Part shown: positions 1 through 64,000 of the stretch, one piece after another
Layout: each line of letters opens with the position of its first letter
Position numbering within the stretch: position 1 is the first letter of the stretch
Origin: Lysinibacillus pakistanensis
GTDB lineage: Bacteria > Bacillota > Bacilli > Bacillales_A > Planococcaceae
DNA: 64,000 nt
Direction of reading: 5' to 3'
Assembly: GCF_030123245.1 (NCBI RefSeq)
Contig: NZ_CP126101.1
Span: 1,858,501-1,922,500 of the forward strand
The notes under the pieces: generated by a model
Database searches by the model: none
The model's input: only the letters and a program-made list of their open reading frames with translations
Told to the model about the DNA's origin: nothing
Translations under genes and position numbers: made by a program

Positions 1-628
1 TCATTGTTTATCTGAAGGGACTCGAAAAAAACTAACGGACAAATTAATGCTGATATCTGGAAAAATAGGAAACACAGACTCTATGAGACCACTTGAAGTC
101 ACGGTGGTAAATCATAGCGATCTTGTACCTTGGCGATACCCACCCAAAAATGAATTTATTTATGGGGAGTGGCTCAGAAGTGAGTTTGAAAAAGGACAAA
201 TCCAGGAACCAACCTATGATCCTGATTTGGCAATCGTTTTAGCACAAGTGAGGATGAATAGTATTTCTCTATTTGGTCCTAATGCTTCAGATATACTTGA
301 TCCCGTTCCGATGATAGATATTCGAACAGCGATTAAGGAATCTTTACCAGGGTTGGTAGAGGGTATCATAGGTGATGAGCGTAATGTAATTTTAACCCTA
401 GCTCGAATGTGGCAGACGGTGTCTATCGGTGAAATTTCTTCAAAAGATATGGCTGCAAAATGGGCTTTACCTCGGTTACCCAAAGAATATTCGACTTTAC
501 TCGATTTAGCTAGAAAAGTTTATCGTGGAGAAATTGTTGATAAGTGGGAAGAAAGGGATTCCGAGGTGACAGCACTCGTTAATTATATGAAAAATTCTAT
601 AGAAACTTGTCTTAGAGAAATCGATTGA
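1..628 (+). CDS. aminoglycoside nucleotidyltransferase, AadA/ANT(9)-like (5' partial)
   Basis: The reading frame is open from base 2, so the first ATG at 47 is internal and the gene starts outside the window. The visible ~208 residues align with the C-terminal three quarters of AadA/ANT(9)-type enzymes, which inactivate spectinomycin or streptomycin by adenylylation. Landmarks are RPLEVTVV, WRYPPKNEFIYGEW, the DLAIVLAQVR segment, GPNASDILDPVP, GDERNVILTLARMW and KDMAAKWALPRLP. The N-terminal nucleotidyltransferase motif (GSxxxG-DxD) lies upstream of the window and cannot be checked. The drug specificity cannot be decided from this fragment. Chromosomal homologues are common in Bacillales, so it is not necessarily an acquired resistance gene. 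Confidence 0.85.
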   Translation, partial: HCLSEGTRKKLTDKLMLISGKIGNTDSMRPLEVTVVNHSDLVPWRYPPKNEFIYGEWLRSEFEKGQIQEPTYDPDLAIVLAQVRMNSISLFGPNASDILDPVPMIDIRTAIKESLPGLVEGIIGDERNVILTLARMWQTVSIGEISSKDMAAKWALPRLPKEYSTLLDLARKVYRGEIVDKWEERDSEVTALVNYMKNSIETCLREID

Positions 629-1059
629 ACTTTTTTATAATTGAACAATACTCAACAAAGGACGAATCCATTTTGATCAAATTTTTCAAAATGGATTTTT
701 TTGCTATCGGCATAAAATATAGGCTTAAGGGTGCTTTTTATTAGAAAATAAATAAGATGAAGGGTAAAATAACAAATCAGAGTTTGATAATAATTACTTT
801 TATTTCCTACAAGTAAAGTTTGTGGTTACTAATTTAATAGGGTGTGAGAAGAGTCAGAACTGAAAGCATTGTTTAATAGAGGGCTGTACAGAAAGTTGGT
901 AGTGACAAGCAGATCAAAAATAGTTAAATTGAGTAAGAGGATGAAAATAGTAAGAGTGGTAAGAATTATTCATTATAAATACTGACACTAAAAGAGCTAA
1001 GGCTTAAAGAGAAGTAATTATCATGAAATTTACTGGAAGGTAAAAAGAGGTAAATAATT
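629..1059. other. intergenic region, no gene seen
   Basis: About 430 AT-rich bases lie between the nucleotidyltransferase and the hybrid kinase. A T-rich stretch with the imperfect inverted repeat AATCCATTTTGATC / TCAAAATGGATT at about 665-695, followed by a T run, could be the terminator of the upstream gene. No reading frame with a ribosome binding site was found. Confidence 0.5.
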
Positions 1060-4000
1060 TTGATAAATAAATTTACGAAATCAAAAAAATTACTGATAAT
1101 TATTAGTTTTATTTTTATCTTACTATCAATGCGCTTTGGATGGTTTCTTTATTTTAATGCACCGACAAATCAAACTGCAGAAAGGGGAATTGTTGATTTA
1201 CGTCATATAACGTTAAAGGAAGATAAGGTTATTTTTTTAAATGGAGAATGGCTATTTTATCCTTCAAAGTTTATAATTGGCGATTCTAGCGCAAATATTG
1301 AACCACAGTACATACAAGTTCCTGGTAATTGGAAAGAACAAATGGAGCCGCTTGAGGGGTCCTCTATAGGTAATGCCTCCTACAGGCTTAAAATTTTGCT
1401 TCCTGATCAGGATGAAACTATATATGGAATTAAATTAGAAGGATTTGAGTCGTATGCAAGTATTTATGTGAACGGGAAATTGGTGAATAGTGAAAACCTT
1501 GCTAATAAATATCCATTAGAGAAAATAAAAAAACAGGGACCCATGACGGTCATATTTTCCTCTGAGGCAAAAGAAATTGACTTAATTATTCAAATTTCCA
1601 ATTATGATAGTTTTAATTCGGGAGGTTTGAAAGACTCGGTCTATTTTGGGCTTCATTCTGCAATTACAAAGGGAGCCACCTTCTCCGAATCATTGCAATT
1701 ACTAGTTAGTGTGATTTTTTTTCTACACGGTTTCTATGCGTTATCGATTTTCTTCCTTGGGAGAGGGCAATATGAAAAGGAATTACTCTATTTTAGTTTT
1801 TTACTCATTCTTAATGGATTTATTATTTTAATAGACGATAATGTTCTGTTAAATCTCCCAATAAAGAATGCACTCTACATTAAATTACTGATAGTGTTAC
1901 TGATCGGATTACTACTCTTAACATTAACATTTATTAATGAACTCTATAAAATTAAGTCTACACTATCAAATGTATTATACGTACTATTCATCCCCATAGC
2001 TCTGACAATATTGATAACATCAGCTTTGCACTATACACCTATGAAATTGATTGTAATTTTTTACGGAATTTTTATTGCCACCCAGCTTATTGTGCCTACT
2101 ATTTCAGCTATTGTAAAAGGAAATATTGATGGAATTTTTATACTTTTTTATTTAATTTGCTTTATATCAAATAGTATATGGGGAACTGCCATTAAAACTC
2201 TTGTAGTTAATATACCTTATTATCCATTCGATTATTTCATTTCAATAATTGTTATTGCCCTACTACTGATAAGGCGACATATTAATGTTATTCGATTAAA
2301 TAATGAGCAATATGAAAAACTAGTTAAGTTGGATGTTCAGAAAGATATATTTCTAGCGAATACATCTCACGAACTACGTAATCCATTGCACGGTATACTA
2401 AACATTACACAATCGCTTCTTGAAAGGGAGTCATCGCAATTAACAAAGAAAAGTAAAGAAAATCTTGAATTGCTATTACAAATTGGCAATCGAATGGCAT
2501 TTACTTTGAATGATTTATTAGATATAAATCAACTAGAAGAAGGACAAATTCAGCTGAATCAAAAAACACTCAACTTATATAGTGTTACATCTGCGGTTAT
2601 TGATATGATTCAATTTATAAAAAATACAAAAAAATTGGATATCATTTCAGAAGTTTCAGCATTTTTTCCACCAGTTTATGCGGATGAGAGCAGACTTGTC
2701 CAAATTCTTTTTAATTTACTTCATAATGCTGTCAAATTTACGCATGAAGGAAGTATTACAATCAATGCCATTCATGATGATAAGGTAGCAACTATATTGA
2801 TTAGTGATACTGGCATAGGAATGAGTGAGGACGAAATTAAACGCATTTTCCTTCGTTATGAGCGTTTTGAAAAGACTACTGTAATGGGTATCGGACTTGG
2901 TCTAAATATAGCCAAACAGTTAATCGAACTTCATGGGGGGACAATTGCAGTACAATCAGAAGAAGACAAAGGGACAACCTTGTCTTTCACGATTCCATTA
3001 GCAATCGATTCAAATATATCTATTGAACAGGAGGTTTCAGCAACTAATATCTATCCACTAACTAAAAATTCTTCTGATATCACATCAAAACTATTAATTG
3101 ATGATGAACAAAGGGCAGTGCTAAGTAGCAATATACTTATTGTTGATGATGATCCGATTAACTTAAAAGTTATTAGTAGTGTACTGGGAGAGCTATATCA
3201 TATCTATACTGTCACGAGTGGAGCAGAGGCACTGAAAATGATTGACGCTGGAAATTGGGATATGATTATTTCCGATGTTATGATGCCAAAAATGTCAGGC
3301 TATGAATTGTGTAAGGAAATCCGCAAGCGCTTTACAATTGTAGAGCTTCCTGTCTTGCTGCTGACTGCAAGAACCCAACCAATAGATGTTTACACGGGAT
3401 TTCTTGCAGGTGCAAATGATTATGTTTCAAAGCCAACAAATGCCCTTGAACTAAAAGCACGTGTTCAATCGCTGCTTGCACAAAATCAAGCAATTAAAGA
3501 GCAATTACGTCTAGAAGCTGCATATTTGCAAGCGCAAATAAAGCCACATTTTCTTTTTAACACGTTAAATACAATCTCTTCTTTAGGTGAAATAAATCCT
3601 TCTCGAATGACTGATTTATTGATTGAATTCGGAAATTATTTACAAAAGAGTTTTAGTTCAGACAACATAAAAAACTTAATCCCCATAGAAGAAGAATTCG
3701 ATCTTGTTCGTTCCTATTTATTTATAGAAAGTGAAAGATTTGGCGACCGACTCGAAGTTTCTTGGGATTTAGATGAACTAAAGGGGATACTTATACCACC
3801 TCTTTCTGTTCAAACCATTGTAGAAAATGCTCTAAATCATGGCATTCTCAAAAAAACAGAAGGTGGAATCGTTGTGATTTCCGTAAAAAATCACGAGAAT
3901 TATCATGTTGTTTCTGTAGAGGATAATGGGGTTGGTATGACAGCTAGTCAGATTGAGGAAATTCTTTTAAGGACTAATAAACATCAGCATGGTATTGGCA

Positions 4001-4125
4001 TAGCCAATACAAACCATCGTCTTAAACGAATTTTCGGAAGAGGAATTCAGATTGAAAGCCAATTAAATCATGGCACAATCGTTTCATTTTACATTCCTAA
4101 ACGGTTACCAAATATTTGTGAGTAA
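1060..4125 (+). CDS. hybrid sensor histidine kinase with 7TM receptor, internal REC and C-terminal LytS-type kinase
   Basis: A 1021-residue membrane signalling protein. Order of domains: an N-terminal hydrophobic segment; an extracellular beta-rich region (about 45-200) with NGEWLFYP and a jelly-roll look like 7TMR-DISM sensor domains; about seven membrane helices (215-405); a HisKA/HATPase kinase with H437 in SHELRNP, NLLHNAVKFT, DTGIGM and GIGLGLNIAKQL; a receiver domain around 690-805 with phospho-acceptor D739 in DVMMPKMSG; then a second kinase of LytS type with H830 in KPHFLFNTLN and a second ATPase domain (VEDNGVGM). TTG start at 1060 is preceded by AGAGG at a 9-base spacing. It stands alone with no adjacent response regulator, so its output may be through its own receiver and the second kinase. 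The ligand is unknown. Confidence 0.85.
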   Translation: MINKFTKSKKLLIIISFIFILLSMRFGWFLYFNAPTNQTAERGIVDLRHITLKEDKVIFLNGEWLFYPSKFIIGDSSANIEPQYIQVPGNWKEQMEPLEGSSIGNASYRLKILLPDQDETIYGIKLEGFESYASIYVNGKLVNSENLANKYPLEKIKKQGPMTVIFSSEAKEIDLIIQISNYDSFNSGGLKDSVYFGLHSAITKGATFSESLQLLVSVIFFLHGFYALSIFFLGRGQYEKELLYFSFLLILNGFIILIDDNVLLNLPIKNALYIKLLIVLLIGLLLLTLTFINELYKIKSTLSNVLYVLFIPIALTILITSALHYTPMKLIVIFYGIFIATQLIVPTISAIVKGNIDGIFILFYLICFISNSIWGTAIKTLVVNIPYYPFDYFISIIVIALLLIRRHINVIRLNNEQYEKLVKLDVQKDIFLANTSHELRNPLHGILNITQSLLERESSQLTKKSKENLELLLQIGNRMAFTLNDLLDINQLEEGQIQLNQKTLNLYSVTSAVIDMIQFIKNTKKLDIISEVSAFFPPVYADESRLVQILFNLLHNAVKFTHEGSITINAIHDDKVATILISDTGIGMSEDEIKRIFLRYERFEKTTVMGIGLGLNIAKQLIELHGGTIAVQSEEDKGTTLSFTIPLAIDSNISIEQEVSATNIYPLTKNSSDITSKLLIDDEQRAVLSSNILIVDDDPINLKVISSVLGELYHIYTVTSGAEALKMIDAGNWDMIISDVMMPKMSGYELCKEIRKRFTIVELPVLLLTARTQPIDVYTGFLAGANDYVSKPTNALELKARVQSLLAQNQAIKEQLRLEAAYLQAQIKPHFLFNTLNTISSLGEINPSRMTDLLIEFGNYLQKSFSSDNIKNLIPIEEEFDLVRSYLFIESERFGDRLEVSWDLDELKGILIPPLSVQTIVENALNHGILKKTEGGIVVISVKNHENYHVVSVEDNGVGMTASQIEEILLRTNKHQHGIGIANTNHRLKRIFGRGIQIESQLNHGTIVSFYIPKRLPNICE

Positions 4126-4267
4126 TCAATGATTGATAAGTTTTGTTTGATTAATTTGCGCCCAAGAAGTTAAAAATAAAACTCTCTACTTAGCCAGACA
4201 ACTAACCAAGAAAAGAGTGCTGATAGGTGGGAAGACAGGATTTTAAAATTAAAGAATAGGATGGATT

Positions 4268-4825
4268 ATGAAAGAAACTACCCTTCAAATATTTGAACAT
4301 GCAGGTTTTTTTGCAATATTGATTAGCTTATCTGTCAATATTGTTATTAGTATTATTGGTGTATTCCCGAGTGTTTTTATTACAGCAGCTAACCTTGCGT
4401 TTTTTGGGTTTTATCACGGGTTAATCGTTTCAATTATAGGTGAGGGATTAGGTGCAGTCATTAGCTTTGTTTTATATAGAAAGGGTCTGAAAATATGGAG
4501 ATTAAAGGATTTCCAACACCCAGTAATGTTAAAACTAAAGCATCTTGAAGGAAGTAAGGCTTTTTGGATTATTTTATGTTTGAGAATTCTTCCTTTTATT
4601 CCTTCTGGTGCTATAACATTAGGCAGTGCTTTTTCCAAAGTCTCGATTGGTTTATTTGCAATCGCTAGTACTCTAGGAAAAATACCTTCACTTATTATGG
4701 AAGCTGGTGCAGTCTTTGGTTTTATGCAAGTAGATCTACAATGGAAAATTGTCATTATAGTAGTCTTCGTTATTATCTCAATTTGGACTGGGGGAGTAAG
4801 AGGAAAAAAGACAACAGATAGATGA
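4268..4825 (+). CDS. TVP38/TMEM64 (VTT, DedA-like) family membrane protein
   Basis: A 185-residue integral membrane protein with about five hydrophobic segments. The SNARE-associated (VTT) core is visible: FPSVFITAANLAFFGFYHG, a GEGLGAVISF turn, LRILPFIPSGAITLGSAF, and a final helix. Proteins of this family are implicated in lipid scrambling or transport in the cytoplasmic membrane, but the substrate of this one cannot be told. It lies between the hybrid kinase and the multicopper oxidase on the same strand, with separate spacing to both, so operon membership is uncertain. Confidence 0.8.
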   Translation: MKETTLQIFEHAGFFAILISLSVNIVISIIGVFPSVFITAANLAFFGFYHGLIVSIIGEGLGAVISFVLYRKGLKIWRLKDFQHPVMLKLKHLEGSKAFWIILCLRILPFIPSGAITLGSAFSKVSIGLFAIASTLGKIPSLIMEAGAVFGFMQVDLQWKIVIIVVFVIISIWTGGVRGKKTTDR

Positions 4826-4902
4826 TTTATTTTTATTATCCATAGATTCTCCATATTTTTTTGTTACAGTTCCATTGTAATGAAATTAAAGGAGGAAACA
4901 TA

Positions 4903-6432
4903 ATGAATTCTAAAATTTTGATTACTTCATTACTACTTGGAACTGTTATTATTGGAGGATGCAGTGCAGGTAATTCAGGAGCTGATGAAGGCAAGACTAT
5001 GGATCATTCCAGTATGGGTCAGAAAGAAATGTCGAACATGGAGGGGATGGATCATTCCAGCATGACTCAGGAGGAAATGGCAGATATGGAGAACGGCCAT
5101 GCAAGTCATACAATTCCATTATTATTAAATAATTCTACTGGAGAAAATGAAGTAGCGCTGCCTCCATTCGTTGAACCTAAGGATGGAATCGTTCATATTA
5201 CTGCACAGCAAGGAACCACAGAAATCTTTAATGGTATCGAAACTGAAACATACGGATATAATGGCGCTTTCTTAGGACCTATTATCCGTTTGAAAGAAGG
5301 AGAAACTGTAACATTTAGAACTAAAAATGATTTATCTAAACAAACAACATTCCACTGGCATGGCGTAGAAATTCCAGGTGAAGGCGATGGAGGTCCACAT
5401 CAAATACTGGAACCAGGCGCATTAAAAGATGTGAAATTTACAGTAAGTCAGGAAGCATCAACATTATGGTTCCATCCACATCCAGAGGGTGCTACAGCTG
5501 AACAGGTGTACAAGGGTTTAGCTGGTTTAATCTATATTGAAGATGAGAAGTCAAAAAAACTTGGACTACCAAATGAATACGGAGAAAATGATTTTCCTTT
5601 AATATTTCAAGATAGACAGTTTACTAAGGAAAAGCAATTTGACTACCGATCAGTTCTTAATGAGGATGGTACTATTGGAGACACATTATTAATTAATGGT
5701 ACATTAAATCCAAAACTTACAGTTGGAAAAGAAAAAGTGAGACTTCGTTTATTGAACGGATCGAATGCAAGAAATTATACATTTAAATTAAATACAGGAA
5801 ATAAGTTTCAACAAATAGCTACTGATGGTGGTTTTTTAAATAAACCAATTTCTATGAGTGAAATTACATTATCACCAGGTGAGAGAGCAGAAATTATTCT
5901 GGACTTTTCAAAATTTGATGCTAAAAGTGAAATGGCTTTAGTAAATGAAGAAGATATAATTTTATTACCATTCACAGTTGATGAACAAAAGAAGAATGCA
6001 CGGGAAATCCCAAAAAATTTAAATGATTATACCGTTACAGATACTGAGAGAAACTTACCAGTAACAAAAAAACTTGAACTTTTCGGAATGGGAAAAATGG
6101 TAACAATAAATGATAAAAAATTTGATATGAACCGTATTGATTTCACTCAAAAACAAGGTGATACTGAAGTATGGGAAATATACAATAAACCAGATATGAT
6201 GGGTGGCATGACGCATCCTTTCCACATCCATGGTACGCAATTTAAAATAGTTTCAATGAATGGAAAAGAACCTCCTGCAAACCTACAGGGCTGGAAGGAT
6301 ACAGTTTCAATCGAAGCTGGTCAAACAGTTAAACTAGCAGTAAAGTTTAATGATAAAGGAATTTACATGTTCCACTGTCATATCCTTGAACATGAAGAAA
6401 ATGGGATGATGGGTCAAGTTGAAGTAAATTAA
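4903..6432 (+). CDS. multicopper oxidase, secreted lipoprotein
   Basis: A 509-residue multicopper oxidase, probably involved in copper tolerance through oxidation of Cu(I) or another metal or phenolic substrate at the cell surface. The start at 4903 has AAAGGAGG eight bases upstream; the longer frame from 4861 lacks a site. A lipobox ends at C20 (TVIIGGC). Residues about 25-62 hold two tandem copies of a Met/His motif (MDHSSMxQxEMxxM) likely to bind copper. All copper-site motifs are present: FHWHGVEIPG, WFHPHPEG, HPFHIHGTQF and MFHCHILEHEENGM. Cupredoxin domains 1 and 3 are therefore intact. Confidence 0.93.
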   Translation: MNSKILITSLLLGTVIIGGCSAGNSGADEGKTMDHSSMGQKEMSNMEGMDHSSMTQEEMADMENGHASHTIPLLLNNSTGENEVALPPFVEPKDGIVHITAQQGTTEIFNGIETETYGYNGAFLGPIIRLKEGETVTFRTKNDLSKQTTFHWHGVEIPGEGDGGPHQILEPGALKDVKFTVSQEASTLWFHPHPEGATAEQVYKGLAGLIYIEDEKSKKLGLPNEYGENDFPLIFQDRQFTKEKQFDYRSVLNEDGTIGDTLLINGTLNPKLTVGKEKVRLRLLNGSNARNYTFKLNTGNKFQQIATDGGFLNKPISMSEITLSPGERAEIILDFSKFDAKSEMALVNEEDIILLPFTVDEQKKNAREIPKNLNDYTVTDTERNLPVTKKLELFGMGKMVTINDKKFDMNRIDFTQKQGDTEVWEIYNKPDMMGGMTHPFHIHGTQFKIVSMNGKEPPANLQGWKDTVSIEAGQTVKLAVKFNDKGIYMFHCHILEHEENGMMGQVEVN

Positions 6433-6526
6433 CTTTAGAATTGTTTTATTTAGTTGCTATTTTAGTAGAGAATTCTATAAATAATGATGTTCTACCGTCA
6501 TTCTTGATTCCTCAACTCTATACACA

Positions 6527-6569
6527 AAGCCCAGGTACTCATTTATTTTAAGTCTGGGCTTGCTTTTGT
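6527..6569 (+). terminator. rho-independent terminator after the multicopper oxidase
   Basis: Perfect 8-bp stem AAGCCCAG (6527-6534) / CTGGGCTT (6554-6561) with a 19-base loop, followed by GCTTTTGTT. Confidence 0.7.
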
Positions 6570-7418
6570 TGTCGCGAAAGCGCTGCATTCATATTCATTT
6601 CAAACCATATTCTATTAAGTACAAGTAGCCTTCTATTAAGCACAAATACTAGTCAATCATGCACATTTTCTCGTCAATTCAGCAATCCTCCCCTCAAAAC
6701 AAAGATTTCATTATGTATTCGACAAAAACCCCCAACATAACGCCAAGGATTTGAAAATTCTATTACTTTGGAACGGAAATGAGATAGATATTTACTCAGA
6801 TAATCTTAAGTTTGGAACCTAATGTTAGCAACAGATGAAGTACAGGAGTATTAGTTTCAAAATTTACGGCGGCAATAGATATGTATTCCAAGATAAATAT
6901 AATGTGATATTTGTAATATCCTATGCGGGGAATTATGACAAACAAAGTAAAAATGGCCAATGAATGATCCTATATCTTAACAGATGATACAGAGTTATGT
7001 CTTAAGTTGATTTAGTGTATTATAGCGAAAATGCTAATTTTTTATTAATTCTGTTACATCGAAGGGGATTTCTGGTGATTTTGATATGGCTGTTAATGAA
7101 CAAGTACATAGCAATTTTAAAGTTTTTTGAAATTTTTAACTTAATTTTAACTTTGGACATGTAATGTTAAAGAAACTGGATTTATATAGGGGTAATGATG
7201 AAAAAATTAGTTAGTGCATGGTCAATAGGCGGTTTGTTAAACAGATTAAATAATAGAGCTTGTCCCAGTATAAACAACTCAGTTAGCAATTAAACTACAG
7301 TAATATTCTGTATATAAGACGACTAACCCTAAATGAATATATTGTAGAGAAGTTTTTTATAGGAATAGCGTGGTTCTAAGTCACTTGATTACAGATATGG
7401 GAGGATTAAAGTAGGGAT
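6570..7418. other. gene-poor AT-rich stretch
   Basis: About 850 bases with no convincing gene. There are two near-copies of TTCTATTAAGYACAA at about 6611 and 6632. A 32-codon frame at 7195-7293 follows GGGG, but its product (MMKKLVSAWSIGG...) resembles nothing I know and I do not call it. Stretches around 7060-7140 look like decayed coding sequence but could not be assigned. Confidence 0.4.
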
Positions 7419-7607
7419 ATGAATCAGTGGAGTAATATGGAGACCGCATTGTACACTTCTATTTTTACTGTTTTTCTTGGTATAATATTTTATTTTAAAT
7501 TGTGGTGGGATGGGCCAGGTGTGAGCTGGTCATTTACCAAGAAGTTTTTTTGTGTTTTGATCATTGTAGTGTGTATTGTCGGTGTTTGTGCTTATTTTAT
7601 GAGCTAA
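7419..7607 (+). CDS. small membrane protein, unknown function
   Basis: A 62-residue frame with two hydrophobic helices (about 10-28 and 43-60) separated by a short loop (LWWDGPGVSWSFTKK). GGAGG lies 14 bases upstream and AGGG closer to the ATG. I do not recognise a family. The hydrophobic pattern and a plausible ribosome binding site support it as a gene, but it is short and isolated. Confidence 0.45.
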   Translation: MNQWSNMETALYTSIFTVFLGIIFYFKLWWDGPGVSWSFTKKFFCVLIIVVCIVGVCAYFMS

Positions 7608-7727
7608 ATGTAAGGATAGGTTGAGTTGGCAAATGACAGAAAAATAACCCGATATTTGAAATTAATACAATTTTTTCGTTTAAATTCTATGTAATATATA
7701 GAACCGTATTAAAAGGAGTAATAAAAA

Positions 7728-8147
7728 TTGAGATTATGGCATGTGGATTTATTAAAGTATCTACCAAAAGGACAACTACTTTCACAATGGAGAGAATTAA
7801 ATAGTATATTTGCCAAAGAAGATAAACATATATTAATTAATTATATATACGAATATTCTAAAAATGATTTGTATGTATATACAGAAAAAGTAATTGAAGA
7901 AATGAAAAAACGTGGTTATCAAATTAGATCATATGAAAAAATGAATAAATACTTTGAAAATTTAGAGTCAGTTAAGCATGTTAAACCTTTTAAAAATCAT
8001 CATGACAATGAATATCTTCAAATTTGCTATTACAATCTAAAGGAAAAATTTATACGGGGTCAAAAAGATTTTGAAGAGGAAATGTATAATAATTTATGTT
8101 GGTATGTAAATGACATACTTAAGAACAGTATCGATGGTTTTAAATAG
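7728..8147 (+). CDS. Pyr_excise-family protein (T4 endonuclease V-like)
   Basis: A 139-residue protein beginning MRLWHVDLLKYLPKGQLLSQ, then WREL, the signature of the pyrimidine dimer DNA glycosylase/endonuclease V superfamily (PF03013). Glu23 falls where T4 endonuclease V has its catalytic Glu23, though the penultimate residue is Arg rather than Thr. Later motifs NYIYEYSKNDLYVYTEKVIEEM and KRGYQ fit the bacterial branch. The TTG start at 7728 is preceded by AAAGGAG. Activity on UV-damaged DNA is an inference from the family. Base composition is more AT-rich than in the neighbours. Confidence 0.7.
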   Translation: MRLWHVDLLKYLPKGQLLSQWRELNSIFAKEDKHILINYIYEYSKNDLYVYTEKVIEEMKKRGYQIRSYEKMNKYFENLESVKHVKPFKNHHDNEYLQICYYNLKEKFIRGQKDFEEEMYNNLCWYVNDILKNSIDGFK

Positions 8148-8451
8148 ATTTCTCTTCAAAAGTTAGTGTCTTTTTCACATGTTATTGCGATTGTTGTTAA
8201 GATTTTTAGTATAACATATACTGGGATATGCGCCAAAGAATTCCGTTATAAGATTATTTAATACTTGTAGAAAAGATAATCTTAATTCTGGCTAAAACCT
8301 TAAAAAGCAAATTAGAATATTTGTATTTTTATAACCCTAATTTACTAAGAAATATAGTTGGAGTTTTTATAAAAAATACTTAAAAACTTCCGATATTCAC
8401 ATTATATTATAAATAGTTAAAGCGATAGCACGTATGTGGAGGTGTTGAAAA
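8148..8451. other. intergenic region, nothing seen
   Basis: About 300 AT-rich bases between the glycosylase-like gene and the DUF1877 gene. No gene, strong hairpin or repeat was identified. Confidence 0.4.
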
Positions 8452-8943
8452 ATGGGGATGATCGGCTATTACATTGCTTTGCCAGAAGAAGAAATCCAGC
8501 AGCTTGCGGCCAGAACCAAAATGCTAGAGGACATGGACCCCTATAACAGAGAAAATCTTGATATTGATAAATCATGGCAGGCGCTTTATTACTTACTCTG
8601 CGAAGATATTTGCGATGGCGGGCCACCTCTTGGTTATGTCGTTCCAATGGATCAGGCTAACTACTTGGAATTTGGAGATATTGGTGCCTTTTATTTAACT
8701 CACCGACAAATTTGTGAAGCCTATCAAGCCATTGAGGCGATGACACGAGATGAGCTTCTAGCTAAATACAACTATAATAAGATGCTTGAGGAGGATATCT
8801 ATCCTCTCTACAGCGACGGTGAAGAGAAAGATGGAGAAGCAGAACAGTTTTTTGACTATCTATACAGTTATTTTAAAGATATTCGCAAGTTCTTTGCTGA
8901 AACCATATCCGAAGGCAAAGGACTAGTATTCTGTATTTCATAA
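8452..8943 (+). CDS. DUF1877 (YfbM-like) family protein
   Basis: A 163-residue cytoplasmic protein starting MGMIGYYIALPEEEIQQL, with DIDKSWQALYYLL, GGPPLGYVV and the C-terminal FFDYLYSYFKDIRKFF, matching the DUF1877/YfbM pattern (small proteins of unknown function). GGAGGTG lies 8 bases upstream of the ATG. GC content is noticeably higher than in flanking DNA, which suggests separate ancestry, but this is only an impression from the sequence. Confidence 0.8.
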   Translation: MGMIGYYIALPEEEIQQLAARTKMLEDMDPYNRENLDIDKSWQALYYLLCEDICDGGPPLGYVVPMDQANYLEFGDIGAFYLTHRQICEAYQAIEAMTRDELLAKYNYNKMLEEDIYPLYSDGEEKDGEAEQFFDYLYSYFKDIRKFFAETISEGKGLVFCIS

Positions 8944-8960
8944 TACCTATGCATACTACA

Positions 8961-8997
8961 AAGTCTGGCACCGAATAACGTAGTACCTGCCAGACTT
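8961..8997. other. 10-bp perfect inverted repeat after the DUF1877 gene
   Basis: AAGTCTGGCA (8961-8970) pairs with TGCCAGACTT (8988-8997) across a 17-base loop. No T run follows, so it is a poor rho-independent terminator, though its place 17 bases after the stop suggests a 3'-end role. The remaining bases to 9429 hold no evident gene. Confidence 0.5.
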
Positions 8998-9429
8998 ATG
9001 CCTAATAGAGAGTAACCTTAGTTTTCGTTTACTTATTTAATCTGAATTTCTCGAAACGTAATATACTTCTTTATATAAATGTTACTTTGTCATTATCCCA
9101 TGCTATAAATCCTTCATTCATGCTTTTTACCTCGAAAGTTGACGTTTGTTATCTATTCCAATACTTTTCTTCACGTAAAATCAATTCTGTTACTCAATCA
9201 ACCATCCCTTCCTTAAAACATTTTCTTTTTGTAATCCTTATCGTTTTGCATTTGAAAATCCATATTCTTTAGATAAACAACTGATGACGATTCAGCGCGC
9301 TTTACTTATATAAATGGAACGAGGAAGGTCACCTAGAATTTTGATTAAGTAAAGGGCAATATCATACAAGAATTTGATTTCAGCATTTGCTATACTGGGC
9401 AGCAGGAACCAGGAACGGAGGCATCACTT

Positions 9430-10254
9430 ATGAAGCAGGAAATGAGAATAGTAAAATATGATGCACAATTAAAGATTGAGGCCTATCATTTTAAGGGAAT
9501 TATGCAAAAATTCCCTAATCATTTTCATGAATATTATGTGATTGGGTTTATAGAAAGTGGTAGACGACTTTTATCCTGCAAATCTAAGGAATATATCATT
9601 GAACCGGGAGATTTGTTGTTATTTAATCCCCGTGACAATCATGCTTGCGAGCAAATTGATGGTAAAACATTGGATTATCGCTGTATAAATATCCAACCTG
9701 AAGTGATGAGAAGGGCTGTCTTTGCTATTACAGGAGAAGAGCTACTACCATATTTTACTCCCTCAGTACTTTTTCATAATGAATTGGTAGTTGTACTTCA
9801 GGATCTACATCAGATGCTTATGCAGGAAGAAGGGTGCTTTAGAAAAGAGGAAGTTTTTTATTTTCTTTTGGAACAGCTAATTGAAGAATATACGAAGCAG
9901 GGAATATCAACAAGTATTTCAGAGCAAAACACTAAAATAACAGCAATCTGTGAATTTTTAGAAGAAAGTTACATGAAAAATATTACACTAGAGGACCTAT
10001 GTAATCTAACAGGATTGAGTAAATACTATTTGCTTCGATCTTTTACCAAGCAAATGGGTATCTCTCCATACAGTTATTTGGAAACTATAAGAATAGATAA
10101 GGCTAAAAAGATGCTAGAGCATGGAGTACTACCAATAGACGTGGCATTTAAGACAGGGTTTACTGATCAAAGTCATTTTTCTAACTTTTTCAAGAAGTTT
10201 ATAGGGCTTACGCCAAAACAGTATATGAATATTTTTAAGGATGTACGGAACTAA
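9430..10254 (+). CDS. AraC family transcriptional regulator
   Basis: A 274-residue regulator. Residues about 15-100 form an AraC-type cupin (NHFHEYYVIGFIESGRR, EPGDLLLFNPRDNHACEQ). The C-terminal ~100 residues hold two helix-turn-helix motifs (LEDLCNLTGLSKYYLLRSFT, and IDVAFKTGFTDQSHFSNFF followed by the family-typical GLTPKQY). CGGAGG precedes the ATG. The EamA transporter begins 17 bases downstream on the same strand, so this regulator probably controls that exporter in response to a small molecule. Confidence 0.9.
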   Translation: MKQEMRIVKYDAQLKIEAYHFKGIMQKFPNHFHEYYVIGFIESGRRLLSCKSKEYIIEPGDLLLFNPRDNHACEQIDGKTLDYRCINIQPEVMRRAVFAITGEELLPYFTPSVLFHNELVVVLQDLHQMLMQEEGCFRKEEVFYFLLEQLIEEYTKQGISTSISEQNTKITAICEFLEESYMKNITLEDLCNLTGLSKYYLLRSFTKQMGISPYSYLETIRIDKAKKMLEHGVLPIDVAFKTGFTDQSHFSNFFKKFIGLTPKQYMNIFKDVRN

Positions 10255-10271
10255 TCATTGAAAGGATTTAT

Positions 10272-11174
10272 ATGGATACAAAAACAAAGATTAACGGACA
10301 TTTTTTAGCAGTAATCACAATTTTTATTTGGGGTACAACCTTCATATCAACTAAGATCTTATTAGATGCAATTTCACCTATTGAAATCTTATTTTTGAGA
10401 TTTATCATTGGTTTCCTTGTTCTGCTCCTTGTTTATCCTCACTGGTTTAGTGTGAAAGAAAAAAAACAGGAACTATATTTTGCAGGAGCAGGGTTATGTG
10501 GTGTTACATTATATTATTTACTCGAAAATATAGCACTAACTTATACCTTTGCATCCAATGTAGGTGTCATTATTTCAATAGCACCTTTTTTTACTGCTTT
10601 CCTTGCACATTTATTTTTGAATGGTGAGAAATTAAGATTACAGTTTTTGATTGGTTTTGTAGTTGCACTAGTTGGTATTTTCTTTATTAGCTACAATGGA
10701 AGTAGCAACTTAAAACTAAATCCGTTGGGAGATATACTAGCTGTTTTAGCTGCGGCAGTATGGGCTATCTATTCTATACTGACCAAGAAAATTAGTGAGT
10801 TTCAGTATAATACGATTCAAACAACACGAAGAATTTTTTTCTATGGGTTAATTTTTATGATACCTGCATTATTTATTGTTGGGTTTAAACCAAATATAAA
10901 TCAATTGATGCAACCAACTAATCTATTAAATATCCTATTTTTAGGGGTAGGAGCATCCGCACTTTGTTTTGTAACATGGAATTCTGCAGTAAAAATATTG
11001 GGTGCAATTAAAACTAGTGTTTATATCTATATGGTTCCCGTAATAACCGTTATTACTTCAGTACTTGTACTGAATGAAAGAATTACAGGATTCGCTATGA
11101 CTGGAATCATACTTACTCTAATAGGATTATTTATTTCTGAGAGTAAGGCTATGCAAAACAAACGTAGTGATTAG
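10272..11174 (+). CDS. EamA/DMT family transporter
   Basis: A 300-residue drug/metabolite transporter of the ten-helix EamA type: two repeated five-helix halves, the first with IWGTTFISTKILLD and FLRFIIGF, the second with LGDILAVLAAAVWAIYSILT and ITVITSVLVLNERIT. AAAGGA precedes the ATG. It directly follows the AraC gene (17-base gap), forming a likely two-gene unit. Substrate unknown; such proteins usually export amino acids or related metabolites. Confidence 0.9.
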   Translation: MDTKTKINGHFLAVITIFIWGTTFISTKILLDAISPIEILFLRFIIGFLVLLLVYPHWFSVKEKKQELYFAGAGLCGVTLYYLLENIALTYTFASNVGVIISIAPFFTAFLAHLFLNGEKLRLQFLIGFVVALVGIFFISYNGSSNLKLNPLGDILAVLAAAVWAIYSILTKKISEFQYNTIQTTRRIFFYGLIFMIPALFIVGFKPNINQLMQPTNLLNILFLGVGASALCFVTWNSAVKILGAIKTSVYIYMVPVITVITSVLVLNERITGFAMTGIILTLIGLFISESKAMQNKRSD

Positions 11175-11239
11175 ATCCTTAACTGGTGGCGGATTTTATG
11201 AAGGTAGGGGAAAGTGAAGTTTCATAATAGTACACCCTC

Positions 11240-11303
11240 TTTTAGGCAACCCCGAAGTTGCATATTCTTGACAAGCAACTGTGAGGTTGCCTAAAATTGA
11301 AAT
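11240..11303 (+). promoter_or_regulatory. nested inverted repeats overlapping a promoter that would give a leaderless ArsR-family mRNA
   Basis: Outer 12-bp perfect inverted repeat TTTTAGGCAACC (11240-11251) / GGTTGCCTAAAA (11285-11296) encloses an inner AGTTGC (11256-11261) / GCAACT (11275-11280). TTGACA (11268-11273) and TAAAAT (11292-11297) are 18 bp apart and lie inside the repeat, so the start site would fall at or near the ATG at 11304. No good Shine-Dalgarno sequence exists between the -10 box and the start codon. This is a likely autoregulatory operator. Confidence 0.65.
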
Positions 11304-11582
11304 ATGGATTGGGACAAAGATATTATATTCAAAGCGCTTGGTGATTCGACTCGACGGATTATATTAGATGAACTTTCCGACCGCAATGAGTTGACGCTAT
11401 ATGAACTTACTGCACGTCTCGTTATGAAACATAACCTTGCCATTTCACGACAGGCGATTGCTAAACATCTTAATACATTGGAAGATGCAGGGCTTGTAAT
11501 TTCGAAACGAAAGGGAAAATATAGAGTACTCACGTTTAACAAAGAACCACTAAGAAATTTGTTGAAAGGATGGTTAAATTAA
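11304..11582 (+). CDS. ArsR-family helix-turn-helix regulator
   Basis: A 92-residue winged-helix protein with the typical opening IIFKALGDSTRRIILDEL, a recognition helix around ISRQAIAKHLNTLEDAG and wing ISKRKGKYRVLTFN. There is no metal-binding cysteine motif, so it is not a classic ArsR/SmtB metal sensor; it resembles the ArsR-like regulators paired with VOC or SRPBCC proteins. The VOC gene follows 91 bases downstream. Translation probably starts on a leaderless transcript. Confidence 0.85.
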   Translation: MDWDKDIIFKALGDSTRRIILDELSDRNELTLYELTARLVMKHNLAISRQAIAKHLNTLEDAGLVISKRKGKYRVLTFNKEPLRNLLKGWLN

Positions 11583-11673
11583 CATTATCACTAATGATGA
11601 TGTATGAGTTTTGCATTTTGCAGCCAGATTGTTAGAAGTGAACCATATAGATAAATAGTAAGGAGGACAAAAC

Positions 11674-12060
11674 ATGTTGAAAATTATTATTACTAGTATA
11701 TTCGTCCAAGATCAAGACAAGGCACTAGAATTTTATACAAAAACATTAGGCTTTGTAAAAAAGCATGACGTTCCCAGTGGAGCATACAGATGGATAACGC
11801 TTGTTTCTCCTGATGAGGAAGGAAGTATCGAGCTTTTACTTGAACCTAATGAGCACCCTGCTGCGAAAGAGTATCAAGAGAAGCTATTTGCAGATGGTAT
11901 TCCAGTAACAATGTTTGGTGTTACAGATATCGACAAAGAGTACGAACGATTAGTCGAAAAAGGCGTAAAGTTTACTATGAAACCGACAAAAATGGGGGAA
12001 ATCACAATAGCTGTCTTTGATGATACATGTGGCAACCTTATTCAGATCATACAGCAGTAA
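11674..12060 (+). CDS. VOC (glyoxalase/bleomycin-resistance) family protein
   Basis: A 128-residue single-chain VOC protein: DQDKALEFYTKTLGFVKKHD, the mid-sequence IELLLEP and FGVTDIDKEYERLVEKGVKF, and a C-terminal FDDTCGNLIQIIQQ with the glutamate-type metal position replaced by Q in this last strand. AAGGAGG precedes the ATG. It pairs with the ArsR regulator upstream, an arrangement common in Bacillales. Substrate unknown. Confidence 0.85.
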   Translation: MLKIIITSIFVQDQDKALEFYTKTLGFVKKHDVPSGAYRWITLVSPDEEGSIELLLEPNEHPAAKEYQEKLFADGIPVTMFGVTDIDKEYERLVEKGVKFTMKPTKMGEITIAVFDDTCGNLIQIIQQ

Positions 12061-12146
12061 CTTTCTGTTAATCCTAACCAATTTTTACGATGAGGTTGTA
12101 CAGGTCTAAATTTTAACATTTTACAATCGGGATTATTAATTGAAAT

Positions 12147-12185
12147 AAAAGCGTGTTTGATCAATTCAAAACACGCTTTTTCTAT
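12147..12185 (+). terminator. rho-independent terminator after the VOC gene
   Basis: Perfect 12-bp stem AAAAGCGTGTTT (12147-12158) / AAACACGCTTTT (12169-12180) followed by TTCTATT. The A run before and T run after allow function in both directions. Confidence 0.85.
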
Positions 12186-12328
12186 TCATTCATTCATCAA
12201 GGGGATGTAATCAAATTTTATTTCAAGGCTACGGTTAATAATAATGTTAATAATTATTTTGATGTAGTAATAGAGGGAGAGAATTAAAGAATGCGTTCAA
12301 ATTTATATAAATTATGGAGGTGCGAGAA

Positions 12329-12457
12329 ATGCTTGGATTACCAAATGGAGAGGTGTTTTTAGTTTCTTGGACAACTGAATGGGAAACGAAAATTAATTTA
12401 GATTTGGAAGTACAGCCGTACAAAATTCAAGTGCAAAGCCAATTAAAATTTAAGTAA
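12329..12457 (+). pseudogene. truncated GrpB-family remnant
   Basis: A 42-codon frame with a good GGAGGTG site. Its first ~25 residues (MLGLPNGEVFLVSWTTEWE) are the start of a GrpB-family (nucleotidyltransferase-like) protein; the sequence then runs into unrelated residues and stops, where a full member has about 170. I read it as a 5' gene fragment left by deletion. Confidence 0.6.
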
Positions 12458-12507
12458 ACAAGTTTACATTAGAATTTTTATCAATATGTATGGGAGGTAA
12501 AGCTGAT

Positions 12508-13053
12508 ATGGCATTTGAAAATGTGGTTTATCCAGCGTTTATAAGACAAGAGGAAGAAAGTTTCGGAGTTCATTTCCCAACATTACTTCCGGATTATGGG
12601 TGGGAGGTTTGCTTAAGCTCAGGCTCAACGAAAGAGGAAGCTATTCAAAATGCAAAGAAGGCTTTAGCATATTTGTTAGCGGGTGCTCTATATGATAATG
12701 AAGATTTACCAAGTCAGGCGCCCATTCCTGCTAATCTTGTAAAAGAAGAGATGGAACTGGTTTTTATAAAAACATCTTATAGTGATTATGCGAAGGAAAT
12801 TGAGGATCATTTACCTGGACGTCATTGGCATATCTATTTTAAAAGAGATGAGCAAAGTGAATTTCGAGCCGTTGCATATAAGAATAAACTAGGATTTTGG
12901 GATGTAAAGGTTGATGGTGATTTACCTATTAAAATCAAAAAAGAGAAGTTGTTACGACTTTGTCCTACATACCCTGAAATTTGTAAAGCACAACGTCGTG
13001 TTGAGGCGGAAGAAGCATTTGATAGTTTTGTAATTAAAGTAAAAGAAATTTAG
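12508..13053 (+). CDS. HicB-like protein with long C-terminal extension
   Basis: A 181-residue protein. Residues 1-70 match the HicB antitoxin fold (YPAFIRQEEESFGVHFPTLL, then STKEEAIQNAKKALAYLL). The remaining ~110 residues (GRHWHIYFKRDEQSEFRAVA and a C-terminal charged helix) are not a known DNA-binding domain that I recognise. ATG 12508 is preferred over 12490 because GGGAGG at 12492-12497 is correctly spaced for it. No HicA toxin gene is adjacent, so it is either an orphan antitoxin or has another role. Confidence 0.6.
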   Translation: MAFENVVYPAFIRQEEESFGVHFPTLLPDYGWEVCLSSGSTKEEAIQNAKKALAYLLAGALYDNEDLPSQAPIPANLVKEEMELVFIKTSYSDYAKEIEDHLPGRHWHIYFKRDEQSEFRAVAYKNKLGFWDVKVDGDLPIKIKKEKLLRLCPTYPEICKAQRRVEAEEAFDSFVIKVKEI

Positions 13054-13114
13054 AACGGTTAAATGAACTCAATATAAAGATAGAAAATACCTATTTAGTA
13101 TATTGATGAGTAAG

Positions 13115-13146
13115 AAGCGATTGTCAAATATGCAATCGTTTTTTTT
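13115..13146 (+). terminator. rho-independent terminator after the HicB-like gene
   Basis: Nine-bp stem with one G-U pair, AAGCGATTG (13115-13123) / CAATCGTTT (13133-13141), followed by a run of Ts. Confidence 0.65.
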
Positions 13147-13295
13147 GTTGTTTGTTTTTTGATAAAAATAGTTAATTATTCATTCTCATCTCCTGCCATG
13201 TTTCGTTGTTTTCTTAAATTTTTGCTCCTTCTATAAAAGAAGAATCTCCCGCTACAGGTAGAGAAAAAGAAAGACATCATTGATAATTAATTTTG

Positions 13296-13312
13296 TTGAT
13301 AATAATTATCAA
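13296..13312. promoter_or_regulatory. Fur-box-like palindrome
   Basis: Perfect 17-base palindrome TTGATAATAATTATCAA, close to the Fur consensus (TGATAATNATTATCA). A second partial copy, TTGATAATTAA, lies just upstream at about 13280. It precedes the siderophore export/import genes by about 150 bases, so iron-dependent repression is expected. Confidence 0.75.
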
Positions 13313-13463
13313 TTAAAATTCCGATTAAGCTATATGTCGGAATAAGAAATGGACAGAGGAGTGATTTTACAGACGGCGGTTAGAAGCTTTATATCATATA
13401 GATAGATTTCTATAAATTAAATTGGAAATTGATCGTCAAGCAAGTAATGAAGGAGGAGGTACT

Positions 13464-14900
13464 ATGGCGACAACAGGCGAAAAGTTGGAGCAGCAGATTG
13501 ATCCGCGACGCTGGTATGCGCTGGCGGTCATTCTTCTTCCGATACTGCTAAATTCTTTGAATACCTATATGATTCAGGTCGCGTTGCCATTAATACAAAG
13601 TAGTTTAAACGCAAGTTTTACAGATGCTCAACTAATTATGACCTGTTTTTCGCTCAGTTTAGCCGTCACGCTGGTTATAAGTGGAAAACTCGGTGACATT
13701 TATGGCAGGAGGCGGCTTCTGCTTATTGGGGTGAGCGGATTCACGCTCATGTCTATGTTGGGGGGTTTTACATCCAGTTCGACAATCCTAATTGTCATTC
13801 GGATTGTGCAAGGAATTGCAGCAGCATTAATACAACCCCAAGTGCTTTCCATGATGCAGATAAATTTTCTATCGCGTGAAAAAGGTCTTGTCTTTAGTAT
13901 TTACGGTGCCTTACTAGGGTTCGGATTTGCATTTGGACTTACATTGGGAGGCGTTCTGGTTAATTGGAATGTATTTTCCTTAGGGTGGAGAACTGTATTT
14001 TTTTTCAATGTTCCCTTCGGTATTCTTGTTCTGCTATGTTTACCTCTGCTCCAGGAATCGCATGGCAACCGCACACAGAAAATTGATTGGACTGGTACAG
14101 TCTTCCTGATTAGCGGATTGTTTCTGTTAGTTTATCCTTTATCAGAGGGACAGAAACAGGGATGGTCACATTGGATATGGGGATGCTTAATTTTATCGTT
14201 AGTGCTCCTGCTTGCATTTATTGTAGTGGAAATTCATAAGCAAAAACAAGATGATGGACCACTTGTCGATTTGATGATTTTTAAACAACGTTTATTTGGA
14301 GTGGGATTGCTTTCAGTTGTTTTTATTTATCTTAGCATGTTCTCCCTCTTTTTCATCTTGACATATTATTTGCAGTTTGGCTTACATTTTGATGCCCAAG
14401 CGACCAGTTTTGCTTTTCTGCCTCTTGGTGTCGGTTTTTTCCTAACTTCCCTAATTTCATCTCGAGTGGTGGACAGATGGGGAATGGTTGTGTTGAAAAT
14501 TGGCGCGTTAATTACGGCAGGTTGCTGTTTTTTACTTATTTTGTTATTGCATATTGATGCGAGACATCTGTTGCATTTGCCCTATATCTTGACTCTGCTA
14601 GTGTACGGGCTGGGACTTGGATTGGTTACAACGCCACTTACTCGAGTTGTGTTGAGCACCATTCCAGCGGAAGAAGCAGGAACAGCTTCAGGCTTATTTA
14701 ATACAGTAATGTATTTGGCCAATTCATTAGGAGTAGCATTGAGTAGTATTGTATTCACTATAGTATTAGGACATACCTTGACAAATGCGACTATGTCCAA
14801 CTATGTAAGTGCATTTTCCGCCTCTTTAATGCTCTGTGGAGGACTCTCTCTGTCTGCTTATGTTTGTCTTGTTTTTTTATTTAACCGACAAAACAAATAG
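13464..14900 (+). CDS. MFS transporter, DHA2 (EmrB/QacA) family, probable siderophore exporter
   Basis: A 478-residue, 14-helix major facilitator: MIQVALPLIQ, the motif A loop GKLGDIYGRRRLLL, motif C-like GALLGFGFAFGLTLGG, and a C-terminal half ending in short basic residues. ATG 13464 with GGAGGAGG replaces the longer TTG frame from 13422. It is the first gene after a Fur-box-like site and lies 34 bases upstream of a ferric-siderophore uptake system, which suggests it exports a siderophore or a related metabolite; multidrug efflux is the alternative. No siderophore synthesis gene is nearby. Confidence 0.8.
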   Translation: MATTGEKLEQQIDPRRWYALAVILLPILLNSLNTYMIQVALPLIQSSLNASFTDAQLIMTCFSLSLAVTLVISGKLGDIYGRRRLLLIGVSGFTLMSMLGGFTSSSTILIVIRIVQGIAAALIQPQVLSMMQINFLSREKGLVFSIYGALLGFGFAFGLTLGGVLVNWNVFSLGWRTVFFFNVPFGILVLLCLPLLQESHGNRTQKIDWTGTVFLISGLFLLVYPLSEGQKQGWSHWIWGCLILSLVLLLAFIVVEIHKQKQDDGPLVDLMIFKQRLFGVGLLSVVFIYLSMFSLFFILTYYLQFGLHFDAQATSFAFLPLGVGFFLTSLISSRVVDRWGMVVLKIGALITAGCCFLLILLLHIDARHLLHLPYILTLLVYGLGLGLVTTPLTRVVLSTIPAEEAGTASGLFNTVMYLANSLGVALSSIVFTIVLGHTLTNATMSNYVSAFSASLMLCGGLSLSAYVCLVFLFNRQNK

Positions 14901-14934
14901 AAATTAAATTATATAGAACTGGGAGGAAGAATAT

Positions 14935-15969
14935 ATGTTTTTGAAAAAATACTTCTCGATGTTTATGATTGTCATGCTTTGCTTGTTAATGTTATCTGCG
15001 TGCTCGCAAAGGACAGTTGAATACAAAGAACCAAGTCAGAGTCTTACCGAAGCAACTCAAAGTAACTCGATTGGAAAAAGCCATTACCCGTTGACTTTAA
15101 CGGTTTATGACGATGCAGGGAAGGAAGTACAACAAACGATTGAAAAAGAACCGAAACGCATTGTGGTCATTGGGCAAGGTTTTGCAGAGTGGATGCTTGC
15201 TTTCGGAGAAGAAAAACGTATCGTTGGACTAGCTTATTTGGACAAATCCTTTTCAGAATATGAAGAACAAATTAAAAAACTTCCTATTATTACGGATATG
15301 TGGCCTTCAAAAGAGGCTATTTTGGAGTTGCAGCCGGATTTGATTATCTCGATGTCCTCTGCCTTCCAAAAAGAACGGATTGGGGATATTTCTTTTTGGA
15401 ACAAGAGGGGCATACCAGTACTTACTGGAATCAACTATACTACTGGTCGCACCATCGACAGCTTTTTTGAAGATATTACGAATCTAGGAAATGTACTGAA
15501 CATCCAAGATAAGACAGAGGCTTTTGTAGACAAGCAAAAAGAACAGATCAACGATATTCAGACGAAAGCTGTGCTTGCAAAGGACAAGCCTAAAGTTCTG
15601 TTGCTAGGAACTAGTGGAGAAACGACTTATTATTATGGTCCAACACTTTGTCTCATTGATGAAATGATTGAAGGTGCAGGAGGAGAGTATATTCAAGTGT
15701 CTAAGGAAACATATGTAGAGATGTCTGAGGAATCGATTCTATCTGTAAATCCCGATAAAATTATCATTACTGGATTTCAAAAATCAGATAGTGAAGCGTT
15801 GATTAAGCAATACTTGAACAATCCAAAGCTGAAAAATGCGACGGCAATTAAAAATGGAAATGTAAAGGTTGTCGAATATACGACAGCTGTTCGTGGAAGT
15901 CTTGGGCTTACAGATTTGTATAAGGATGTTGCCCAATATATTCATCCTGAACTGTTTAAAGGAGAATAG
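14935..15969 (+). CDS. iron-siderophore ABC transporter substrate-binding lipoprotein
   Basis: A 344-residue FecB/FepB-type binding protein. Signal peptide with lipobox at C23 (MLSACSQ), then the two-lobed binding fold: EPKRIVVIGQGFAEWMLAFG, ELQPDLIISM, and NPDKIIITGF. GGGAGGAAG precedes the ATG. It is followed three bases later by the permease gene. It delivers a ferric chelate to the FecCD-type permease; the exact siderophore cannot be told. Confidence 0.9.
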   Translation: MFLKKYFSMFMIVMLCLLMLSACSQRTVEYKEPSQSLTEATQSNSIGKSHYPLTLTVYDDAGKEVQQTIEKEPKRIVVIGQGFAEWMLAFGEEKRIVGLAYLDKSFSEYEEQIKKLPIITDMWPSKEAILELQPDLIISMSSAFQKERIGDISFWNKRGIPVLTGINYTTGRTIDSFFEDITNLGNVLNIQDKTEAFVDKQKEQINDIQTKAVLAKDKPKVLLLGTSGETTYYYGPTLCLIDEMIEGAGGEYIQVSKETYVEMSEESILSVNPDKIIITGFQKSDSEALIKQYLNNPKLKNATAIKNGNVKVVEYTTAVRGSLGLTDLYKDVAQYIHPELFKGE

Positions 15970-15971
15970 AC

Positions 15972-17063
15972 ATGATAACCTCACAAAGAAGTATGGAAAG
16001 ATGGATAGATAAACGTTACCTGTCCTCAACATTTATAGTGATACTACTCATTGTACTTGCTATATCCGTCGTTGTTTCGGTTTCTATTGGACAAGTATCC
16101 ATTCCCTATAATCAATCTTTTTGGATTTTAGTGGAGCATATCACAGGATTACATACTAGCCACGTTATCGAAGATGCAGATGGCATGTTTCTAGATGTGA
16201 TATGGCAAATTCGCTTTCCACGAGTGTTATTGGCTATGGTAACGGGCGCAGGTTTAGCGCTATGTGGAACTATCATGCAGGCATCAGTTCAAAATCCATT
16301 GGCTGACCCATTTATACTAGGAATATCTTCTGGCGCTTCATTGGGTGCAACGTTCTCCATTATGCTTGGGTTTGGAGTAGGAGGCATCTTAGGAGAGCTT
16401 AGCGTTGCGACATGGGCATTTATCGGAGCTTTATGCGCAGCACTTCTTGTTTTGAGCTTAGCTAGCATCGGCGGTAAAACCTCCTCAGTGAAACTAATTT
16501 TAGCTGGAACTGTCATTAATGCGTTATGTAGTGCATTTTCAAACTTTATTATTTACTTTGCTAAAAACGCAGAGGGTATTCGTTCAATTTCCTTCTGGAC
16601 AATGGGGAGCCTGGCTTCTGCTGAATGGGAAACACTTCCATTTGTAACAGCGGTGGTTCTTGCGGCAGGGTTATTTTTTCTGTTCCAATTTCGAGTTCTT
16701 AATACCATGCTGATGGGGGAGGAAACAGCAGTTACGTTAGGAATTAATCTAAATTATTATAGACGATTGTATATGATAATCTCATCAATTATCACCGGCA
16801 TTCTTGTCTCAACTTGTGGAATTATAGGGTTTGTGGGTCTTATTGTTCCCCATATAGTGCGTAGTATTGTCGGGTCCAATCATAAGCGACTTGTTCCTGT
16901 TGCTCTTCTGTTTGGTTCATTATTCATGATATGGGCGGATGTATTTGCACGAACAATAATTCTTAATGGAGAATTACCACTTGGAATTGTTACGTCGCTT
17001 TTGGGTGCACCAGTCTTTATGTACATGTTAATCAAAAAAAGTTATGGATTCGGGGGAAACTAA
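15972..17063 (+). CDS. FecCD-family iron-siderophore permease
   Basis: A 363-residue permease of the BtuC/FecCD type with about ten helices: FPRVLLAMVTGAGLALCGTI, QNPLADPFILGISSGASLGA, LILAGTVINALCSAF, and GIIGFVGLIVPHIVR. A single permease gene implies a homodimer in the membrane. The start codon lies two bases after the binding-protein stop, with AAAGGAG inside that gene's end, and the end overlaps the ATPase frame. Confidence 0.93.
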   Translation: MITSQRSMERWIDKRYLSSTFIVILLIVLAISVVVSVSIGQVSIPYNQSFWILVEHITGLHTSHVIEDADGMFLDVIWQIRFPRVLLAMVTGAGLALCGTIMQASVQNPLADPFILGISSGASLGATFSIMLGFGVGGILGELSVATWAFIGALCAALLVLSLASIGGKTSSVKLILAGTVINALCSAFSNFIIYFAKNAEGIRSISFWTMGSLASAEWETLPFVTAVVLAAGLFFLFQFRVLNTMLMGEETAVTLGINLNYYRRLYMIISSIITGILVSTCGIIGFVGLIVPHIVRSIVGSNHKRLVPVALLFGSLFMIWADVFARTIILNGELPLGIVTSLLGAPVFMYMLIKKSYGFGGN

Positions 17064-17826
17064 ATTGAATCTATCGGCAGAACATATATCAGTAACGCTA
17101 TCGGGAGTAGACATTGTAAAAGATATCAGTCTTCATGTGGAAAATGGTCAGTTTGTTGGACTTATTGGACCTAACGGATGTGGGAAATCAACGTTATTGA
17201 AAAGTATTTATAAAGTCATTAAACCTCAAAAGGGTTTTGTATTTTTAGGACATAAGGATGTTCTTAACTCATCCACGCGTATGATTTCAAAGGAGATGGG
17301 GGTAGTAGGGCAATTTAATGAATTAAGTTTTGATTTCACCGTTCATGAGATGGTAATGATGGGAAGAACGCCACATAAACATCTGATGGAATCCGATAAC
17401 AGAAAGGATTATCAGATTGTCGCGGATGCGCTAAATAAAGTTAACTTGTCTGAGTATGCAGACAGAAGCTATTTGACATTATCAGGTGGAGAGAAGCAAC
17501 GTGTGATACTTGCAAGAGCGATAGCACAGCAGCCTCAATTTTTAATTCTTGATGAGCCAACAAATCATCTAGATATTAAATATCAACTTCAGATTTTAAA
17601 GGTTGTCAAATCGCTAAACATAGGTGTTCTTGCGGCTTTGCATGATCTTACAATGGCAACCACGTATTGCGATATTCTTTATGTAATTAAACAAGGTCAA
17701 ATTATGGCATCAGGAAAGCCTGAGGAGATATTGACCAAGGAGCTTATTGAAATGGTCTATGAAATAGATTGTGAGGTTTATTCAAATCCAATTACGGGGG
17801 ATATGGCAATTACTTATATAACATAA
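17044..17826 (+). CDS. iron-siderophore ABC transporter ATP-binding protein
   Basis: A 260-residue FecE/FepC-type ATPase: Walker A GPNGCGKST (42-50), Q-loop VGQFNE, signature LSGGEKQRV, Walker B FLILDEPTNHLD and H-loop LHDL. The frame opens at ATG 17044, overlapping the permease by 20 bases; a TTG at 17065, just after the permease stop and preceded by GGGGG, is an equally good start. Completes a one-permease importer with the two upstream genes. Confidence 0.93.
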   Translation: MDSGETKLNLSAEHISVTLSGVDIVKDISLHVENGQFVGLIGPNGCGKSTLLKSIYKVIKPQKGFVFLGHKDVLNSSTRMISKEMGVVGQFNELSFDFTVHEMVMMGRTPHKHLMESDNRKDYQIVADALNKVNLSEYADRSYLTLSGGEKQRVILARAIAQQPQFLILDEPTNHLDIKYQLQILKVVKSLNIGVLAALHDLTMATTYCDILYVIKQGQIMASGKPEEILTKELIEMVYEIDCEVYSNPITGDMAITYIT

Positions 17827-17878
17827 AGTACAAAAAGAGTGTTCCTTGAATTTGATAATTTACACTGTATATAACACT

Positions 17879-17910
17879 GGCTTGACATGTAATTGTCAAG
17901 CCGTTTTACC
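17879..17910 (+). terminator. terminator after the ferric-siderophore importer
   Basis: Perfect 9-bp stem GGCTTGACA (17879-17887) / TGTCAAGCC (17894-17902), loop of 6, followed by GTTTTA. It separates the importer from the convergent AraC gene. Confidence 0.8.
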
Positions 17911-18958
17911 GTTCATATTTAATTTTATGGTGTGAAGCGGTTTTTAGCTTGTTATTCTCTACATCTAATTGATTAATCCGTTTAATAAGATCACTTGGAT
18001 TACAACCATAATGCTTGCGAAAAGCAGTTGTGAAATTGCTGGCATTGCTATAGCCAACAGACGCTGCGGCTTCGCCTACATTTAAACGCTTTACTTCTAA
18101 ATACCAAAGTGCTTTCTCCATTCTTTTTTGCCGCACAAGCTCAAAGATCGTCATGCCAAACAATTCACGAAATCCTTTTTTTAGCTTAAATTCATTCATT
18201 TCAATACGCTTGGACAATGTACGAATAGATAGAGGTTGTTCAAAATGCTCCTGCACTAATTCATGAGCAAGTTCTAGTTTGGAAATATCACTGCGACGCA
18301 GCATCATATTTCCTCCAACATGACCATATCCATCTGACTCTCCAAATAGTGCTAAAAATTCTAGAGCCTTACTTTCTAAATACAAACGTTTCATGGTTCC
18401 AAAATGTTTACAATGAATCATTTCAGAAACACATCTTTGGATGGCAGGCGTATTTGGATATTGATCAATATTTCCACGGTGATGATTCAGCCATTTCTCC
18501 ATTTTGCGTTTCTCCGTCACATCCTCAGCGTAGCGTAGCAGTTCAGCAGGAGTAAACCTGATTTCAAGAAGCTGATTTCGAATGTCTGCTTTTTTTTCCT
18601 CATAAACTCGAACGTCTTCCAAAAAAAGAACATTCCCTGTTTGGGTAATTGTTAGGCTATTTTTTCCATTCCAATCACAATGAATTTCTCCGTTAACACA
18701 GTAACTCAATTCAAATAATTGGCAAGATTCCTGAATATGAAGTTTCATATCCTGCTTGAATGTGACGTCTGTCAACATAATCTCCATACCGGGACGAATC
18801 TTAGTTCTAATCAGATTTCCCTTGCCTATATGAGAAGGAATGGTGAGTTGTTGTTCCCAGTTTCTTTGCTGGACGTGTCCTTCGACCATTTCCGTAAATT
18901 GATCAAATAAATCATGAATCTTAGTAACGTTTAAAGTCAATTTATCTATCAACTCCAT
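17906..18958 (-). CDS. AraC family regulator, PchR/YbtA-like
   Basis: A 350-residue regulator whose last ~100 residues carry the paired HTH (SIRTLSKRIEMNEFKLKKGF; VGEAAASVGYSNASNFTTAF). The N-terminal region, with a short beta-rich ligand part (ELSYCVNGEIHCDWNG), resembles PchR/YbtA regulators that activate siderophore uptake genes when the ferric siderophore is present. It is convergent with the importer. No clear Shine-Dalgarno site precedes ATG 18958, so a downstream start is possible. Control of the neighbouring cluster is inferred from position and family. Confidence 0.85.
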   Translation of the reverse strand: MELIDKLTLNVTKIHDLFDQFTEMVEGHVQQRNWEQQLTIPSHIGKGNLIRTKIRPGMEIMLTDVTFKQDMKLHIQESCQLFELSYCVNGEIHCDWNGKNSLTITQTGNVLFLEDVRVYEEKKADIRNQLLEIRFTPAELLRYAEDVTEKRKMEKWLNHHRGNIDQYPNTPAIQRCVSEMIHCKHFGTMKRLYLESKALEFLALFGESDGYGHVGGNMMLRRSDISKLELAHELVQEHFEQPLSIRTLSKRIEMNEFKLKKGFRELFGMTIFELVRQKRMEKALWYLEVKRLNVGEAAASVGYSNASNFTTAFRKHYGCNPSDLIKRINQLDVENNKLKTASHHKIKYER

Positions 18959-19152
18959 TTCTATATTTTTTATATTTCATAACTATTTATTCTTGATAGC
19001 TACTTGTAAAAGAAATCTATGATTACCAAAAATGATAATTGTCGAATAAACTATTTAGTCAGATAAGAGGGAAATATGACAGTAGTGTTTGAATCATGCT
19101 GCTGGCTTATCAGTATATTTTTTCATTCAGTTTTTAAGCAAATAATTTGAAT

Positions 19153-19176
19153 GAAAATGATTATTATTATCATTTA
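19153..19176. promoter_or_regulatory. second Fur-box-like site
   Basis: ATGATTATTATTATCAT within AAA...TTT flanks is a good match to overlapping Fur hexamers. A weaker match (AATGATAATTGTC) occurs at about 19031, closer to the AraC start at 18958. Together they lie between the divergent AraC and SDR genes, so either or both may be iron-responsive. Confidence 0.6.
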
Positions 19177-19355
19177 ATAGTATACTTGAAACTTCTTACT
19201 AGTTCAATCTGATGAAAGTTAATTTCAGACAATAGATTGAGGTTAAAAAGTTAATTAATTAATATAATAACAATTGAGAGAGTAACTGGTATCAGATGTT
19301 TTCTGTTTAAGGTAATTTTATACTAGTAATTTATAAATTTAGAAAGGTTGATAGC

Positions 19356-20078
19356 ATGAGTAAGAACTTTATTATTTTTGGAGCAAGTCAAGGACTAGGG
19401 GATGCGTTTGTAAAGGGTTTACCTATAGAGGGTGATACGGTATGGATGGTGTCACGTACACGACCAAATAGTTTAGATCTAAATGATGGAGTAAATCGTA
19501 AGTGGCTCTCAATTGATTTATCTAGTCAACAACAAATTACTATTTTAAAAGAAACGTTACAAGGGATTGCAATCGATGTATTAATTTATAATGTTGGGGT
19601 TTGGGAAAAGCATGGTTTTGAGGATGACTATACATTTGATAAGGATGAAGTAGCAGATATTTCAAACCTAATCAACATTAATCTAACTTCCACAATTACC
19701 TATATACAAGCACTTTTACCTAATTTAAGACAGGCAATAAATGGGAAAATAATTCTCGTTGGCTCAACGGCAGGTTTAGATCATACGAATAATGCACAAG
19801 TTTCGTTTGTCACCTCTAAATTCGGCTTACGTGGCATTACCAATGCGCTACGTGAACATGTGAGAAAAGATAAAATCTCCGTAACATGCATTAATCCCGG
19901 AGAGCTTGCTGCAGAAGTACCATATGAAGAAGGTATAGAAAAGGCCATTCTTTTATATGAAGGAACCCGTATTCCTGTACAGGATATTGTATCCATTGTC
20001 CAATGTGTGATAAATTTATCACCCGTTTCATGTGTAAAGGAAATTAATATCCCTGCTATAACAGATTTAAATGCTTAA
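19356..20078 (+). CDS. short-chain dehydrogenase/reductase-like protein with altered active site
   Basis: A 240-residue Rossmann-fold protein. The dinucleotide motif GASQGLG is at 9-15, the NxG-type motif reads YNVGVWEKHG, Ser is at 137 (VGSTAG) and Lys at 155. The residue four before the lysine, normally the catalytic Tyr of YxxxK, is Phe151 (SFVTSK). Classical oxidoreductase activity is therefore doubtful; it may bind NAD(P) for another purpose. AAAGGTTG precedes the ATG. It is divergent from the PchR-like gene. Confidence 0.85.
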   Translation: MSKNFIIFGASQGLGDAFVKGLPIEGDTVWMVSRTRPNSLDLNDGVNRKWLSIDLSSQQQITILKETLQGIAIDVLIYNVGVWEKHGFEDDYTFDKDEVADISNLININLTSTITYIQALLPNLRQAINGKIILVGSTAGLDHTNNAQVSFVTSKFGLRGITNALREHVRKDKISVTCINPGELAAEVPYEEGIEKAILLYEGTRIPVQDIVSIVQCVINLSPVSCVKEINIPAITDLNA

Positions 20079-20689
20079 TTGTTTTATGTTGGTTAGCAAG
20101 CAGTGAATGGGTTCTCTTTCCGTCTGCTTGTATACAATACATAATTCCTCAAGTGAACCGAATATCATTAGAGCTTCAAATCAAGGAAGTTGTAAAAATG
20201 CTGACTGATAAACAGTGAATTATGGGCTCTTATAAAACAACGTAGTTAATGGGTGAAGTTTTAGGGCTCTTGACAAAACTATGGTTGAGGTTTGAGTTAA
20301 TCACAATTTGCTATGGAAGAAAAACGAAAACTCCTTATCGTAATTGTTGTTCAGACAAACCACGAGAGGAGTTTTCGAATTGCTCCAGATTATCAAAAAG
20401 CTATAATCTCTACCTTCTTTTTTGAAGTTTCTTCTCCAAATGATGAAATTCCTCTGGATAACTTTTCGTCGTAAAAACATTCTTTTAAATTCTTCTCAAA
20501 CACTTCCATTTAAGCTAGATTAAATTAGGATTATTTTGCGCTTTTTAATTTTTCGAAAAATATCATCTTACTTAAGCATTCTTTTTCCTTATAACATATA
20601 TGTATATCATTGGGAATAATTATGAGATTTTAACGAAAATAGTATGATATATTCACTGTAGGGAATTTAAGTAAAAGGAGAATAGTCAA
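20079..20689. other. intergenic region with an 11-bp inverted repeat
   Basis: About 600 bases without a convincing gene. CGAAAACTCCT (20325-20335) and AGGAGTTTTCG (20367-20377) form a perfect 11-bp inverted repeat with a 31-base loop. The region looks like degraded coding or mobile DNA but I could not assign it. Confidence 0.45.
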
Positions 20690-21124
20690 ATGAATAAAAT
20701 AGTTTTACCAATATTAATAGTTATTATTTTGACTGGATGCAATGTACTACCAACTGGTATTCATAAACAACCAGAAGGTCAAATTATTTTTGATGGTGAG
20801 CATTATAATATGTTACCAAGTAAATATGAGTGGAGAGAGGACGATGTCGAAGTAACATTAAAAGGTTCTCCTAATATTAGCGAAATAGCAGATAACTTCG
20901 AAACTTTAGAAGTCCAAAAAGGGGACGTATTAAAATTTAAAATTGATAAGGATCCGAACTTGATTTCTGCAACTAAAATGAATGAAGATGGCACAATTGA
21001 AAATGTTGAAATTAAAGATGAAAAAATAACTATGCCATCTAAAGAAGGGTATTATATATATGAACTTAATGCTATATGGAATAAAGGAAAAGAATCTTTT
21101 GTTTTTGATGTTAATGTAAAATAA
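20690..21124 (+). CDS. lipoprotein of unknown function
   Basis: A 144-residue secreted lipoprotein: signal peptide with lipobox LTGC (C17), then a beta-rich domain with alternating acidic and hydrophobic residues and the ending ESFVFDVNVK, like small immunoglobulin-type folds. AAAAGGAG precedes the ATG. Two further short prolines and an EWREDDVEVTLKGSPNI stretch are not diagnostic. No family assigned. Confidence 0.7.
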   Translation: MNKIVLPILIVIILTGCNVLPTGIHKQPEGQIIFDGEHYNMLPSKYEWREDDVEVTLKGSPNISEIADNFETLEVQKGDVLKFKIDKDPNLISATKMNEDGTIENVEIKDEKITMPSKEGYYIYELNAIWNKGKESFVFDVNVK

Positions 21125-21451
21125 TTAAAGATCCTCCAAATTCTCAATTAAGCAAGCATAAGAAAAATAGAACTTTACAAAAAAACTGATACTAAGATCA
21201 TTGTGCCTCAAAATTCGTCACGAAGATATTTGTGCGTTTGCTTAAGGTTTACTTAATCTAATTTTTTTAACGGCGGTGATCGAGGAGGTCGACTAGTCAA
21301 TTAATGACTAGTCTCCTACTCAATTTGAGCTTGTGAAAAAATAGAGTATTCAAAAGACAATCTTGTTCATTTTGTCCAAACTCAAAGCAGCCCCAATTTT
21401 AGTTCTCATTCATTTCTAGTTTTAACTTCAATATTTACATAGTTTTCCAGT
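21125..21451. other. intergenic region with 9-bp perfect hairpin
   Basis: About 330 bases between the lipoprotein gene and the convergent metallo-beta-lactamase gene. GACTAGTCA (21291-21299) and TGACTAGTC (21305-21313) form a perfect hairpin with the 5-base loop ATTAA; no T run follows on either strand. Nothing else was seen. Confidence 0.5.
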
Positions 21452-22309
21452 TTATGAAACTGATAATCCGTTCATAAAACAATAAACAATTTCTTCCTCT
21501 AACTGACTTAATGGACGATTAAGTTGAGTTGACAGCTCATTAACCAAATTCAAGTGGTTGCTTTGATGCTTCTCTGCTAAATCGCATATTAACTTTAATG
21601 CATTTATATAACCAATAAACTGCTCTTTCGTTAATGGGAGTTCATGCGAAAGCACATAGATATCAGCATCAAACATTTCAATACTTTCTATGAGATGTCT
21701 AACATGATCAATTTTATATAGTGGTTGCTGTGTGTAAATACTCGGATACAGGCAGTCCCCTAAGAAAAGTACTTTTTCTTCCTCTACAAAAATGATTGAG
21801 GAGTCATCAGAATGATCCCCACCTACATGTTGGACGACACATCGAACTCCACCTAAATCAATTTCCATTTTTTCTTTAAAAGTAATATTAGGTAAAGTGA
21901 TGGTAATATTTCTATCCACGCCAAATTCCTTTTTTATCATTTCAAAACAAAACTCGATCTCTAAGCCTTTTTCCACACGATTATCTAAAGCTTCATCAGA
22001 CCAATCATAATCTATTATGTTTTCAAGATACCTTTTTGTGTTTTCATGTGCTATTGTTAATAAATTCATTTTATTTGTTCCAAAGCTATGATCCCAATGC
22101 CAATGTGTTAATACGACAGAATGATAATTAGTTGTTTGATATTGATCTAGTGCATCAAGAAATAACTGAGCATGTTTGTCAGAATTTCCTGCATCTATAA
22201 TTAAAGTTTGGTGTATCCCACATATGGCAGACAGTATTGGTCGATCTGTTTCAGGATCTGGTGGTAAATAGTGTATGCGATTAGTGAGTTGCTTTAAATT
22301 TTTTTCCAT
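21452..22309 (-). CDS. MBL-fold metallo-hydrolase
   Basis: A 285-residue metallo-beta-lactamase-fold protein with THWHWDH (H69, H71, D73, H74), a later GGDHSDDSSI histidine, GDCLYPS and SHELPLT. The start MEKNLK at 22309 is preceded by AAAGGGAG and lies 4 bases after the MarR stop; the longer frame overlaps MarR and is less likely. It is the second gene of a MarR-controlled pair. The substrate is unknown. Confidence 0.85.
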   Translation of the reverse strand: MEKNLKQLTNRIHYLPPDPETDRPILSAICGIHQTLIIDAGNSDKHAQLFLDALDQYQTTNYHSVVLTHWHWDHSFGTNKMNLLTIAHENTKRYLENIIDYDWSDEALDNRVEKGLEIEFCFEMIKKEFGVDRNITITLPNITFKEKMEIDLGGVRCVVQHVGGDHSDDSSIIFVEEEKVLFLGDCLYPSIYTQQPLYKIDHVRHLIESIEMFDADIYVLSHELPLTKEQFIGYINALKLICDLAEKHQSNHLNLVNELSTQLNRPLSQLEEEIVYCFMNGLSVS

Positions 22310-22313
22310 GAGC

Positions 22314-22763
22314 TTAACTCCCTTTGTTGTTATTTGTTCCGACAATCTTATCTAATGTATCAAGAACATTTTTTAACTCCGCTAAACTTACCTTCGAATA
22401 ATATTTTTCTACGAGAATATCGTCAATTTTTTTTAGAAGCTCTTGAAACTCTTGACCTCTATTCCCAAGAGATATTAAAGTCTCTCTACGGTTTATTGAA
22501 TTCTCCTGACGAACTATCATTTTCATTTCTTCCAGTTTTGAAATAACTTGGCTAACTGCACTTTTAGAAATGTCAAAATGATTGGCAATATCATTCGCAA
22601 TTACCGGCTCATTACGAATGATGTAAAACATGATAACTTCTTGCTGAGGGGTTAAATGAAAGCTCTCCAATTCCTCTACCTCTTTGGTTTCTTTTAAAAC
22701 TATCAATTTGAATTGCTCAAATTTTTGATTGATTTTGTCGATAAGTATTAAATAATCATGCAT
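22314..22763 (-). CDS. MarR family transcriptional regulator
   Basis: A 149-residue winged-helix protein: FHLTPQQEVIMFYIIRN, NDIANHFDISKSAVSQVIS recognition region, wing VRQENSINRRETLISL, and C-terminal dimer helices. It is the first gene of a two-gene unit with the MBL-fold hydrolase. It probably represses its own operon through the palindrome upstream at 22793-22808. Confidence 0.88.
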   Translation of the reverse strand: MHDYLILIDKINQKFEQFKLIVLKETKEVEELESFHLTPQQEVIMFYIIRNEPVIANDIANHFDISKSAVSQVISKLEEMKMIVRQENSINRRETLISLGNRGQEFQELLKKIDDILVEKYYSKVSLAELKNVLDTLDKIVGTNNNKGS

Positions 22764-22792
22764 AGTTGTATGTCCTTCATTTTATTTATTAA

Positions 22793-22808
22793 GTTAAGTT
22801 TACTTAAC
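22793..22808. promoter_or_regulatory. candidate MarR operator
   Basis: GTTAAGTTTACTTAAC is a 6-4-6 palindrome 30 bases upstream of the MarR start codon, in the place expected for its promoter and autoregulatory operator. Confidence 0.6.
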
Positions 22809-22947
22809 CGTTTGATACTTGTCAATCATTAGAGGTATTTGAGATATATTGAAAATATTGATTGACATTTATTATTCTTTTCAGCAGACGTTATGTGGAT
22901 TTGGTAGAAGATAAATACCAAATCCACATTTTCTAGTGGGATAAGCG

Positions 22948-23568
22948 TTAGAGTCTATTCCAAATAAACATAAATTGTGCTGCATCGGATTCGAGGGCAA
23001 TTTGATGATATTCTGTCGATTCATCATCTGTAATCAAACGCCCTTTTTGAACATTTAAAATAGCGTGTTTTATAGATTTAGGATGTTCAATTGAATAGTG
23101 AGAATCTTTTAGGAGGGTTAGGGCAGATCGGCATTTATGTTTATCGATGCGTTCATTTTTTCCTTTGAAATACAGCTTAATTAGATAGGGGATATCATCG
23201 ATGATTAAACCGAGTTCAGGGTTTGAACGTACGGTTAATTCATCACAATACCAATTGGACTTACCAGGCTCAAACCACTGTACTTTTTTATTTTTTAAAA
23301 ACTTTAAATAGGCTTTTACAGCTTCTTGGTAATTTTTCTGACGTGCAGGGATGGCATCGTCTATGATGGCAAGTAAATAGGAATCATTATATCGATTTTC
23401 ATGGTATTTTTTTAAGCCTTCGCGTAATGCTCTCCAATAATCTTTAATCGGATGATAGTCTTCCTGGTACTTAATGTCCTTCACAAACTTTGTCTTGGCA
23501 GCACTTCCCTTCATCGTGAAATCAGTGAATTGTGTTAAACCAATGGATGGCTTTGTGATAATCGTCAC
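22948..23568 (-). CDS. conserved protein of unknown function
   Basis: A 206-residue soluble protein with no signal peptide or membrane segment. It starts MTIITKPSIGLTQFTDFTMK; the middle contains LTVRSNPELGLIIDD and LIKLYFKGK, a beta-strand pattern, and the C-terminus ends AAQFMFIWNRL. GTG start with GGGTGATG upstream. I have an impression of similar uncharacterised proteins in other Gram-positives but no function. It stands alone between MarR and arginase. Confidence 0.65.
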   Translation of the reverse strand: MTIITKPSIGLTQFTDFTMKGSAAKTKFVKDIKYQEDYHPIKDYWRALREGLKKYHENRYNDSYLLAIIDDAIPARQKNYQEAVKAYLKFLKNKKVQWFEPGKSNWYCDELTVRSNPELGLIIDDIPYLIKLYFKGKNERIDKHKCRSALTLLKDSHYSIEHPKSIKHAILNVQKGRLITDDESTEYHQIALESDAAQFMFIWNRL

Positions 23569-23964
23569 CTTACATCACCCTTCTTTTATCAAAATTCAAT
23601 TGTTATAGATTAGTATTATATTGGTAAGGGCAAATTTATATGAGAAATCCAAAGGAATGGGGTTGCTATTCATACAACCGGTTGTCGATTTTGTACCAGC
23701 AACTGGTTGTTTTAATTTCTTGGATTTGGATGTGGGTACGATATTTGGATATTTTTTATCGTTGCAGTTAATTTTCTATTAAAAATATTATAAAAATAGA
23801 ATAGTATTTATTTTTTTGTTTTGAAATTTCTGACAAAAAAACGTTTAAAATTGGGAAATAGTGTATCGTTATGCATTGAAATAATGTTTATGCATTTTTT
23901 TATACAAGAAAGAATCTATGTTTTTAATAATCCAAACTGTATAAAAATTTAAAAAAATGTTGGG
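23569..23964. other. intergenic region, mostly AT-rich
   Basis: About 400 bases upstream of the arginase promoter. An ACCGGTTGT..ACAACTGGTTG-like pair is found at about 23687-23711 (ACAACCGGTTGT and AGCAACTGGTTGT). No gene was found. Confidence 0.4.
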
Positions 23965-23993
23965 TTGAGTCAATTTTTCATTTTCTTTATACT
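23965..23993 (+). promoter_or_regulatory. sigma-A promoter of the arginase gene
   Basis: TTGAGT (23965-23970) and TATACT (23988-23993) with 17-bp spacing, 33 bases before the ATG. I saw no -24/-12 (sigma-L) signature, unlike the B. subtilis roc genes. Confidence 0.7.
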
Positions 23994-24025
23994 GTGAAAG
24001 TAATTATTCGAGAGGAGAAAACATC

Positions 24026-24931
24026 ATGAACAAAGAAGTTACAATTATTGGGGTGCCTATGGATTTTGGTCAAACTAGAAGAGGGGTTGATATGGGGCCA
24101 AGTGCTATTAGATATGCTGGGTTAACAGATCGACTTGAAGGCCTTGGCTATTCGATTGATGACGAAGGGGATTTAAATATTAAAATAGTAAATGAAAGCA
24201 AAGAAACTGAAATAACGACTAACTTAAAAAATTTAAAAACTGTAGCAGAGGCTAATGACAAGCTTGGTCAAAAAGTAGATCAAGTCATTTCCTCAAATCG
24301 CTTTCCGTTAGTTTTGGGAGGAGATCATAGTATCGCCATTGGAACATTAGCAGGGGTCTCAAAGCATTATGAGAATTTAGGTGTCATTTGGTATGATGCC
24401 CATGGTGATCTAAACACAGGTGAAACCTCTCCCTCAGGCAATATACATGGAATGTCCTTGGCTGTAAGCTTAGGTCTTGGTCATCCTGCACTCACTAATA
24501 TTGGAGGCTATGGTCCAAAAGTAAAGCCTGAAAATGTCGTGATTATTGGTGCCCGTGACTTAGATCCAGGAGAAAAGCAGCTTATTAAAGAACAAGGTAT
24601 AAAAGTATATACCATGCATGAAATCGATCGATTAGGTATGACAACAGTTATGTCAGAAACGATTAATTATTTGAAGGAACGTACAGATGGCGTCCATTTA
24701 TCCCTAGATTTAGATGGTCTTGATCCAAATGATGCACCAGGTGTAGGAACTCCAGTTGCAGGTGGCATCAGCTATCGTGAAAGCCATTTAGCTATGGAAA
24801 TGCTATCAGAGGCGAATATCATTACCTCAGCAGAGTTTGTAGAGACAAACCCAGTATTAGATAAATATAATAAAACAGCTATCGCTGCAGTCGCTTTAAT
24901 GAGCTCTTTATTCGGCGATACATTACTTTAA
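24026..24931 (+). CDS. rocF: arginase
   Basis: A 301-residue arginase converting arginine to ornithine and urea. Manganese-binding motifs are all present: GGDHS, DAHGDLNT and SLDLDGLDPNDAPGVGTP; start VTIIGVPMDFGQTRRGVDMG is typical. GAGAGGAG precedes the ATG. With the RocE-like permease downstream it forms an arginine uptake and breakdown pair, though a 280-base gap suggests separate promoters. Confidence 0.96.
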   Translation: MNKEVTIIGVPMDFGQTRRGVDMGPSAIRYAGLTDRLEGLGYSIDDEGDLNIKIVNESKETEITTNLKNLKTVAEANDKLGQKVDQVISSNRFPLVLGGDHSIAIGTLAGVSKHYENLGVIWYDAHGDLNTGETSPSGNIHGMSLAVSLGLGHPALTNIGGYGPKVKPENVVIIGARDLDPGEKQLIKEQGIKVYTMHEIDRLGMTTVMSETINYLKERTDGVHLSLDLDGLDPNDAPGVGTPVAGGISYRESHLAMEMLSEANIITSAEFVETNPVLDKYNKTAIAAVALMSSLFGDTLL

Positions 24932-25211
24932 ATTATGGATAAGGGCAATAAATTATCCCATAAAGGAAGAACTTTTCTTAGAATAGTAGGTCGCCACAAC
25001 CAAATGTAAGAAAATAGCTCTCCCTAAATTAAGTTTACAATAGAAAGGGCGACAGCTCTAGGTAATCACTAGCATTAATTTTGTCAGAATATTGACAGTT
25101 CTTTAAATGTATTAAATTAATAACCTAATTATTATTAAAATTTCTAATAGTTATCTTCATGCACTTAAAAAAGAAAGTGCTTACAAGATAATTTGCGTAA
25201 GGAGTTTTTAT

Positions 25212-26639
25212 ATGGCAGCAGAACAATATGAATTAAAAAGAAGCATGAAAGCAAGACACTTATTTATGATCTCACTTGGAGGATGTATAGGAACTGGTTT
25301 CTTTCTTGGGTCAGGCTACACTATTCATCAAGCTGGACCAACTGGTGCCATTCTCTCGTATTTAGTTGGCGGATTAGTCATGTATTTAACAATGCTATGT
25401 TTAGGTGAATTGTCTGTTGCTATGCCAGTATCAGGTTCATTCCAAACATACACAACGAAATTTATAGGCCCTGCTACTGGTTTTGCTGTCGGCTGGCTGT
25501 ACTGGCTAGGCTGGGCAGTAACTGTTGCACTCGAATTTTTAGGGGCTGGACAACTTATGCAAAGATGGTTCCCTGAATCACCCGTATGGATGTGGTGCCT
25601 ACTATTTGCTGCACTGCTCTTTGTATTGAATGGTTTATCAGCAAAAGCGTTCGGTGAAGCAGAATTTGTTTTCTCAAGCATTAAAATATTGGCCATTATT
25701 ATGTTCCTTGCAGTTGGTGGTGCGGCCATGTTTGGTTTAATTGATATAAAAGATGGAACAGAAGCACCATTTCTTTCTCATTTTTATGAGGGAGGGCTAT
25801 TTCCAAATGGCGTATCAGCCTTGCTTATTACCATGATTACTGTGAATTTTTCATTCCAGGGTACTGAATTAATTGGTATTGCGGCAGGGGAGAGTGAAAA
25901 TCCTGAAAAGACAATCCCTAAATCAATTAAACAAACAGTTTGGCGTACGCTTTTCTTCTTTGTGTTATCTGTCGTTGTACTAGCAGGTATGATACCTATG
26001 GAAAAAGCAGGAGTTGTTGAAAGTCCATTTGTTGTTGTGCTAGATAGTATAGGAATTCCGTATGCTGCAGATATCATGAATTTTGTTATTCTGACAGCGC
26101 TATTATCTGTCGCTAACTCTGGACTTTATGCAGCAACACGTATGCTATTCTCTCTTTCTGTTGAAAAGATGGCAAGCCCCGTTTTAGGGAAGGTGAATAA
26201 AAGAGGAATTCCTATGAATGCATTACTAATTACACTTGCTGTGGCTGGTTTGTCATTGCTATCAAGTGTATTCGCTGCAAAAACAGTGTTTGTTTGGCTT
26301 TTATCTCTAGCAGGCTTAGGCGCACAAATTGGTTGGATTGCAATTACGGCTTCCCAAATTGCGTTTAGAAGATCCTATATACGTCAAGGTGGAAAAGTAG
26401 AGGATTTAAAATTCAAAGCCCCACTCTACCCATTGGTTCCAATTTTAGGTTTAGTAGCAAACTGTATTGTCATGGGAAGCTTGGCATTTGATCCATCTCA
26501 ACGACTAGCTCTATACTGTGGAGGAGCGTTCTTTATTGGCTGTTATATCGTTTATTATGTAAAGGTAAAGAAAGTTACAAATTTAAATATTAATCAACAA
26601 GAAGTACAGTTAAAATTAGAGCAAAAAATGTATCTATAA
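25212..26639 (+). CDS. rocE: arginine/ornithine permease RocE-like
   Basis: A 475-residue APC-family permease with 12 helices, very close along its length to B. subtilis RocE as I recall it: [66 protein letters not shown] and [23 protein letters not shown] precedes the ATG. Position beside arginase supports arginine as substrate. Upstream, TTGACA at about 25089 could be a -35 box but no strong -10 follows. Confidence 0.92.
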
Positions 26640-26691
26640 GCTAGATGGAGATACTGAATGCCTCAAGATAACACAGTCACCCGACAAGTAA

Positions 26692-26738
26692 AAAAGACAT
26701 CATAAGCTCGTTTTCCTGCTTATGATGTCTTTTCTTTT
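26692..26738. terminator. bidirectional terminator between rocE and the phosphatase gene
   Basis: Perfect 16-bp stem AAAAGACATCATAAGC (26692-26707) / GCTTATGATGTCTTTT (26718-26733) with a 10-base loop, A run before and T run after, placed between convergent genes. Confidence 0.92.
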
Positions 26739-28383
26739 ATTGTATTGTATCTAAAACTTTTTTTGAAACATAAAATTCCGTACCGTTATAAACATTGATT
26801 GTATCAAATGTATATGTTTTAGACGTATTCATTGATGCGTCCTTATATACCATAGTATTTTTGTTTACTGGAATAATAATGGAAACATCCGCTTTTTGGG
26901 CTATAAAAGTAGGATTTTCTTTATCTGCTACATCTACTTTTGTTGTGAAGCCTTTTTCTGTAAATGCTTTTGTTGCAGGTATATATAATTCGTCCGTTAA
27001 CTTATCTAATTCAAAGCCCATAAACTTTGCCATTGCATGTGCTAAATCAGTATTTTCAACAAGACCAGTTATTTTAGACGGACCGAATGAATATAAGAAT
27101 ACATCCTCGCCAGTATGGCCACCAGTTGTATAGCCAATATTGGCACGATTTGCAAGCATTTTAACCATTTCACTGCCAAGGTCTTTAGCAGATTTTAATG
27201 TAGTAAGCTCTTCCTCTGTTAAATTATCTAGACCATAAAGTGCAGCAACTTCTACTAAGTTTGATTGATCTTCTTTTAATTGCCCTAGCGCACCTTCAAT
27301 CGTCATTGTAGCCTTCTTTAAAGGATCGATGTAAGCTGATACAGGAATGCTTGAATAAGTATTTGTTGTGTTAATATTTCCCATTGTAATACCACTATTG
27401 CCGTGGTCTGTTACGGCAACCACCAATGTATTTCCGTCTTCTTTCGCAAAATCAATGGCTTCCTTCACCGCATCATCAAACGATAAAATATCACTAATAA
27501 TCCCAATAGTATCGTTAGCGTGTGCTGCCCAGTCTACCTTACTTCCTTCAACAAATAAGAAGAAGCCATCCTCATCCTTTTTCAGCGTATTAATCGCTTT
27601 TTCTGTCATTTCGGCAAGCGTTGGCTCGGATGCTCTTGTTTTGGCACGATCAAAATCGTAAGCGAGGGCACTTGGCGCAAAGCTACCCCAAATTTTTGAT
27701 GCTTGACTGTTTAGTAGTTCATCCCGTGTTTTGACAAGAGCATAATTTTTTTCCTTAAGGACGTTCAATAAATCCTCGCCATCTTTACGCGCATTTTTTG
27801 TTGTTCCCGGTGATAAAGATTCTAAGCCACCTCCTAACACAACATCGATATTTTGATAGACTTGCTGTTCAGCGATATCACCATATTGGCTTCTATTATT
27901 AACGTGAGCTGAAAAGCCTGCTGGTGTAGCATGCTGAATTTCAGAGGTAGAAATTAATCCTGTGGCCTTGCCCTGCTGTTTAGCGCCTTCCAAAACATTT
28001 GCTACTGGTCTAAATGCGTCCTCTTTAGCAACTTGCTCTAATCCAGGTGAATTAACAACAGATGGCAATACACCAATAAATTTATCATTCGACTTATGTC
28101 CAGTTGCTAAAGCTGTAGCTGCAGGAGCGGAATCTGTAATGGCAGACTCAGCAGAGTACGTACGCATGGCACCTGTTAAAATTTCATCCATTGCCAGGCT
28201 TTCTCCCTTATACCAACGCGAAAGTGTAATGGCATTATTACTGCTACCATCCATCACAAGCATAATAACATTTGTTGGTTTTTTTACTTCCTCTGCTTGT
28301 ACCTGTGGGGTAGCGATACTAACTGTTGATAAAGTAAGAGCACTTGCTAAAAACAATGAAGTCCATTTTTTTGAATATTTCAT
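26737..28383 (-). CDS. secreted alkaline phosphatase (PhoA family)
   Basis: A 548-residue exported phosphomonoesterase. Sec signal peptide with cleavage after VQA (about residue 30). Metal and nucleophile motifs: MLVMDGSS (Asp45), the phospho-serine motif TDSAPAATALATG (Ser85), FVEGSKVDWAAHAND, VTDHGNSG and TTGGHTGEDV. AAGGAGG precedes the ATG. The C-terminal ~80 residues go beyond the usual core and look like an extra beta domain. It releases phosphate outside the cell, usually under phosphate limitation. Confidence 0.92.
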   Translation of the reverse strand: MKYSKKWTSLFLASALTLSTVSIATPQVQAEEVKKPTNVIMLVMDGSSNNAITLSRWYKGESLAMDEILTGAMRTYSAESAITDSAPAATALATGHKSNDKFIGVLPSVVNSPGLEQVAKEDAFRPVANVLEGAKQQGKATGLISTSEIQHATPAGFSAHVNNRSQYGDIAEQQVYQNIDVVLGGGLESLSPGTTKNARKDGEDLLNVLKEKNYALVKTRDELLNSQASKIWGSFAPSALAYDFDRAKTRASEPTLAEMTEKAINTLKKDEDGFFLFVEGSKVDWAAHANDTIGIISDILSFDDAVKEAIDFAKEDGNTLVVAVTDHGNSGITMGNINTTNTYSSIPVSAYIDPLKKATMTIEGALGQLKEDQSNLVEVAALYGLDNLTEEELTTLKSAKDLGSEMVKMLANRANIGYTTGGHTGEDVFLYSFGPSKITGLVENTDLAHAMAKFMGFELDKLTDELYIPATKAFTEKGFTTKVDVADKENPTFIAQKADVSIIIPVNKNTMVYKDASMNTSKTYTFDTINVYNGTEFYVSKKVLDTIQ

Positions 28384-28921
28384 GATTTTCCTCCTTTAGA
28401 TAAGTTCAATGGTAAGTTTAAAGGAAGGTTGTAAAGTCTTAATTAAATAGATGTAAATAAATTATGGTAATATTGTTAACGGATAACCTTGAAAGGATGG
28501 ATTTTAAATTCAAGAAAATAGCTGATTACCAGTTATAAAATAACAGTCATCTATTTTAATTAGAGAAGATCAGATGCCTTGAACTAAAAAATCTAAATAC
28601 TATGGTTTTATATCAAGTCAATCAAATTAATATGAAGAATACAGATTATCCGACACTCGTTTTTGAATTTTTTATAAAGTAAGAAGCTTATAAGAAGATT
28701 CTTACTTTATAAAAAGGATGAATTTAAAACATTTGTAGGTATTTTTTTCTTTAATTTTGTTAAAAAAAACAGATTCTATATTAACATAAAATAACATGAA
28801 GAGGCCTATCCAAAATTAGACTTTACTAACCTTACATTTTTCTTACATTACACACATCCTAGGGAGATTAAGTTACTAAATAGAATACACTATAGTTAGA
28901 AGAAGGGAAGGGGGATTTACT
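28384..28921. promoter_or_regulatory. divergent promoter region with OmpR-type repeats and a 17-bp hairpin
   Basis: This ~540-base region separates the divergent phosphatase and response-regulator genes. TTACAT repeats 11 bases apart at 28832 and 28843, with TTAC at 28823, look like a PhoP/OmpR-type box and lie ~80 bases before the regulator gene. A perfect 17-bp inverted repeat (about 28669-28685 / 28699-28715) with 13-base loop lies in the middle. Confidence 0.5.
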
Positions 28922-29635
28922 ATGTCCAAAACAATATTAATAGTGGATGATGATCTCGATATTGTGAACTTGCTGAAATTATACTTGCATGTAGAAGGAT
29001 ATCGTACAGTGGAAGCATTTGATGGAAAATCGGCTTTTAATCAATTAAAAAACCACATTATTGACCTTGTTATTTTAGATATTATGATACCAATTATTGA
29101 TGGCTATCAGTTGTTACAAATGATACGTCAAGAATACAAAATTCCAGTTATTTTACTGTCTGCTAAAAACCAGGACTATGATAAAATTACCGGACTAAAG
29201 TTAGGTGCGGATGATTATATCTCTAAACCATTTAGCCCTTTGGAGGTAATTGCTAGAATTCAAGCCCATTTGCGGAGATCGTATGAATTTAATAATGTAG
29301 TATCCTCTCAGTTGAACGCTCAAATAAGGGTAGGGGATTTATTTTTGTCCCAGCAGGAATGTGTGCTTTATATCAAAGAGAAAGCAATCTCTCTCAGTGC
29401 ACGCGAATATCAATTATTAAAGCTCTTGATGAGTGAGCCTGGACGAGTTTTTACAAAAAAACAAATTTTCGAACGTGCCTGGAATGAGCATTATATTGCT
29501 GATGACAATGCAATAATGGTTCAAATTAGTAGACTTCGAGAAAAAATTGAGAAATGTCCACGGAATCCTATATTTATTAAAACGATTCGTGGGCTTGGAT
29601 ATCGATTTGCCAAGAAAGATGAGTTGATTCCATGA
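28922..29635 (+). CDS. OmpR-family response regulator
   Basis: A 237-residue two-component regulator: receiver with acidic pocket DDD (10-12 region), phospho-acceptor D53 (VILDIMIP) and K in YISKPFSP; then a winged-helix Trans_reg_C domain (LSAREYQLLKLLM, VFTKKQIFERAW, IKTIRGLGYRF). Its last four bases overlap the kinase start (ATGA). GGGGG precedes the ATG. Probable autoregulation through the TTACAT repeats upstream. Confidence 0.94.
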   Translation: MSKTILIVDDDLDIVNLLKLYLHVEGYRTVEAFDGKSAFNQLKNHIIDLVILDIMIPIIDGYQLLQMIRQEYKIPVILLSAKNQDYDKITGLKLGADDYISKPFSPLEVIARIQAHLRRSYEFNNVVSSQLNAQIRVGDLFLSQQECVLYIKEKAISLSAREYQLLKLLMSEPGRVFTKKQIFERAWNEHYIADDNAIMVQISRLREKIEKCPRNPIFIKTIRGLGYRFAKKDELIP

Positions 29636-30747
29636 AATCACAGAATCGGCTACAGCGCGTATTGATTACTACATATATATACTTTTTCATAATTGTTGCA
29701 CTAATTGCAGCCTTTTCATTGTTTGTATTAAACGAACAAATTGTAAATTATTTTTTGGAGGCAGGTCAATCTTCCAAGAGTACTATTGAAGGACAAGAAA
29801 AAAATGAACAAATCTTTTATAAAATACTCATGCAAACGCTACTTCTTTTTCTCTCTTTATTAATAATAGCAGTTTATATTTTTGGGAAGTGGACAGCGTC
29901 TAGACTTACCACTCCACTTCATTTAATCGCTGACGGCATACAAGATATAGCGCGGGGACAATACAATAAACGACTTAACTTTAACGCAAGTTACGAGCTT
30001 GCTCAAATTCAAAATGATTTTAACAAAATGGCTGAGCAACTGGAGAAAGTAGAAAAAGAAAACCAACGCTTAGAAGAAAACAAGCAACGAATGTTAGTGG
30101 ACCTCTCTCATGATTTAAAGACTCCAATTACCACAGTTAGAGGCTATGTTGAAGCACTGGAATTAGGATTGATTAATGAAGAAGAGCGAAAACGGAGAAT
30201 CTTAAGGTTAATCTCCAATAAAGTTGAACTGGTATCAGAACTTATCGACAATATTTTTGAATTATCCAAGTTAAATAGTTCTAATTATCCTGTTATGGTA
30301 CAAAAAAATGATATAGCAGAATTTATGAGAGAAATTGCAATAGAATATTATGAACAATTTTCAGAAAAAAACATTATGTTTCAATGCACTATTCCTCAAG
30401 ATGAAATTGATTATCCTTTTAACGCTACATTGTTATATCGAGCGATATCTAATATTCTCTCAAATGCATTAAAATATAATCCCGCAGGTACAACTGTACA
30501 ATTGGAGCTATTATCAAAGGAAAATGGCATAGAAATTGTTATTCAGGATAATGGGATAGGTATTCCTCCAGCAATAGAAGAAAAAATATTTGAAGCTTTT
30601 GTCCGTGGTGATCAAACACGTAAAAGTGATGGAGGTACTGGATTAGGACTTGCGATTGCTAAACAAGTGATTGAAAAGCATGGGGGAGAGATTACGCTGA
30701 CAACAAATGGTTGGACAAGCTTCAAACTTTTTTTGCCCCAAAAATGA
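29632..30747 (+). CDS. sensor histidine kinase with HAMP domain
   Basis: A 371-residue membrane kinase: two helices (about 12-33 and 62-82) enclosing only ~28 outside residues, a HAMP linker (LTTPLHLIADGIQDIARGQY), HisKA with DLSHDLKTPITTVRGY, and an ATPase with NILSNALKYN, DNGIGIP and GTGLGLAIAKQV. The small outside loop suggests it senses the membrane or a partner protein. Translationally coupled to the response regulator. Confidence 0.93.
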   Translation: MKSQNRLQRVLITTYIYFFIIVALIAAFSLFVLNEQIVNYFLEAGQSSKSTIEGQEKNEQIFYKILMQTLLLFLSLLIIAVYIFGKWTASRLTTPLHLIADGIQDIARGQYNKRLNFNASYELAQIQNDFNKMAEQLEKVEKENQRLEENKQRMLVDLSHDLKTPITTVRGYVEALELGLINEEERKRRILRLISNKVELVSELIDNIFELSKLNSSNYPVMVQKNDIAEFMREIAIEYYEQFSEKNIMFQCTIPQDEIDYPFNATLLYRAISNILSNALKYNPAGTTVQLELLSKENGIEIVIQDNGIGIPPAIEEKIFEAFVRGDQTRKSDGGTGLGLAIAKQVIEKHGGEITLTTNGWTSFKLFLPQK

Positions 30748-30763
30748 CCACAAAAAGAACAGG

Positions 30764-30911
30764 TTTATCTCCATTCAGCAGAAGACTCCTACCTCACAGG
30801 TGGTGAGATGAATGTAGTTTTGGTTCCTTCTCAGTCACGGATTTTCAAAGGAATGAATGGTGCCGGCACAATTCAAAATCCGGACGTAATTTCACCTTGG
30901 CGAAATTGATT
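30764..30911 (+). repeat. modular repeat element copy with non-standard cargo
   Basis: Left end TTTATCTCCATTCAGCAGA (30764-30782) and right-end hairpin TTTCACCTTGGCGAAA (30890-30905) then TTGAT match the ends of the other copies at 45.0, 47.6 and 63.8 kb. The interior is different: it has AGAAGACTCCTACCTC, a GGTGGTGAGATGAATG segment and AATCCGGACG, resembling IS200/IS605-type terminal sequences as I recall them. It lies between the kinase and hydrolase genes. Confidence 0.5.
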
Positions 30912-31001
30912 GTAAGATAATTGAAAGAAAGGAGAAAGTCTCAAGAAAGAATCATCCTGTAATCTAAAATGGAATAGATTGTATGCAGGAGGAATCAAAA
31001 A

Positions 31002-33257
31002 TTGAAGGTATTAAAAAAAGTGTGGGCTTATTTTGTCCAAAAATTTTTCAGAAAAATAAAGAATTACGAACCAATGTCATTAGGATGGAAGGGGGCTTCC
31101 ATCGTTTTAGGTAGTGTCTCTTTTTTAATGATTTTGATTCAAGGAAAGTTCTTATTAGACCAGCGTAGTGTTTTTGATTTCGTGATTGGAATTTTGGTAT
31201 TTATTTTTTCTGTGATCATTATCAGTGGGGTCCTTACCCTTTTGTTTCAGTTGCTAAAAAAGATACCTGGTCGTTATATTTGGGTACTTGTCACCTCGTT
31301 TGTTTTTCTTTTATTCAGCGTGATTATTCCTTTAGAAGTTGCTATTCCTTTAATTTTATGTATAGTAGCTTTTGTCTCTTTGTGGGGAGCATTACTATTT
31401 AAATGGATAAAGGGTAGCTATAGACATGCTAAAACTTCTAAAAAAGTAGGCGCTTCTTTGTTGCTAAGTATAATGACGATTGGTATGGTGGTTGGGGGCT
31501 ATTGGCTGCTTCAATCAGGTGAAGTAAATTCCCCTGATTTCACTTTATCACAGCTTAAAGCTTCGAAGCATTATGATAATACTATGCTGAATAATCCGTC
31601 AAATCCAGGTAGCTATCGAGTAAATAAACTTACTTACGGTAGTCCACATACTTATCGGAAAGAATTTAATCAAAAGAACTCTTTGCAGACTGAAACTGTG
31701 GATGGCACGAATTATTTAGAAAATTGGTCCTCTGTTCGTACAAAAACACTAGGTTTTGGGCCGGATAAATTGCCATTAAATGGTCAGGTGTGGTATCCAG
31801 ACGGACAGGGTGTTTTTCCACTAGTATTAATCGTGCACGGTAACCATCTAATGACGGATTATTCCGATCCAGGTTATGAGTATTTAGGAAAGCTTCTTGC
31901 GAGTAGAGGGTATATAGCTGTATCAGTAGATGAAAATTTTCTGAATTTCTCTCCATATGATGATTTATTTTTAATCAGTCCTCTTAAGAATGAAAATTCA
32001 GCGAGAGGTCTTATACTGCTGGAGCATTTACAGTTGTGGGAAGAATGGAATAAAAATAACAATAATCCATTTTATCAAAAGGTGGATATGGAGCAAATAG
32101 CGCTCATTGGTCATTCCAGAGGTGGAGAAGCTATTGCAATTGCAGCTGCCTTTAATGAAATGAATCACCCACCAAATAACGGTAATATTAAGTTTGATTA
32201 TCATTTTTCTATCCGCTCCCTAGTTTCTATTGCAGGAACAGATGGACAATATTTACCTTCAGGAAAATCACTTCCATTAAAAAATATAAACTATTTGGCG
32301 CTTCAAGGAGCCCATGATATGGATGTCAATAGCTTTACTAGCTCCAATCAATATAACCGTATTTCTTATTCAGATAAAGAAGATTATATGAATGCTTCAG
32401 TCTACATTTATGGAGCTAATCATGGACAGTTTAATGAAAAATGGGGACGTGGAGATGGTGCGGGTACAGCGAATCAATTCTTTAATTTACAACAAATTAT
32501 GCCACGTGAACAGCAGGAAACAGTTGCTAAAGTATTAATCTCCGCATTTTTGGATAGTACGTTAAAGGAAAAGAAAAACTATCAAAAGATATTTCAAGAT
32601 TTAGGATATGCAAAAAAGTGGCTTCCTGACACACAGTACATTTCTAATTATTATGATTCGCAGACCTCTTATATTGCTACGTTTAATGAGGATATTGATC
32701 TTAATACAACCACTGTTCCAGGAGGAAAGTTGAATGGTGAAAATTTAAAGGAATGGAAAGAGGAAAAAGTCAAACTGAAGTTTACCGAGGCACAGTATAG
32801 TGCTGTGCAATTAGGGTGGGAATCTAATGATTTAACTTTCCCAGCCTCGTATACTTTAACACTACCTGATAGAGGGCTGGTGCTAGAGCAAAATAACTCC
32901 CTTGTATTTTCACTTGCTGCCATTGGGAAGGAAGGCAAGGAAAAAGAAGAAGAAGCACTGATTGATTTTACCATTACTGTAGAAGATAGTGAGGGGGAAA
33001 AAGCAAGTCTTCCTCTTAGCCATGTTGCCAAATTGCCACCTACTATAAAGGGGAATTTGCTGAAGAAACCTTTTTCGGATATAGGCCCAATTACTGAACC
33101 AGTATTTCAGTATTATAAATTCTTTTTAAATGATTTCCAAGAAATAAACTCTCAGTTTAATTCATCTAGGCTAGAAAAAATACATTTTCAGTTTAATTTA
33201 ACAAAGCAGGGAAAGATTTTATTAAATAATATAGGTATAAGACATGAAACAAAATAA
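31002..33257 (+). CDS. membrane-anchored alpha/beta-hydrolase
   Basis: A 751-residue protein. Residues 1-175 contain about five membrane helices; the rest faces outside. An alpha/beta-hydrolase domain follows: oxyanion region VLIVHGNH, then LASRGYIAVSVDENFLNF, and the nucleophile elbow IGHSRGGEA with Ser372; a possible acid/His pair lies around QGAHDMD and YGANHGQF. The C-terminal ~170 residues look like an accessory beta domain. TTG start after CAGGAGGAA. It follows the two-component genes and may be their target. It is probably an esterase or lipase-like enzyme; substrate unknown. Confidence 0.8.
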   Translation: MKVLKKVWAYFVQKFFRKIKNYEPMSLGWKGASIVLGSVSFLMILIQGKFLLDQRSVFDFVIGILVFIFSVIIISGVLTLLFQLLKKIPGRYIWVLVTSFVFLLFSVIIPLEVAIPLILCIVAFVSLWGALLFKWIKGSYRHAKTSKKVGASLLLSIMTIGMVVGGYWLLQSGEVNSPDFTLSQLKASKHYDNTMLNNPSNPGSYRVNKLTYGSPHTYRKEFNQKNSLQTETVDGTNYLENWSSVRTKTLGFGPDKLPLNGQVWYPDGQGVFPLVLIVHGNHLMTDYSDPGYEYLGKLLASRGYIAVSVDENFLNFSPYDDLFLISPLKNENSARGLILLEHLQLWEEWNKNNNNPFYQKVDMEQIALIGHSRGGEAIAIAAAFNEMNHPPNNGNIKFDYHFSIRSLVSIAGTDGQYLPSGKSLPLKNINYLALQGAHDMDVNSFTSSNQYNRISYSDKEDYMNASVYIYGANHGQFNEKWGRGDGAGTANQFFNLQQIMPREQQETVAKVLISAFLDSTLKEKKNYQKIFQDLGYAKKWLPDTQYISNYYDSQTSYIATFNEDIDLNTTTVPGGKLNGENLKEWKEEKVKLKFTEAQYSAVQLGWESNDLTFPASYTLTLPDRGLVLEQNNSLVFSLAAIGKEGKEKEEEALIDFTITVEDSEGEKASLPLSHVAKLPPTIKGNLLKKPFSDIGPITEPVFQYYKFFLNDFQEINSQFNSSRLEKIHFQFNLTKQGKILLNNIGIRHETK

Positions 33258-33301
33258 TATCTATTTTTGCGTTTTCTATCTTACTTAGTTAAAACTCTGA
33301 A

Positions 33302-33321
33302 CTTCTCTAATTTTAGAGAAG
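33302..33321. other. 9-bp perfect palindrome after the hydrolase gene
   Basis: CTTCTCTAA and TTAGAGAAG separated by two bases. Lacking a T run, it may act as an RNA 3'-end stabiliser. Confidence 0.4.
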
Positions 33322-33358
33322 GAAACGATTAGCATGAAAAGAATACTAGCTATTCAAT

Positions 33359-33400
33359 AAGGGGATTAATCCAATTTGTATGGATTGATACCCTTTTTAA
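33359..33400 (+). terminator. rho-independent terminator
   Basis: Stem AAGGGGATTAATCCA (33359-33373) / TGGATTGATACCCTT (33381-33395) with two imperfect pairs, followed by TTTAATTTT. It ends transcription of the hydrolase gene. Confidence 0.75.
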
Positions 33401-33523
33401 TTTTGTAACAATAACGATAACTTAATTATTTTAGAATAAAGGTGCTTTTTATTTAAACGTAAAAGAGTTTAAAAATTTAATCATATGGATAAACTATTAA
33501 AAATTTAATTTGGGGTGGAAAGT

Positions 33524-34012
33524 TTGGCTATATCTAATATGTACGAAGAAAAAAAACATAAACATGAAAACCGTTATCAATATGGACAACAAAATCTGTG
33601 GACAGGCTTATTATTTGGTTTGGGTGTAGTAGCATTTATAGATGAGGTAATCTTTCATCAATTATTGCATTGGCACCATTTCTATGATAAATCTACAGCT
33701 AATATTGGATTAGTTTCTGATGGTTTATTCCATGCCTTTAGCTTTTTTGCAACAATAGGATCTGCTTTTTTACTCGCGGATCTTCATCGAAATCATGGTT
33801 TTTGGGTGAAAAGATGGCTTGGAGGTATTTTTCTGGGTGCAGGGGTGTTTCAACTATATGATGGCATTATTCAACACAAGTTCATGAGACTGCATCAAAT
33901 CCGTTATAATGTTGAAATTCTACCCTATGATTTAGTTTGGAATGTACTAGCAGCAATTCTAATCATTATTGGCATAGTTTTACTCATACAAACTAACCAC
34001 CAAAAGTACTAG
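33524..34012 (+). CDS. DUF2243 membrane protein
   Basis: A ~162-residue protein with four membrane helices and many histidines: DEVIFHQLLHWHHFYD, SDGLFHAFSFFATIG, LYDGIIQHKFMRLHQIRY. This pattern is DUF2243. The start is more likely TTG 33524, spaced correctly from GGGGTGG, than the overlapping GTG at 33515. It precedes ctaG by 12 bases, forming a two-gene unit; histidines suggest heme or copper handling, but function is not known. Confidence 0.8.
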   Translation: MAISNMYEEKKHKHENRYQYGQQNLWTGLLFGLGVVAFIDEVIFHQLLHWHHFYDKSTANIGLVSDGLFHAFSFFATIGSAFLLADLHRNHGFWVKRWLGGIFLGAGVFQLYDGIIQHKFMRLHQIRYNVEILPYDLVWNVLAAILIIIGIVLLIQTNHQKY

Positions 34013-34024
34013 GAGGTTTATAAT

Positions 34025-34828
34025 TTGCATTCTCATGAATCTCATATCCAAAATTTCTCGATTCTCATGCAACTGATATTAGTTTTACCATTTCTCATTT
34101 CTCTTATCTCCTACATTGTTGCTGTTTATTATTCTAATCAGCATAAAAAAAGTTGGTCTCATTTACGCACAGTGAGTTGGATACTTGGGCATTTATGTGC
34201 CATCATCACATTAATCGGTCCATTTGCAGAGCTAACACACATAAATTTTTCAGCACATATGGTTGGTCACTTATTGCTTGGGATGCTAGCTCCACTATTA
34301 ATTGCTCTAGCGGCTCCAGTGACTTTACTTTTAAGAACAATTCCAGTAAAAAAGGCTCGTATCATTTCCCATATATTGCGAAATTCTTACTTTAGCTTTG
34401 TCCGAAATCCAATCATAGCATCTATTTTAAATATAGGTGGTCTATGGTTACTCTATACTACACCGCTCTTTAACATGATGCATGAAAGCTCACTTTTATT
34501 TATTTTAATCCATGTTCATATTTTTCTAGCTGGCTATTTATTTACCATTGCTTTTATCTATATCGATCCAACTCCTCATCAGCAATCTTATATCTTTCGT
34601 TCAATCGTTTTATTAGTAGCATTAACAGCTCATTCAATATTATCCAAATATATTTATGCTCATCCCCCTAGTCATGTACCTACCGAACAGGCAGAACTTG
34701 GGGCAATGATAATGTATTATGGTGGAGATGCGATTGAAATTGGTCTCGTTTATTTACTATTTTACCAATGGTTTAAAAAAACAAGAGGTTCTTTATCAGC
34801 AAAGTACCTACCATCTAGCTTAAATTAG
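34025..34828 (+). CDS. ctaG: CtaG-family cytochrome c oxidase assembly factor
   Basis: A 267-residue protein with about seven membrane helices, of the caa3-type CtaG family (PF09678): FSAHMVGHLLLGMLAPLLIA, LIHVHIFLAGYLFT, and a conserved ending YYGGDAIEIGLVYLLFYQWF. TTG start after AGGAGG. The family helps insert copper into cytochrome oxidase. The usual ctaBCDEF genes are absent, so this and DUF2243 form a stand-alone pair, perhaps a paralogue. Confidence 0.88.
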   Translation: MHSHESHIQNFSILMQLILVLPFLISLISYIVAVYYSNQHKKSWSHLRTVSWILGHLCAIITLIGPFAELTHINFSAHMVGHLLLGMLAPLLIALAAPVTLLLRTIPVKKARIISHILRNSYFSFVRNPIIASILNIGGLWLLYTTPLFNMMHESSLLFILIHVHIFLAGYLFTIAFIYIDPTPHQQSYIFRSIVLLVALTAHSILSKYIYAHPPSHVPTEQAELGAMIMYYGGDAIEIGLVYLLFYQWFKKTRGSLSAKYLPSSLN

Positions 34829-35091
34829 ATAATAAAAAGATCCCTAGTGAGATTGTTAGGTTCTTATAAAAGATAACTCTCGCTTGGAATTGTTTGTTTC
34901 ATAACATCTGTAATCATTCTTTGTTTATGATAAGTTTCTAGGCATTTATATCTAACTGAACATTGAAGTATCATTTTTAAGATTGTTTAGTTGTACCCAT
35001 TAGTTTTCATAAGACTGTCCCTTTTTATAAAAATAGCCCTATTGTAGACTGTTTTTAACCGATTAGACACTTTAAAGGAGATAAAATACTA

Positions 35092-35646
35092 ATGGAACCA
35101 GCAGCAATTCGAATGTCAAAAAGAGCCTGTACAGATGAAAGACAAATCAATGATTTTTTAGAAAATGCTCATACTGCTTTTCTTGGACTAGTTGATGATA
35201 ACATGCCATATGTTATACCATTAAATTTTGTATATAAGGATGGAATTTTTTATTTTCATGGGGCAAATAAAGGAAAGAAAATAGACATCATGAATAGTAA
35301 TGTGAATGCATGTATGACAATTAGTGATAATTATGGCACAATGGTAGATCCAACTCCTGCCAAAACGGATACAGCTTACATGAGTGTCATTGCAAATGGT
35401 AAAGTAGAAATTGTCACTGATTTAGATGAAGCAACTGTTGCCATGCAAAGTATGCTGGATAAATATGTACCAAACTATTATAAAGCCCCTTTATCGAAAA
35501 CTCATATTGATAAATACCAATCATCCTTAGGAAGTAAAACGGTTATTTTTAAAATAAAGCCACTAAATTTGACCGCAAAGGAACACCGATTAAATGAACA
35601 ACTAAAATTTTATCCGGGAAGATTCGTTACACAGGATTTGAGGTAA
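35092..35646 (+). CDS. pyridoxamine 5'-phosphate oxidase-like FMN split-barrel protein, copy 1
   Basis: A 184-residue split-barrel flavoprotein of the NimA/PNPOx-like class: INDFLENAHTAFLGLVDD, PYVIPLNFVYKDG, IYFHGANKGKKID-like region, and [26 protein letters not shown] precedes the ATG. It is clearly a paralogue of the protein encoded at 39080-39607 (shared [23 protein letters not shown] and HI.KYQS). Mobile DNA separates the two. The name of the fold does not prove it acts on vitamin B6. Confidence 0.85.
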   Translation: MEPAAIRMSKRACTDERQINDFLENAHTAFLGLVDDNMPYVIPLNFVYKDGIFYFHGANKGKKIDIMNSNVNACMTISDNYGTMVDPTPAKTDTAYMSVIANGKVEIVTDLDEATVAMQSMLDKYVPNYYKAPLSKTHIDKYQSSLGSKTVIFKIKPLNLTAKEHRLNEQLKFYPGRFVTQDLR

Positions 35647-35659
35647 TTATTTAAAGTCT

Positions 35660-35880
35660 ATAACAAATTGTTTAGATAATGCCCTGATAGAAAGCTTATT
35701 TGGCATAATGAAATCAGAATTTCTGTATACCACTACGTTTAAAAACTATGAAGAATTCAAAAAAGCGTTAGCAGACTATATCTACTATTACAATCATGAA
35801 CGGATAAAAATAAAACTCAACGGAAAAAGTCCAGTTGAGTTTCGAAAGGTTTCTTAAAAAGTTCAAACTTTTGGGGTCAG
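35660..35880 (+). pseudogene. IS3-family (IS150-type) transposase remnant, 3' end only
   Basis: The frame 35660-35857 encodes the extreme C-terminus of an IS3 OrfB integrase: TNCLDNALIESLFGIMKSE, then a YYNHERI motif and SPVEFRKVS-stop. The DDE glutamate (E in ALIESLFG) is present but everything upstream is missing. Bases after the stop (GTTCAAACTTTTGGGGTCAG, ending about 35880) look like the right terminal repeat of such elements. It begins 13 bases after the split-barrel gene. Confidence 0.85.
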
Positions 35881-36016
35881 ATTATAGAGAGACAGACGAG
35901 AAACTGAGACCAACACGAGGGTGGTCACGAAGGCGTTGTCACAGGACGTGACGCACTTAGCCTTCGTTCCTCCAGCGAAGGAAGCGGCTCGTCGCTCGCC
36001 CACTGAAGCTTTGCTC
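35881..36016. other. GC-richer structured leader of the tandem array
   Basis: Noticeably richer in G and C than the surroundings. ACGAAGGC (35927-35934) pairs with GCCTTCGT (35960-35967), with an inner GTCAC (35938-35942) / GTGAC (35948-35952). It lies between the IS3 right end and the repeats. Origin unknown. Confidence 0.45.
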
Positions 36017-36376
36017 TGTGCGAAAGCGAAGCGACAGCAACAAATGTTTTAACTGTGCGAAAGCGAAGCGACAGCAACAAATGTTTTAACTGTACGAAAG
36101 CGAAGCGACAGCAACAAATGTTTTAACTGTGCGAAAGCGAAGCGACAGCAACAAATGTTTTAACTGTGCGAAAGCGAAGCGACAGCAACAAATGTTTTAA
36201 CTGTGCGAAAGCGAAGCGACAGCAACAAATGTTTTAACTGTGCGAAAGCGAAGCGACAACAACAAATGTTTTAACTGTGCGAAAGCGAAGCGACAGCAAC
36301 AAATGTTTTAACTGTGCGAAAGCGAAGCGACAGCAACAAATGTTTTAACTGTGCGAAAGCGAAGCGACAGCAACAA
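36017..36376 (+). repeat. ten near-identical 37-bp tandem repeats
   Basis: Units begin TGTGCGAAAGCGAAGCGACA and continue GCAACAAATGTTTTAAC; starts fall at 36017 plus multiples of 37. Only single changes are seen (TGTACGAAAG in the third unit, GACAAC in the seventh). The 26-base core is the same as in the elements at 45.0, 47.6 and 63.8 kb. Spacers are all the same 11 bases, so this is not a CRISPR array. Confidence 0.95.
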
Positions 36377-36462
36377 AGCGAGTAGCCTGGAACGGAAATC
36401 AGCTTTATTTTGACTAAATATTCACAATGAGTCCCTTGACCATTTAGTTTTTCAACACTATG

Positions 36463-36507
36463 GCACATCCTATCTTTTTAATAAAGAAAAGGATGTGCTT
36501 TTCTATT
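36463..36507 (+). terminator. hairpin terminator upstream of IS66
   Basis: GCACATCCT (36463-36471) / AGGATGTGC (36490-36498) with an inner complementary CTTTTT/AAGAAA, followed by TTTTCTATT. Confidence 0.75.
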
Positions 36508-36598
36508 CTTACATAGTAAGCCCGTATTCAAATAACGCATATAAATAACCAGGCACCTCCGGTACGATAGACGTATCAATTAAAGGGGGTGCTTCTTT

Positions 36599-36793
36599 AT
36601 GTCAACTACTAAACTAACAATCGTCCCTGTGACACTGGATCCCATCACGGACAAGTATTCTTTTATCAATTCAACGCAAGTTTCCTCTGAACCAAGCTGT
36701 ATCATTAAAACAATTGATATTGAAATCTCCTTCTTCAATGGCGTAGATGAGCGCATCATCCAAATGATCATGAAGGAGCTGAATAAACAATGA
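36599..36793 (+). CDS. IS66 accessory protein (TnpA position)
   Basis: A 64-residue protein in the first position of IS66 elements. It lacks the clear HTH of longer TnpA proteins, so it is a short version. GGGGG lies upstream of the ATG. Its stop overlaps the start of tnpB (ATGA). Confidence 0.7.
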   Translation: MSTTKLTIVPVTLDPITDKYSFINSTQVSSEPSCIIKTIDIEISFFNGVDERIIQMIMKELNKQ

Positions 36794-37143
36794 AGCATGA
36801 TTTTACGAGTGTGCAAAACATCTATATCATCTGTGGCAAGACGGATATGCGAAAAGGCATTGATGGTCTCGCTACACTTATTCAGGATTCTTTTGAACTG
36901 GACCCCTATAGCGATTCCATTTTCTTATTTTCTGGAACGAGCAAAGACCGTTATAAATGTTTGTACTTTGATGGAGATGGCTTCGCTATGCTTTATAAAC
37001 GATTAGATAATGGGAAACTGCAATGGCCAAAAGATGAAAAGGAAGTGCGTAACCTTTCTCAACAGGAGCTTCGCTGGCTCTTAGAAGGATTATCGCTTCA
37101 GCAGCCAAAGGCAATTTCGAAATCTGCAACAGGTGTCTTTTAA
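36790..37143 (+). CDS. tnpB: IS66 family accessory protein TnpB
   Basis: A 117-residue IS66 Orf2 protein with the hallmark YIICGKTDMRKGIDGLATLI, then KCLYFDGDGFAMLYKRLDNG and WPKDEKEVRNLS. Full family length. Needed together with the other proteins for transposition. Translationally coupled to the preceding gene. Confidence 0.95.
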   Translation: MKHDFTSVQNIYIICGKTDMRKGIDGLATLIQDSFELDPYSDSIFLFSGTSKDRYKCLYFDGDGFAMLYKRLDNGKLQWPKDEKEVRNLSQQELRWLLEGLSLQQPKAISKSATGVF

Positions 37144-37193
37144 ATCGATTCACCTAAGTGGTATAATCATCCATAACTTATACTAAACGAAAT

Positions 37194-38755
37194 GTGGTGA
37201 ATGATTTGACTAATGCTTCTCCTAAGCAAGAAAACCAAAATGAACGATTAATTCGAATGCTTGAGCAACAATTAGCTCAGTCAAATCGACAAATCGAAGC
37301 ATTGACTGAACAAGTTCGCCAATTAACCAAGGCTTTATATGGTTCAAAATCGGAAAAATCAAAGTATCAAGCACCAGACGGACAAGGCTCTTTATTCGAT
37401 GACGATCCGTCTTTTAGCGAATCTGAGCAGACAGAAGAACAAAGCACGCCAACTGTTACGTATATCGTTGAGCGTAAACTACATAAGAAAAAACGGAATG
37501 ATTCTTTTCATGATGGGATTGAAATAGAAAAAATTCACCATCATCCCACCAATACACAATGCGACTGTTGCCTTGGCCAAATGACTGAAGCCGGTACAAC
37601 TATAGCGCGTGAAGAAGCAAAATTCATTCCAGCAATAATGATGCGCATCCAGCATATTGAACATGCCTACGAGTGCAAGCACTGTAAAATGGATGCCACA
37701 CAAAAAGCACAAATGAAACGTGGAAAAGCCCCACAAGCTGCCATTCAGCGAAGCATTGCGGGACCTACCGTTCTAGCAAAACTCATCTATGATAAGTTCA
37801 TCCAATACTTGCCTCTTTACCGTCAGGTAAAGGAGTGGGAACGATACGGCCTGCTTACGAATGATAAGAACTTATCAAACTGGGTGATCCGTTCAGCTGA
37901 AGATTGGCTTCTACCGGTTTATGAACAGATGAAGCAGACATTAACAGCAAAATCTGTTCTACATGTGGATGAAACCTATGCGCAAATAATCAAACGTTCA
38001 GACGGAAAATCCGGTCAATCGAATGCCTACAATTGGGTGTTCCGCAGCGTGCCAAGCCAAGGACCGATTATCGTTCTTTTTCATAGTGCATTATCGAGAA
38101 GTCGTTCTATACTAATAGAATTTACAAAAGGCTTTAAAGGAACGGTGATTTGTGATGGCTACTCGGCATACGGCAATCTTCCTGATGTCACGTTCGCTAA
38201 CTGTTGGGCGCATGTGCGACGATATTGGCTAAAAGCCGATAGCAAAAACGGGCAAATTGGCGTGGATTTCTGTGACCAACTGTATCGCCTAGAACGTCAA
38301 TTTAAGCATCTTCCACCAGGTAAACGCCGAAAATCACGGCAAAAATATTCAAAGCCGATTGTAGAGAAATTCTTAAAATGGTGGATGAATCGCCTTTCTT
38401 CGGAAAAAATGCCTTAGCTAAAGCTGCCGAATACACATTAAATCGAATACATGGATTAAAAGCTTTTCTGTTCGATGGCCGAATTGAGATGGATAATAAT
38501 CCAGCTGAAAATGCGATTCGCCCAAATGTGATTGGTCGCAAGAACTGGCTATTTTCTGTTAGTGAAGCTGGTGCTAAAGCAAATGCCATCTGTTTGAGTT
38601 TAGCAGAAACAGCCAAAACAAACGGCATTGATTTTTATCAGTACCTTGTGAAGCTATTAACGGAGCTACCAAATTTACCGATTCAACAACAGCCAGAGAT
38701 CTTACAAGATTACATGCCTTGGTCAAAAAATATCCAAGCCACATGTTCAAAATAG
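37194..38755 (+). pseudogene. tnpC: IS66 transposase TnpC, interrupted by a frameshift
   Basis: Two overlapping frames together give the ~520 residues of a normal IS66 transposase. The first (37194-38417) has an N-terminal leucine-zipper-like helix, a zinc-finger CDCCLGQM..CKHC, and the DDE Asp in LHVDETYAQI and CDGYSAYGNL. The second (to 38755) has the C-terminus EMDNNPAENAIRP with the DDE Glu. The shift lies in TTCTTAAAATGG at about 38376: one extra A would restore the frame. Either a disabling deletion or a -1 slip on AAAA. Confidence 0.88.
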
Positions 38756-38990
38756 CCAGCTATCTGAAAAAAACTCAGATAGCTGGCCATTCGTCGTGCG
38801 TACCGAGAAGGTGCGCTTATTTTTGTATTTCGGGCTTACCTTACATATCTCAATATATTACTTTCCAATTAAGATCTCCTTCTCAAACCTGTGATGCTAA
38901 AACAGTCGCGGTTTAGCAATATTAAATCTGCAATATCAGAAACCTCCTCGCCTTACTTTCTGGCAAGATTCTCTTAGTAAAATCTGATTT

Positions 38991-39036
38991 ATGGATTGCA
39001 TCATTGCTGTATTTTTGGACATTTATCTTCAATCCA
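38991..39036 (+). promoter_or_regulatory. candidate MocR operator upstream of the split-barrel/SHMT unit
   Basis: Three boxes: ATGGATTG (38991-38998), TTGGACAT (39015-39022) and inverted CAATCCA (39030-39036). Offsets from the first box are 24 and 39 bases. The same three boxes with offsets 23 and 38 occur before the YggS-like gene (41307-41352). The direct-plus-inverted layout is what MocR-type regulators such as PdxR bind. Confidence 0.7.
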
Positions 39037-39079
39037 AAGGCTGATAGACTTACAGAATACTTGATTAGGAGTGATAACA

Positions 39080-39607
39080 ATGATGGATGTACGCTACAAA
39101 ATTAGAGAAGTATTAGATATGAACAAGATCGATGCATTTTTAAAGCATGCTCGTATTGGGCATCTTGGAATGGTTGATGGCCAGCAACCGTATGTAGTTC
39201 CGCTGAATTTTGTTTGGTCGAATGGAAATATTTATTTTCATGGTGCTGGTGGTGGGCGAAGAAATAAAGTGATTCATGAGAATTCGGAAGTTTGTTTTAC
39301 TGTATGTGAGGAATATGGAACAATCACTAATCCTGTACCTGCCAAAACAGATACGGCATATATGAGTGTCATGATTTTTGGCGAGGCAAAGCCTGTTGTC
39401 AATTTAGATGAAGCTACATATATGCTGCAAGAGATGATTGATAAATATGTACCTGGGTACTATAAACGCCCATTGTCCAAACAACATGTAGAGAAATACC
39501 AATCTGCAGTATTTGGTGGTTCTGTACAAGTCTACAGAATTGATCCAAAACATATAAGCGCAAAAGAAAATCCGATTGAGGAAGGGAAAATGTTCCAAAC
39601 TGAATAA
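39080..39607 (+). CDS. pyridoxamine 5'-phosphate oxidase-like FMN split-barrel protein, copy 2
   Basis: A 175-residue split-barrel flavoprotein, paralogue of the one at 35092-35646: [63 protein letters not shown] 39080 is chosen because TAGGAG is spaced 8 bases before it; the GTG at 39071 overlaps that site. First gene of a unit with the SHMT-like and MazG-like genes. Its place among PLP-related genes suggests a B6-vitamer or amine oxidase role, but this is inference. Confidence 0.85.
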
Positions 39608-39651
39608 ATAAGAATGGAAAATTAAAAGTTCAAAAAGAAAGGAATTTGCAA

Positions 39652-40896
39652 ATGAGATATTTAGAGCAGCAAGACAGGGCGATAAGTAATGCCATCCAGC
39701 AAGAGCTTTCACGACAACGGGATAACATCGAGTTAATTGCCTCAGAGAATTTTGTCAGTCAGGCGGTTATGGAGGCATCTGGGACAATACTTACCAATAA
39801 GTACGCAGAGGGGTATCCAGGGCGTAGATTTTACGCAGGCTGTGAGCATGTAGATATTGTTGAAGAGCTTGCCATTCAGCGTGTGAAAGAGCTGTTTGGT
39901 GCTGAACATGCGAATGTACAGCCACATTCTGGGGCACAGGCCAATATGGCGGTTTATTATGCTTCTGTCAAATCAGGAGATACAATCTTGGGCATGGATT
40001 TATCGCATGGGGGACATCTCACACATGGTAGTCCCGTGAATTTTTCAGGAAAATTCTATAATTTTGTTCCTTATGGTGTAGATAAAGAAACAGGGCGAAT
40101 TGATTTTGATCATGTCCGAAAGCTAGCTCATCAGCATAGACCGCGTATGATTGTTGCTGGTGCCAGTGCCTATCCAAGAATGATTGATTTTGAGTTATTC
40201 GCTCAAATTGCGAACGAGGTTGGTGCCCTTTTCTTTGTGGATATGGCACATATTGCAGGGATTGTCGCTGCTGGGCTACATCCTAATCCTTTACCACATG
40301 CTCATTTTGTAACCACGACTACCCATAAAACGTTACGTGGACCAAGAGGGGGTATTGTTATGTGCCGTAAATCTTGGGCACAAGCAATTGATAAAGCTAT
40401 TTTCCCGGGATTACAGGGGGGGCCTCTTATGCATATCGTCGCCGCAAAAGCCATTGCGTTTGGAGAGGCACTAAATCCAGATTTTAAGAGATATATCAAG
40501 AACGTACTGGAAAATGCCAAAGTATTAGCGGATACATTTATAAGTGAAGGATTAACCGTTGTCTCAGGAGGAACAGATAATCATATTATCTTACTTGATT
40601 TGCGTACGGTTGGGCTTACTGGTAAAGAAGCTGAAGCAATACTCGATGAAGTGGGCATTACAGCAAATAAAAATACTATCCCTCATGATACAGCCAATCC
40701 ATTAGTTACTAGTGGGATTCGATTTGGTACGCCTGCAATTACAACTAGGGGATTGGGGCCAAAGGAAATGAAGGAAATTGCTCAATTTATTGCACTGGCC
40801 CTAAAAAATCCTAAGAATACAACGGTTAAAAATCAAATATTGGATAGTGTGAGAGAAATCACATCTCAATTTCCTTTATATGAAGGACTTAATTAA
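39652..40896 (+). CDS. serine hydroxymethyltransferase-family PLP enzyme, divergent paralogue
   Basis: A 414-residue fold-type I PLP enzyme, collinear with Gly[39 protein letters not shown], the lysine motif [14 protein letters not shown] (Lys226), [11 protein letters not shown] and [15 protein letters not shown]. Compared with canonical GlyA it has FYAGCEHVD in place of YYGGCEYVD, and SAYPRMIDF in place of SAYSGVVDW, both near the active site. Start ATG 39652, with GAAAGGA upstream. A housekeeping glyA would normally sit near upp/atp genes, so this is probably a second copy with altered substrate use (for example another hydroxymethyl acceptor or an aldolase). Confidence 0.88.
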
Positions 40897-40918
40897 AAAA
40901 TAGGCTGAGGAATAATAT

Positions 40919-41224
40919 ATGAATATTTCAAATATGCAAAGATATGTTAGACAATTTAGTGAGGAAAAAGGATTTACTGTCAATACAATTCAAACTAGAA
41001 TGCTATATTTAGTTACTGAGATTGGAGAGTTAGCTCAAGAAATTTTAAGTATTTCCTTTCAACCAACAGAGGAGAAGGTCCGACTAACAAAAGAAAATAT
41101 TGGCTTGGAGATGTATGACGTAATTTTTAATGTAGTAGATCTAGCCAATCAATTAGATATTGATCTAGAGGAAGCATTTCAAAAAAAGATGGAGATCAAT
41201 AAGTACAGAACTTGGTTTGAATAA
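40919..41224 (+). CDS. MazG-like nucleotide pyrophosphohydrolase family protein
   Basis: A 101-residue all-alpha MazG-like protein: RMLYLVTEIGELAQEIL (metal-binding EIGE), then LEMYDVIFNVVDLANQLDIDLEEAF (E..D) and a C-terminal KKMEINKYRTW typical of the family. TGAGGAA precedes the ATG, 22 bases after the SHMT-like stop. Why a nucleotide hydrolase sits in a PLP-linked unit is unclear. Confidence 0.85.
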   Translation: MNISNMQRYVRQFSEEKGFTVNTIQTRMLYLVTEIGELAQEILSISFQPTEEKVRLTKENIGLEMYDVIFNVVDLANQLDIDLEEAFQKKMEINKYRTWFE

Positions 41225-41240
41225 AGCTATATAATCTAAA

Positions 41241-41284
41241 AGCCACTACCCCTAATCGCACTAGAGGTGGTGGCTATTTTGTTT
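41241..41284 (+). terminator. terminator ending the split-barrel/SHMT/MazG unit
   Basis: AGCCACTACCCCTA (41241-41254) / TAGAGGTGGTGGCT (41262-41275), 14 pairs with two imperfect, then ATTTTGTTT. Confidence 0.8.
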
Positions 41285-41306
41285 AGGAGTCGTTTATAAA
41301 GGATTT

Positions 41307-41365
41307 ATGGATTGTCAAAAAATATATTTATGGATGTTTTTGTGCAATCCATAATAAGGTATGCT
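41307..41365 (+). promoter_or_regulatory. candidate MocR operator and promoter of the YggS-like/BenE unit
   Basis: ATGGATTG (41307-41314), ATGGATGT (41330-41337), inverted CAATCCAT (41345-41352), then a -10-like TATGCT at 41360-41365. No good -35 box stands 17 bases before it, as expected for a promoter needing an activator. Layout matches 38991-39036. Confidence 0.7.
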
Positions 41366-41407
41366 TAGTGCATTCATTACAAAATAAAAGCAAAGGGAGG
41401 AAACAAT

Positions 41408-42151
41408 ATGGTTCATTTAGTTGAGGACAATCTTACAACTGTGAGGAAGCAGATGGCATTAGCTTGCCAAGCCGTGGGTCGTAAGAATGAAGAGGTCAAA
41501 TTGTTACTGGCAACAAAAACGGTTCCCCTTGAAAAATTAAAGATTGCTATGGAGGCAGGTGAAATGTTGTTTGGTGAAAATAAAGCACAAGAACTTCGAG
41601 ACAAATTTCCACTTATGGAACAACATAACCAAGTAGAATGGCACTTTATCGGGCATTTGCAAACGAATAAAGTTAAATATGTTGTGAAGTATGTAACCTT
41701 GATTCATTCTGTTGATCGTTTGAAATTAGGACAGGCATTACATAATCAGCTTGTGAAAGAGAATAAAACGATGGATATTTTGGTACAGGTGAATACATCT
41801 CGTGAAACAAGTAAATTTGGTGTTTCACCAGAATTAGCATTGGAGCTAGTGGAACAATTATCCCAATTTGAAACATTGAATATAAAGGGGCTAATGACGA
41901 TTGGAAAATTGAATGCCACAAATAATGAAACTAGGCATTGCTTCCAATTACTAAAGCAACTTCAAACCCAAATACGTGCAAAAGAAATTCCTCGTGTTGA
42001 GATGGATATTTTATCAATGGGCATGTCTGGTGATTTCACTGTTGCCATTGAGGAGGGTGCTACGATCATAAGAGTAGGGACCAAAGTGTTTGGGCAACGC
42101 TATTTGCCAGATGAATACTATTGGAATGAAAATAAGTTACATGATGATTAA
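41408..42151 (+). CDS. YggS/YlmE-type PLP-binding protein (PLP homeostasis)
   Basis: A 247-residue alanine-racemase-like barrel without the second domain. PLP lysine K37 in LLLATKTVP, then GENKAQELRDKF, WHFIGHLQTNK, SKFGVSPE, and the phosphate-binding LSMGMSGDFTVAIEEGATIIRVGT. These proteins bind PLP and buffer its level. GGGAGGAAA precedes the ATG. First gene of a unit with BenE. The usual Bacillus copy (ylmE) sits beside cell-division genes, so this is probably an extra paralogue. Confidence 0.92.
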   Translation: MVHLVEDNLTTVRKQMALACQAVGRKNEEVKLLLATKTVPLEKLKIAMEAGEMLFGENKAQELRDKFPLMEQHNQVEWHFIGHLQTNKVKYVVKYVTLIHSVDRLKLGQALHNQLVKENKTMDILVQVNTSRETSKFGVSPELALELVEQLSQFETLNIKGLMTIGKLNATNNETRHCFQLLKQLQTQIRAKEIPRVEMDILSMGMSGDFTVAIEEGATIIRVGTKVFGQRYLPDEYYWNENKLHDD

Positions 42152-42167
42152 AAGAGGGGGAAAAGTC

Positions 42168-43388
42168 TTGAACGAAACACAAAATTCATGGCGTGTTCAT
42201 GATTTACTATCACCTACCATAGCTGCTTTTATATCTGTCATTGTCAACTACGGGGGTACTTTTATTCTTGTCTTTCAGGCTGCTAAGGTTGCTGGTCTTA
42301 GTCCAGAAATGACTGCATCTTGGATATGGTCAATTTCTATCGGGGTTGGAATAACTGGCATATGGTTAAGTTACCGCTACCGCGAACCAATTATTACAGC
42401 TTGGTCAACACCTGGTGTAGCATTTCTTGTTTCAGCATTGGCAGTTACCCCCTATGCGGAAGCGATAGGGGCTTATATGATTTCTGCTATGGGATTTATT
42501 ATTTTAGGATTAACAGGAATGTTCGAGCGTTTTGTCCGGCTTATTCCACCAGGCATTGCTTCTGGACTTCTTGCCGGTATATTATTACAGTTTGGTATTT
42601 CAGCATTTGGCGGAGCAAAAGTTGATCCTTTGCTTGTCATTATTCTATTTATTACGTATGTCATTTTAAGAAGATTTACATCTAGATATGCAATCGTAGG
42701 CATTTTGCTTACAGGATTAATTTATTTGATAAGTATGGGTCAGGCAGACTTTGGCAATATCAAATTAGCCCTTGCATCACCAGTATTTGTTGCACCAGAG
42801 TTTTCGCTTCATGCCTTATTAGGGGTTGCGCTGCCACTTTTTATTATTACTTTGACTGGTCAATATATGCCAGGGATGTTAGTACTGCGAAATGACGGAT
42901 TTAAAACGAGCGCAAATCCAATTTTGATCATTACAGGATTAGGCTCACTCCTAACAGCTCCATTTGGCTCTCACGCCTTTAATATAGCAGCTATTACCGC
43001 CGCAATTTGTACTGGAAAAGACGCTCACGAAGATTCAAGGAAACGTTATATTGCTGGTATCATCTGTGGTATTTTTTATATAATTGTTGGTATTTTTGGC
43101 GTCACTTTGGCTGCTTTGTTTTTAATTCTCCCTGCAACATTTATTGCTACACTAGCGGGCTTAGCATTGCTCGGTACAATAGGGAGTAGCCTTGCAAATG
43201 CCTTGATAAATCCCGAAGGACGTGAAACAGCACTAATTACATTTTTGGCTACAGCCGCAAATGTTACATTACTTGGAGTAGGAGGTGCGTTCTGGGGACT
43301 TGTAGCAGGGTTAGGCGCTCATTTATTGACAAATGGTCAGTTGCTAAAGAAACAACAAAATACGAATAGTGTGCAACAAACTAAATAA
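42168..43388 (+). CDS. BenE-family transporter
   Basis: A ~406-residue transporter with about 12 helices of the benzoate/H+ symporter (BenE) family: HDLLSPTIAAFISVIVNYGG, SIGVGITGIWLSYRYREPI, AWSTPGVAFL, and TGLGSLLTAPFGSHAFNIAA. The start is TTG 42168, with GAGGGGGA upstream; earlier ATGs overlap the YggS-like gene and lack sites. It follows that gene by 16 bases. No benzoate catabolic genes are nearby. Given the neighbours, its substrate may be a B6 vitamer or an amino-acid-related compound, which is inference. Confidence 0.88.
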   Translation: MNETQNSWRVHDLLSPTIAAFISVIVNYGGTFILVFQAAKVAGLSPEMTASWIWSISIGVGITGIWLSYRYREPIITAWSTPGVAFLVSALAVTPYAEAIGAYMISAMGFIILGLTGMFERFVRLIPPGIASGLLAGILLQFGISAFGGAKVDPLLVIILFITYVILRRFTSRYAIVGILLTGLIYLISMGQADFGNIKLALASPVFVAPEFSLHALLGVALPLFIITLTGQYMPGMLVLRNDGFKTSANPILIITGLGSLLTAPFGSHAFNIAAITAAICTGKDAHEDSRKRYIAGIICGIFYIIVGIFGVTLAALFLILPATFIATLAGLALLGTIGSSLANALINPEGRETALITFLATAANVTLLGVGGAFWGLVAGLGAHLLTNGQLLKKQQNTNSVQQTK

Positions 43389-43403
43389 TAAGAGACTTAA
43401 TAT

Positions 43404-43440
43404 AGGCCACCATCTAAAATAAAGTAAGATGGTGGCCTTC
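43404..43440. terminator. bidirectional terminator between BenE and MocR genes
   Basis: Perfect 12-bp stem AGGCCACCATCT (43404-43415) / AGATGGTGGCCT (43427-43438), followed by TCAATT, between convergent genes. Confidence 0.85.
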
Positions 43441-43442
43441 AA

Positions 43443-44873
43443 TTATAATAAGATCTTTGCCAATCGACTAATCCCTTCTTCAATCGCTGCCTCGTCTATT
43501 TTAGCAAATCCTAGTACCCATCCTTTACGATTGCTTTCCAAACAATATTTGCTAAGTGGATAAACACGGACTCCTTGTGTCAACGCTAGATTTGTCAGTT
43601 CCTCTTCTTCAAATGATTCTTTGGCTTCGAGAAGCATATGAAGACCGGTTTCAATACCGCTTAATTTAAAATGTTTACCGAGACCTGTTGCCATAATGGC
43701 CTTTGTCATAGCCTCATGTCTTCTGCGATAGACATTTCTAGCTCTCCTCATATGACGCATAAAATGACCATGTTCAATAAAATGGGAAAGCGTTAGTTGC
43801 TCCATAATTGGAAGATGGCGATAGGTTAAAGCTTGTACCTGTGCAAGCTGGCGAATAGCGTTTTTGGGGCCAACAACTGCAGAAATTCGTATACCAGGAG
43901 CCACCATTTTTGAAAAACTCATCATATACAATGTATGTTGGGGCTGCTGACTAAATAAAGTAGGAAGTGGGCCACCGCGATACCTAAATTCACCATCATA
44001 ATCATCTTCTACAATCCAAAATTGCTTTTGGGCAGCCAGTTGTAGCAATTGCTGTCTGCGAGGTTCTGACAAAATAACGCCGACTGCACACTGATGGGAA
44101 GGTGTAACAAAAGTAAGTTTTGATTGTGGATGAATGTGCTCAACTTGTAAGCCGTACTCGTCAACAGGAACAGGGACAACGTTCATACGCCGATATTTCA
44201 TTGTCATCCATGCAGCGGGAAATCCAGGGTCTTCAACAGAAACTGTTTCGCCTTCATGTAAAAGCGCCTGAGCAATTAAATCGATACTATGCTGTGCTCC
44301 TGAAGTTAAGATAATTTGATCAATATCAACATGAACTCCTCTTTCAAATGTCAAATATCGTTGAATCTGTTCACGTAGTGGTGTATAGCCATACGGATTG
44401 CCATATCCCCATGTATCTAATTCTGCAACCGCTGATGCCTGTAAAAAAGACTGCCTCCAAATTTTCCGAAAATGCTCGTCCAAGTATGGCTCATGGGGAC
44501 AAAAATCAATTTCAATATGTTGCTGTTCTGAACCTCTAAACCAATTGTTCAATTGATTAACAGCTGTGCTTATGTAAGGTATTTCTGGTGTGGATGGTCC
44601 TTGATGCATAGATTCTTCCTGTGTGCCAGCTTGATAGCCCCATTCACTTACCCTTGTTCCACCACGCCAATTTGTAACCGTGTATCCGCGGCTGAATAAC
44701 TCCTCATATACAATTTGGATGGTTGAGCGTGAAACACCAACTAATAAGGCAAGCTCTCTAGTTGGGGGTAGTAGCTCTCCAGGCGGCCATTTTCCTGTTG
44801 TAATATTATGAATGGCTTGGTCAAGCAATTGCTGCCATATAGGACTCTTATCCTCTCGATTAACTTTTAACAT
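43443..44873 (-). CDS. MocR-type regulator (GntR HTH fused to PLP-dependent aminotransferase domain)
   Basis: About 476 residues from ATG 44873. N-terminal GntR winged helix: SPIWQQLLDQAIHNITTGKW, LPPTRELALLVGVSRSTIQI. After a linker comes a fold-type I aminotransferase domain: YGNPYGYTPLREQIQRYL, TSGAQHSIDLIAQ, VEDPGFPAAW, EDDYDGEFRY, and the PLP lysine motif SFSKMVAPGIRI. Such regulators use PLP or its adducts to sense vitamin B6, GABA or amino acids. GGAAGTGG lies upstream. The longer TTG frame from 44900 is less likely. It is convergent with the YggS-BenE unit and probably controls both forward units and itself. Confidence 0.92.
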   Translation of the reverse strand: MLKVNREDKSPIWQQLLDQAIHNITTGKWPPGELLPPTRELALLVGVSRSTIQIVYEELFSRGYTVTNWRGGTRVSEWGYQAGTQEESMHQGPSTPEIPYISTAVNQLNNWFRGSEQQHIEIDFCPHEPYLDEHFRKIWRQSFLQASAVAELDTWGYGNPYGYTPLREQIQRYLTFERGVHVDIDQIILTSGAQHSIDLIAQALLHEGETVSVEDPGFPAAWMTMKYRRMNVVPVPVDEYGLQVEHIHPQSKLTFVTPSHQCAVGVILSEPRRQQLLQLAAQKQFWIVEDDYDGEFRYRGGPLPTLFSQQPQHTLYMMSFSKMVAPGIRISAVVGPKNAIRQLAQVQALTYRHLPIMEQLTLSHFIEHGHFMRHMRRARNVYRRRHEAMTKAIMATGLGKHFKLSGIETGLHMLLEAKESFEEEELTNLALTQGVRVYPLSKYCLESNRKGWVLGFAKIDEAAIEEGISRLAKILL

Positions 44874-44894
44874 TTCATCCACTTCCAATCTATA

Positions 44895-45041
44895 AATCAA
44901 TTTTGCCTTGGCGTAATTGTTGCTGTCGCTTTGCTTTCGCTACAGAAAACATTTGTAGTTGCCGCTTTGCTTTCGCTACAGTAAAGAATTGTTGCTGTCG
45001 CTGCGCTTTCGCACAATAAAGATCTGCTGAATGAAGATAAA
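44895..45041 (-). repeat. modular repeat element copy upstream of the MocR gene
   Basis: Read on the minus strand: left end TTTATCTTCATTCAGCAGA (to 45041), three degenerate 26-base cores (TGTGCGAAAGCGCAGCGACA and TGTAGCGAAAGCAAAGCG variants), then ATTACGCCAAGGCAAAATT at the right end. It ends about 20 bases before the MocR start codon, so it lies in the leader of that gene and in the same orientation. Confidence 0.8.
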
Positions 45042-45368
45042 TATTATTAATATGGACTGTTGAATTGTATGATAAAGTTATATAAAATACATGCCATAAT
45101 TTGAATGCTATCATAAAAAGCTGTTTTTTTGCAATGAACCAAAAATAAACTTTTTCCTATTTATATGTTTTATTATTAGATAAACAAATCTTGGGCCTAA
45201 TCATACATCCATAACTAGAGTCCTTTGAAATTGTGTGTTACTATAAAATACAACAATTTAATCATTATTTTAGGAATATATGGTAATCTAATCACGATAA
45301 TTGCTGATCAAAGGCTAAAAAATAAAATGTTGCTTAGATTGATATTACAATTTACAGGCAGAAAATGA
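45042..45368. other. divergent intergenic region
   Basis: About 330 AT-rich bases between the repeat element and yprB, holding the promoters of the MocR and yprB genes. Apart from the half-site noted separately, no clear element was found. Confidence 0.4.
45205..45214 (-). promoter_or_regulatory. possible MocR half-site upstream of its own gene
   Basis: TTATGGATGT on the minus strand matches the middle box before the YggS-like gene (TTATGGATGT at 41328-41337). No second box at the expected distance was found, so autoregulation is only suggested. Confidence 0.4.
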
Positions 45369-46628
45369 GTGAAATATATGTCATACGAAAACAAAATCCT
45401 ACAAATGAAAAAAATGCTTGGTAAAAAAACTACGACACCAGTCAAACAAGAGAAGCCTGCCACATATCAAAAGCCTGAGACCCCTAGCTATACAGAGCGA
45501 TGGAAAAGGGCTGGGTTGACAGTTGTAGAAAATGATTTTGGTATTGTTTTTAAACGGCAGGTGTATTATCCGTTTCATTATCAACATGGGAATTATAAGT
45601 TGCAGTCATTTTTCGAGGCACTAGCCAAATGGCAAGAGGCAAAATTTGAACATCCCTATGCACTTGATAGCAATGAACAGGTATTATTTTTCGATACGGA
45701 AACGACAGGCTTAAAGGGAGTAGGTACACAAATTTTTCTTCTCGGTTTTTTAGAGGTGTCAGATGAAAGCTTTATTTTAACGCAATACCTACTTGCAGAT
45801 CCAGCACACGAAGCAGCATTACTTTTTGAATCAAAACTTTGGAAAAAAACAGCAACGGTCATTACCTACAATGGTAAAAGCTTTGACTGGCCACAGCTTG
45901 AAACGCGTTGGACGCTCCACCAAAAAGAACTACCTAAATTACGTTCACAACGACAAATCGATTTGTTGCATAGTTCGAAGCGTTTATGGAAAAATGATAT
46001 GGAACGGATGAAGTTAAAATCGGTGGAAGAGGAGAAGCTTGGCTTTTCACGGATTGCGGATATTCCAGGCTATCTCGCACCTATTATTTATTTAGATGCT
46101 ATTAAAAGTGGTATGCCTGATGCACTGATGAAAGTACTGCTTCATAATGAGTGGGATTTACTTTCACTAATTACACTCTATTCTCACTCCACAAACTTGT
46201 TGTTTGAGGAGTCGAATGATGAATCTGCCAATACCTTCACCAATATTGGGAAATGGTATGCAGATTTAAAGGAGAGCACTCAAAGTGTGAGGATACTGGA
46301 AAAGGTAACTTCGCAATTTGATGCACTTGAAGCAGGACATGCTCAATATTATTTGGCCTTACAACACAAAAGAAATAAAAAGTTTAATGAAGCTATTGAT
46401 GCCTTTGTTGCTTCTCTTCATTTCATTGATTCACGAAAAAAGTTGCATGCCTTAGAACAGCTAGCCATAATCTATGAGCATCAGATAAAAGATTACGCAC
46501 AGGCCCTTTATTATACGCAGGAAGGTATACAATTAATAAAAAGGGATGAGAAATGGAGAGTAGAACAAAAACAGAAATGGGAAATTTCTTGGGAAAAGAG
46601 ATTATATCGATTAGGAAATAAGAAATAA
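45369..46628 (+). CDS. yprB: YprB-like 3'-5' exonuclease (RNase H-fold) with TPR-like tail
   Basis: A 419-residue protein. Residues about 98-255 form a DEDD-type exonuclease domain: LFFDTETTGLKG (D, E), ITYNGKSFDWPQLETRW, and HNEWDLLSLITLY. The C-terminal third has TPR-like helices (AQYYLALQHKRNKKFNEAID). Length and neighbours fit B. subtilis YprB, encoded close to gpsB there. The GTG at 45369 and ATG at 45378 are both possible starts; neither has a strong site. Confidence 0.82.
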   Translation: MKYMSYENKILQMKKMLGKKTTTPVKQEKPATYQKPETPSYTERWKRAGLTVVENDFGIVFKRQVYYPFHYQHGNYKLQSFFEALAKWQEAKFEHPYALDSNEQVLFFDTETTGLKGVGTQIFLLGFLEVSDESFILTQYLLADPAHEAALLFESKLWKKTATVITYNGKSFDWPQLETRWTLHQKELPKLRSQRQIDLLHSSKRLWKNDMERMKLKSVEEEKLGFSRIADIPGYLAPIIYLDAIKSGMPDALMKVLLHNEWDLLSLITLYSHSTNLLFEESNDESANTFTNIGKWYADLKESTQSVRILEKVTSQFDALEAGHAQYYLALQHKRNKKFNEAIDAFVASLHFIDSRKKLHALEQLAIIYEHQIKDYAQALYYTQEGIQLIKRDEKWRVEQKQKWEISWEKRLYRLGNKK

Positions 46629-46664
46629 TTTCCCGGGTAAGCGCAAGAAACGACAAGTTTAGCC

Positions 46665-46693
46665 TTACAATTGGTGTTTTCAGGCGATATAAT
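46665..46693 (+). promoter_or_regulatory. sigma-A promoter of gpsB
   Basis: TTACAA (46665-46670) and TATAAT (46688-46693) with a 17-bp spacer. A second TATAAT at 46708-46713 lacks a matching -35 box. Confidence 0.65.
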
Positions 46694-46749
46694 GTGGTGA
46701 AGTATGCTATAATGATTTCGTGTATGTAGTGTGAGGAAGGGCGATGTGA

Positions 46750-47043
46750 ATGGACATTAAATTAACGTCAAAAATGATCCTTGAAAAGGAATTTAAGAAA
46801 AATTTTAAAGGCTACAATGTAGAAGAAGTCGATTCATTTCTTGATGAAATTATTCAAGATTATGAAACTTTTGAAAAAGTGGTGGCCCAACTACGTGAAG
46901 AGAACAGACAGCTTAGAGAAGAAATTGATAGTACTCCTAAAAGACAACCAGTTGCATCGACAGCTGGTACGACAAACTTTGATATTTTAAAACGTCTTTC
47001 GAATTTGGAAAAACATGTATTTGGCAGTAAGTTATACGAATAA
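46750..47043 (+). CDS. gpsB: cell division regulator GpsB
   Basis: A 97-residue DivIVA-like protein. N-terminal membrane-binding and partner-binding domain: [20 protein letters not shown], then FLDEII, a coiled coil ([19 protein letters not shown]), a short variable linker, and the conserved C-terminal trimer domain [16 protein letters not shown]. It coordinates penicillin-binding proteins between septum and side wall. Situated directly upstream of rnpB as in B. subtilis. Confidence 0.96.
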
Positions 47044-47058
47044 TTTTTGTCATTTACA

Positions 47059-47087
47059 TTGTATTTATTATAAAACTCTAGTATAAT
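47059..47087 (+). promoter_or_regulatory. promoter of rnpB
   Basis: TTGTAT (47059-47064) and TATAAT (47082-47087), 17-bp spacer, ten bases before the predicted P1 helix. Confidence 0.75.
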
Positions 47088-47096
47088 GTTTCGTAT

Positions 47097-47493
47097 CATC
47101 ATGAAATTCGAGTAATCGCTGCGGCGCTAGACGTCGTAGAGGAAAGTCCATGCTCACACGGCTCTGAGACGACCGTAGTGTTCGTGCTTACTGAAAAAAT
47201 AAGGTAAGGCAGCTGTTATAGGCTGACGGCGGAAGGAAAACCTAAGTCTTCTGATATGGTTGAAACTTCCTGAAAGTGCCACAGTGACGAAGCTTGCTTG
47301 GAAACTTGCAAGGTGGAACGAGGTAAACCCCACGAGTGAGAAACCCAAATTATGGTAGGGGCACTCTCTAGAAGGAATTGAACGGATAGAGGGACAGAGT
47401 TATCTCTGTAGATAGATGATTACTACCCGGTCGTACGAGGTGCAAACTGTTTGAGTACTCGGGAACAAAACATGGCTTATGGAATTTATGATG
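47097..47493 (+). ncRNA. rnpB: RNase P RNA, Bacillus type (type B)
   Basis: The catalytic RNA of RNase P, which trims tRNA 5' leaders. The conserved core is plain: GTAATCGCTGC and GAGGAAAGTCCATGCTC near the 5' end, GTAGTGTTCGTGC, GAAAGTGCCACAGTGACGAA, GGTAAACCCCACGAG, GAGAAACCCAAATT, GTAGATAGATGATTAC and GGAACAAAACATGGCTTA near the 3' end. P1 forms between CATCATGAAAT (47097) and ATTTATGATG (ending 47493), which sets the limits. Layout fits the Bacillus-type secondary structure. Confidence 0.97.
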
Positions 47494-47514
47494 CTTAACT
47501 ACGAAATAACAAGC

Positions 47515-47546
47515 GCTCTCCAATTTGGTGGAGAGCTTTTCTTTTG
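47515..47546 (+). terminator. terminator of rnpB
   Basis: GCTCTCCA (47515-47522) / TGGAGAGC (47529-47536), loop of 6, followed by TTTTCTTTTG. Confidence 0.9.
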
Positions 47547-47548
47547 AG

Positions 47549-47748
47549 TTTATCTTGATTCAGCAGATCTTTATTGTGCGAAAGCGCAGCGACAGCAACA
47601 ATTCTTTACTGTGCGAAAGCAAAGCGGCAGCAACACGGTTTTATCTGTGCTAAAGCGCAGCGACAGCAACAGATTTTTCCTGTGCGAAAGCGCAGCGACA
47701 GCAACACGGGTTTATCTGTGCGAAAGCGCAGCGTCAGCAGCAACAACA
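47549..47748 (+). repeat. modular repeat element copy with five core units
   Basis: Left end TTTATCTTGATTCAGCAGA (47549-47567), then five 26-base cores (TGTGCGAAAGCGCAGCGACA...) starting about 47576, 47611, 47647, 47682 and 47718, with alternating 35/36-base periods and differing 9-10-base linkers. The right end is degenerate (CAGCAGCAACAACAACAACA) and the usual closing hairpin is not evident. Follows the rnpB terminator. Confidence 0.85.
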
Positions 47749-47879
47749 ACAACACACGACGGAGTGACCAACATCACGTTGGCCCAAAGTCCCTGACGGA
47801 TGTCACGGATTTTGAAGAGGAGCTTTTGAGGGAGCTTGAAAAAATCCAGACGCAATTAGGCTGGGGCGTAATGGATTAA
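47574..47879 (+). CDS. doubtful small reading frame running out of the repeat
   Basis: A 101-codon frame whose first ~65 codons are simply translated repeat units (KAKRQQ, RKRSDSN). Only the last ~30 (DVTDFEEELLRELEKIQTQL) look like protein, an acidic amphipathic helix. There is no strong ribosome binding site at the start. It may be the tail of an older gene interrupted by the repeat, or chance. I would not rely on it. Confidence 0.25.
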   Translation: MCESAATATILYCAKAKRQQHGFICAKAQRQQQIFPVRKRSDSNTGLSVRKRSVSSNNNNTRRSDQHHVGPKSLTDVTDFEEELLRELEKIQTQLGWGVMD

Positions 47880-48095
47880 GAACATGGTACTTGTTAATCA
47901 TGGCTAGACATGCGCGATAAACGTTTAAGAATAAGGCAACATACTGTTTGTTATGCCTCTGTCTCTACGCATCTAAGCAAAACATCTGAAACTGTTATCG
48001 CAACGATGTACATATTTGTCTACAAACTAGTAGGCTGCGCATAGGCGCTATTCTATAAATGAGGGTAGTTTAGAGAGAGAGAATGGAGCGGAAAC

Positions 48096-49841
48096 ATGAA
48101 CGGAGCGAACGATTGGAATAGTCAGGGGAAACTTAATTCGATTTCCAAATACCCCACTGCCTTAATTACAAAAATCTTCGAAAATGTCTCTGAAGGCATA
48201 ATGATTACGGATAAAGATAAAAAAATTGAAATGGTGAATCCTGCATTTGAATTTGTAACAGGCTATAAGCGTGAAGAAGTTATTGGAAAAACGCCTGCTG
48301 TGCTACAGTCAGGTGTACACGAATTAAATTTTTATCTAGAGATGTGGCAAAAAATACGACAAGATGGCATTTGGCAGGGAGAAATATGGAATCGTCGGAA
48401 AACGGGAGACGTTTATCCAGAATGGTTAACAATTATTGGTGTAACCAATGATAAGGGTGAAGTTACAAATTACTGTGGTATTTTCACGGATTTATCTGAA
48501 AGAAAAATAGTTGAGAATGAGCTAGAGAAACGTTTGTTAACGGACTCATTAACTGAAGTATCCAATCGATTTGCTTATATTGAAAGAATGGATGGTCTTC
48601 TAGAATCTACTTCTACTATCTCCCATTCAGTTCAACATGCTGTCTATTTTTTAGACTTAGACAGATTTAAGCAAATAAATGATACATTAGGCCATGCGGT
48701 TGGCGATACGATTTTAGTAGAAGTGGCAAAGCGTATCAAAACATTGTTGAAAAATAAAGATATCATTGCAAGGTACGGTGGCGATGAGTTTATTATTACG
48801 TTAACCAATGTAAAAAATGTTAAAGAAGCAGCAAAATTTGCTGAGCAAATTATTGGTATAATTGAAAAGCCTTTGGATATAAATGGGCAGAATGTTTTTA
48901 TCTCTACAAGTGTCGGTGTAAGTATGTATCCAGTAGATGGCGAAACTACAGAGCAATTAATTCATTGTGCAGATAAAGCAATGACCTATTCAAAAAAGAA
49001 TGGTCTTAACGGCTATTCGTTTTATTTTAAAGAATTACAAACTGATTCACAGCGCGTGTTATTATTGGATTCAGAACTACGAAAAGCTATTAAAAATCGT
49101 GAATTTGACCTTCATTTTCAACCGAAAATATCTGTTAAAAATGAACAGATTCAGGGCATAGAGGCTCTAGTAAGATGGAATAATGAACAGCTAGGGTTTG
49201 TATCGCCAGCAGAATTTATTCCATATGCCGAGGAAACGGGATTAATCATTCCATTAAGCGAAGTCATTATAGAAAAAGCTTGTGAGGCAGTAATTGAGAT
49301 GCAACAGCATGGACGCAAGTTACCTATTGCCATCAATATATCAAGCATTCACTTTAAACAACAAAACTTTTTGGAGTCGATTCAAGCGATATTAGAGCGT
49401 TACAATATGTCTGCAAACAATTTTGAGATAGAAGTAACAGAACGCACGGTTATGAATAGTGCGAACGAAACAATTAGCAAGCTAGTGCGACTTAAAAAAA
49501 TGGGCTTTAAAATTTCAATTGACGATTTTGGAACGGGCTATTCATCTCTGAGCTATTTAGTGCGATTCCCGCTTGATTGTTTAAAAATTGATCGCAGCTT
49601 TATTCAACATATTGCCTCGCTCGATGAAAAACAGGCTGTAGTGGATGCGATTATCCAAATGTCCCACCGCCTAAAAATGAAAGTGGTTGCTGAGGGTGTA
49701 GAACAGGCACAACAAGTGGATATACTACGTAAAATGAACTGTGATATTATTCAAGGCTATTATTACAGCAAACCATTACCATTAAATGAGCTAATTGAAT
49801 TTATGGAGTATTGGGAAATTGAGCATCAAGGAAGGAATTAG
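48096..49841 (+). CDS. PAS-GGDEF-EAL cyclic-di-GMP protein
   Basis: A 581-residue cytoplasmic protein. PAS domain at about 25-145 (GIMITDKDKKIEMVNPAFE), GGDEF domain at about 150-315 with intact RYGGDEFIITL and LDLDRFKQIND, and EAL domain at about 330-575 with EALVRW, ISIDDFGTGYSSLSYL and LKIDRSFI. Both catalytic motifs are intact, so it could make and break c-di-GMP under PAS control. GGAGCGG precedes the ATG. It lies between rnpB and ypsC, an insertion relative to B. subtilis, and ends 3 bases before ypsC. Confidence 0.93.
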   Translation: MNGANDWNSQGKLNSISKYPTALITKIFENVSEGIMITDKDKKIEMVNPAFEFVTGYKREEVIGKTPAVLQSGVHELNFYLEMWQKIRQDGIWQGEIWNRRKTGDVYPEWLTIIGVTNDKGEVTNYCGIFTDLSERKIVENELEKRLLTDSLTEVSNRFAYIERMDGLLESTSTISHSVQHAVYFLDLDRFKQINDTLGHAVGDTILVEVAKRIKTLLKNKDIIARYGGDEFIITLTNVKNVKEAAKFAEQIIGIIEKPLDINGQNVFISTSVGVSMYPVDGETTEQLIHCADKAMTYSKKNGLNGYSFYFKELQTDSQRVLLLDSELRKAIKNREFDLHFQPKISVKNEQIQGIEALVRWNNEQLGFVSPAEFIPYAEETGLIIPLSEVIIEKACEAVIEMQQHGRKLPIAINISSIHFKQQNFLESIQAILERYNMSANNFEIEVTERTVMNSANETISKLVRLKKMGFKISIDDFGTGYSSLSYLVRFPLDCLKIDRSFIQHIASLDEKQAVVDAIIQMSHRLKMKVVAEGVEQAQQVDILRKMNCDIIQGYYYSKPLPLNELIEFMEYWEIEHQGRN

Positions 49842-49844
49842 CAT

Positions 49845-50981
49845 ATGGCAAATTATAAATTAGTAGCAACAGCTGCGATGGGCTTAGAGGCGATTGTTGC
49901 ACAAGAGGTCAAGGCACTTGGCTATGAAACAACAGTAGATAATGGAAAAGTCTATTTTGAAGGTGATGAAACAGCCATTGCACGAACAAACTTATGGCTA
50001 CGTGTGGCAGATCGTGTAAAAATTGTTGTGGGTCAATTTCCTGCAACATCTTTTGAGCAATTGTTTGAAAGTGTCAAGGCTTTACCGTGGGAAAAATACC
50101 TGCCAGTAGATGCAGCTTTTCCAGTATCGGGCAAGTCTGTCAAATCAAAATTATTCAGTGTACCGGATTGCCAGGCAATTACAAAAAAAGCAATTGTAGA
50201 GCGTATGAAGCAGCACTATAAGCGTTTAGGGTTTTTGGACGAATCCGGTGCTACCTATAAAATTGAAGTTTCAATCTTAAAAGATATGGCTACACTTACT
50301 ATTGACACATCCGGTGCTGGGCTACATAAGCGTGGCTATCGTCAAGCACAAGGTGAGGCGCCATTAAAAGAAACATTAGCGGCTGCTCTTGTGCAAATTT
50401 CAAAATGGAATCCGAATCGACCGTTCGTAGACCCATTTTGTGGTTCGGGCACGATTGCTCTTGAGGCTGCTATGCTTGGGCAAAATATTGCACCCGGCTA
50501 TAACCGTGAATTTATTTCAGAGGCTTGGCCATGGATGAAGGCGAAAATCTGGGACGAAGTACGGGACGAGGCAGACAGCTTAGCGAATTATGAGCAACCT
50601 TTGGAAATTTTTGGGTCCGATATTGACCATCGTATGGTGAGTATTGCGCAAGAAAATGCACTTGAGGCTGGCTTTGGTGAAATAATTACGTTTAAGCAAA
50701 TGCAAGCACGTGATTTTACGACACAGCTTACAGACGGCGTTATGATTGGCAATCCGCCATATGGTGAACGTATTGGTGATGTTGAAGTTGTAGAGCAGGT
50801 GATTCGTGACTTGGGAACAATCATGAAGAGCTATCCAACCTGGTCTGTGTATATGTTGTCCTCCATGAAAAACTTTGAGGAATTGTATGGTCGTCAAGCG
50901 ACGAAGAAACGTAAATTATTCAATGGTTTCATTGAAACGAATTATTATCAATTCTGGGGACAAAAGTCTAAAAGAGATTAA
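49845..50981 (+). CDS. ypsC: THUMP-domain RNA methyltransferase (RlmL/YpsC family)
   Basis: A 378-residue class I methyltransferase for 23S rRNA guanine N2-type modification by family. N-terminal THUMP domain (ANYKLVATAAMGLEAIVAQE), then the SAM-binding FVDPFCGSGTIALEAAM and the catalytic GNPPYGER. GAAGGAATT precedes the ATG. Full length. Homologue and position match B. subtilis ypsC. Confidence 0.93.
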   Translation: MANYKLVATAAMGLEAIVAQEVKALGYETTVDNGKVYFEGDETAIARTNLWLRVADRVKIVVGQFPATSFEQLFESVKALPWEKYLPVDAAFPVSGKSVKSKLFSVPDCQAITKKAIVERMKQHYKRLGFLDESGATYKIEVSILKDMATLTIDTSGAGLHKRGYRQAQGEAPLKETLAAALVQISKWNPNRPFVDPFCGSGTIALEAAMLGQNIAPGYNREFISEAWPWMKAKIWDEVRDEADSLANYEQPLEIFGSDIDHRMVSIAQENALEAGFGEIITFKQMQARDFTTQLTDGVMIGNPPYGERIGDVEVVEQVIRDLGTIMKSYPTWSVYMLSSMKNFEELYGRQATKKRKLFNGFIETNYYQFWGQKSKRD

Positions 50982-50989
50982 ACAATGAT

Positions 50990-51027
50990 AACGGAAGATA
51001 AGATTTTTTTCTTATCTTCCGTTTCGT
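50990..51027 (+). terminator. terminator after ypsC
   Basis: Perfect 14-bp stem AACGGAAGATAAGA (50990-51003) / TCTTATCTTCCGTT (51010-51023), T run in the loop and TCG after; moderately strong. Confidence 0.75.
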
Positions 51028-51067
51028 CGCGTATAATAGGACCAGATAGTTAGAGGGGGAACGTCAA

Positions 51068-52975
51068 TTGCGTAAATCTTTACCTTTTGCATTAACAAAG
51101 GATCGTTCGTTTTTTGAGTCATTAGGTGACTGGATGGGCGACGTCCTTTATGATGAATTACCTGAAAAAGGCTTTGAATGCCGTGATGAGCAAATTTTTA
51201 TGGCCTATCAAATAGAGCAGGCTTTAAAAGAAAAAAATGTGCTTTTTGCTGAGGCGGGTGTAGGAACTGGGAAAACGATTGCTTATCTTCTACCAGCTGT
51301 ATCCTATGCACGTTATACTGGTAAACCAGCCCTTATTGCCTGTGCGGATGAAACTTTAATCGACCAGCTAGTAAAAGAGGGCGGAGATATTTATAAATTA
51401 CAGAAAACGTTAGGGCTTGACATTGATGTGCGCTTAGCAAAATCAAGAGATCAATATTTATGCCTAAAGCGCTTTGAAGAGGCAGAAAAAGTAGAGACTG
51501 ATGAATGGATTGATGATATTGCATTTTCTATACCTGATGGTGTATATGCTCAAGGATCGATGATTGCCATTCAGCCCTATGGAGAGCGTAGTGATTATCC
51601 AACAGTCAGTGATGAGGATTGGCAAAAGGTGAACTATAATGCCATTATGCAGTGCTCTGTATGTGATCAACGAAATCGATGTGGTCAAACACTACATCGT
51701 GCACATTATCGTAAATCCACGGATCTTATTATATGTTCACAAGATTTCTTGATGGAGCATTTGGCTACAAAGGAATCCCGTGAGCGTGAAGGGCAATTGG
51801 CGCTATTACCAGAAGTATCTATGATTGTGCTAGACGAGGGGCATCTATTAGAATATGCTGCTCAAAAAGCAATGACGTATAAAGTGCAGGCGACAACAAT
51901 AGTTAAACTTCTAGAACGTTTAATGGTAGATGGTGTGCGAGAGCGGACACTGTATGCGATGGAAAAACTACAAGATGATCATGAGTTATTTTTCGATCAG
52001 CTTCGTGATGATTTAGTTGCTTCTAAAGAGGAGCGTAAACGTATCAATAAATCGCCAACACTATTAAAGTATGGAAAACAATTAGTTGACGATGTAGAAA
52101 CATTACTCGAAGAATTTGTTTTTGAATCAGAGATGTATATGATTCCAGAATACGAATTGAATATGGCTGAGGAATATTTAGAACAATACCAAGCATCCTT
52201 ACGTATTTTTATTGCGCAGGGTGATGCTGTTGATTGGTTAGAGGAAACAGACGGGGAAGAAACACTCGTTATCATGCCACGACTTATTACAGAAGTTTTA
52301 GCAGAAAAATTATTCTCTAAAAAACTTCCAATTGTCTTTTCATCAGCGACATTGTCTGTTAATAAGGATTTTTCATATATTTCCTATAGCTTAGGAATTC
52401 GGGACTATCAATCATTTTCTGTTCCATCGCCTTTTGACTATGAAGAAGTCATGCGAATTTATTTACATGAGCTTTCTCAAAAGGAGAAGACATCGCGTGT
52501 TCAACAGCTTTTACGTGATGGAGAAAAAACGTTAATATTATTTAAATCCAAACAAGCTATGGTAGATTTTAAAGCTGAATTACCACTTATGGAACGGATG
52601 TATATGGCTTTTGAAGGAGATCGTGAGCTTTCCGCCATTGTTCGTGATTTCCAGGATGGTACCGTCAAAATATTATGCTCCTATCATTTATGGGAGGGTC
52701 TTGACTTACCAGAGGAGGCATTAACACGTGTCATTATTTATGACTTGCCTTTCCCACCACATGATCCATTATTTGACGCAAAACGTACGTTTGCAGAAAA
52801 TCCGTATGAAGAGGTAGAATTACCATTTATGCAATTGCGTTTACAGCAAGGAATGGGGCGCTTAATTCGTACTTCAAACGATCATGGGGATATTCATATT
52901 TTATTAAATGAACAAGAGGTTTCACAGCGTAAAACGTTTGAAAATATTTTAGCTGTTACACCAGAAATAAAGTAA
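51068..52975 (+). CDS. ypvA: DinG/XPD-like superfamily 2 DNA helicase
   Basis: A 635-residue ATP-dependent helicase. Walker A FAEAGVGTGKT, motif II VLDEGHLLEYAA, a cysteine cluster (CLKRF, then CSVCDQRNRCGQ) suited to a 4Fe-4S cluster, motif III FSSATLS, motif V/VI SYHLWEGLDLPE and QQGMGRLIRT. TTG start after GAGGGGGA. Matches B. subtilis YpvA, encoded next to ypsC there. Likely acts in DNA repair. Confidence 0.88.
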   Translation: MRKSLPFALTKDRSFFESLGDWMGDVLYDELPEKGFECRDEQIFMAYQIEQALKEKNVLFAEAGVGTGKTIAYLLPAVSYARYTGKPALIACADETLIDQLVKEGGDIYKLQKTLGLDIDVRLAKSRDQYLCLKRFEEAEKVETDEWIDDIAFSIPDGVYAQGSMIAIQPYGERSDYPTVSDEDWQKVNYNAIMQCSVCDQRNRCGQTLHRAHYRKSTDLIICSQDFLMEHLATKESREREGQLALLPEVSMIVLDEGHLLEYAAQKAMTYKVQATTIVKLLERLMVDGVRERTLYAMEKLQDDHELFFDQLRDDLVASKEERKRINKSPTLLKYGKQLVDDVETLLEEFVFESEMYMIPEYELNMAEEYLEQYQASLRIFIAQGDAVDWLEETDGEETLVIMPRLITEVLAEKLFSKKLPIVFSSATLSVNKDFSYISYSLGIRDYQSFSVPSPFDYEEVMRIYLHELSQKEKTSRVQQLLRDGEKTLILFKSKQAMVDFKAELPLMERMYMAFEGDRELSAIVRDFQDGTVKILCSYHLWEGLDLPEEALTRVIIYDLPFPPHDPLFDAKRTFAENPYEEVELPFMQLRLQQGMGRLIRTSNDHGDIHILLNEQEVSQRKTFENILAVTPEIK

Positions 52976-52978
52976 GAA

Positions 52979-53019
52979 AAAAGCAGGTTTGCTTAAGTTT
53001 GCAAGCCTGCTTTTTGTTA
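52979..53019 (+). terminator. terminator after ypvA
   Basis: AAAAGCAGGTTTGC (52979-52992) / GCAAGCCTGCTTTT (53001-53014) with one G-U pair, followed by TGTTAT. Confidence 0.85.
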
Positions 53020-53143
53020 TATTAAAATAGTAAAAATGACATGGTATGTAGATGGAAATGAAAAAAGTGTTGAATATTTCTCTTTTAAGCTATATAGTTC
53101 TTTGTAATGCAACGAAAATTATTAAAATAAATTATTTTTTTTG

Positions 53144-53173
53144 TTGAAAATAATTTTGCAAAAGGTTTATAAT
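53144..53173 (+). promoter_or_regulatory. promoter of the eut operon
   Basis: TTGAAA (53144-53149) and TATAAT (53168-53173) with 18-bp spacing, about 50 bases before eutW. No cobalamin riboswitch-like box was seen between 53020 and 53220. Confidence 0.7.
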
Positions 53174-53220
53174 GATGACAAGAAATTTTATGAATAGTCA
53201 TTTTCAAGTTTGATTATTCT

Positions 53221-54663
53221 ATGATAGGGGTGTTGAACCTGTCGAACATTCGAACATTGTGTAGTCAATATACAAACTTATCTTCAACAGATATAGACAA
53301 GCTATTAGAAATAGAAACTACACTATCCTATTATGCAGAATTGACAGATTGCTATATGTTTATAGATTGTATGTTGGAAAACCTACCACATGCAATTGTC
53401 GTGGCAGAAGCATTCCCCAAAAAAGAAAGACATTTATACGAAAAGTCTGTTATTGGAAAATTTGTTTTTGAGAGTTTTGAGCCAGCAGTATTTGCTGCTT
53501 TTAAAAATAAAGAAAAATCATCCATTTCTAGAGCCATCACACAAGAAGGTATAACTGTTGAACAAAATGTTGTCCCTCTCTTTAATAACGAGCAACAGGT
53601 TATTGCCGTGTTAATTCAGGAAAAAAAGGTGGAAATGAAAACAACACCGAAAGATGATTTTCAAAATATGCCCTTTGCTTTAATTGAGCATATTGTAGAA
53701 CCAAATACTCAACCAATACCAGTCGTTTCTGATTTGTTAGTAGAATCTATTATTCTTACTAATCATGAGAACAAAGTAATTTATAGTAATCCTGCAGGCT
53801 ATCGATTTATTTCAGAGCTTTCGGGGTTGGAACGTTTTGACAATGTTGCATTGAATAAGATTTTGCCATTTTTACAAGAGGTTTATGATAAAGGCGATGA
53901 TGTTTTTTTCTTAGAAATTACGATTGATCGTAAATCCTTCATTGTGAAAAAAATTCCTATTCGCAGTCAAAATGATAAAGTAACACTTCTCATTATTCAT
54001 GATCTAACAGAGCTAAAGCTGAAAGAAAATGAACTGATGATGAAAACATTTGCTATCCGAGAAATTCATCATCGTGTAAAGAATAATTTACAAACAGTTA
54101 CAAGCCTATTGCGTTTGCAAATGCGAAATGACTTGTCAGCTTCCAATGCAAGTGCTTTTCAAGAGGCATTAAATCGAATATATAGTATTTCATCGGTCTA
54201 TGAACTAATTTTAGAGAATGAGGATAATGCGGAAGAGAAAGTAGACGTTATCGCGTTATCTAAGAAAATTGGACATAAGATGGTGGGAACATCCAATACA
54301 CCATCCATTCAATTAGTCTTTCATCACGAAGACATTCAGTTATTCTGTCATTCGAAGAAGGCTGTATCTCTCGCGTTAATCATTTGTGAGCTACTACAAA
54401 ATGCATTGAAATATGCTTTTGTTGGTCGTGAGGAAGGTACAATCGACATTCAATTTTTACAGGATGCTTCCGTCATTTCACTTCATATTTCTGACAACGG
54501 CGTTGGGATGCAAGAGGTGAAGGCATCGTTTGGTATGGAGATAATAACAAGACTTGTTGAATATGATTTAGCTGGCACATTTACAATTATCCCTAGTGAA
54601 GAAGGTACACATACTCAAATTCAGTTTCCTGTAAGTGAGGAGGTATTTATCCTAAATGACTAG
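53221..54663 (+). CDS. eutW: ethanolamine sensor histidine kinase EutW
   Basis: A 480-residue soluble kinase with no membrane helix. N-terminal sensor (about 1-145), then a PAS-like part (about 165-270), and an HWE/HisKA_2-type kinase: REIHHRVKNNLQTVTSLLRL, ELLQNALKYAF, SDNGVGM. Such kinases sense ethanolamine and phosphorylate EutV. Its end overlaps eutV by 8 bases. The true start is unclear: the ATG at 53221 lacks a ribosome site and AGGGG follows it. Confidence 0.9.
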   Translation: MIGVLNLSNIRTLCSQYTNLSSTDIDKLLEIETTLSYYAELTDCYMFIDCMLENLPHAIVVAEAFPKKERHLYEKSVIGKFVFESFEPAVFAAFKNKEKSSISRAITQEGITVEQNVVPLFNNEQQVIAVLIQEKKVEMKTTPKDDFQNMPFALIEHIVEPNTQPIPVVSDLLVESIILTNHENKVIYSNPAGYRFISELSGLERFDNVALNKILPFLQEVYDKGDDVFFLEITIDRKSFIVKKIPIRSQNDKVTLLIIHDLTELKLKENELMMKTFAIREIHHRVKNNLQTVTSLLRLQMRNDLSASNASAFQEALNRIYSISSVYELILENEDNAEEKVDVIALSKKIGHKMVGTSNTPSIQLVFHHEDIQLFCHSKKAVSLALIICELLQNALKYAFVGREEGTIDIQFLQDASVISLHISDNGVGMQEVKASFGMEIITRLVEYDLAGTFTIIPSEEGTHTQIQFPVSEEVFILND

Positions 54664-55234
54664 GAAAGTAATGATTGTTGAAGATGAGTCACTAATTGCT
54701 ATTGATTTAAAATTTATGCTTGAAGATAATGGCTACGAGGTAGTGGCACAAGCAAACAATGGAGAATCGGCAATTGAGCTGGCTTTTGCACATAAGCCTC
54801 AGTTAATCCTAATGGATATTAAAATGCCCAAGCTAGACGGATTAAAGGCTAGCAAAATTATTGAACAGCAATTGGGAATTCCAGTGCTATTTATATCAGC
54901 GTATAGTGAAAAAGAATTGCTTCTATACATGAAGCAAGATAATATTTTAGGATATGTTATGAAACCGTTTTCTGAGAAAAATGTCCTTCCAGCGTTGGAA
55001 GTAGCATTTCATCAAATTGATAAATTCAACCGTTTAAACGGAGAATTACTGCATAAACAAACAGAATTAGAAAAACGCAAAATTATCGAACGTGCAAAAG
55101 GTTTACTGATGCAGTCAGAAAATCTTAGCGAGGACGAGGCGTATAAAAAAATTCGAAATGAAAGCATGCAGACTCAACAGGAAATGGTGACGATCGCGAA
55201 ACGAATTATTAATACCTTACAAGTAAATAGTTGA
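54656..55234 (+). CDS. eutV: ANTAR response regulator EutV
   Basis: A 192-residue regulator. Receiver domain with ED (10-11), phospho-acceptor D54 (LILMDIKMPKLDG) and K in YVMKPFSEK; then a coiled linker and a C-terminal ANTAR domain: RKIIERAKGLLMQSENLSED, EAYKKIRNESM. Phosphorylated EutV binds RNA hairpins and prevents termination in eut leaders. GAGGAGG lies within the eutW end. A terminator sits right after its stop, before eutH. Confidence 0.95.
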   Translation: MTRKVMIVEDESLIAIDLKFMLEDNGYEVVAQANNGESAIELAFAHKPQLILMDIKMPKLDGLKASKIIEQQLGIPVLFISAYSEKELLLYMKQDNILGYVMKPFSEKNVLPALEVAFHQIDKFNRLNGELLHKQTELEKRKIIERAKGLLMQSENLSEDEAYKKIRNESMQTQQEMVTIAKRIINTLQVNS

Positions 55235-55237
55235 AGC

Positions 55238-55283
55238 AAAGACGCTTTAAAGAGATTTCTTCTTTAATGCGTCTTTTTTTATA
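55238..55283 (+). terminator. terminator between eutV and eutH, candidate EutV antitermination target
   Basis: AAAGACGC-TTTAAAGA region (55238-55253) pairs with TCTTTAATGCGTCTTT (55261-55276), one mismatch, 7-base loop, followed by TTTTATAT. It would cut off the downstream eut genes unless antiterminated. A paired hexaloop motif of the known EutV sites was not clearly visible. Confidence 0.8.
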
Positions 55284-55317
55284 TAGATTTATCAAAAACA
55301 AAGGGGTGATGAGTAGG

Positions 55318-56562
55318 ATGGCAATGATAGGAACGATCATCGTTTATATTATTATGATTTGTGCTGTTTTAGGGGCAATCGGAGCGATTCGAGATGCTGA
55401 GTATGGGATTGGTAAGGAATTTATGAATGGTATCCATACAGTTGGTCATATTTTCGTCCCAGCAGCAGGGATCATGGCTGCTATACCTTACTTAACATGG
55501 TTTATTAGTCATTTTATTAGTCCAATTTTTGAGTTAATTGGTGCAGATCCTGCCATTGCAGCGACAACTATTTTAGCTTCGGACATGGGAGGCTATCAAT
55601 TAGCAAATGCTTTAAAAGAGTCATATGAGGGATGGGTAATGGCTCTAGTTGTTGGGTTTATGTCAGGGGCAACCATTGTATTCTCAATTCCGATGGGTCT
55701 TGCGATGTTAGATAAACGTGATCATAAATATATGGCATTAGGTATTATGGCCGGCGTTTTAACAATTCCAATTGGAGCATTTATTTCATCTATCATGATT
55801 GTGCTATTCAATACAGAGGTTCGTGAAGTAATTAGTACAACTGAGGCACCAACATATGTATTTGCTATTTCTGTGTTACAAATTTTAATCAACTTATTGC
55901 CTTTATTTATTTTCGTTATCTTAATTGCGTTAGGACTAAAGTTAATTCCAAATGGCATGATTAAGGGCTTCATGATTTTTGGGCGCGTTATGGATGCTGG
56001 TATCAAGCTTGTACTGGTGTTCTCTATTGTAGAAATTTTCACAGGAATCTTTACGAAGGTTTTTGGAGCATGGGGCTTTGATCCGATTATGGCAGATGAG
56101 ATCGATCAATTCCGAGCGTTAGAAACAGCTGGGTACATCGGTATTATGCTAGCGGGTGCATTCCCGATGGTGTACTTAATAAGAAAATATGCCTCTAAAC
56201 CTTTAGAAGCAGCAGGGAAAAAATTAGGCTTATCATCAGTAGGAAGTGCCGGTATTTTGGCAACAATTGCTAATATCTTAGCAATGTTTACACTGATTCG
56301 TCATATGCCACCAAAAGATAAAGTCATTAATATTGCCTTTGGGGTGTGTTCGGCATTTTTACTTGGAGATCATTTATCGTTTACGGCTAACTTTCAGCCA
56401 ACCATTATTTTACCTGTTATCGCTGGGAAGTTTTTAGCTGGTGTGATTGCGATTATTCTAGCCTATAAATTGTCTGTACCAACAGCTTTAAGATTGGAAC
56501 AGGAAGATCGCAAGGCAGGCATTATCAAAGAAGGAGAATACCTAACAGACAATAAGTCTTAA
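55318..56562 (+). CDS. eutH: ethanolamine permease EutH
   Basis: About 414 residues with 10-11 membrane helices, EutH family: MAMIGTIIVYIIMICAVLGA, GIGKEFMNGIHTVGHIFVPA, DMGGYQLANAL and LGDHLSFTANFQP. ATG 55318 is ten bases after GGGGTG; the frame open from 55231 overlaps the terminator and cannot be the real start. It brings ethanolamine into the cell at low external levels or pH. In many Firmicutes eutH is late in the operon; here it directly follows eutV. Confidence 0.9.
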   Translation: MAMIGTIIVYIIMICAVLGAIGAIRDAEYGIGKEFMNGIHTVGHIFVPAAGIMAAIPYLTWFISHFISPIFELIGADPAIAATTILASDMGGYQLANALKESYEGWVMALVVGFMSGATIVFSIPMGLAMLDKRDHKYMALGIMAGVLTIPIGAFISSIMIVLFNTEVREVISTTEAPTYVFAISVLQILINLLPLFIFVILIALGLKLIPNGMIKGFMIFGRVMDAGIKLVLVFSIVEIFTGIFTKVFGAWGFDPIMADEIDQFRALETAGYIGIMLAGAFPMVYLIRKYASKPLEAAGKKLGLSSVGSAGILATIANILAMFTLIRHMPPKDKVINIAFGVCSAFLLGDHLSFTANFQPTIILPVIAGKFLAGVIAIILAYKLSVPTALRLEQEDRKAGIIKEGEYLTDNKS

Positions 56563-56588
56563 TAATTTGAAGAAAGAGGTGATGACGT

Positions 56589-56930
56589 GTGAGTGAAGAA
56601 AAAAAGCGGTTTATACAGGAGTTTGTGCCCGGTAAGCAACTAACATTAAGTCATCTAATCGCAAATCCAGATCCTGATATGTTTCAAAAGCTTGGTATTC
56701 AAGAAGCAGGTGCGCTTGGCATTATGACATGTACACCTAGTGAAACAGTGATTATTGCTGGTGATTTAGCCACAAAGTCAGCCAATGTAAAACTAGGATT
56801 TTTAGATCGCTTTACAGGCAGTCTAGTGATTGTTGGTAGTGTCTCTGAGGTGGAAATGGCGATGTTAGAAATTAACCGTTTTTTATCAGAAAAGCTAGGC
56901 TATACACCATCAAAAATAACGAAGTCATAG
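56589..56930 (+). CDS. eutS: microcompartment shell protein EutS
   Basis: A 113-residue circularly permuted BMC-domain protein: RFIQEFVPGKQLTLSHLIANP, GIMTCTPSETVIIAGDLATK, GFLDRFTGSLVIVG. It forms bent hexamers of the shell. GTG start with AGAGGTGA upstream. Confidence 0.94.
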   Translation: MSEEKKRFIQEFVPGKQLTLSHLIANPDPDMFQKLGIQEAGALGIMTCTPSETVIIAGDLATKSANVKLGFLDRFTGSLVIVGSVSEVEMAMLEINRFLSEKLGYTPSKITKS

Positions 56931-56942
56931 GATGTGCTCCGT

Positions 56943-57440
56943 ATGAAAAATCGAGTAATGATAATAGGCGGTGTGCAAGCAGGTAAGTCAACGCTAATGA
57001 ATGCATTATTAGGGAAAGATAGACAAGCCGAAAAAACGCAAGCTCTCGTTTTTAATGACTGGATTGTAGATACGCCCGGAGAATATATTGAAAATCCAAT
57101 GTATTACAGAAATATTATGGCGACATCACTTGAAGTAACACATGTGATTTATTTGCAGGATGCCACGTCATCGAGAAGTGTTTTTCCCCCACAATTTAGT
57201 TTAGGCATTCCAAAGATTCAAATTGGCGTGATTACAAAAATCGATGCGCCTCTTGCAGATGTTGATAGAGCAACAGCATTATTACAAAATGTCATGACAC
57301 ATGGTCCTATTGTCAAAACTTCTTCATGGCAAAATCTTGGTATTGAGTTGATTGCACCATTAATTCAGCTCAATACTAACGAAGAAATTCGCCAATTTGT
57401 CAAGGATCGTGATAGTCCTTATCTCATATATAGCTCTTAG
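56943..57440 (+). CDS. eutP: EutP/PduV-family GTPase-like protein
   Basis: A ~165-residue small P-loop protein: VMIIGGVQAGKSTLMNALLG, VDTPGEYIENP (switch II) and ITKIDAP (base motif). In other systems the protein is an acetate kinase-like or GTPase partner of the microcompartment. ATG 56943 follows AGGATG; a GTG at 56934 is possible. Confidence 0.92.
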   Translation: MKNRVMIIGGVQAGKSTLMNALLGKDRQAEKTQALVFNDWIVDTPGEYIENPMYYRNIMATSLEVTHVIYLQDATSSRSVFPPQFSLGIPKIQIGVITKIDAPLADVDRATALLQNVMTHGPIVKTSSWQNLGIELIAPLIQLNTNEEIRQFVKDRDSPYLIYSS

Positions 57441-57460
57441 CGGCGAGAGGGAGGAGTAAG

Positions 57461-58885
57461 TTGAAGACAGAAAAAATTTATAGTGCAGGTATTGATATTG
57501 GAACTAGTACAACAAAAATGGTTGTTAGTAGTTTTCTGTTGAAAAATGTTGCAGGGATAACGCATGTGCCACGGATCGAAATAATTGAAAAAAAGGTGTT
57601 ACATCAAAGTCCTATTATTAAAACGCCATTTATCAATCACGAAATTATTGATATGGCAAAGATCGAACAATTTATATTTCAGCAATATCAACTTGCTCAA
57701 ATCTCACCAGCAGAAATCTCTACAGGAGCCATTATTATTACAGGTGAATCTGCTACGAAGGAAAATGCCAGTGAGGTTATTCACGCAATTTCGGACTCAG
57801 CTGGTCATTTTTTAGTGGCAACTGCCGGTCCTGATTTGGAAGGAATTATTGCTGCTAAAGGTGCAGGTACAGTGCAACAATCAAAAAATACTGCGAAAGT
57901 TATTGCGAATATTGATATCGGTGGCGGTACCGCGAATATTGCAGTTATGCAGTTTGGTGAGGTTATTGGTACATGCACACTTCATGTTGGTGGTAGACTC
58001 ATAGAATTTCATAATGGGAGAATTCAATCGATTTCACCACCGATTAAGAAGCTAATGGGAAAGTGGTCACACCCTTTACAGCTTGGTGATTCAGCTAGCG
58101 ATGCTCGTGTGGCACAGCTTATTCAAGAATTGGTAAGCACATTAGTAAAAACGCTAAATGGTCAATTAACAGATGAGCACCATCCATTACTGTTAGGCCA
58201 TTTACCTAACTGGGTTAAGCCAGTTGACGCTATTGTCTTTTCTGGTGGTGTAGCTTCCTGTATCTATGAAAATGATTGTACACAGCGTCAGTATGATGAT
58301 ATCGGCGAAAGTTTAGCGAAAATGTTAGTACAGCACGAGCAGCTACAATCATTTTTATGGCTACAGCCTGAAGAAACTGCTCGAGCTACGGTAACGGGTG
58401 CAGGTATGCAAACAACAGAAATAAGCGGGGCAACCATTCAGGTGGATGAAGATGTACTACCACTGAAAAATGTGCCAGTGTTCAATTGCCATATGAATAC
58501 AGCTACAAAAGCATTTGATGAGACGGTGAAGATGGCAGTGGAGAGAGCAGATGCCTTATTTTCCACACAGGGCAATCGTTCACCATTTGCCCTCTATTTT
58601 AGCGAATTACCGTATTTAAGCTTTCATGATGTACATGCATTAGGCGAGGCCATTTTACAGCACTTGGCAACAAGATGCTCCAAGGAAATACCAATTATCA
58701 TAGTCATTCAATCAGATTATGCAAAGATTATTGGACAAACCATTCAGGCAATTAATTCAACGGTTCCAATTATTTGCATCGATCAAATCAAAGTGGAGAC
58801 AGGTGATTACATCGACATAGGAGAGGTTCTGCCATCTGGCGTTGTTCCTGTTGTTGTGAAAACTCTTGCCTTCCACTCAAAGTAA
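57461..58885 (+). CDS. eutA: ethanolamine ammonia-lyase reactivating factor EutA
   Basis: A 474-residue actin/Hsp70-fold ATPase: AGIDIGTSTTKMVVSSF, IANIDIGGGTANIAVMQFG, IVFSGGVASCIYE. It exchanges damaged cobalamin in EutBC. TTG start after GGGAGGAG. Precedes eutB by a few bases, as is usual. Confidence 0.94.
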   Translation: MKTEKIYSAGIDIGTSTTKMVVSSFLLKNVAGITHVPRIEIIEKKVLHQSPIIKTPFINHEIIDMAKIEQFIFQQYQLAQISPAEISTGAIIITGESATKENASEVIHAISDSAGHFLVATAGPDLEGIIAAKGAGTVQQSKNTAKVIANIDIGGGTANIAVMQFGEVIGTCTLHVGGRLIEFHNGRIQSISPPIKKLMGKWSHPLQLGDSASDARVAQLIQELVSTLVKTLNGQLTDEHHPLLLGHLPNWVKPVDAIVFSGGVASCIYENDCTQRQYDDIGESLAKMLVQHEQLQSFLWLQPEETARATVTGAGMQTTEISGATIQVDEDVLPLKNVPVFNCHMNTATKAFDETVKMAVERADALFSTQGNRSPFALYFSELPYLSFHDVHALGEAILQHLATRCSKEIPIIIVIQSDYAKIIGQTIQAINSTVPIICIDQIKVETGDYIDIGEVLPSGVVPVVVKTLAFHSK

Positions 58886-58896
58886 GGAGGATGAAT

Positions 58897-60261
58897 GTGA
58901 ATCTATCAGTGATATTTGGTGGAGAAAAATATAATTTTAAATCATTAAAAGATGTCATGGCTAAGGCCAATGAAGAAAAATCAGGCGATCAGCTGGCTGG
59001 TATTGCAGCTGAAACCGTTCAACAACGTATCGCAGCAAAGGCGGTGCTAAGTGAGCTTTTAGTAAAGGATATCCGAGAAAATCCATTAGTGCCGCAAGAA
59101 AATGATGAGGTTTCACGCATTATTGAGGGCGACATAAATGAGCAAATATACGGAGAAATCAAAAACTGGAGTATCGAGCAGCTTCGCGAATATATTTTAT
59201 CGAATGATACAGGTGATCGTGAATTAAAGCGTTTAAGCAAAGGCATGAATTCTGAAATTATTGCTGCTGTTACTAAGCTTATGTCCAATCTAGACCTGGT
59301 CCATGCAGCCAATAAAGTAGAAATACTGTCAACTTGTAATATTACCATCGGACAAAAGGGCACCCTTTCATCTCGATTACAGCCCAACCATCCAACAGAC
59401 AATATAGACGGTATTATTGCCTCCCTAAAAGAAGGTTTGTCCTATGGTATTGGGGATGCTGTTATTGGCATAAATCCAGTGGATGATTCTGTTGAAAGTG
59501 TCAAAAAAGTATTAACTGCTACAAAAGAATTTATCAATGATTGGTCGATTCCTACGCAAAACTGTGTGTTGGCACATATCACAACACAAATGAAGGCCAT
59601 TAAGCAGGGCGCTCCAGCAGATATGATTTTCCAAAGTATTGCTGGAACAGAAATAGCTAACCGTTCCTTCGGTATTTCTGCTGACTTAATTAGGGAAGCA
59701 GAGGAGCTTGTGAAGAAGCAGGGCACTGGTACTGGTCCGAATTTATTTTACTTTGAAACAGGACAAGGATCTGAGCTTTCAGCAGAGGCACATATGGGAA
59801 TTGACCAAGTAACCCTTGAATCACGTAACTATGGATTTGCAAGACATTTTAATCCTTATATCGTTAATACGGTTGTAGGCTTTATTGGACCTGAGTATTT
59901 ATACAATAACAAACAGGTTATACGTGCTGGTTTAGAAGACCACTTTATGGGTAAGATGCATGGCATTCCAATGGGTGTTGACATTTGTTACACAAACCAT
60001 ATTAAGGCAGATCAAAATGATATTGAGGATTTAAGTGTTTTACTCACAGCGGCTGGTGTCAACTTCATTATTGCTGCACCTATGGGCGATGATGTCATGC
60101 TGAACTATCAGTCAATGAGCTTCCATGATGTTGCTACATTACTTCAAACATTTGGTAAAAAACCAGCGCCTGAATTTTTAGCATGGCTTGAGAAAATGGG
60201 CATTTATGAAAATGGTCGTCTTTCAGCAAGAGCTGGCGATTTATCTTTATTTGAAAGGTAG
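58897..60261 (+). CDS. eutB: ethanolamine ammonia-lyase large subunit EutB
   Basis: A ~454-residue TIM-barrel subunit binding ethanolamine and adenosylcobalamin. Family signatures are continuous: SRLQPNHPTDN, GDAVIGINPVDDS, NCVLAHITTQM, FQSIAGTEIANRSFGI, ETGQGSELSAEAHMGIDQ, MGVDICYTNH. GTG 58897 is spaced six bases from GGAGG; the ATG at 58891 abuts it. No deletions seen. Confidence 0.97.
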   Translation: MNLSVIFGGEKYNFKSLKDVMAKANEEKSGDQLAGIAAETVQQRIAAKAVLSELLVKDIRENPLVPQENDEVSRIIEGDINEQIYGEIKNWSIEQLREYILSNDTGDRELKRLSKGMNSEIIAAVTKLMSNLDLVHAANKVEILSTCNITIGQKGTLSSRLQPNHPTDNIDGIIASLKEGLSYGIGDAVIGINPVDDSVESVKKVLTATKEFINDWSIPTQNCVLAHITTQMKAIKQGAPADMIFQSIAGTEIANRSFGISADLIREAEELVKKQGTGTGPNLFYFETGQGSELSAEAHMGIDQVTLESRNYGFARHFNPYIVNTVVGFIGPEYLYNNKQVIRAGLEDHFMGKMHGIPMGVDICYTNHIKADQNDIEDLSVLLTAAGVNFIIAAPMGDDVMLNYQSMSFHDVATLLQTFGKKPAPEFLAWLEKMGIYENGRLSARAGDLSLFER

Positions 60262-60270
60262 GTGAGTCCA

Positions 60271-61287
60271 TTGAATGAACAATTAGTATCAATGATTACA
60301 CAGCTTGTGGTAGAGAAGCTGGGGAATAATGTGTCAGATAAATCTACAAATCAAACAACTGTAGATGCTGAGGAACCAAAGGATACACTTATAAAATTTT
60401 ATGATACGGCAACAAACCTACAAGAGGAAGTTCCAAGTCTAATCCAAACAAATGAACCATTAATTAAGCTTTATCATCATGAATCGTTCCAGTCAGGGGG
60501 TTCGCACGTCCAGGCAAATTACTTTGATCCTCCTTATAACGGAGCAGCTATTCAACCCTTTAGCTTTGAAGCTGATGAAGTGTCTGAAAGTGTACAAGCA
60601 GCTAAACAGCATACCCCTGCAAGAATTGGTGTTGGCAGAGCTGGAACAAGACCTAAAACAAAAACTTGGTTAAAATTCCGACTCGATCATGCAGCAGCAG
60701 TTGATGCAGTATATGGTGAGGTAACAGAAGGGCTGTTACAAAACCTGAATGTCTTTCAAGTGACAACGAAGGTAACAGATAAGGAAGAGTACATTACAAG
60801 GCCAGATTTAGGTCGCCGTTTATCAGATGAAGGAAAAGCATTGATTCAATCCAAATGCAAACAAAATCCAAAGGTTCAAATTATTATTTCAAATGGGTTA
60901 AGTGCTAGTGCGATTGAAGAAAATGTGCAAGATGTTTATTTAGCGCTACAGCAAAGTCTTAGCAATTTAAATATTGAAATTGGTACGACATTCTATATTG
61001 ATAAAGGGCGCGTAGCACTAATGGATGAGATTGGTGAGATTTTACAGCCAGAGGTCATTGTTTATTTAATTGGTGAGCGTCCAGGACTTGTATCAGCTGA
61101 ATCGATGAGTGCTTACTTATGCTATAAGCCGAGAATTGGCACAGTGGAGGCTGAGCGAATGGTGATTTCAAACATTCACAAAGGTGGTATTCCACCATTA
61201 GAGGCTGGAGCGTATCTAGGTACAGTCGTACAAAAAATCCTGCAATACCAGGCAAGCGGCGTAGATCTTGTCGCTAAAGAAGGTTAG
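60271..61287 (+). CDS. eutC: ethanolamine ammonia-lyase small subunit EutC
   Basis: About 338 residues. The core (from about 110) has ARIGVGRAGTRPKTKTWLKF, DHAAAVDAVYGEV, NGLSASAIEENVQDV, GERPGLVSAESMSAYLCY. The first ~110 residues are a longer extension than usual: an amphipathic N-terminal helix (NEQLVSMITQLVVEKLG) like a shell-targeting peptide, then a Thr/Asp-rich linker and a second part. GTG 60262 is an alternative start. Makes ammonia and acetaldehyde with EutB. Confidence 0.95.
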   Translation: MNEQLVSMITQLVVEKLGNNVSDKSTNQTTVDAEEPKDTLIKFYDTATNLQEEVPSLIQTNEPLIKLYHHESFQSGGSHVQANYFDPPYNGAAIQPFSFEADEVSESVQAAKQHTPARIGVGRAGTRPKTKTWLKFRLDHAAAVDAVYGEVTEGLLQNLNVFQVTTKVTDKEEYITRPDLGRRLSDEGKALIQSKCKQNPKVQIIISNGLSASAIEENVQDVYLALQQSLSNLNIEIGTTFYIDKGRVALMDEIGEILQPEVIVYLIGERPGLVSAESMSAYLCYKPRIGTVEAERMVISNIHKGGIPPLEAGAYLGTVVQKILQYQASGVDLVAKEG

Positions 61288-61298
61288 GGGGCCAAAAG

Positions 61299-61949
61299 AT
61301 GATACCTCAAAAAATAATGGCACAAATTTTGGCGATGCAAACCATTCCAAGAGTGAATAGTGAATTAGCAGAACAGCTAGATTTAAAGCCTTATCACCAT
61401 AGCATTGGGCTTGTCACATTGACAATTGATGATGTTGGGTATGTTGCCATTGATGAAGCAACGAAAAAGGCAGATGTTGATGTTGTCTATGCGAAAAGTT
61501 TCTATGCGGGAGCAGCTCATGCATCTGGCCCATTGTCAGGTGAAATGATTGGCATCATTGCTGGAAGCTCTCCGGATGAGATTCGTAGCGGTCTTGATGC
61601 TATTCAACAAAAAATTGAGTTTGATACGTACTTCGAGGCGATTAATAACAATGAAAATCATGCCCTATTTGCCCATACAGTGGCAAGCTGTGGGACATAT
61701 CTTGCCGAGTTGGCGGATGTAAATGTTGGCACACCACTTGCCTATTTAATCGCACCGCCACTAGAGGCAGTAATTGGATTAGATGCAGCATTAAAGGCGG
61801 CAGATGTAGAGTTAAAGGTTTTCTTTGGCCCTCCGTCTGAAACCAATTTTGGTGGCGGCCTATTAAGTGGTAGTCAATCATCTTGCGAGGCTGCGGCAAA
61901 TGCTTTCAGAGAAGCTATTGAAAATATAGCTAGAAATCCAGTGATTTAG
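61299..61949 (+). CDS. eutL: microcompartment shell protein EutL
   Basis: A 216-residue tandem-BMC shell protein forming trimers with a gated pore: SIGLVTLTIDDVGYVAIDEA, KSFYAGAAHASGPLSGEMIG, FFGPPSETNFGGGLLSGSQS. GGGGGCC/AAAAG site upstream. Confidence 0.96.
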   Translation: MIPQKIMAQILAMQTIPRVNSELAEQLDLKPYHHSIGLVTLTIDDVGYVAIDEATKKADVDVVYAKSFYAGAAHASGPLSGEMIGIIAGSSPDEIRSGLDAIQQKIEFDTYFEAINNNENHALFAHTVASCGTYLAELADVNVGTPLAYLIAPPLEAVIGLDAALKAADVELKVFFGPPSETNFGGGLLSGSQSSCEAAANAFREAIENIARNPVI

Positions 61950-61964
61950 AAAGGAGGCGGCTTT

Positions 61965-63455
61965 ATGGCCACGTTAGACAAAGATTTATTAGCAATTCAA
62001 GAAATGCGAGATGCCGTTAAACATGCTAATACTGCACAGGCTGCCTACATGCAATTTTCACAGCAGCAAGTAGACAACATTGTGAAGGCTGTTGCAGATG
62101 CTGCCTTTAAGGAAGCAGACCGTTTAGCAAAAATGGCTGTGCAGGAAACAGGGATGGGTATCCCTAATCATAAAAAAATGAAAAATGAAGTAGCTTCACG
62201 AGATGTCTATGAAGATATTAAAGAATTAAAAACGGTTGGTATTGTAGGCTATGATCGGATAAAAAAAGTGGCAGAGATTGCGAGTCCTTTTGGGGTCATC
62301 GCAGGTATTGTGCCAACGACGAATCCAACATCTACAGCCATCTTTAAAACGCTAATCTCATTGAAAACAAGAAATGGTTTAGTGCTTAGTCCACATCCAT
62401 ATGCCGTGAAATGTACAAAAGAGGCGTTAGATGTTTGTCGAGTAGCTGCTGAGAAGGCAGGTGCACCAGAAGGATTATTGCAATGCTTAACAATGTCTTC
62501 AATGGAGGCTACGCAGCAACTAATGAAGCATCCAGATATTCACTTAATTCTAGCGACTGGTGGCGGAGCATTAGTGAAAGCTGCCTATAGTTCAGGAAAA
62601 CCAGCCTATGGCGTAGGACCAGGAAATGTTCCAGCGTATATCGAAAAATCCGCAAACATTCAAAAATCCGTGCGTCAACTTGTGCAAAGTAAATCATTTG
62701 ATAATGGCACGATTTGTGCAACAGAGCAGGCCCTTATTGTGGATAGGGTGATTGCTGAACAAGTACAGTCGGAATTAAAGAAAAACGGTGCCTATCTATT
62801 AAATGCTGAAGAAAAAGCTAAAATGGAAAAATTGATTTCCCCTGTTCCTGGAAAGGTAAATCCACAAATCGTCGGTAAATCAGCTACTTGCTTAGCAGAT
62901 TCAGTTGGCATCACTGTACCAGAAGATACAAAAGTACTTGTTGGGTTGGAAACGATGATTGGTAAAAATATTCCGTTTTCGCTTGAAAAACTATCACCAA
63001 TCTTTGCTCTCTATATTGTAGAAAACAGTACAGAAGCGAAGCAAGTCATGATTGACCTATTAAATATTGGTGGACGTGGACATTCATGCTCGATTCACAC
63101 TGAAAATGCAGCATTAGCTGAACAATTCTCTGTTGAATTACCTGTCTCACGTATTGTAGTCAATACATTATCATCTATCGGTGCAGTAGGTGGCACAACA
63201 GGGTTAGCACCATCATTTACATTAGGCTGTGGTACATTTGGCGGAAATATCACGTCGGATAACATTACAGCAAGACATCTTTTAAATATCAAACGCATGG
63301 CCTATGGCATTAAAGATGTAGAAGTGCCAAAACCAGAGTTTGAAGTACAGTCCGTTGTCGAGTCGGTTGTATCACAAGAGCCTGCTCTCGATACAACAAT
63401 GGTTCAACAAATCGTTGATCAGGTATTAAAACAAATCACATTACAAAATAAATAA
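61965..63455 (+). CDS. eutE: acylating acetaldehyde dehydrogenase EutE
   Basis: A 496-residue CoA-dependent aldehyde dehydrogenase that turns acetaldehyde into acetyl-CoA inside the shell. Catalytic Cys in SFDNGTICATEQ; cofactor motifs GIVPTTNPTSTAIFKTL, LATGGGALVKAAYSSG and GVGPGNVPAYIE. An amphipathic helix at the C-terminus (MVQQIVDQVLKQITLQ), joined by a flexible linker, looks like a shell-targeting peptide. AAAGGAGG precedes the ATG. Confidence 0.96.
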   Translation: MATLDKDLLAIQEMRDAVKHANTAQAAYMQFSQQQVDNIVKAVADAAFKEADRLAKMAVQETGMGIPNHKKMKNEVASRDVYEDIKELKTVGIVGYDRIKKVAEIASPFGVIAGIVPTTNPTSTAIFKTLISLKTRNGLVLSPHPYAVKCTKEALDVCRVAAEKAGAPEGLLQCLTMSSMEATQQLMKHPDIHLILATGGGALVKAAYSSGKPAYGVGPGNVPAYIEKSANIQKSVRQLVQSKSFDNGTICATEQALIVDRVIAEQVQSELKKNGAYLLNAEEKAKMEKLISPVPGKVNPQIVGKSATCLADSVGITVPEDTKVLVGLETMIGKNIPFSLEKLSPIFALYIVENSTEAKQVMIDLLNIGGRGHSCSIHTENAALAEQFSVELPVSRIVVNTLSSIGAVGGTTGLAPSFTLGCGTFGGNITSDNITARHLLNIKRMAYGIKDVEVPKPEFEVQSVVESVVSQEPALDTTMVQQIVDQVLKQITLQNK

Positions 63456-63471
63456 TTTGGAGGAATGACAA

Positions 63472-63750
63472 ATGAGTACAGCATTAGGAATGGTAGAAAC
63501 AAAAGGTTTAGTAGGAGCAATTGAAGCAGCAGACGCAATGGTAAAGGCGGCAAGCGTTAACTTAGTAGGAAAAGTACATGTTGGTGGCGGTATCGTAACA
63601 GTTCTAGTACGAGGAGATGTAGGTGCGGTAAAAGCAGCAACAGATGCAGGTGCAGCAGCAGCACAACGTGTAGGAGAGCTATTATCAGTACATGTAATCC
63701 CACGTCCACATCACGAATTAGAAATGATTTTACCAAAAGCTGAAGCTTAA
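63472..63750 (+). CDS. eutM: microcompartment shell protein EutM
   Basis: A 92-residue single-BMC hexamer protein: [51 protein letters not shown]. The major shell facet component. GGAGGAATG precedes the ATG. Its codon choice is very uniform and A-ending, suggesting high expression. Confidence 0.97.
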
Positions 63751-63751
63751 T

Positions 63752-63860
63752 TTTATCTTCATCAGCAATTTTTTACTGTGCGAAAGCGAAGCGACAGCAA
63801 CAAATATTTTTTGTAACGAAAGCATAGAGGCAGCTACAATTACGCCAAGGCGAAATTGAT
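63752..63860 (+). repeat. modular repeat element copy inside the eut operon
   Basis: Begins right after the eutM stop with TTTATCTTCATCAGCA (63752), then two cores (TGTGCGAAAGCGAAGCGACA and the degenerate TGTAACGAAAGCATAGAGGC), then the closing ATTACGCCAAGGCGAAATTG. Same orientation as the operon. Confidence 0.85.
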
Positions 63861-63902
63861 CAGGATGAGAGCTGATCTAAACAAAGGACAGCTCTCGTCC
63901 TG
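63861..63902 (+). other. 14-bp hairpin between eutM and the phosphotransacylase gene
   Basis: CAGGATGAGAGCTG (63861-63874) pairs with CAGCTCTCGTCCTG (63889-63902), with one G-U pair and a 14-base loop. It directly abuts the repeat element. No T run follows, so it may be an RNA-processing or stabilising stem rather than a terminator. Confidence 0.6.
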
Positions 63903-63942
63903 TAATGTTACGAAACAATAACTAGATATAGAGGTGGCTAAT

Positions 63943-64000
63943 GTGACAACAGCGACAAAAACATTTCCAGTGGCCGTTTCGGCTCGTCATATCCATCTAA
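63943..64000 (+). CDS. PduL-type phosphotransacylase (3' part outside window)
   Basis: Only 19 codons are visible: VTTATKTFPVAVSARHIHL. The PVAVSARHIHL motif is the start of the PduL (PTAC) family, which makes acetyl-phosphate from acetyl-CoA in microcompartments. GTG start with GAGGTGG upstream. It continues beyond base 64000. Confidence 0.85.
   Translation, partial: MTTATKTFPVAVSARHIHL

Follow-up and report, generated by a model that had tools for sequence, protein, structure and literature searches.

A PdxR-type MocR regulon with a shared three-box operator in Lysinibacillus pakistanensis and its predicted role in vitamin B6 homeostasis

The window, a 64,000-nucleotide stretch of the Lysinibacillus pakistanensis genome, contains six genes arranged as two forward units and a convergent MocR-type regulator. 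The gene set outlined in the first-pass annotation is real, and the families were assigned by Pfam and NCBIfam profiles. Unit 1, on the plus strand, starts with a pdxO-like FMN split-barrel protein of the Pyridox_ox_2 family (39080..39607; PF12900, 92.2 bits), followed by a second serine hydroxymethyltransferase, SHMT2 (39652..40896; PF00464, 558 bits), and a small MazG-domain protein (40919..41224; PF03819, 30.4 bits with a cut-off of 22). The nearest solved relative of the split-barrel protein in a sequence search is 2hti (BH0577). Its Pfam matches are limited to Pyridox_ox_2 and PNPOx_N, with no match to a PdxH-specific model, and in NCBIfam it matches only Nim models, all far under their cut-offs. 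A hairpin followed by a T-run, read from the sequence at 41241..41275, is the likely terminator of unit 1; the terminator scan shows it on the minus strand only, and the count of the scan is not above that of shuffles. Unit 2, also on the plus strand, encodes a YggS/PLPBP-type PLP-binding protein (41408..42151; TIGR00044, 198.9 bits) and a BenE-family transporter (about 42168..43388, assuming a TTG start; PF03594, 443.3 bits; TIGR00843, 389.1 bits with a cut-off of 203.4). Another hairpin, likewise read from the sequence (43405..43437), separates the converging 3' ends of the BenE and MocR genes. The regulator, which is composed of GntR and aminotransferase domains, is encoded on the minus strand (43443..44873) and passes the curated PdxR model NF052282 with 400.3 bits, the cut-off being 320.

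The upstream regions of both units have one three-box architecture in common, in which two direct boxes are followed by an inverted one. Operator 1 (38988..39039, plus strand) reads TTTATGGATTG, TTTTTGGACA and inverted CAATCCAAAG, and operator 2 (41304..41354, plus strand) reads TTTATGGATTG, TTTATGGATG and inverted CAATCCATAA. The end of an IS66-type element lies some 150 bases before operator 1. The strict operator pattern occurs exactly twice in the genome, both times at the window locus, and the genome-wide pattern search did not find it at the genome's own pdxST. In 41 of the 42 genomes that encode a close relative of this MocR, a looser form was found, at 60 sites altogether; one genome has no such site, and the reversed-pattern control gave none. 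Fifty-two of these sites are within MocR stretches, two more are on the same contig as judged by coordinates, and six are unlinked to MocR. The unlinked sites are located upstream of HemL (two), split-barrel genes (two) and BenE (one), and the remaining one looks spurious. Among all stretches scanned, some of which overlap, a regulon-family gene is first downstream in 74 of 89 site instances and is missing from that position in 15. At loci L061, L062 and L067, the strict site adjoins a second MocR relative, to which it may belong. The same operator precedes each unit and, in other genomes, genes of these families, and therefore the co-regulation of both units is the well-supported step of the explanation. 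A single MocR-linked regulon covering both units, as proposed in the first-pass annotation, is thus supported: comparative genomics establishes the shared operator, and MocR is presumably the protein that binds it.

The reversed-pattern control across 42 genomes is a better test than the shuffle-based scores. The pdxS loci of four relatives had operator-like scores of 22–28 against a shuffle maximum of 20, which is suggestive, since the boxes derived from site 2 of the window itself and the bases were simply shuffled. Scoring with the same boxes identified no strong operator in the upstream region of the MocR gene itself, where the best score of 20 is within the range of shuffles, and operator scoring found none belonging to ArgD at the loci of relatives. 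A single box by itself is poor evidence, as the window contains eight one-mismatch matches against a mean of 3.5, and one of 100 shuffles reached eight.

The grouping of the genes is more than chance, judging from the conserved partners at the loci of relatives together with the common operator. In the stretches examined, one or more of the five partner families occur near a close MocR relative at 64 of 66 other loci, a count that leaves out nine same-genome repeats and L037. The complete six-gene set is rare and restricted to the window and two of the 66 loci. Within Lysinibacillus, BenE is present in 13 of 16 genomes with MocR versus two of 16 without it (32 genomes; Fisher p 2.4e-4). SHMT2 is found at two of the 16 regulator loci of the genus, and YggS and MazG at five. 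The loci of relatives also carry HemL, SerA, SerC, ArgD, and PdxS without PdxT. The gene pdxS is found at the locus of this MocR in nine relatives, four of which have the operator-like sites, and these loci support the link to PLP. The earlier statement that pdxST genes are absent is correct for the window, but it does not extend to the whole genome, which contains a single pdxST at another place, accompanied by a PdxR-type regulator of its own, or to the nine relatives with pdxS.

The pdxST-linked regulator (G000:C1:28949-30427) has the same architecture as the window MocR, and both exceed the cut-off of NF052282. The two differ in their targets and in their scores, 614.5 bits for the pdxST-linked protein compared to 400.3 bits, and are 30% identical. 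Because of this separate regulator, the PdxR label of the window MocR does not indicate orthology, and we rejected its assignment as the PdxR orthologue. In its own genome, the window MocR is not located at pdxST, unlike the PdxR regulators known from B. clausii, Listeria, and other bacteria. A Ser-Phe/Tyr-Ser-Lys motif is present in all 70 aligned rows of the MocR cluster, and the conserved lysine motif together with the family assignment suggests that the aminotransferase-like domain binds PLP.

Regulons of this type were predicted in 2016, and the claim that the gene combination is not a described system therefore falls. In the parts of the article consulted, Suvorova & Rodionov 2016 (PMC5320631) predicted PdxR regulons containing pdxO, a GlyA-family SHMT, COG325 (YggS), and an ArgD-family aminotransferase, named BenE a "putative pyridoxine transporter", and gave the BenE–GlyA link in their Conclusions. 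The window matches this predicted content in pdxO, GlyA SHMT, COG325, and BenE. As expected of such a regulon, it has a MocR regulator and a common MocR operator at each unit, and the direct, direct, inverted order of boxes fits the commonest MocR motif structure in section 9 of that article. The loci described here differ from the consulted parts of PMC5320631 by including MazG, HemL, SerA, and SerC, by the two PdxR-type regulators in one genome, and by the extra-copy pattern, although the supplementary tables may list these features. The common operator and the pattern of spare copies are useful new details of a known regulon type.

The enzyme genes at MocR loci are nearly always extra copies. 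In the genomes searched, this applies to SHMT in 12 of 12 cases (omitting pieces in L070 and L081, and loci L052 and L062), HemL in 10 of 10 (omitting three of 13 loci), SerA in six of six (omitting pieces in L051 and L064, and L052, L062, L082, and L089), SerC in five of six, and PdxS in six of eight (omitting L062). SHMT2 is one of two SHMT copies in the genome and forms its own clade. Residues Lys226, Glu53, His122, Asp197, and Arg357, which we take to be the catalytic and PLP residues of SHMT, are kept in all 15 rows of the alignment, including L125. SHMT2 aligns with the SHMT of Bacillus stearothermophilus (1kkj) without gaps over 390 residues and shares with it the catalytic and PLP residues checked. 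The title of Pai 2009, as cited in PMC3697235, names Asn341, Tyr60, and Phe351 for tetrahydrofolate binding. At these positions, the window SHMT2 keeps Asn341 and differs from 1kkj in having Phe60 and Leu351; leucine occupies the folate-contact position 351 in 13 of 14 SHMT2 proteins.

The BenE protein of the window is the only one found in the genome. It matches the benzoate/H+ symporter family over its full length and, unlike that family, is co-regulated with PLP genes. A sequence search identified no PDB relative, and the structure prediction, with a mean pLDDT of 39.0, is unusable. The first-pass annotation had proposed a PLP- or amino-acid-responsive regulon in which BenE imports the substrate of the SHMT paralogue. 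The MocR-linked regulon and its link to PLP are supported, but the proposed chain from BenE to SHMT is unsupported, because SHMT2 is absent from 14 of the 16 loci of the genus, 11 of those 14 keep BenE, and SHMT2 retains the catalytic residues inspected. BenE is predicted to transport a B6 vitamer or an amino acid.

Based on these observations, we favour, with moderate confidence, a MocR regulon of the PdxR type that serves vitamin B6 (PLP) homeostasis and spare PLP enzymes and is distinct from the classical-type PdxR linked to pdxST. A shortage of PLP would most likely cause MocR to activate both units. Activation is preferred because the operators end about 60 bases or less before the start codons of both units, and the promoter scan lists no promoter in between. 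Judging from their families, BenE may import a B6 vitamer, the split-barrel enzyme may oxidise PMP or PNP toward PLP, and YggS may buffer PLP. SHMT2, and in relatives also HemL, SerC, SerA, ArgD, and PdxS without PdxT, would provide spare PLP enzymes and serine/glycine synthesis, so that the products of both units would restore PLP supply and use. The B6 transporters of most bacterial species still await identification, according to the parts of PMC9997740 consulted. BenE, which many Bacillales carry behind a PLP-type operator, is a concrete and testable candidate for this role.

The recurrent extra copies raise the question of whether bacteria hold a low-PLP or poison-proof set of enzymes. 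We speculate tentatively that the second MocR senses PLP shortage or poisoning and switches on spare SHMT2, HemL, SerC, ArgD, and PdxT-less PdxS that tolerate low PLP or inhibitors, similar to the exchange of zinc proteins by zinc-starved bacteria. It is unlikely that the regulon answers specifically to natural inhibitors of PLP enzymes resembling cycloserine or gabaculine. The extra SHMT, HemL, SerC, and ArgD would then replace or out-titrate the inhibited enzymes, PdxS and the split-barrel protein would refill PLP, and BenE would move the poison or a vitamer. The gathering of second copies from several pathways at MocR loci and the separate SHMT2 clade with its altered folate-contact residue are consistent with such a response. 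Gabaculine, a dihydro-aminobenzoate, inhibits HemL, and resistance to it presumably results from a methionine change in the DEVMTGFR region. However, this change was not seen in 10 of the 13 HemL copies, those resolved in the alignment, since they keep DEVMTGFR. SHMT2 retains the catalytic residues checked, and the residues inspected in HemL and SHMT2 contain no resistance signature.

GabR-type MocR proteins sense amino acids together with PLP. By analogy, the window MocR might sense an amino acid, and its genes might act on serine, glycine, or a hydroxy-amino acid that BenE transports. SHMT2, SerA, and SerC are serine/glycine enzymes, but HemL, ArgD, PdxS, and YggS suit PLP better than any one amino acid, and 11 of the 13 loci of the genus with BenE are without SHMT2, which makes this explanation rather improbable.

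The family label of BenE would fit a locus for the uptake of benzoate or other aromatics. In one Sporosarcina locus, BenE is close to a gene of the mandelate-racemase/muconate-lactonizing superfamily, an IclR regulator, and DUF3237, and benE of Corynebacterium glutamicum changes together with catA and benK, as stated in the parts of PMC9484086 consulted. A benzoate pathway beside BenE in relatives was looked for. Unassigned genes no more than 2.5 kb away from BenE numbered 50, drawn from 26 of 30 loci (the other four had none), and not one of them matched a family of ring-hydroxylating or catechol dioxygenases. With BenE also under the same operator as the PLP genes, a true benzoate symporter is very improbable, and we rejected this explanation. 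A chance neighbourhood built by mobile elements, which the nearby IS66-type element might suggest, can be dismissed as having a negligible probability, because the neighbourhood and its operators are conserved across several genera and unlinked operators are positioned upstream of the same families.

The locus is real and conserved, and all six genes reported by the first-pass annotation are borne out in the 5.25-Mb genome carrying the window (G000:C1:1858501-1922500). On the forward strand, unit 1 encodes a Pyridox_ox_2 split-barrel protein (39080-39607), a serine hydroxymethyltransferase (SHMT2, 39652-40896) and a small MazG-domain protein (40919-41224), and unit 2 encodes YggS (41408-42151) and BenE (about 42168-43388). 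The MocR gene is convergent on the reverse strand (43443-44873); the best placement of its start, 44873, agrees with that annotation.

Each unit is preceded by a three-box operator (operator 1, 38988..39039; operator 2, 41304..41354). Read from the window sequence, the first direct box, TTTATGGATTG, starts at 38988 and 41304, the second begins 24 or 23 bases after the first, and an inverted box, CAATCC, follows 18 bases past the second. The direct-direct-inverted arrangement is the commonest motif structure of MocR regulators according to section 9 of PMC5320631. A composite derived from site 2 gave site 1 a score of 26, and the maximum in 20 whole-window dinucleotide shuffles was 23. The strict pattern occurred twice in a genome-wide pattern search of the own genome, both times at this locus, and was present in 11 of the 32 Lysinibacillus genomes. 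The looser pattern yielded 60 sites in 41 of the 42 genomes holding a close MocR relative, and the reversed-pattern control gave zero matches in the same 42 genomes. Fifty-two of the 60 sites were inside the MocR stretches examined, and two more were on the MocR contig by coordinates (about 11 kb off in genome G064 and just past the stretch in G078). Six were unlinked to MocR: two preceded a HemL paralogue, two a split-barrel gene and one BenE; the sixth, in G018, is adjacent to a gene of uvrA-like appearance by eye and is probably spurious. The HemL copy under the unlinked operator in G010 (L098 3304-4589) is broken into two frames.

Across all stretches scanned, which partly overlap, the first gene downstream of the 89 site instances encoded the split-barrel protein (39), BenE (11), YggS (10), HemL (5), SHMT2 (5), SerA (3), PdxS (1) or another product (6), with none in nine cases. 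Three relatives' loci (L061, L062, L067) contain, at a distance of about 4-7 kb, a second MocR relative (63-64% identity) with the strict operator beside it, and the strict site may belong to this second relative. The composite scan of the window gave no convincing operator upstream of the MocR gene itself. The comparison supports a shared operator for the two units, which are probably co-regulated.

With a threshold of E <= 1e-90, 18 of the 61 genomes, counting the own genome, contained the MocR; within Lysinibacillus the figure was 16 of 32. The 59 named loci retrieved were those of Lysinibacillus, Paenibacillus, Brevibacillus, Pseudogracilibacillus, Sporosarcina, Virgibacillus, Cohnella, Fontibacillus and Bacillus-labelled strains. 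The partner families recur across several genera: at least one of the five was present at 64 of 66 loci and all five at two (split-barrel 47, YggS 32, BenE 30, SHMT2 14, MazG 6), a count from which nine same-genome repeats, the distant L037 and the window were subtracted, and in which L086 and L092 represent one genome. Within the genus, BenE was found in 13/16 genomes with MocR versus 2/16 without it (p 2.4e-4). HemL, SerA, PdxS, SerC and ArgD were further recurrent neighbours, one representative of each being confirmed by NCBIfam. A PhzF-family gene (L021 10238-11188) separates MocR from the next gene in the closest relative; PMC5320631 names PhzF-related genes in PLP regulons.

Section 11 of PMC5320631 already lists pdxO, GlyA-family SHMT, COG325 proteins, ArgD-family aminotransferases and a BenE-family putative pyridoxine transporter in PdxR regulons, and the paper's Conclusions draw a connection between BenE and GlyA. 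Therefore, the earlier claim that the combination was undescribed falls, and the locus belongs to a published predicted class of regulon. A whole-word literature search for BenE with MocR or pyridoxal returned, by title, no experimental test; where BenE and MocR appear in PMC9484086, the only other paper found to contain both, they are not linked to each other.

PdxS is encoded at nine MocR loci (L048, L061, L062, L063, L067, L074, L078, L087, L092), four of which have operator-like sites upstream of it; PdxT was not found beside it within the stretches examined. The locus PdxS of Virgibacillus (G096) is the only one found in that genome. The PdxS copy of L048 is split. YggS and the pdxO-like gene likewise point to a B6 link. 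Naming the window MocR simply PdxR is disfavoured, because a separate regulator, with 614.5 bits on the PdxR model, adjoins pdxST in the own genome. This other MocR (in L101, G000:C1:28949-31921) is divergent from pdxST, close to the solved chain 7pq9 and 30% identical to the window MocR. The MocR encoded in the window is of the PdxR type but is distinct from the pdxST-linked PdxR.

Enzymes encoded at MocR loci were additional to another genomic copy in 12/12 genomes searched for SHMT, 10/10 for HemL, 6/6 for SerA, 5/6 for SerC (one of the five partial) and 6/8 for PdxS (the locus copy broken in one of the six); elsewhere in the remaining two PdxS genomes, one had only fragments and the other none. 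If functional, these extra copies would be the part surprising to a specialist. The 15 SHMT2 rows from MocR loci (14 distinct) form a single clade with support 100/100. The wider SHMT group labelled as regulon does not form a single clade: G067 has an SHMT outside this label that falls beside labelled rows from G073 and G083, for which no operator was found despite the label. Horizontal transfer is suggested for the window SHMT2, because it is 78-85% identical to Paenibacillus locus copies versus 64% to the genome's other copy, SHMT1. All catalytic residues checked are kept in SHMT2. The title of a paper cited by PMC3697235 names Asn341, Tyr60 and Phe351 in tetrahydrofolate binding. Numbered by ungapped alignment to 1kkj, position 351 is Leu in 13/14 locus copies and Phe in 22/27 other SHMTs, and position 60 is Phe in 2/14 and 2/27, respectively.

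In the mechanism favoured here, a drop in PLP would lead MocR to activate both units; BenE would provide the uptake step, the split-barrel protein would carry out oxidation to PLP, YggS would buffer PLP, and SHMT2 would supply a spare SHMT. PLP sensing by the regulator, whether it activates or represses, and what each product does are all inferred. The promoter scan listed none between operator and gene in either unit; an activator role of MocR, although unproven, fits this absence and the short operator-gene distance.

An IS66-type element (36516-38839), with its transposase split over two overlapping frames, lies upstream of operator 1, and roughly 150 bases separate the operator from the element's imperfect end repeat. 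A minisatellite with a 35-37-base unit forms arrays at 36016-36377, 44915-45012 and 47570-47739, with a single copy at 63780; one array lies immediately upstream of the MocR gene, and a gap of 40 bases separates another from the match to Bacillaceae-1 RNA (35910-35976).
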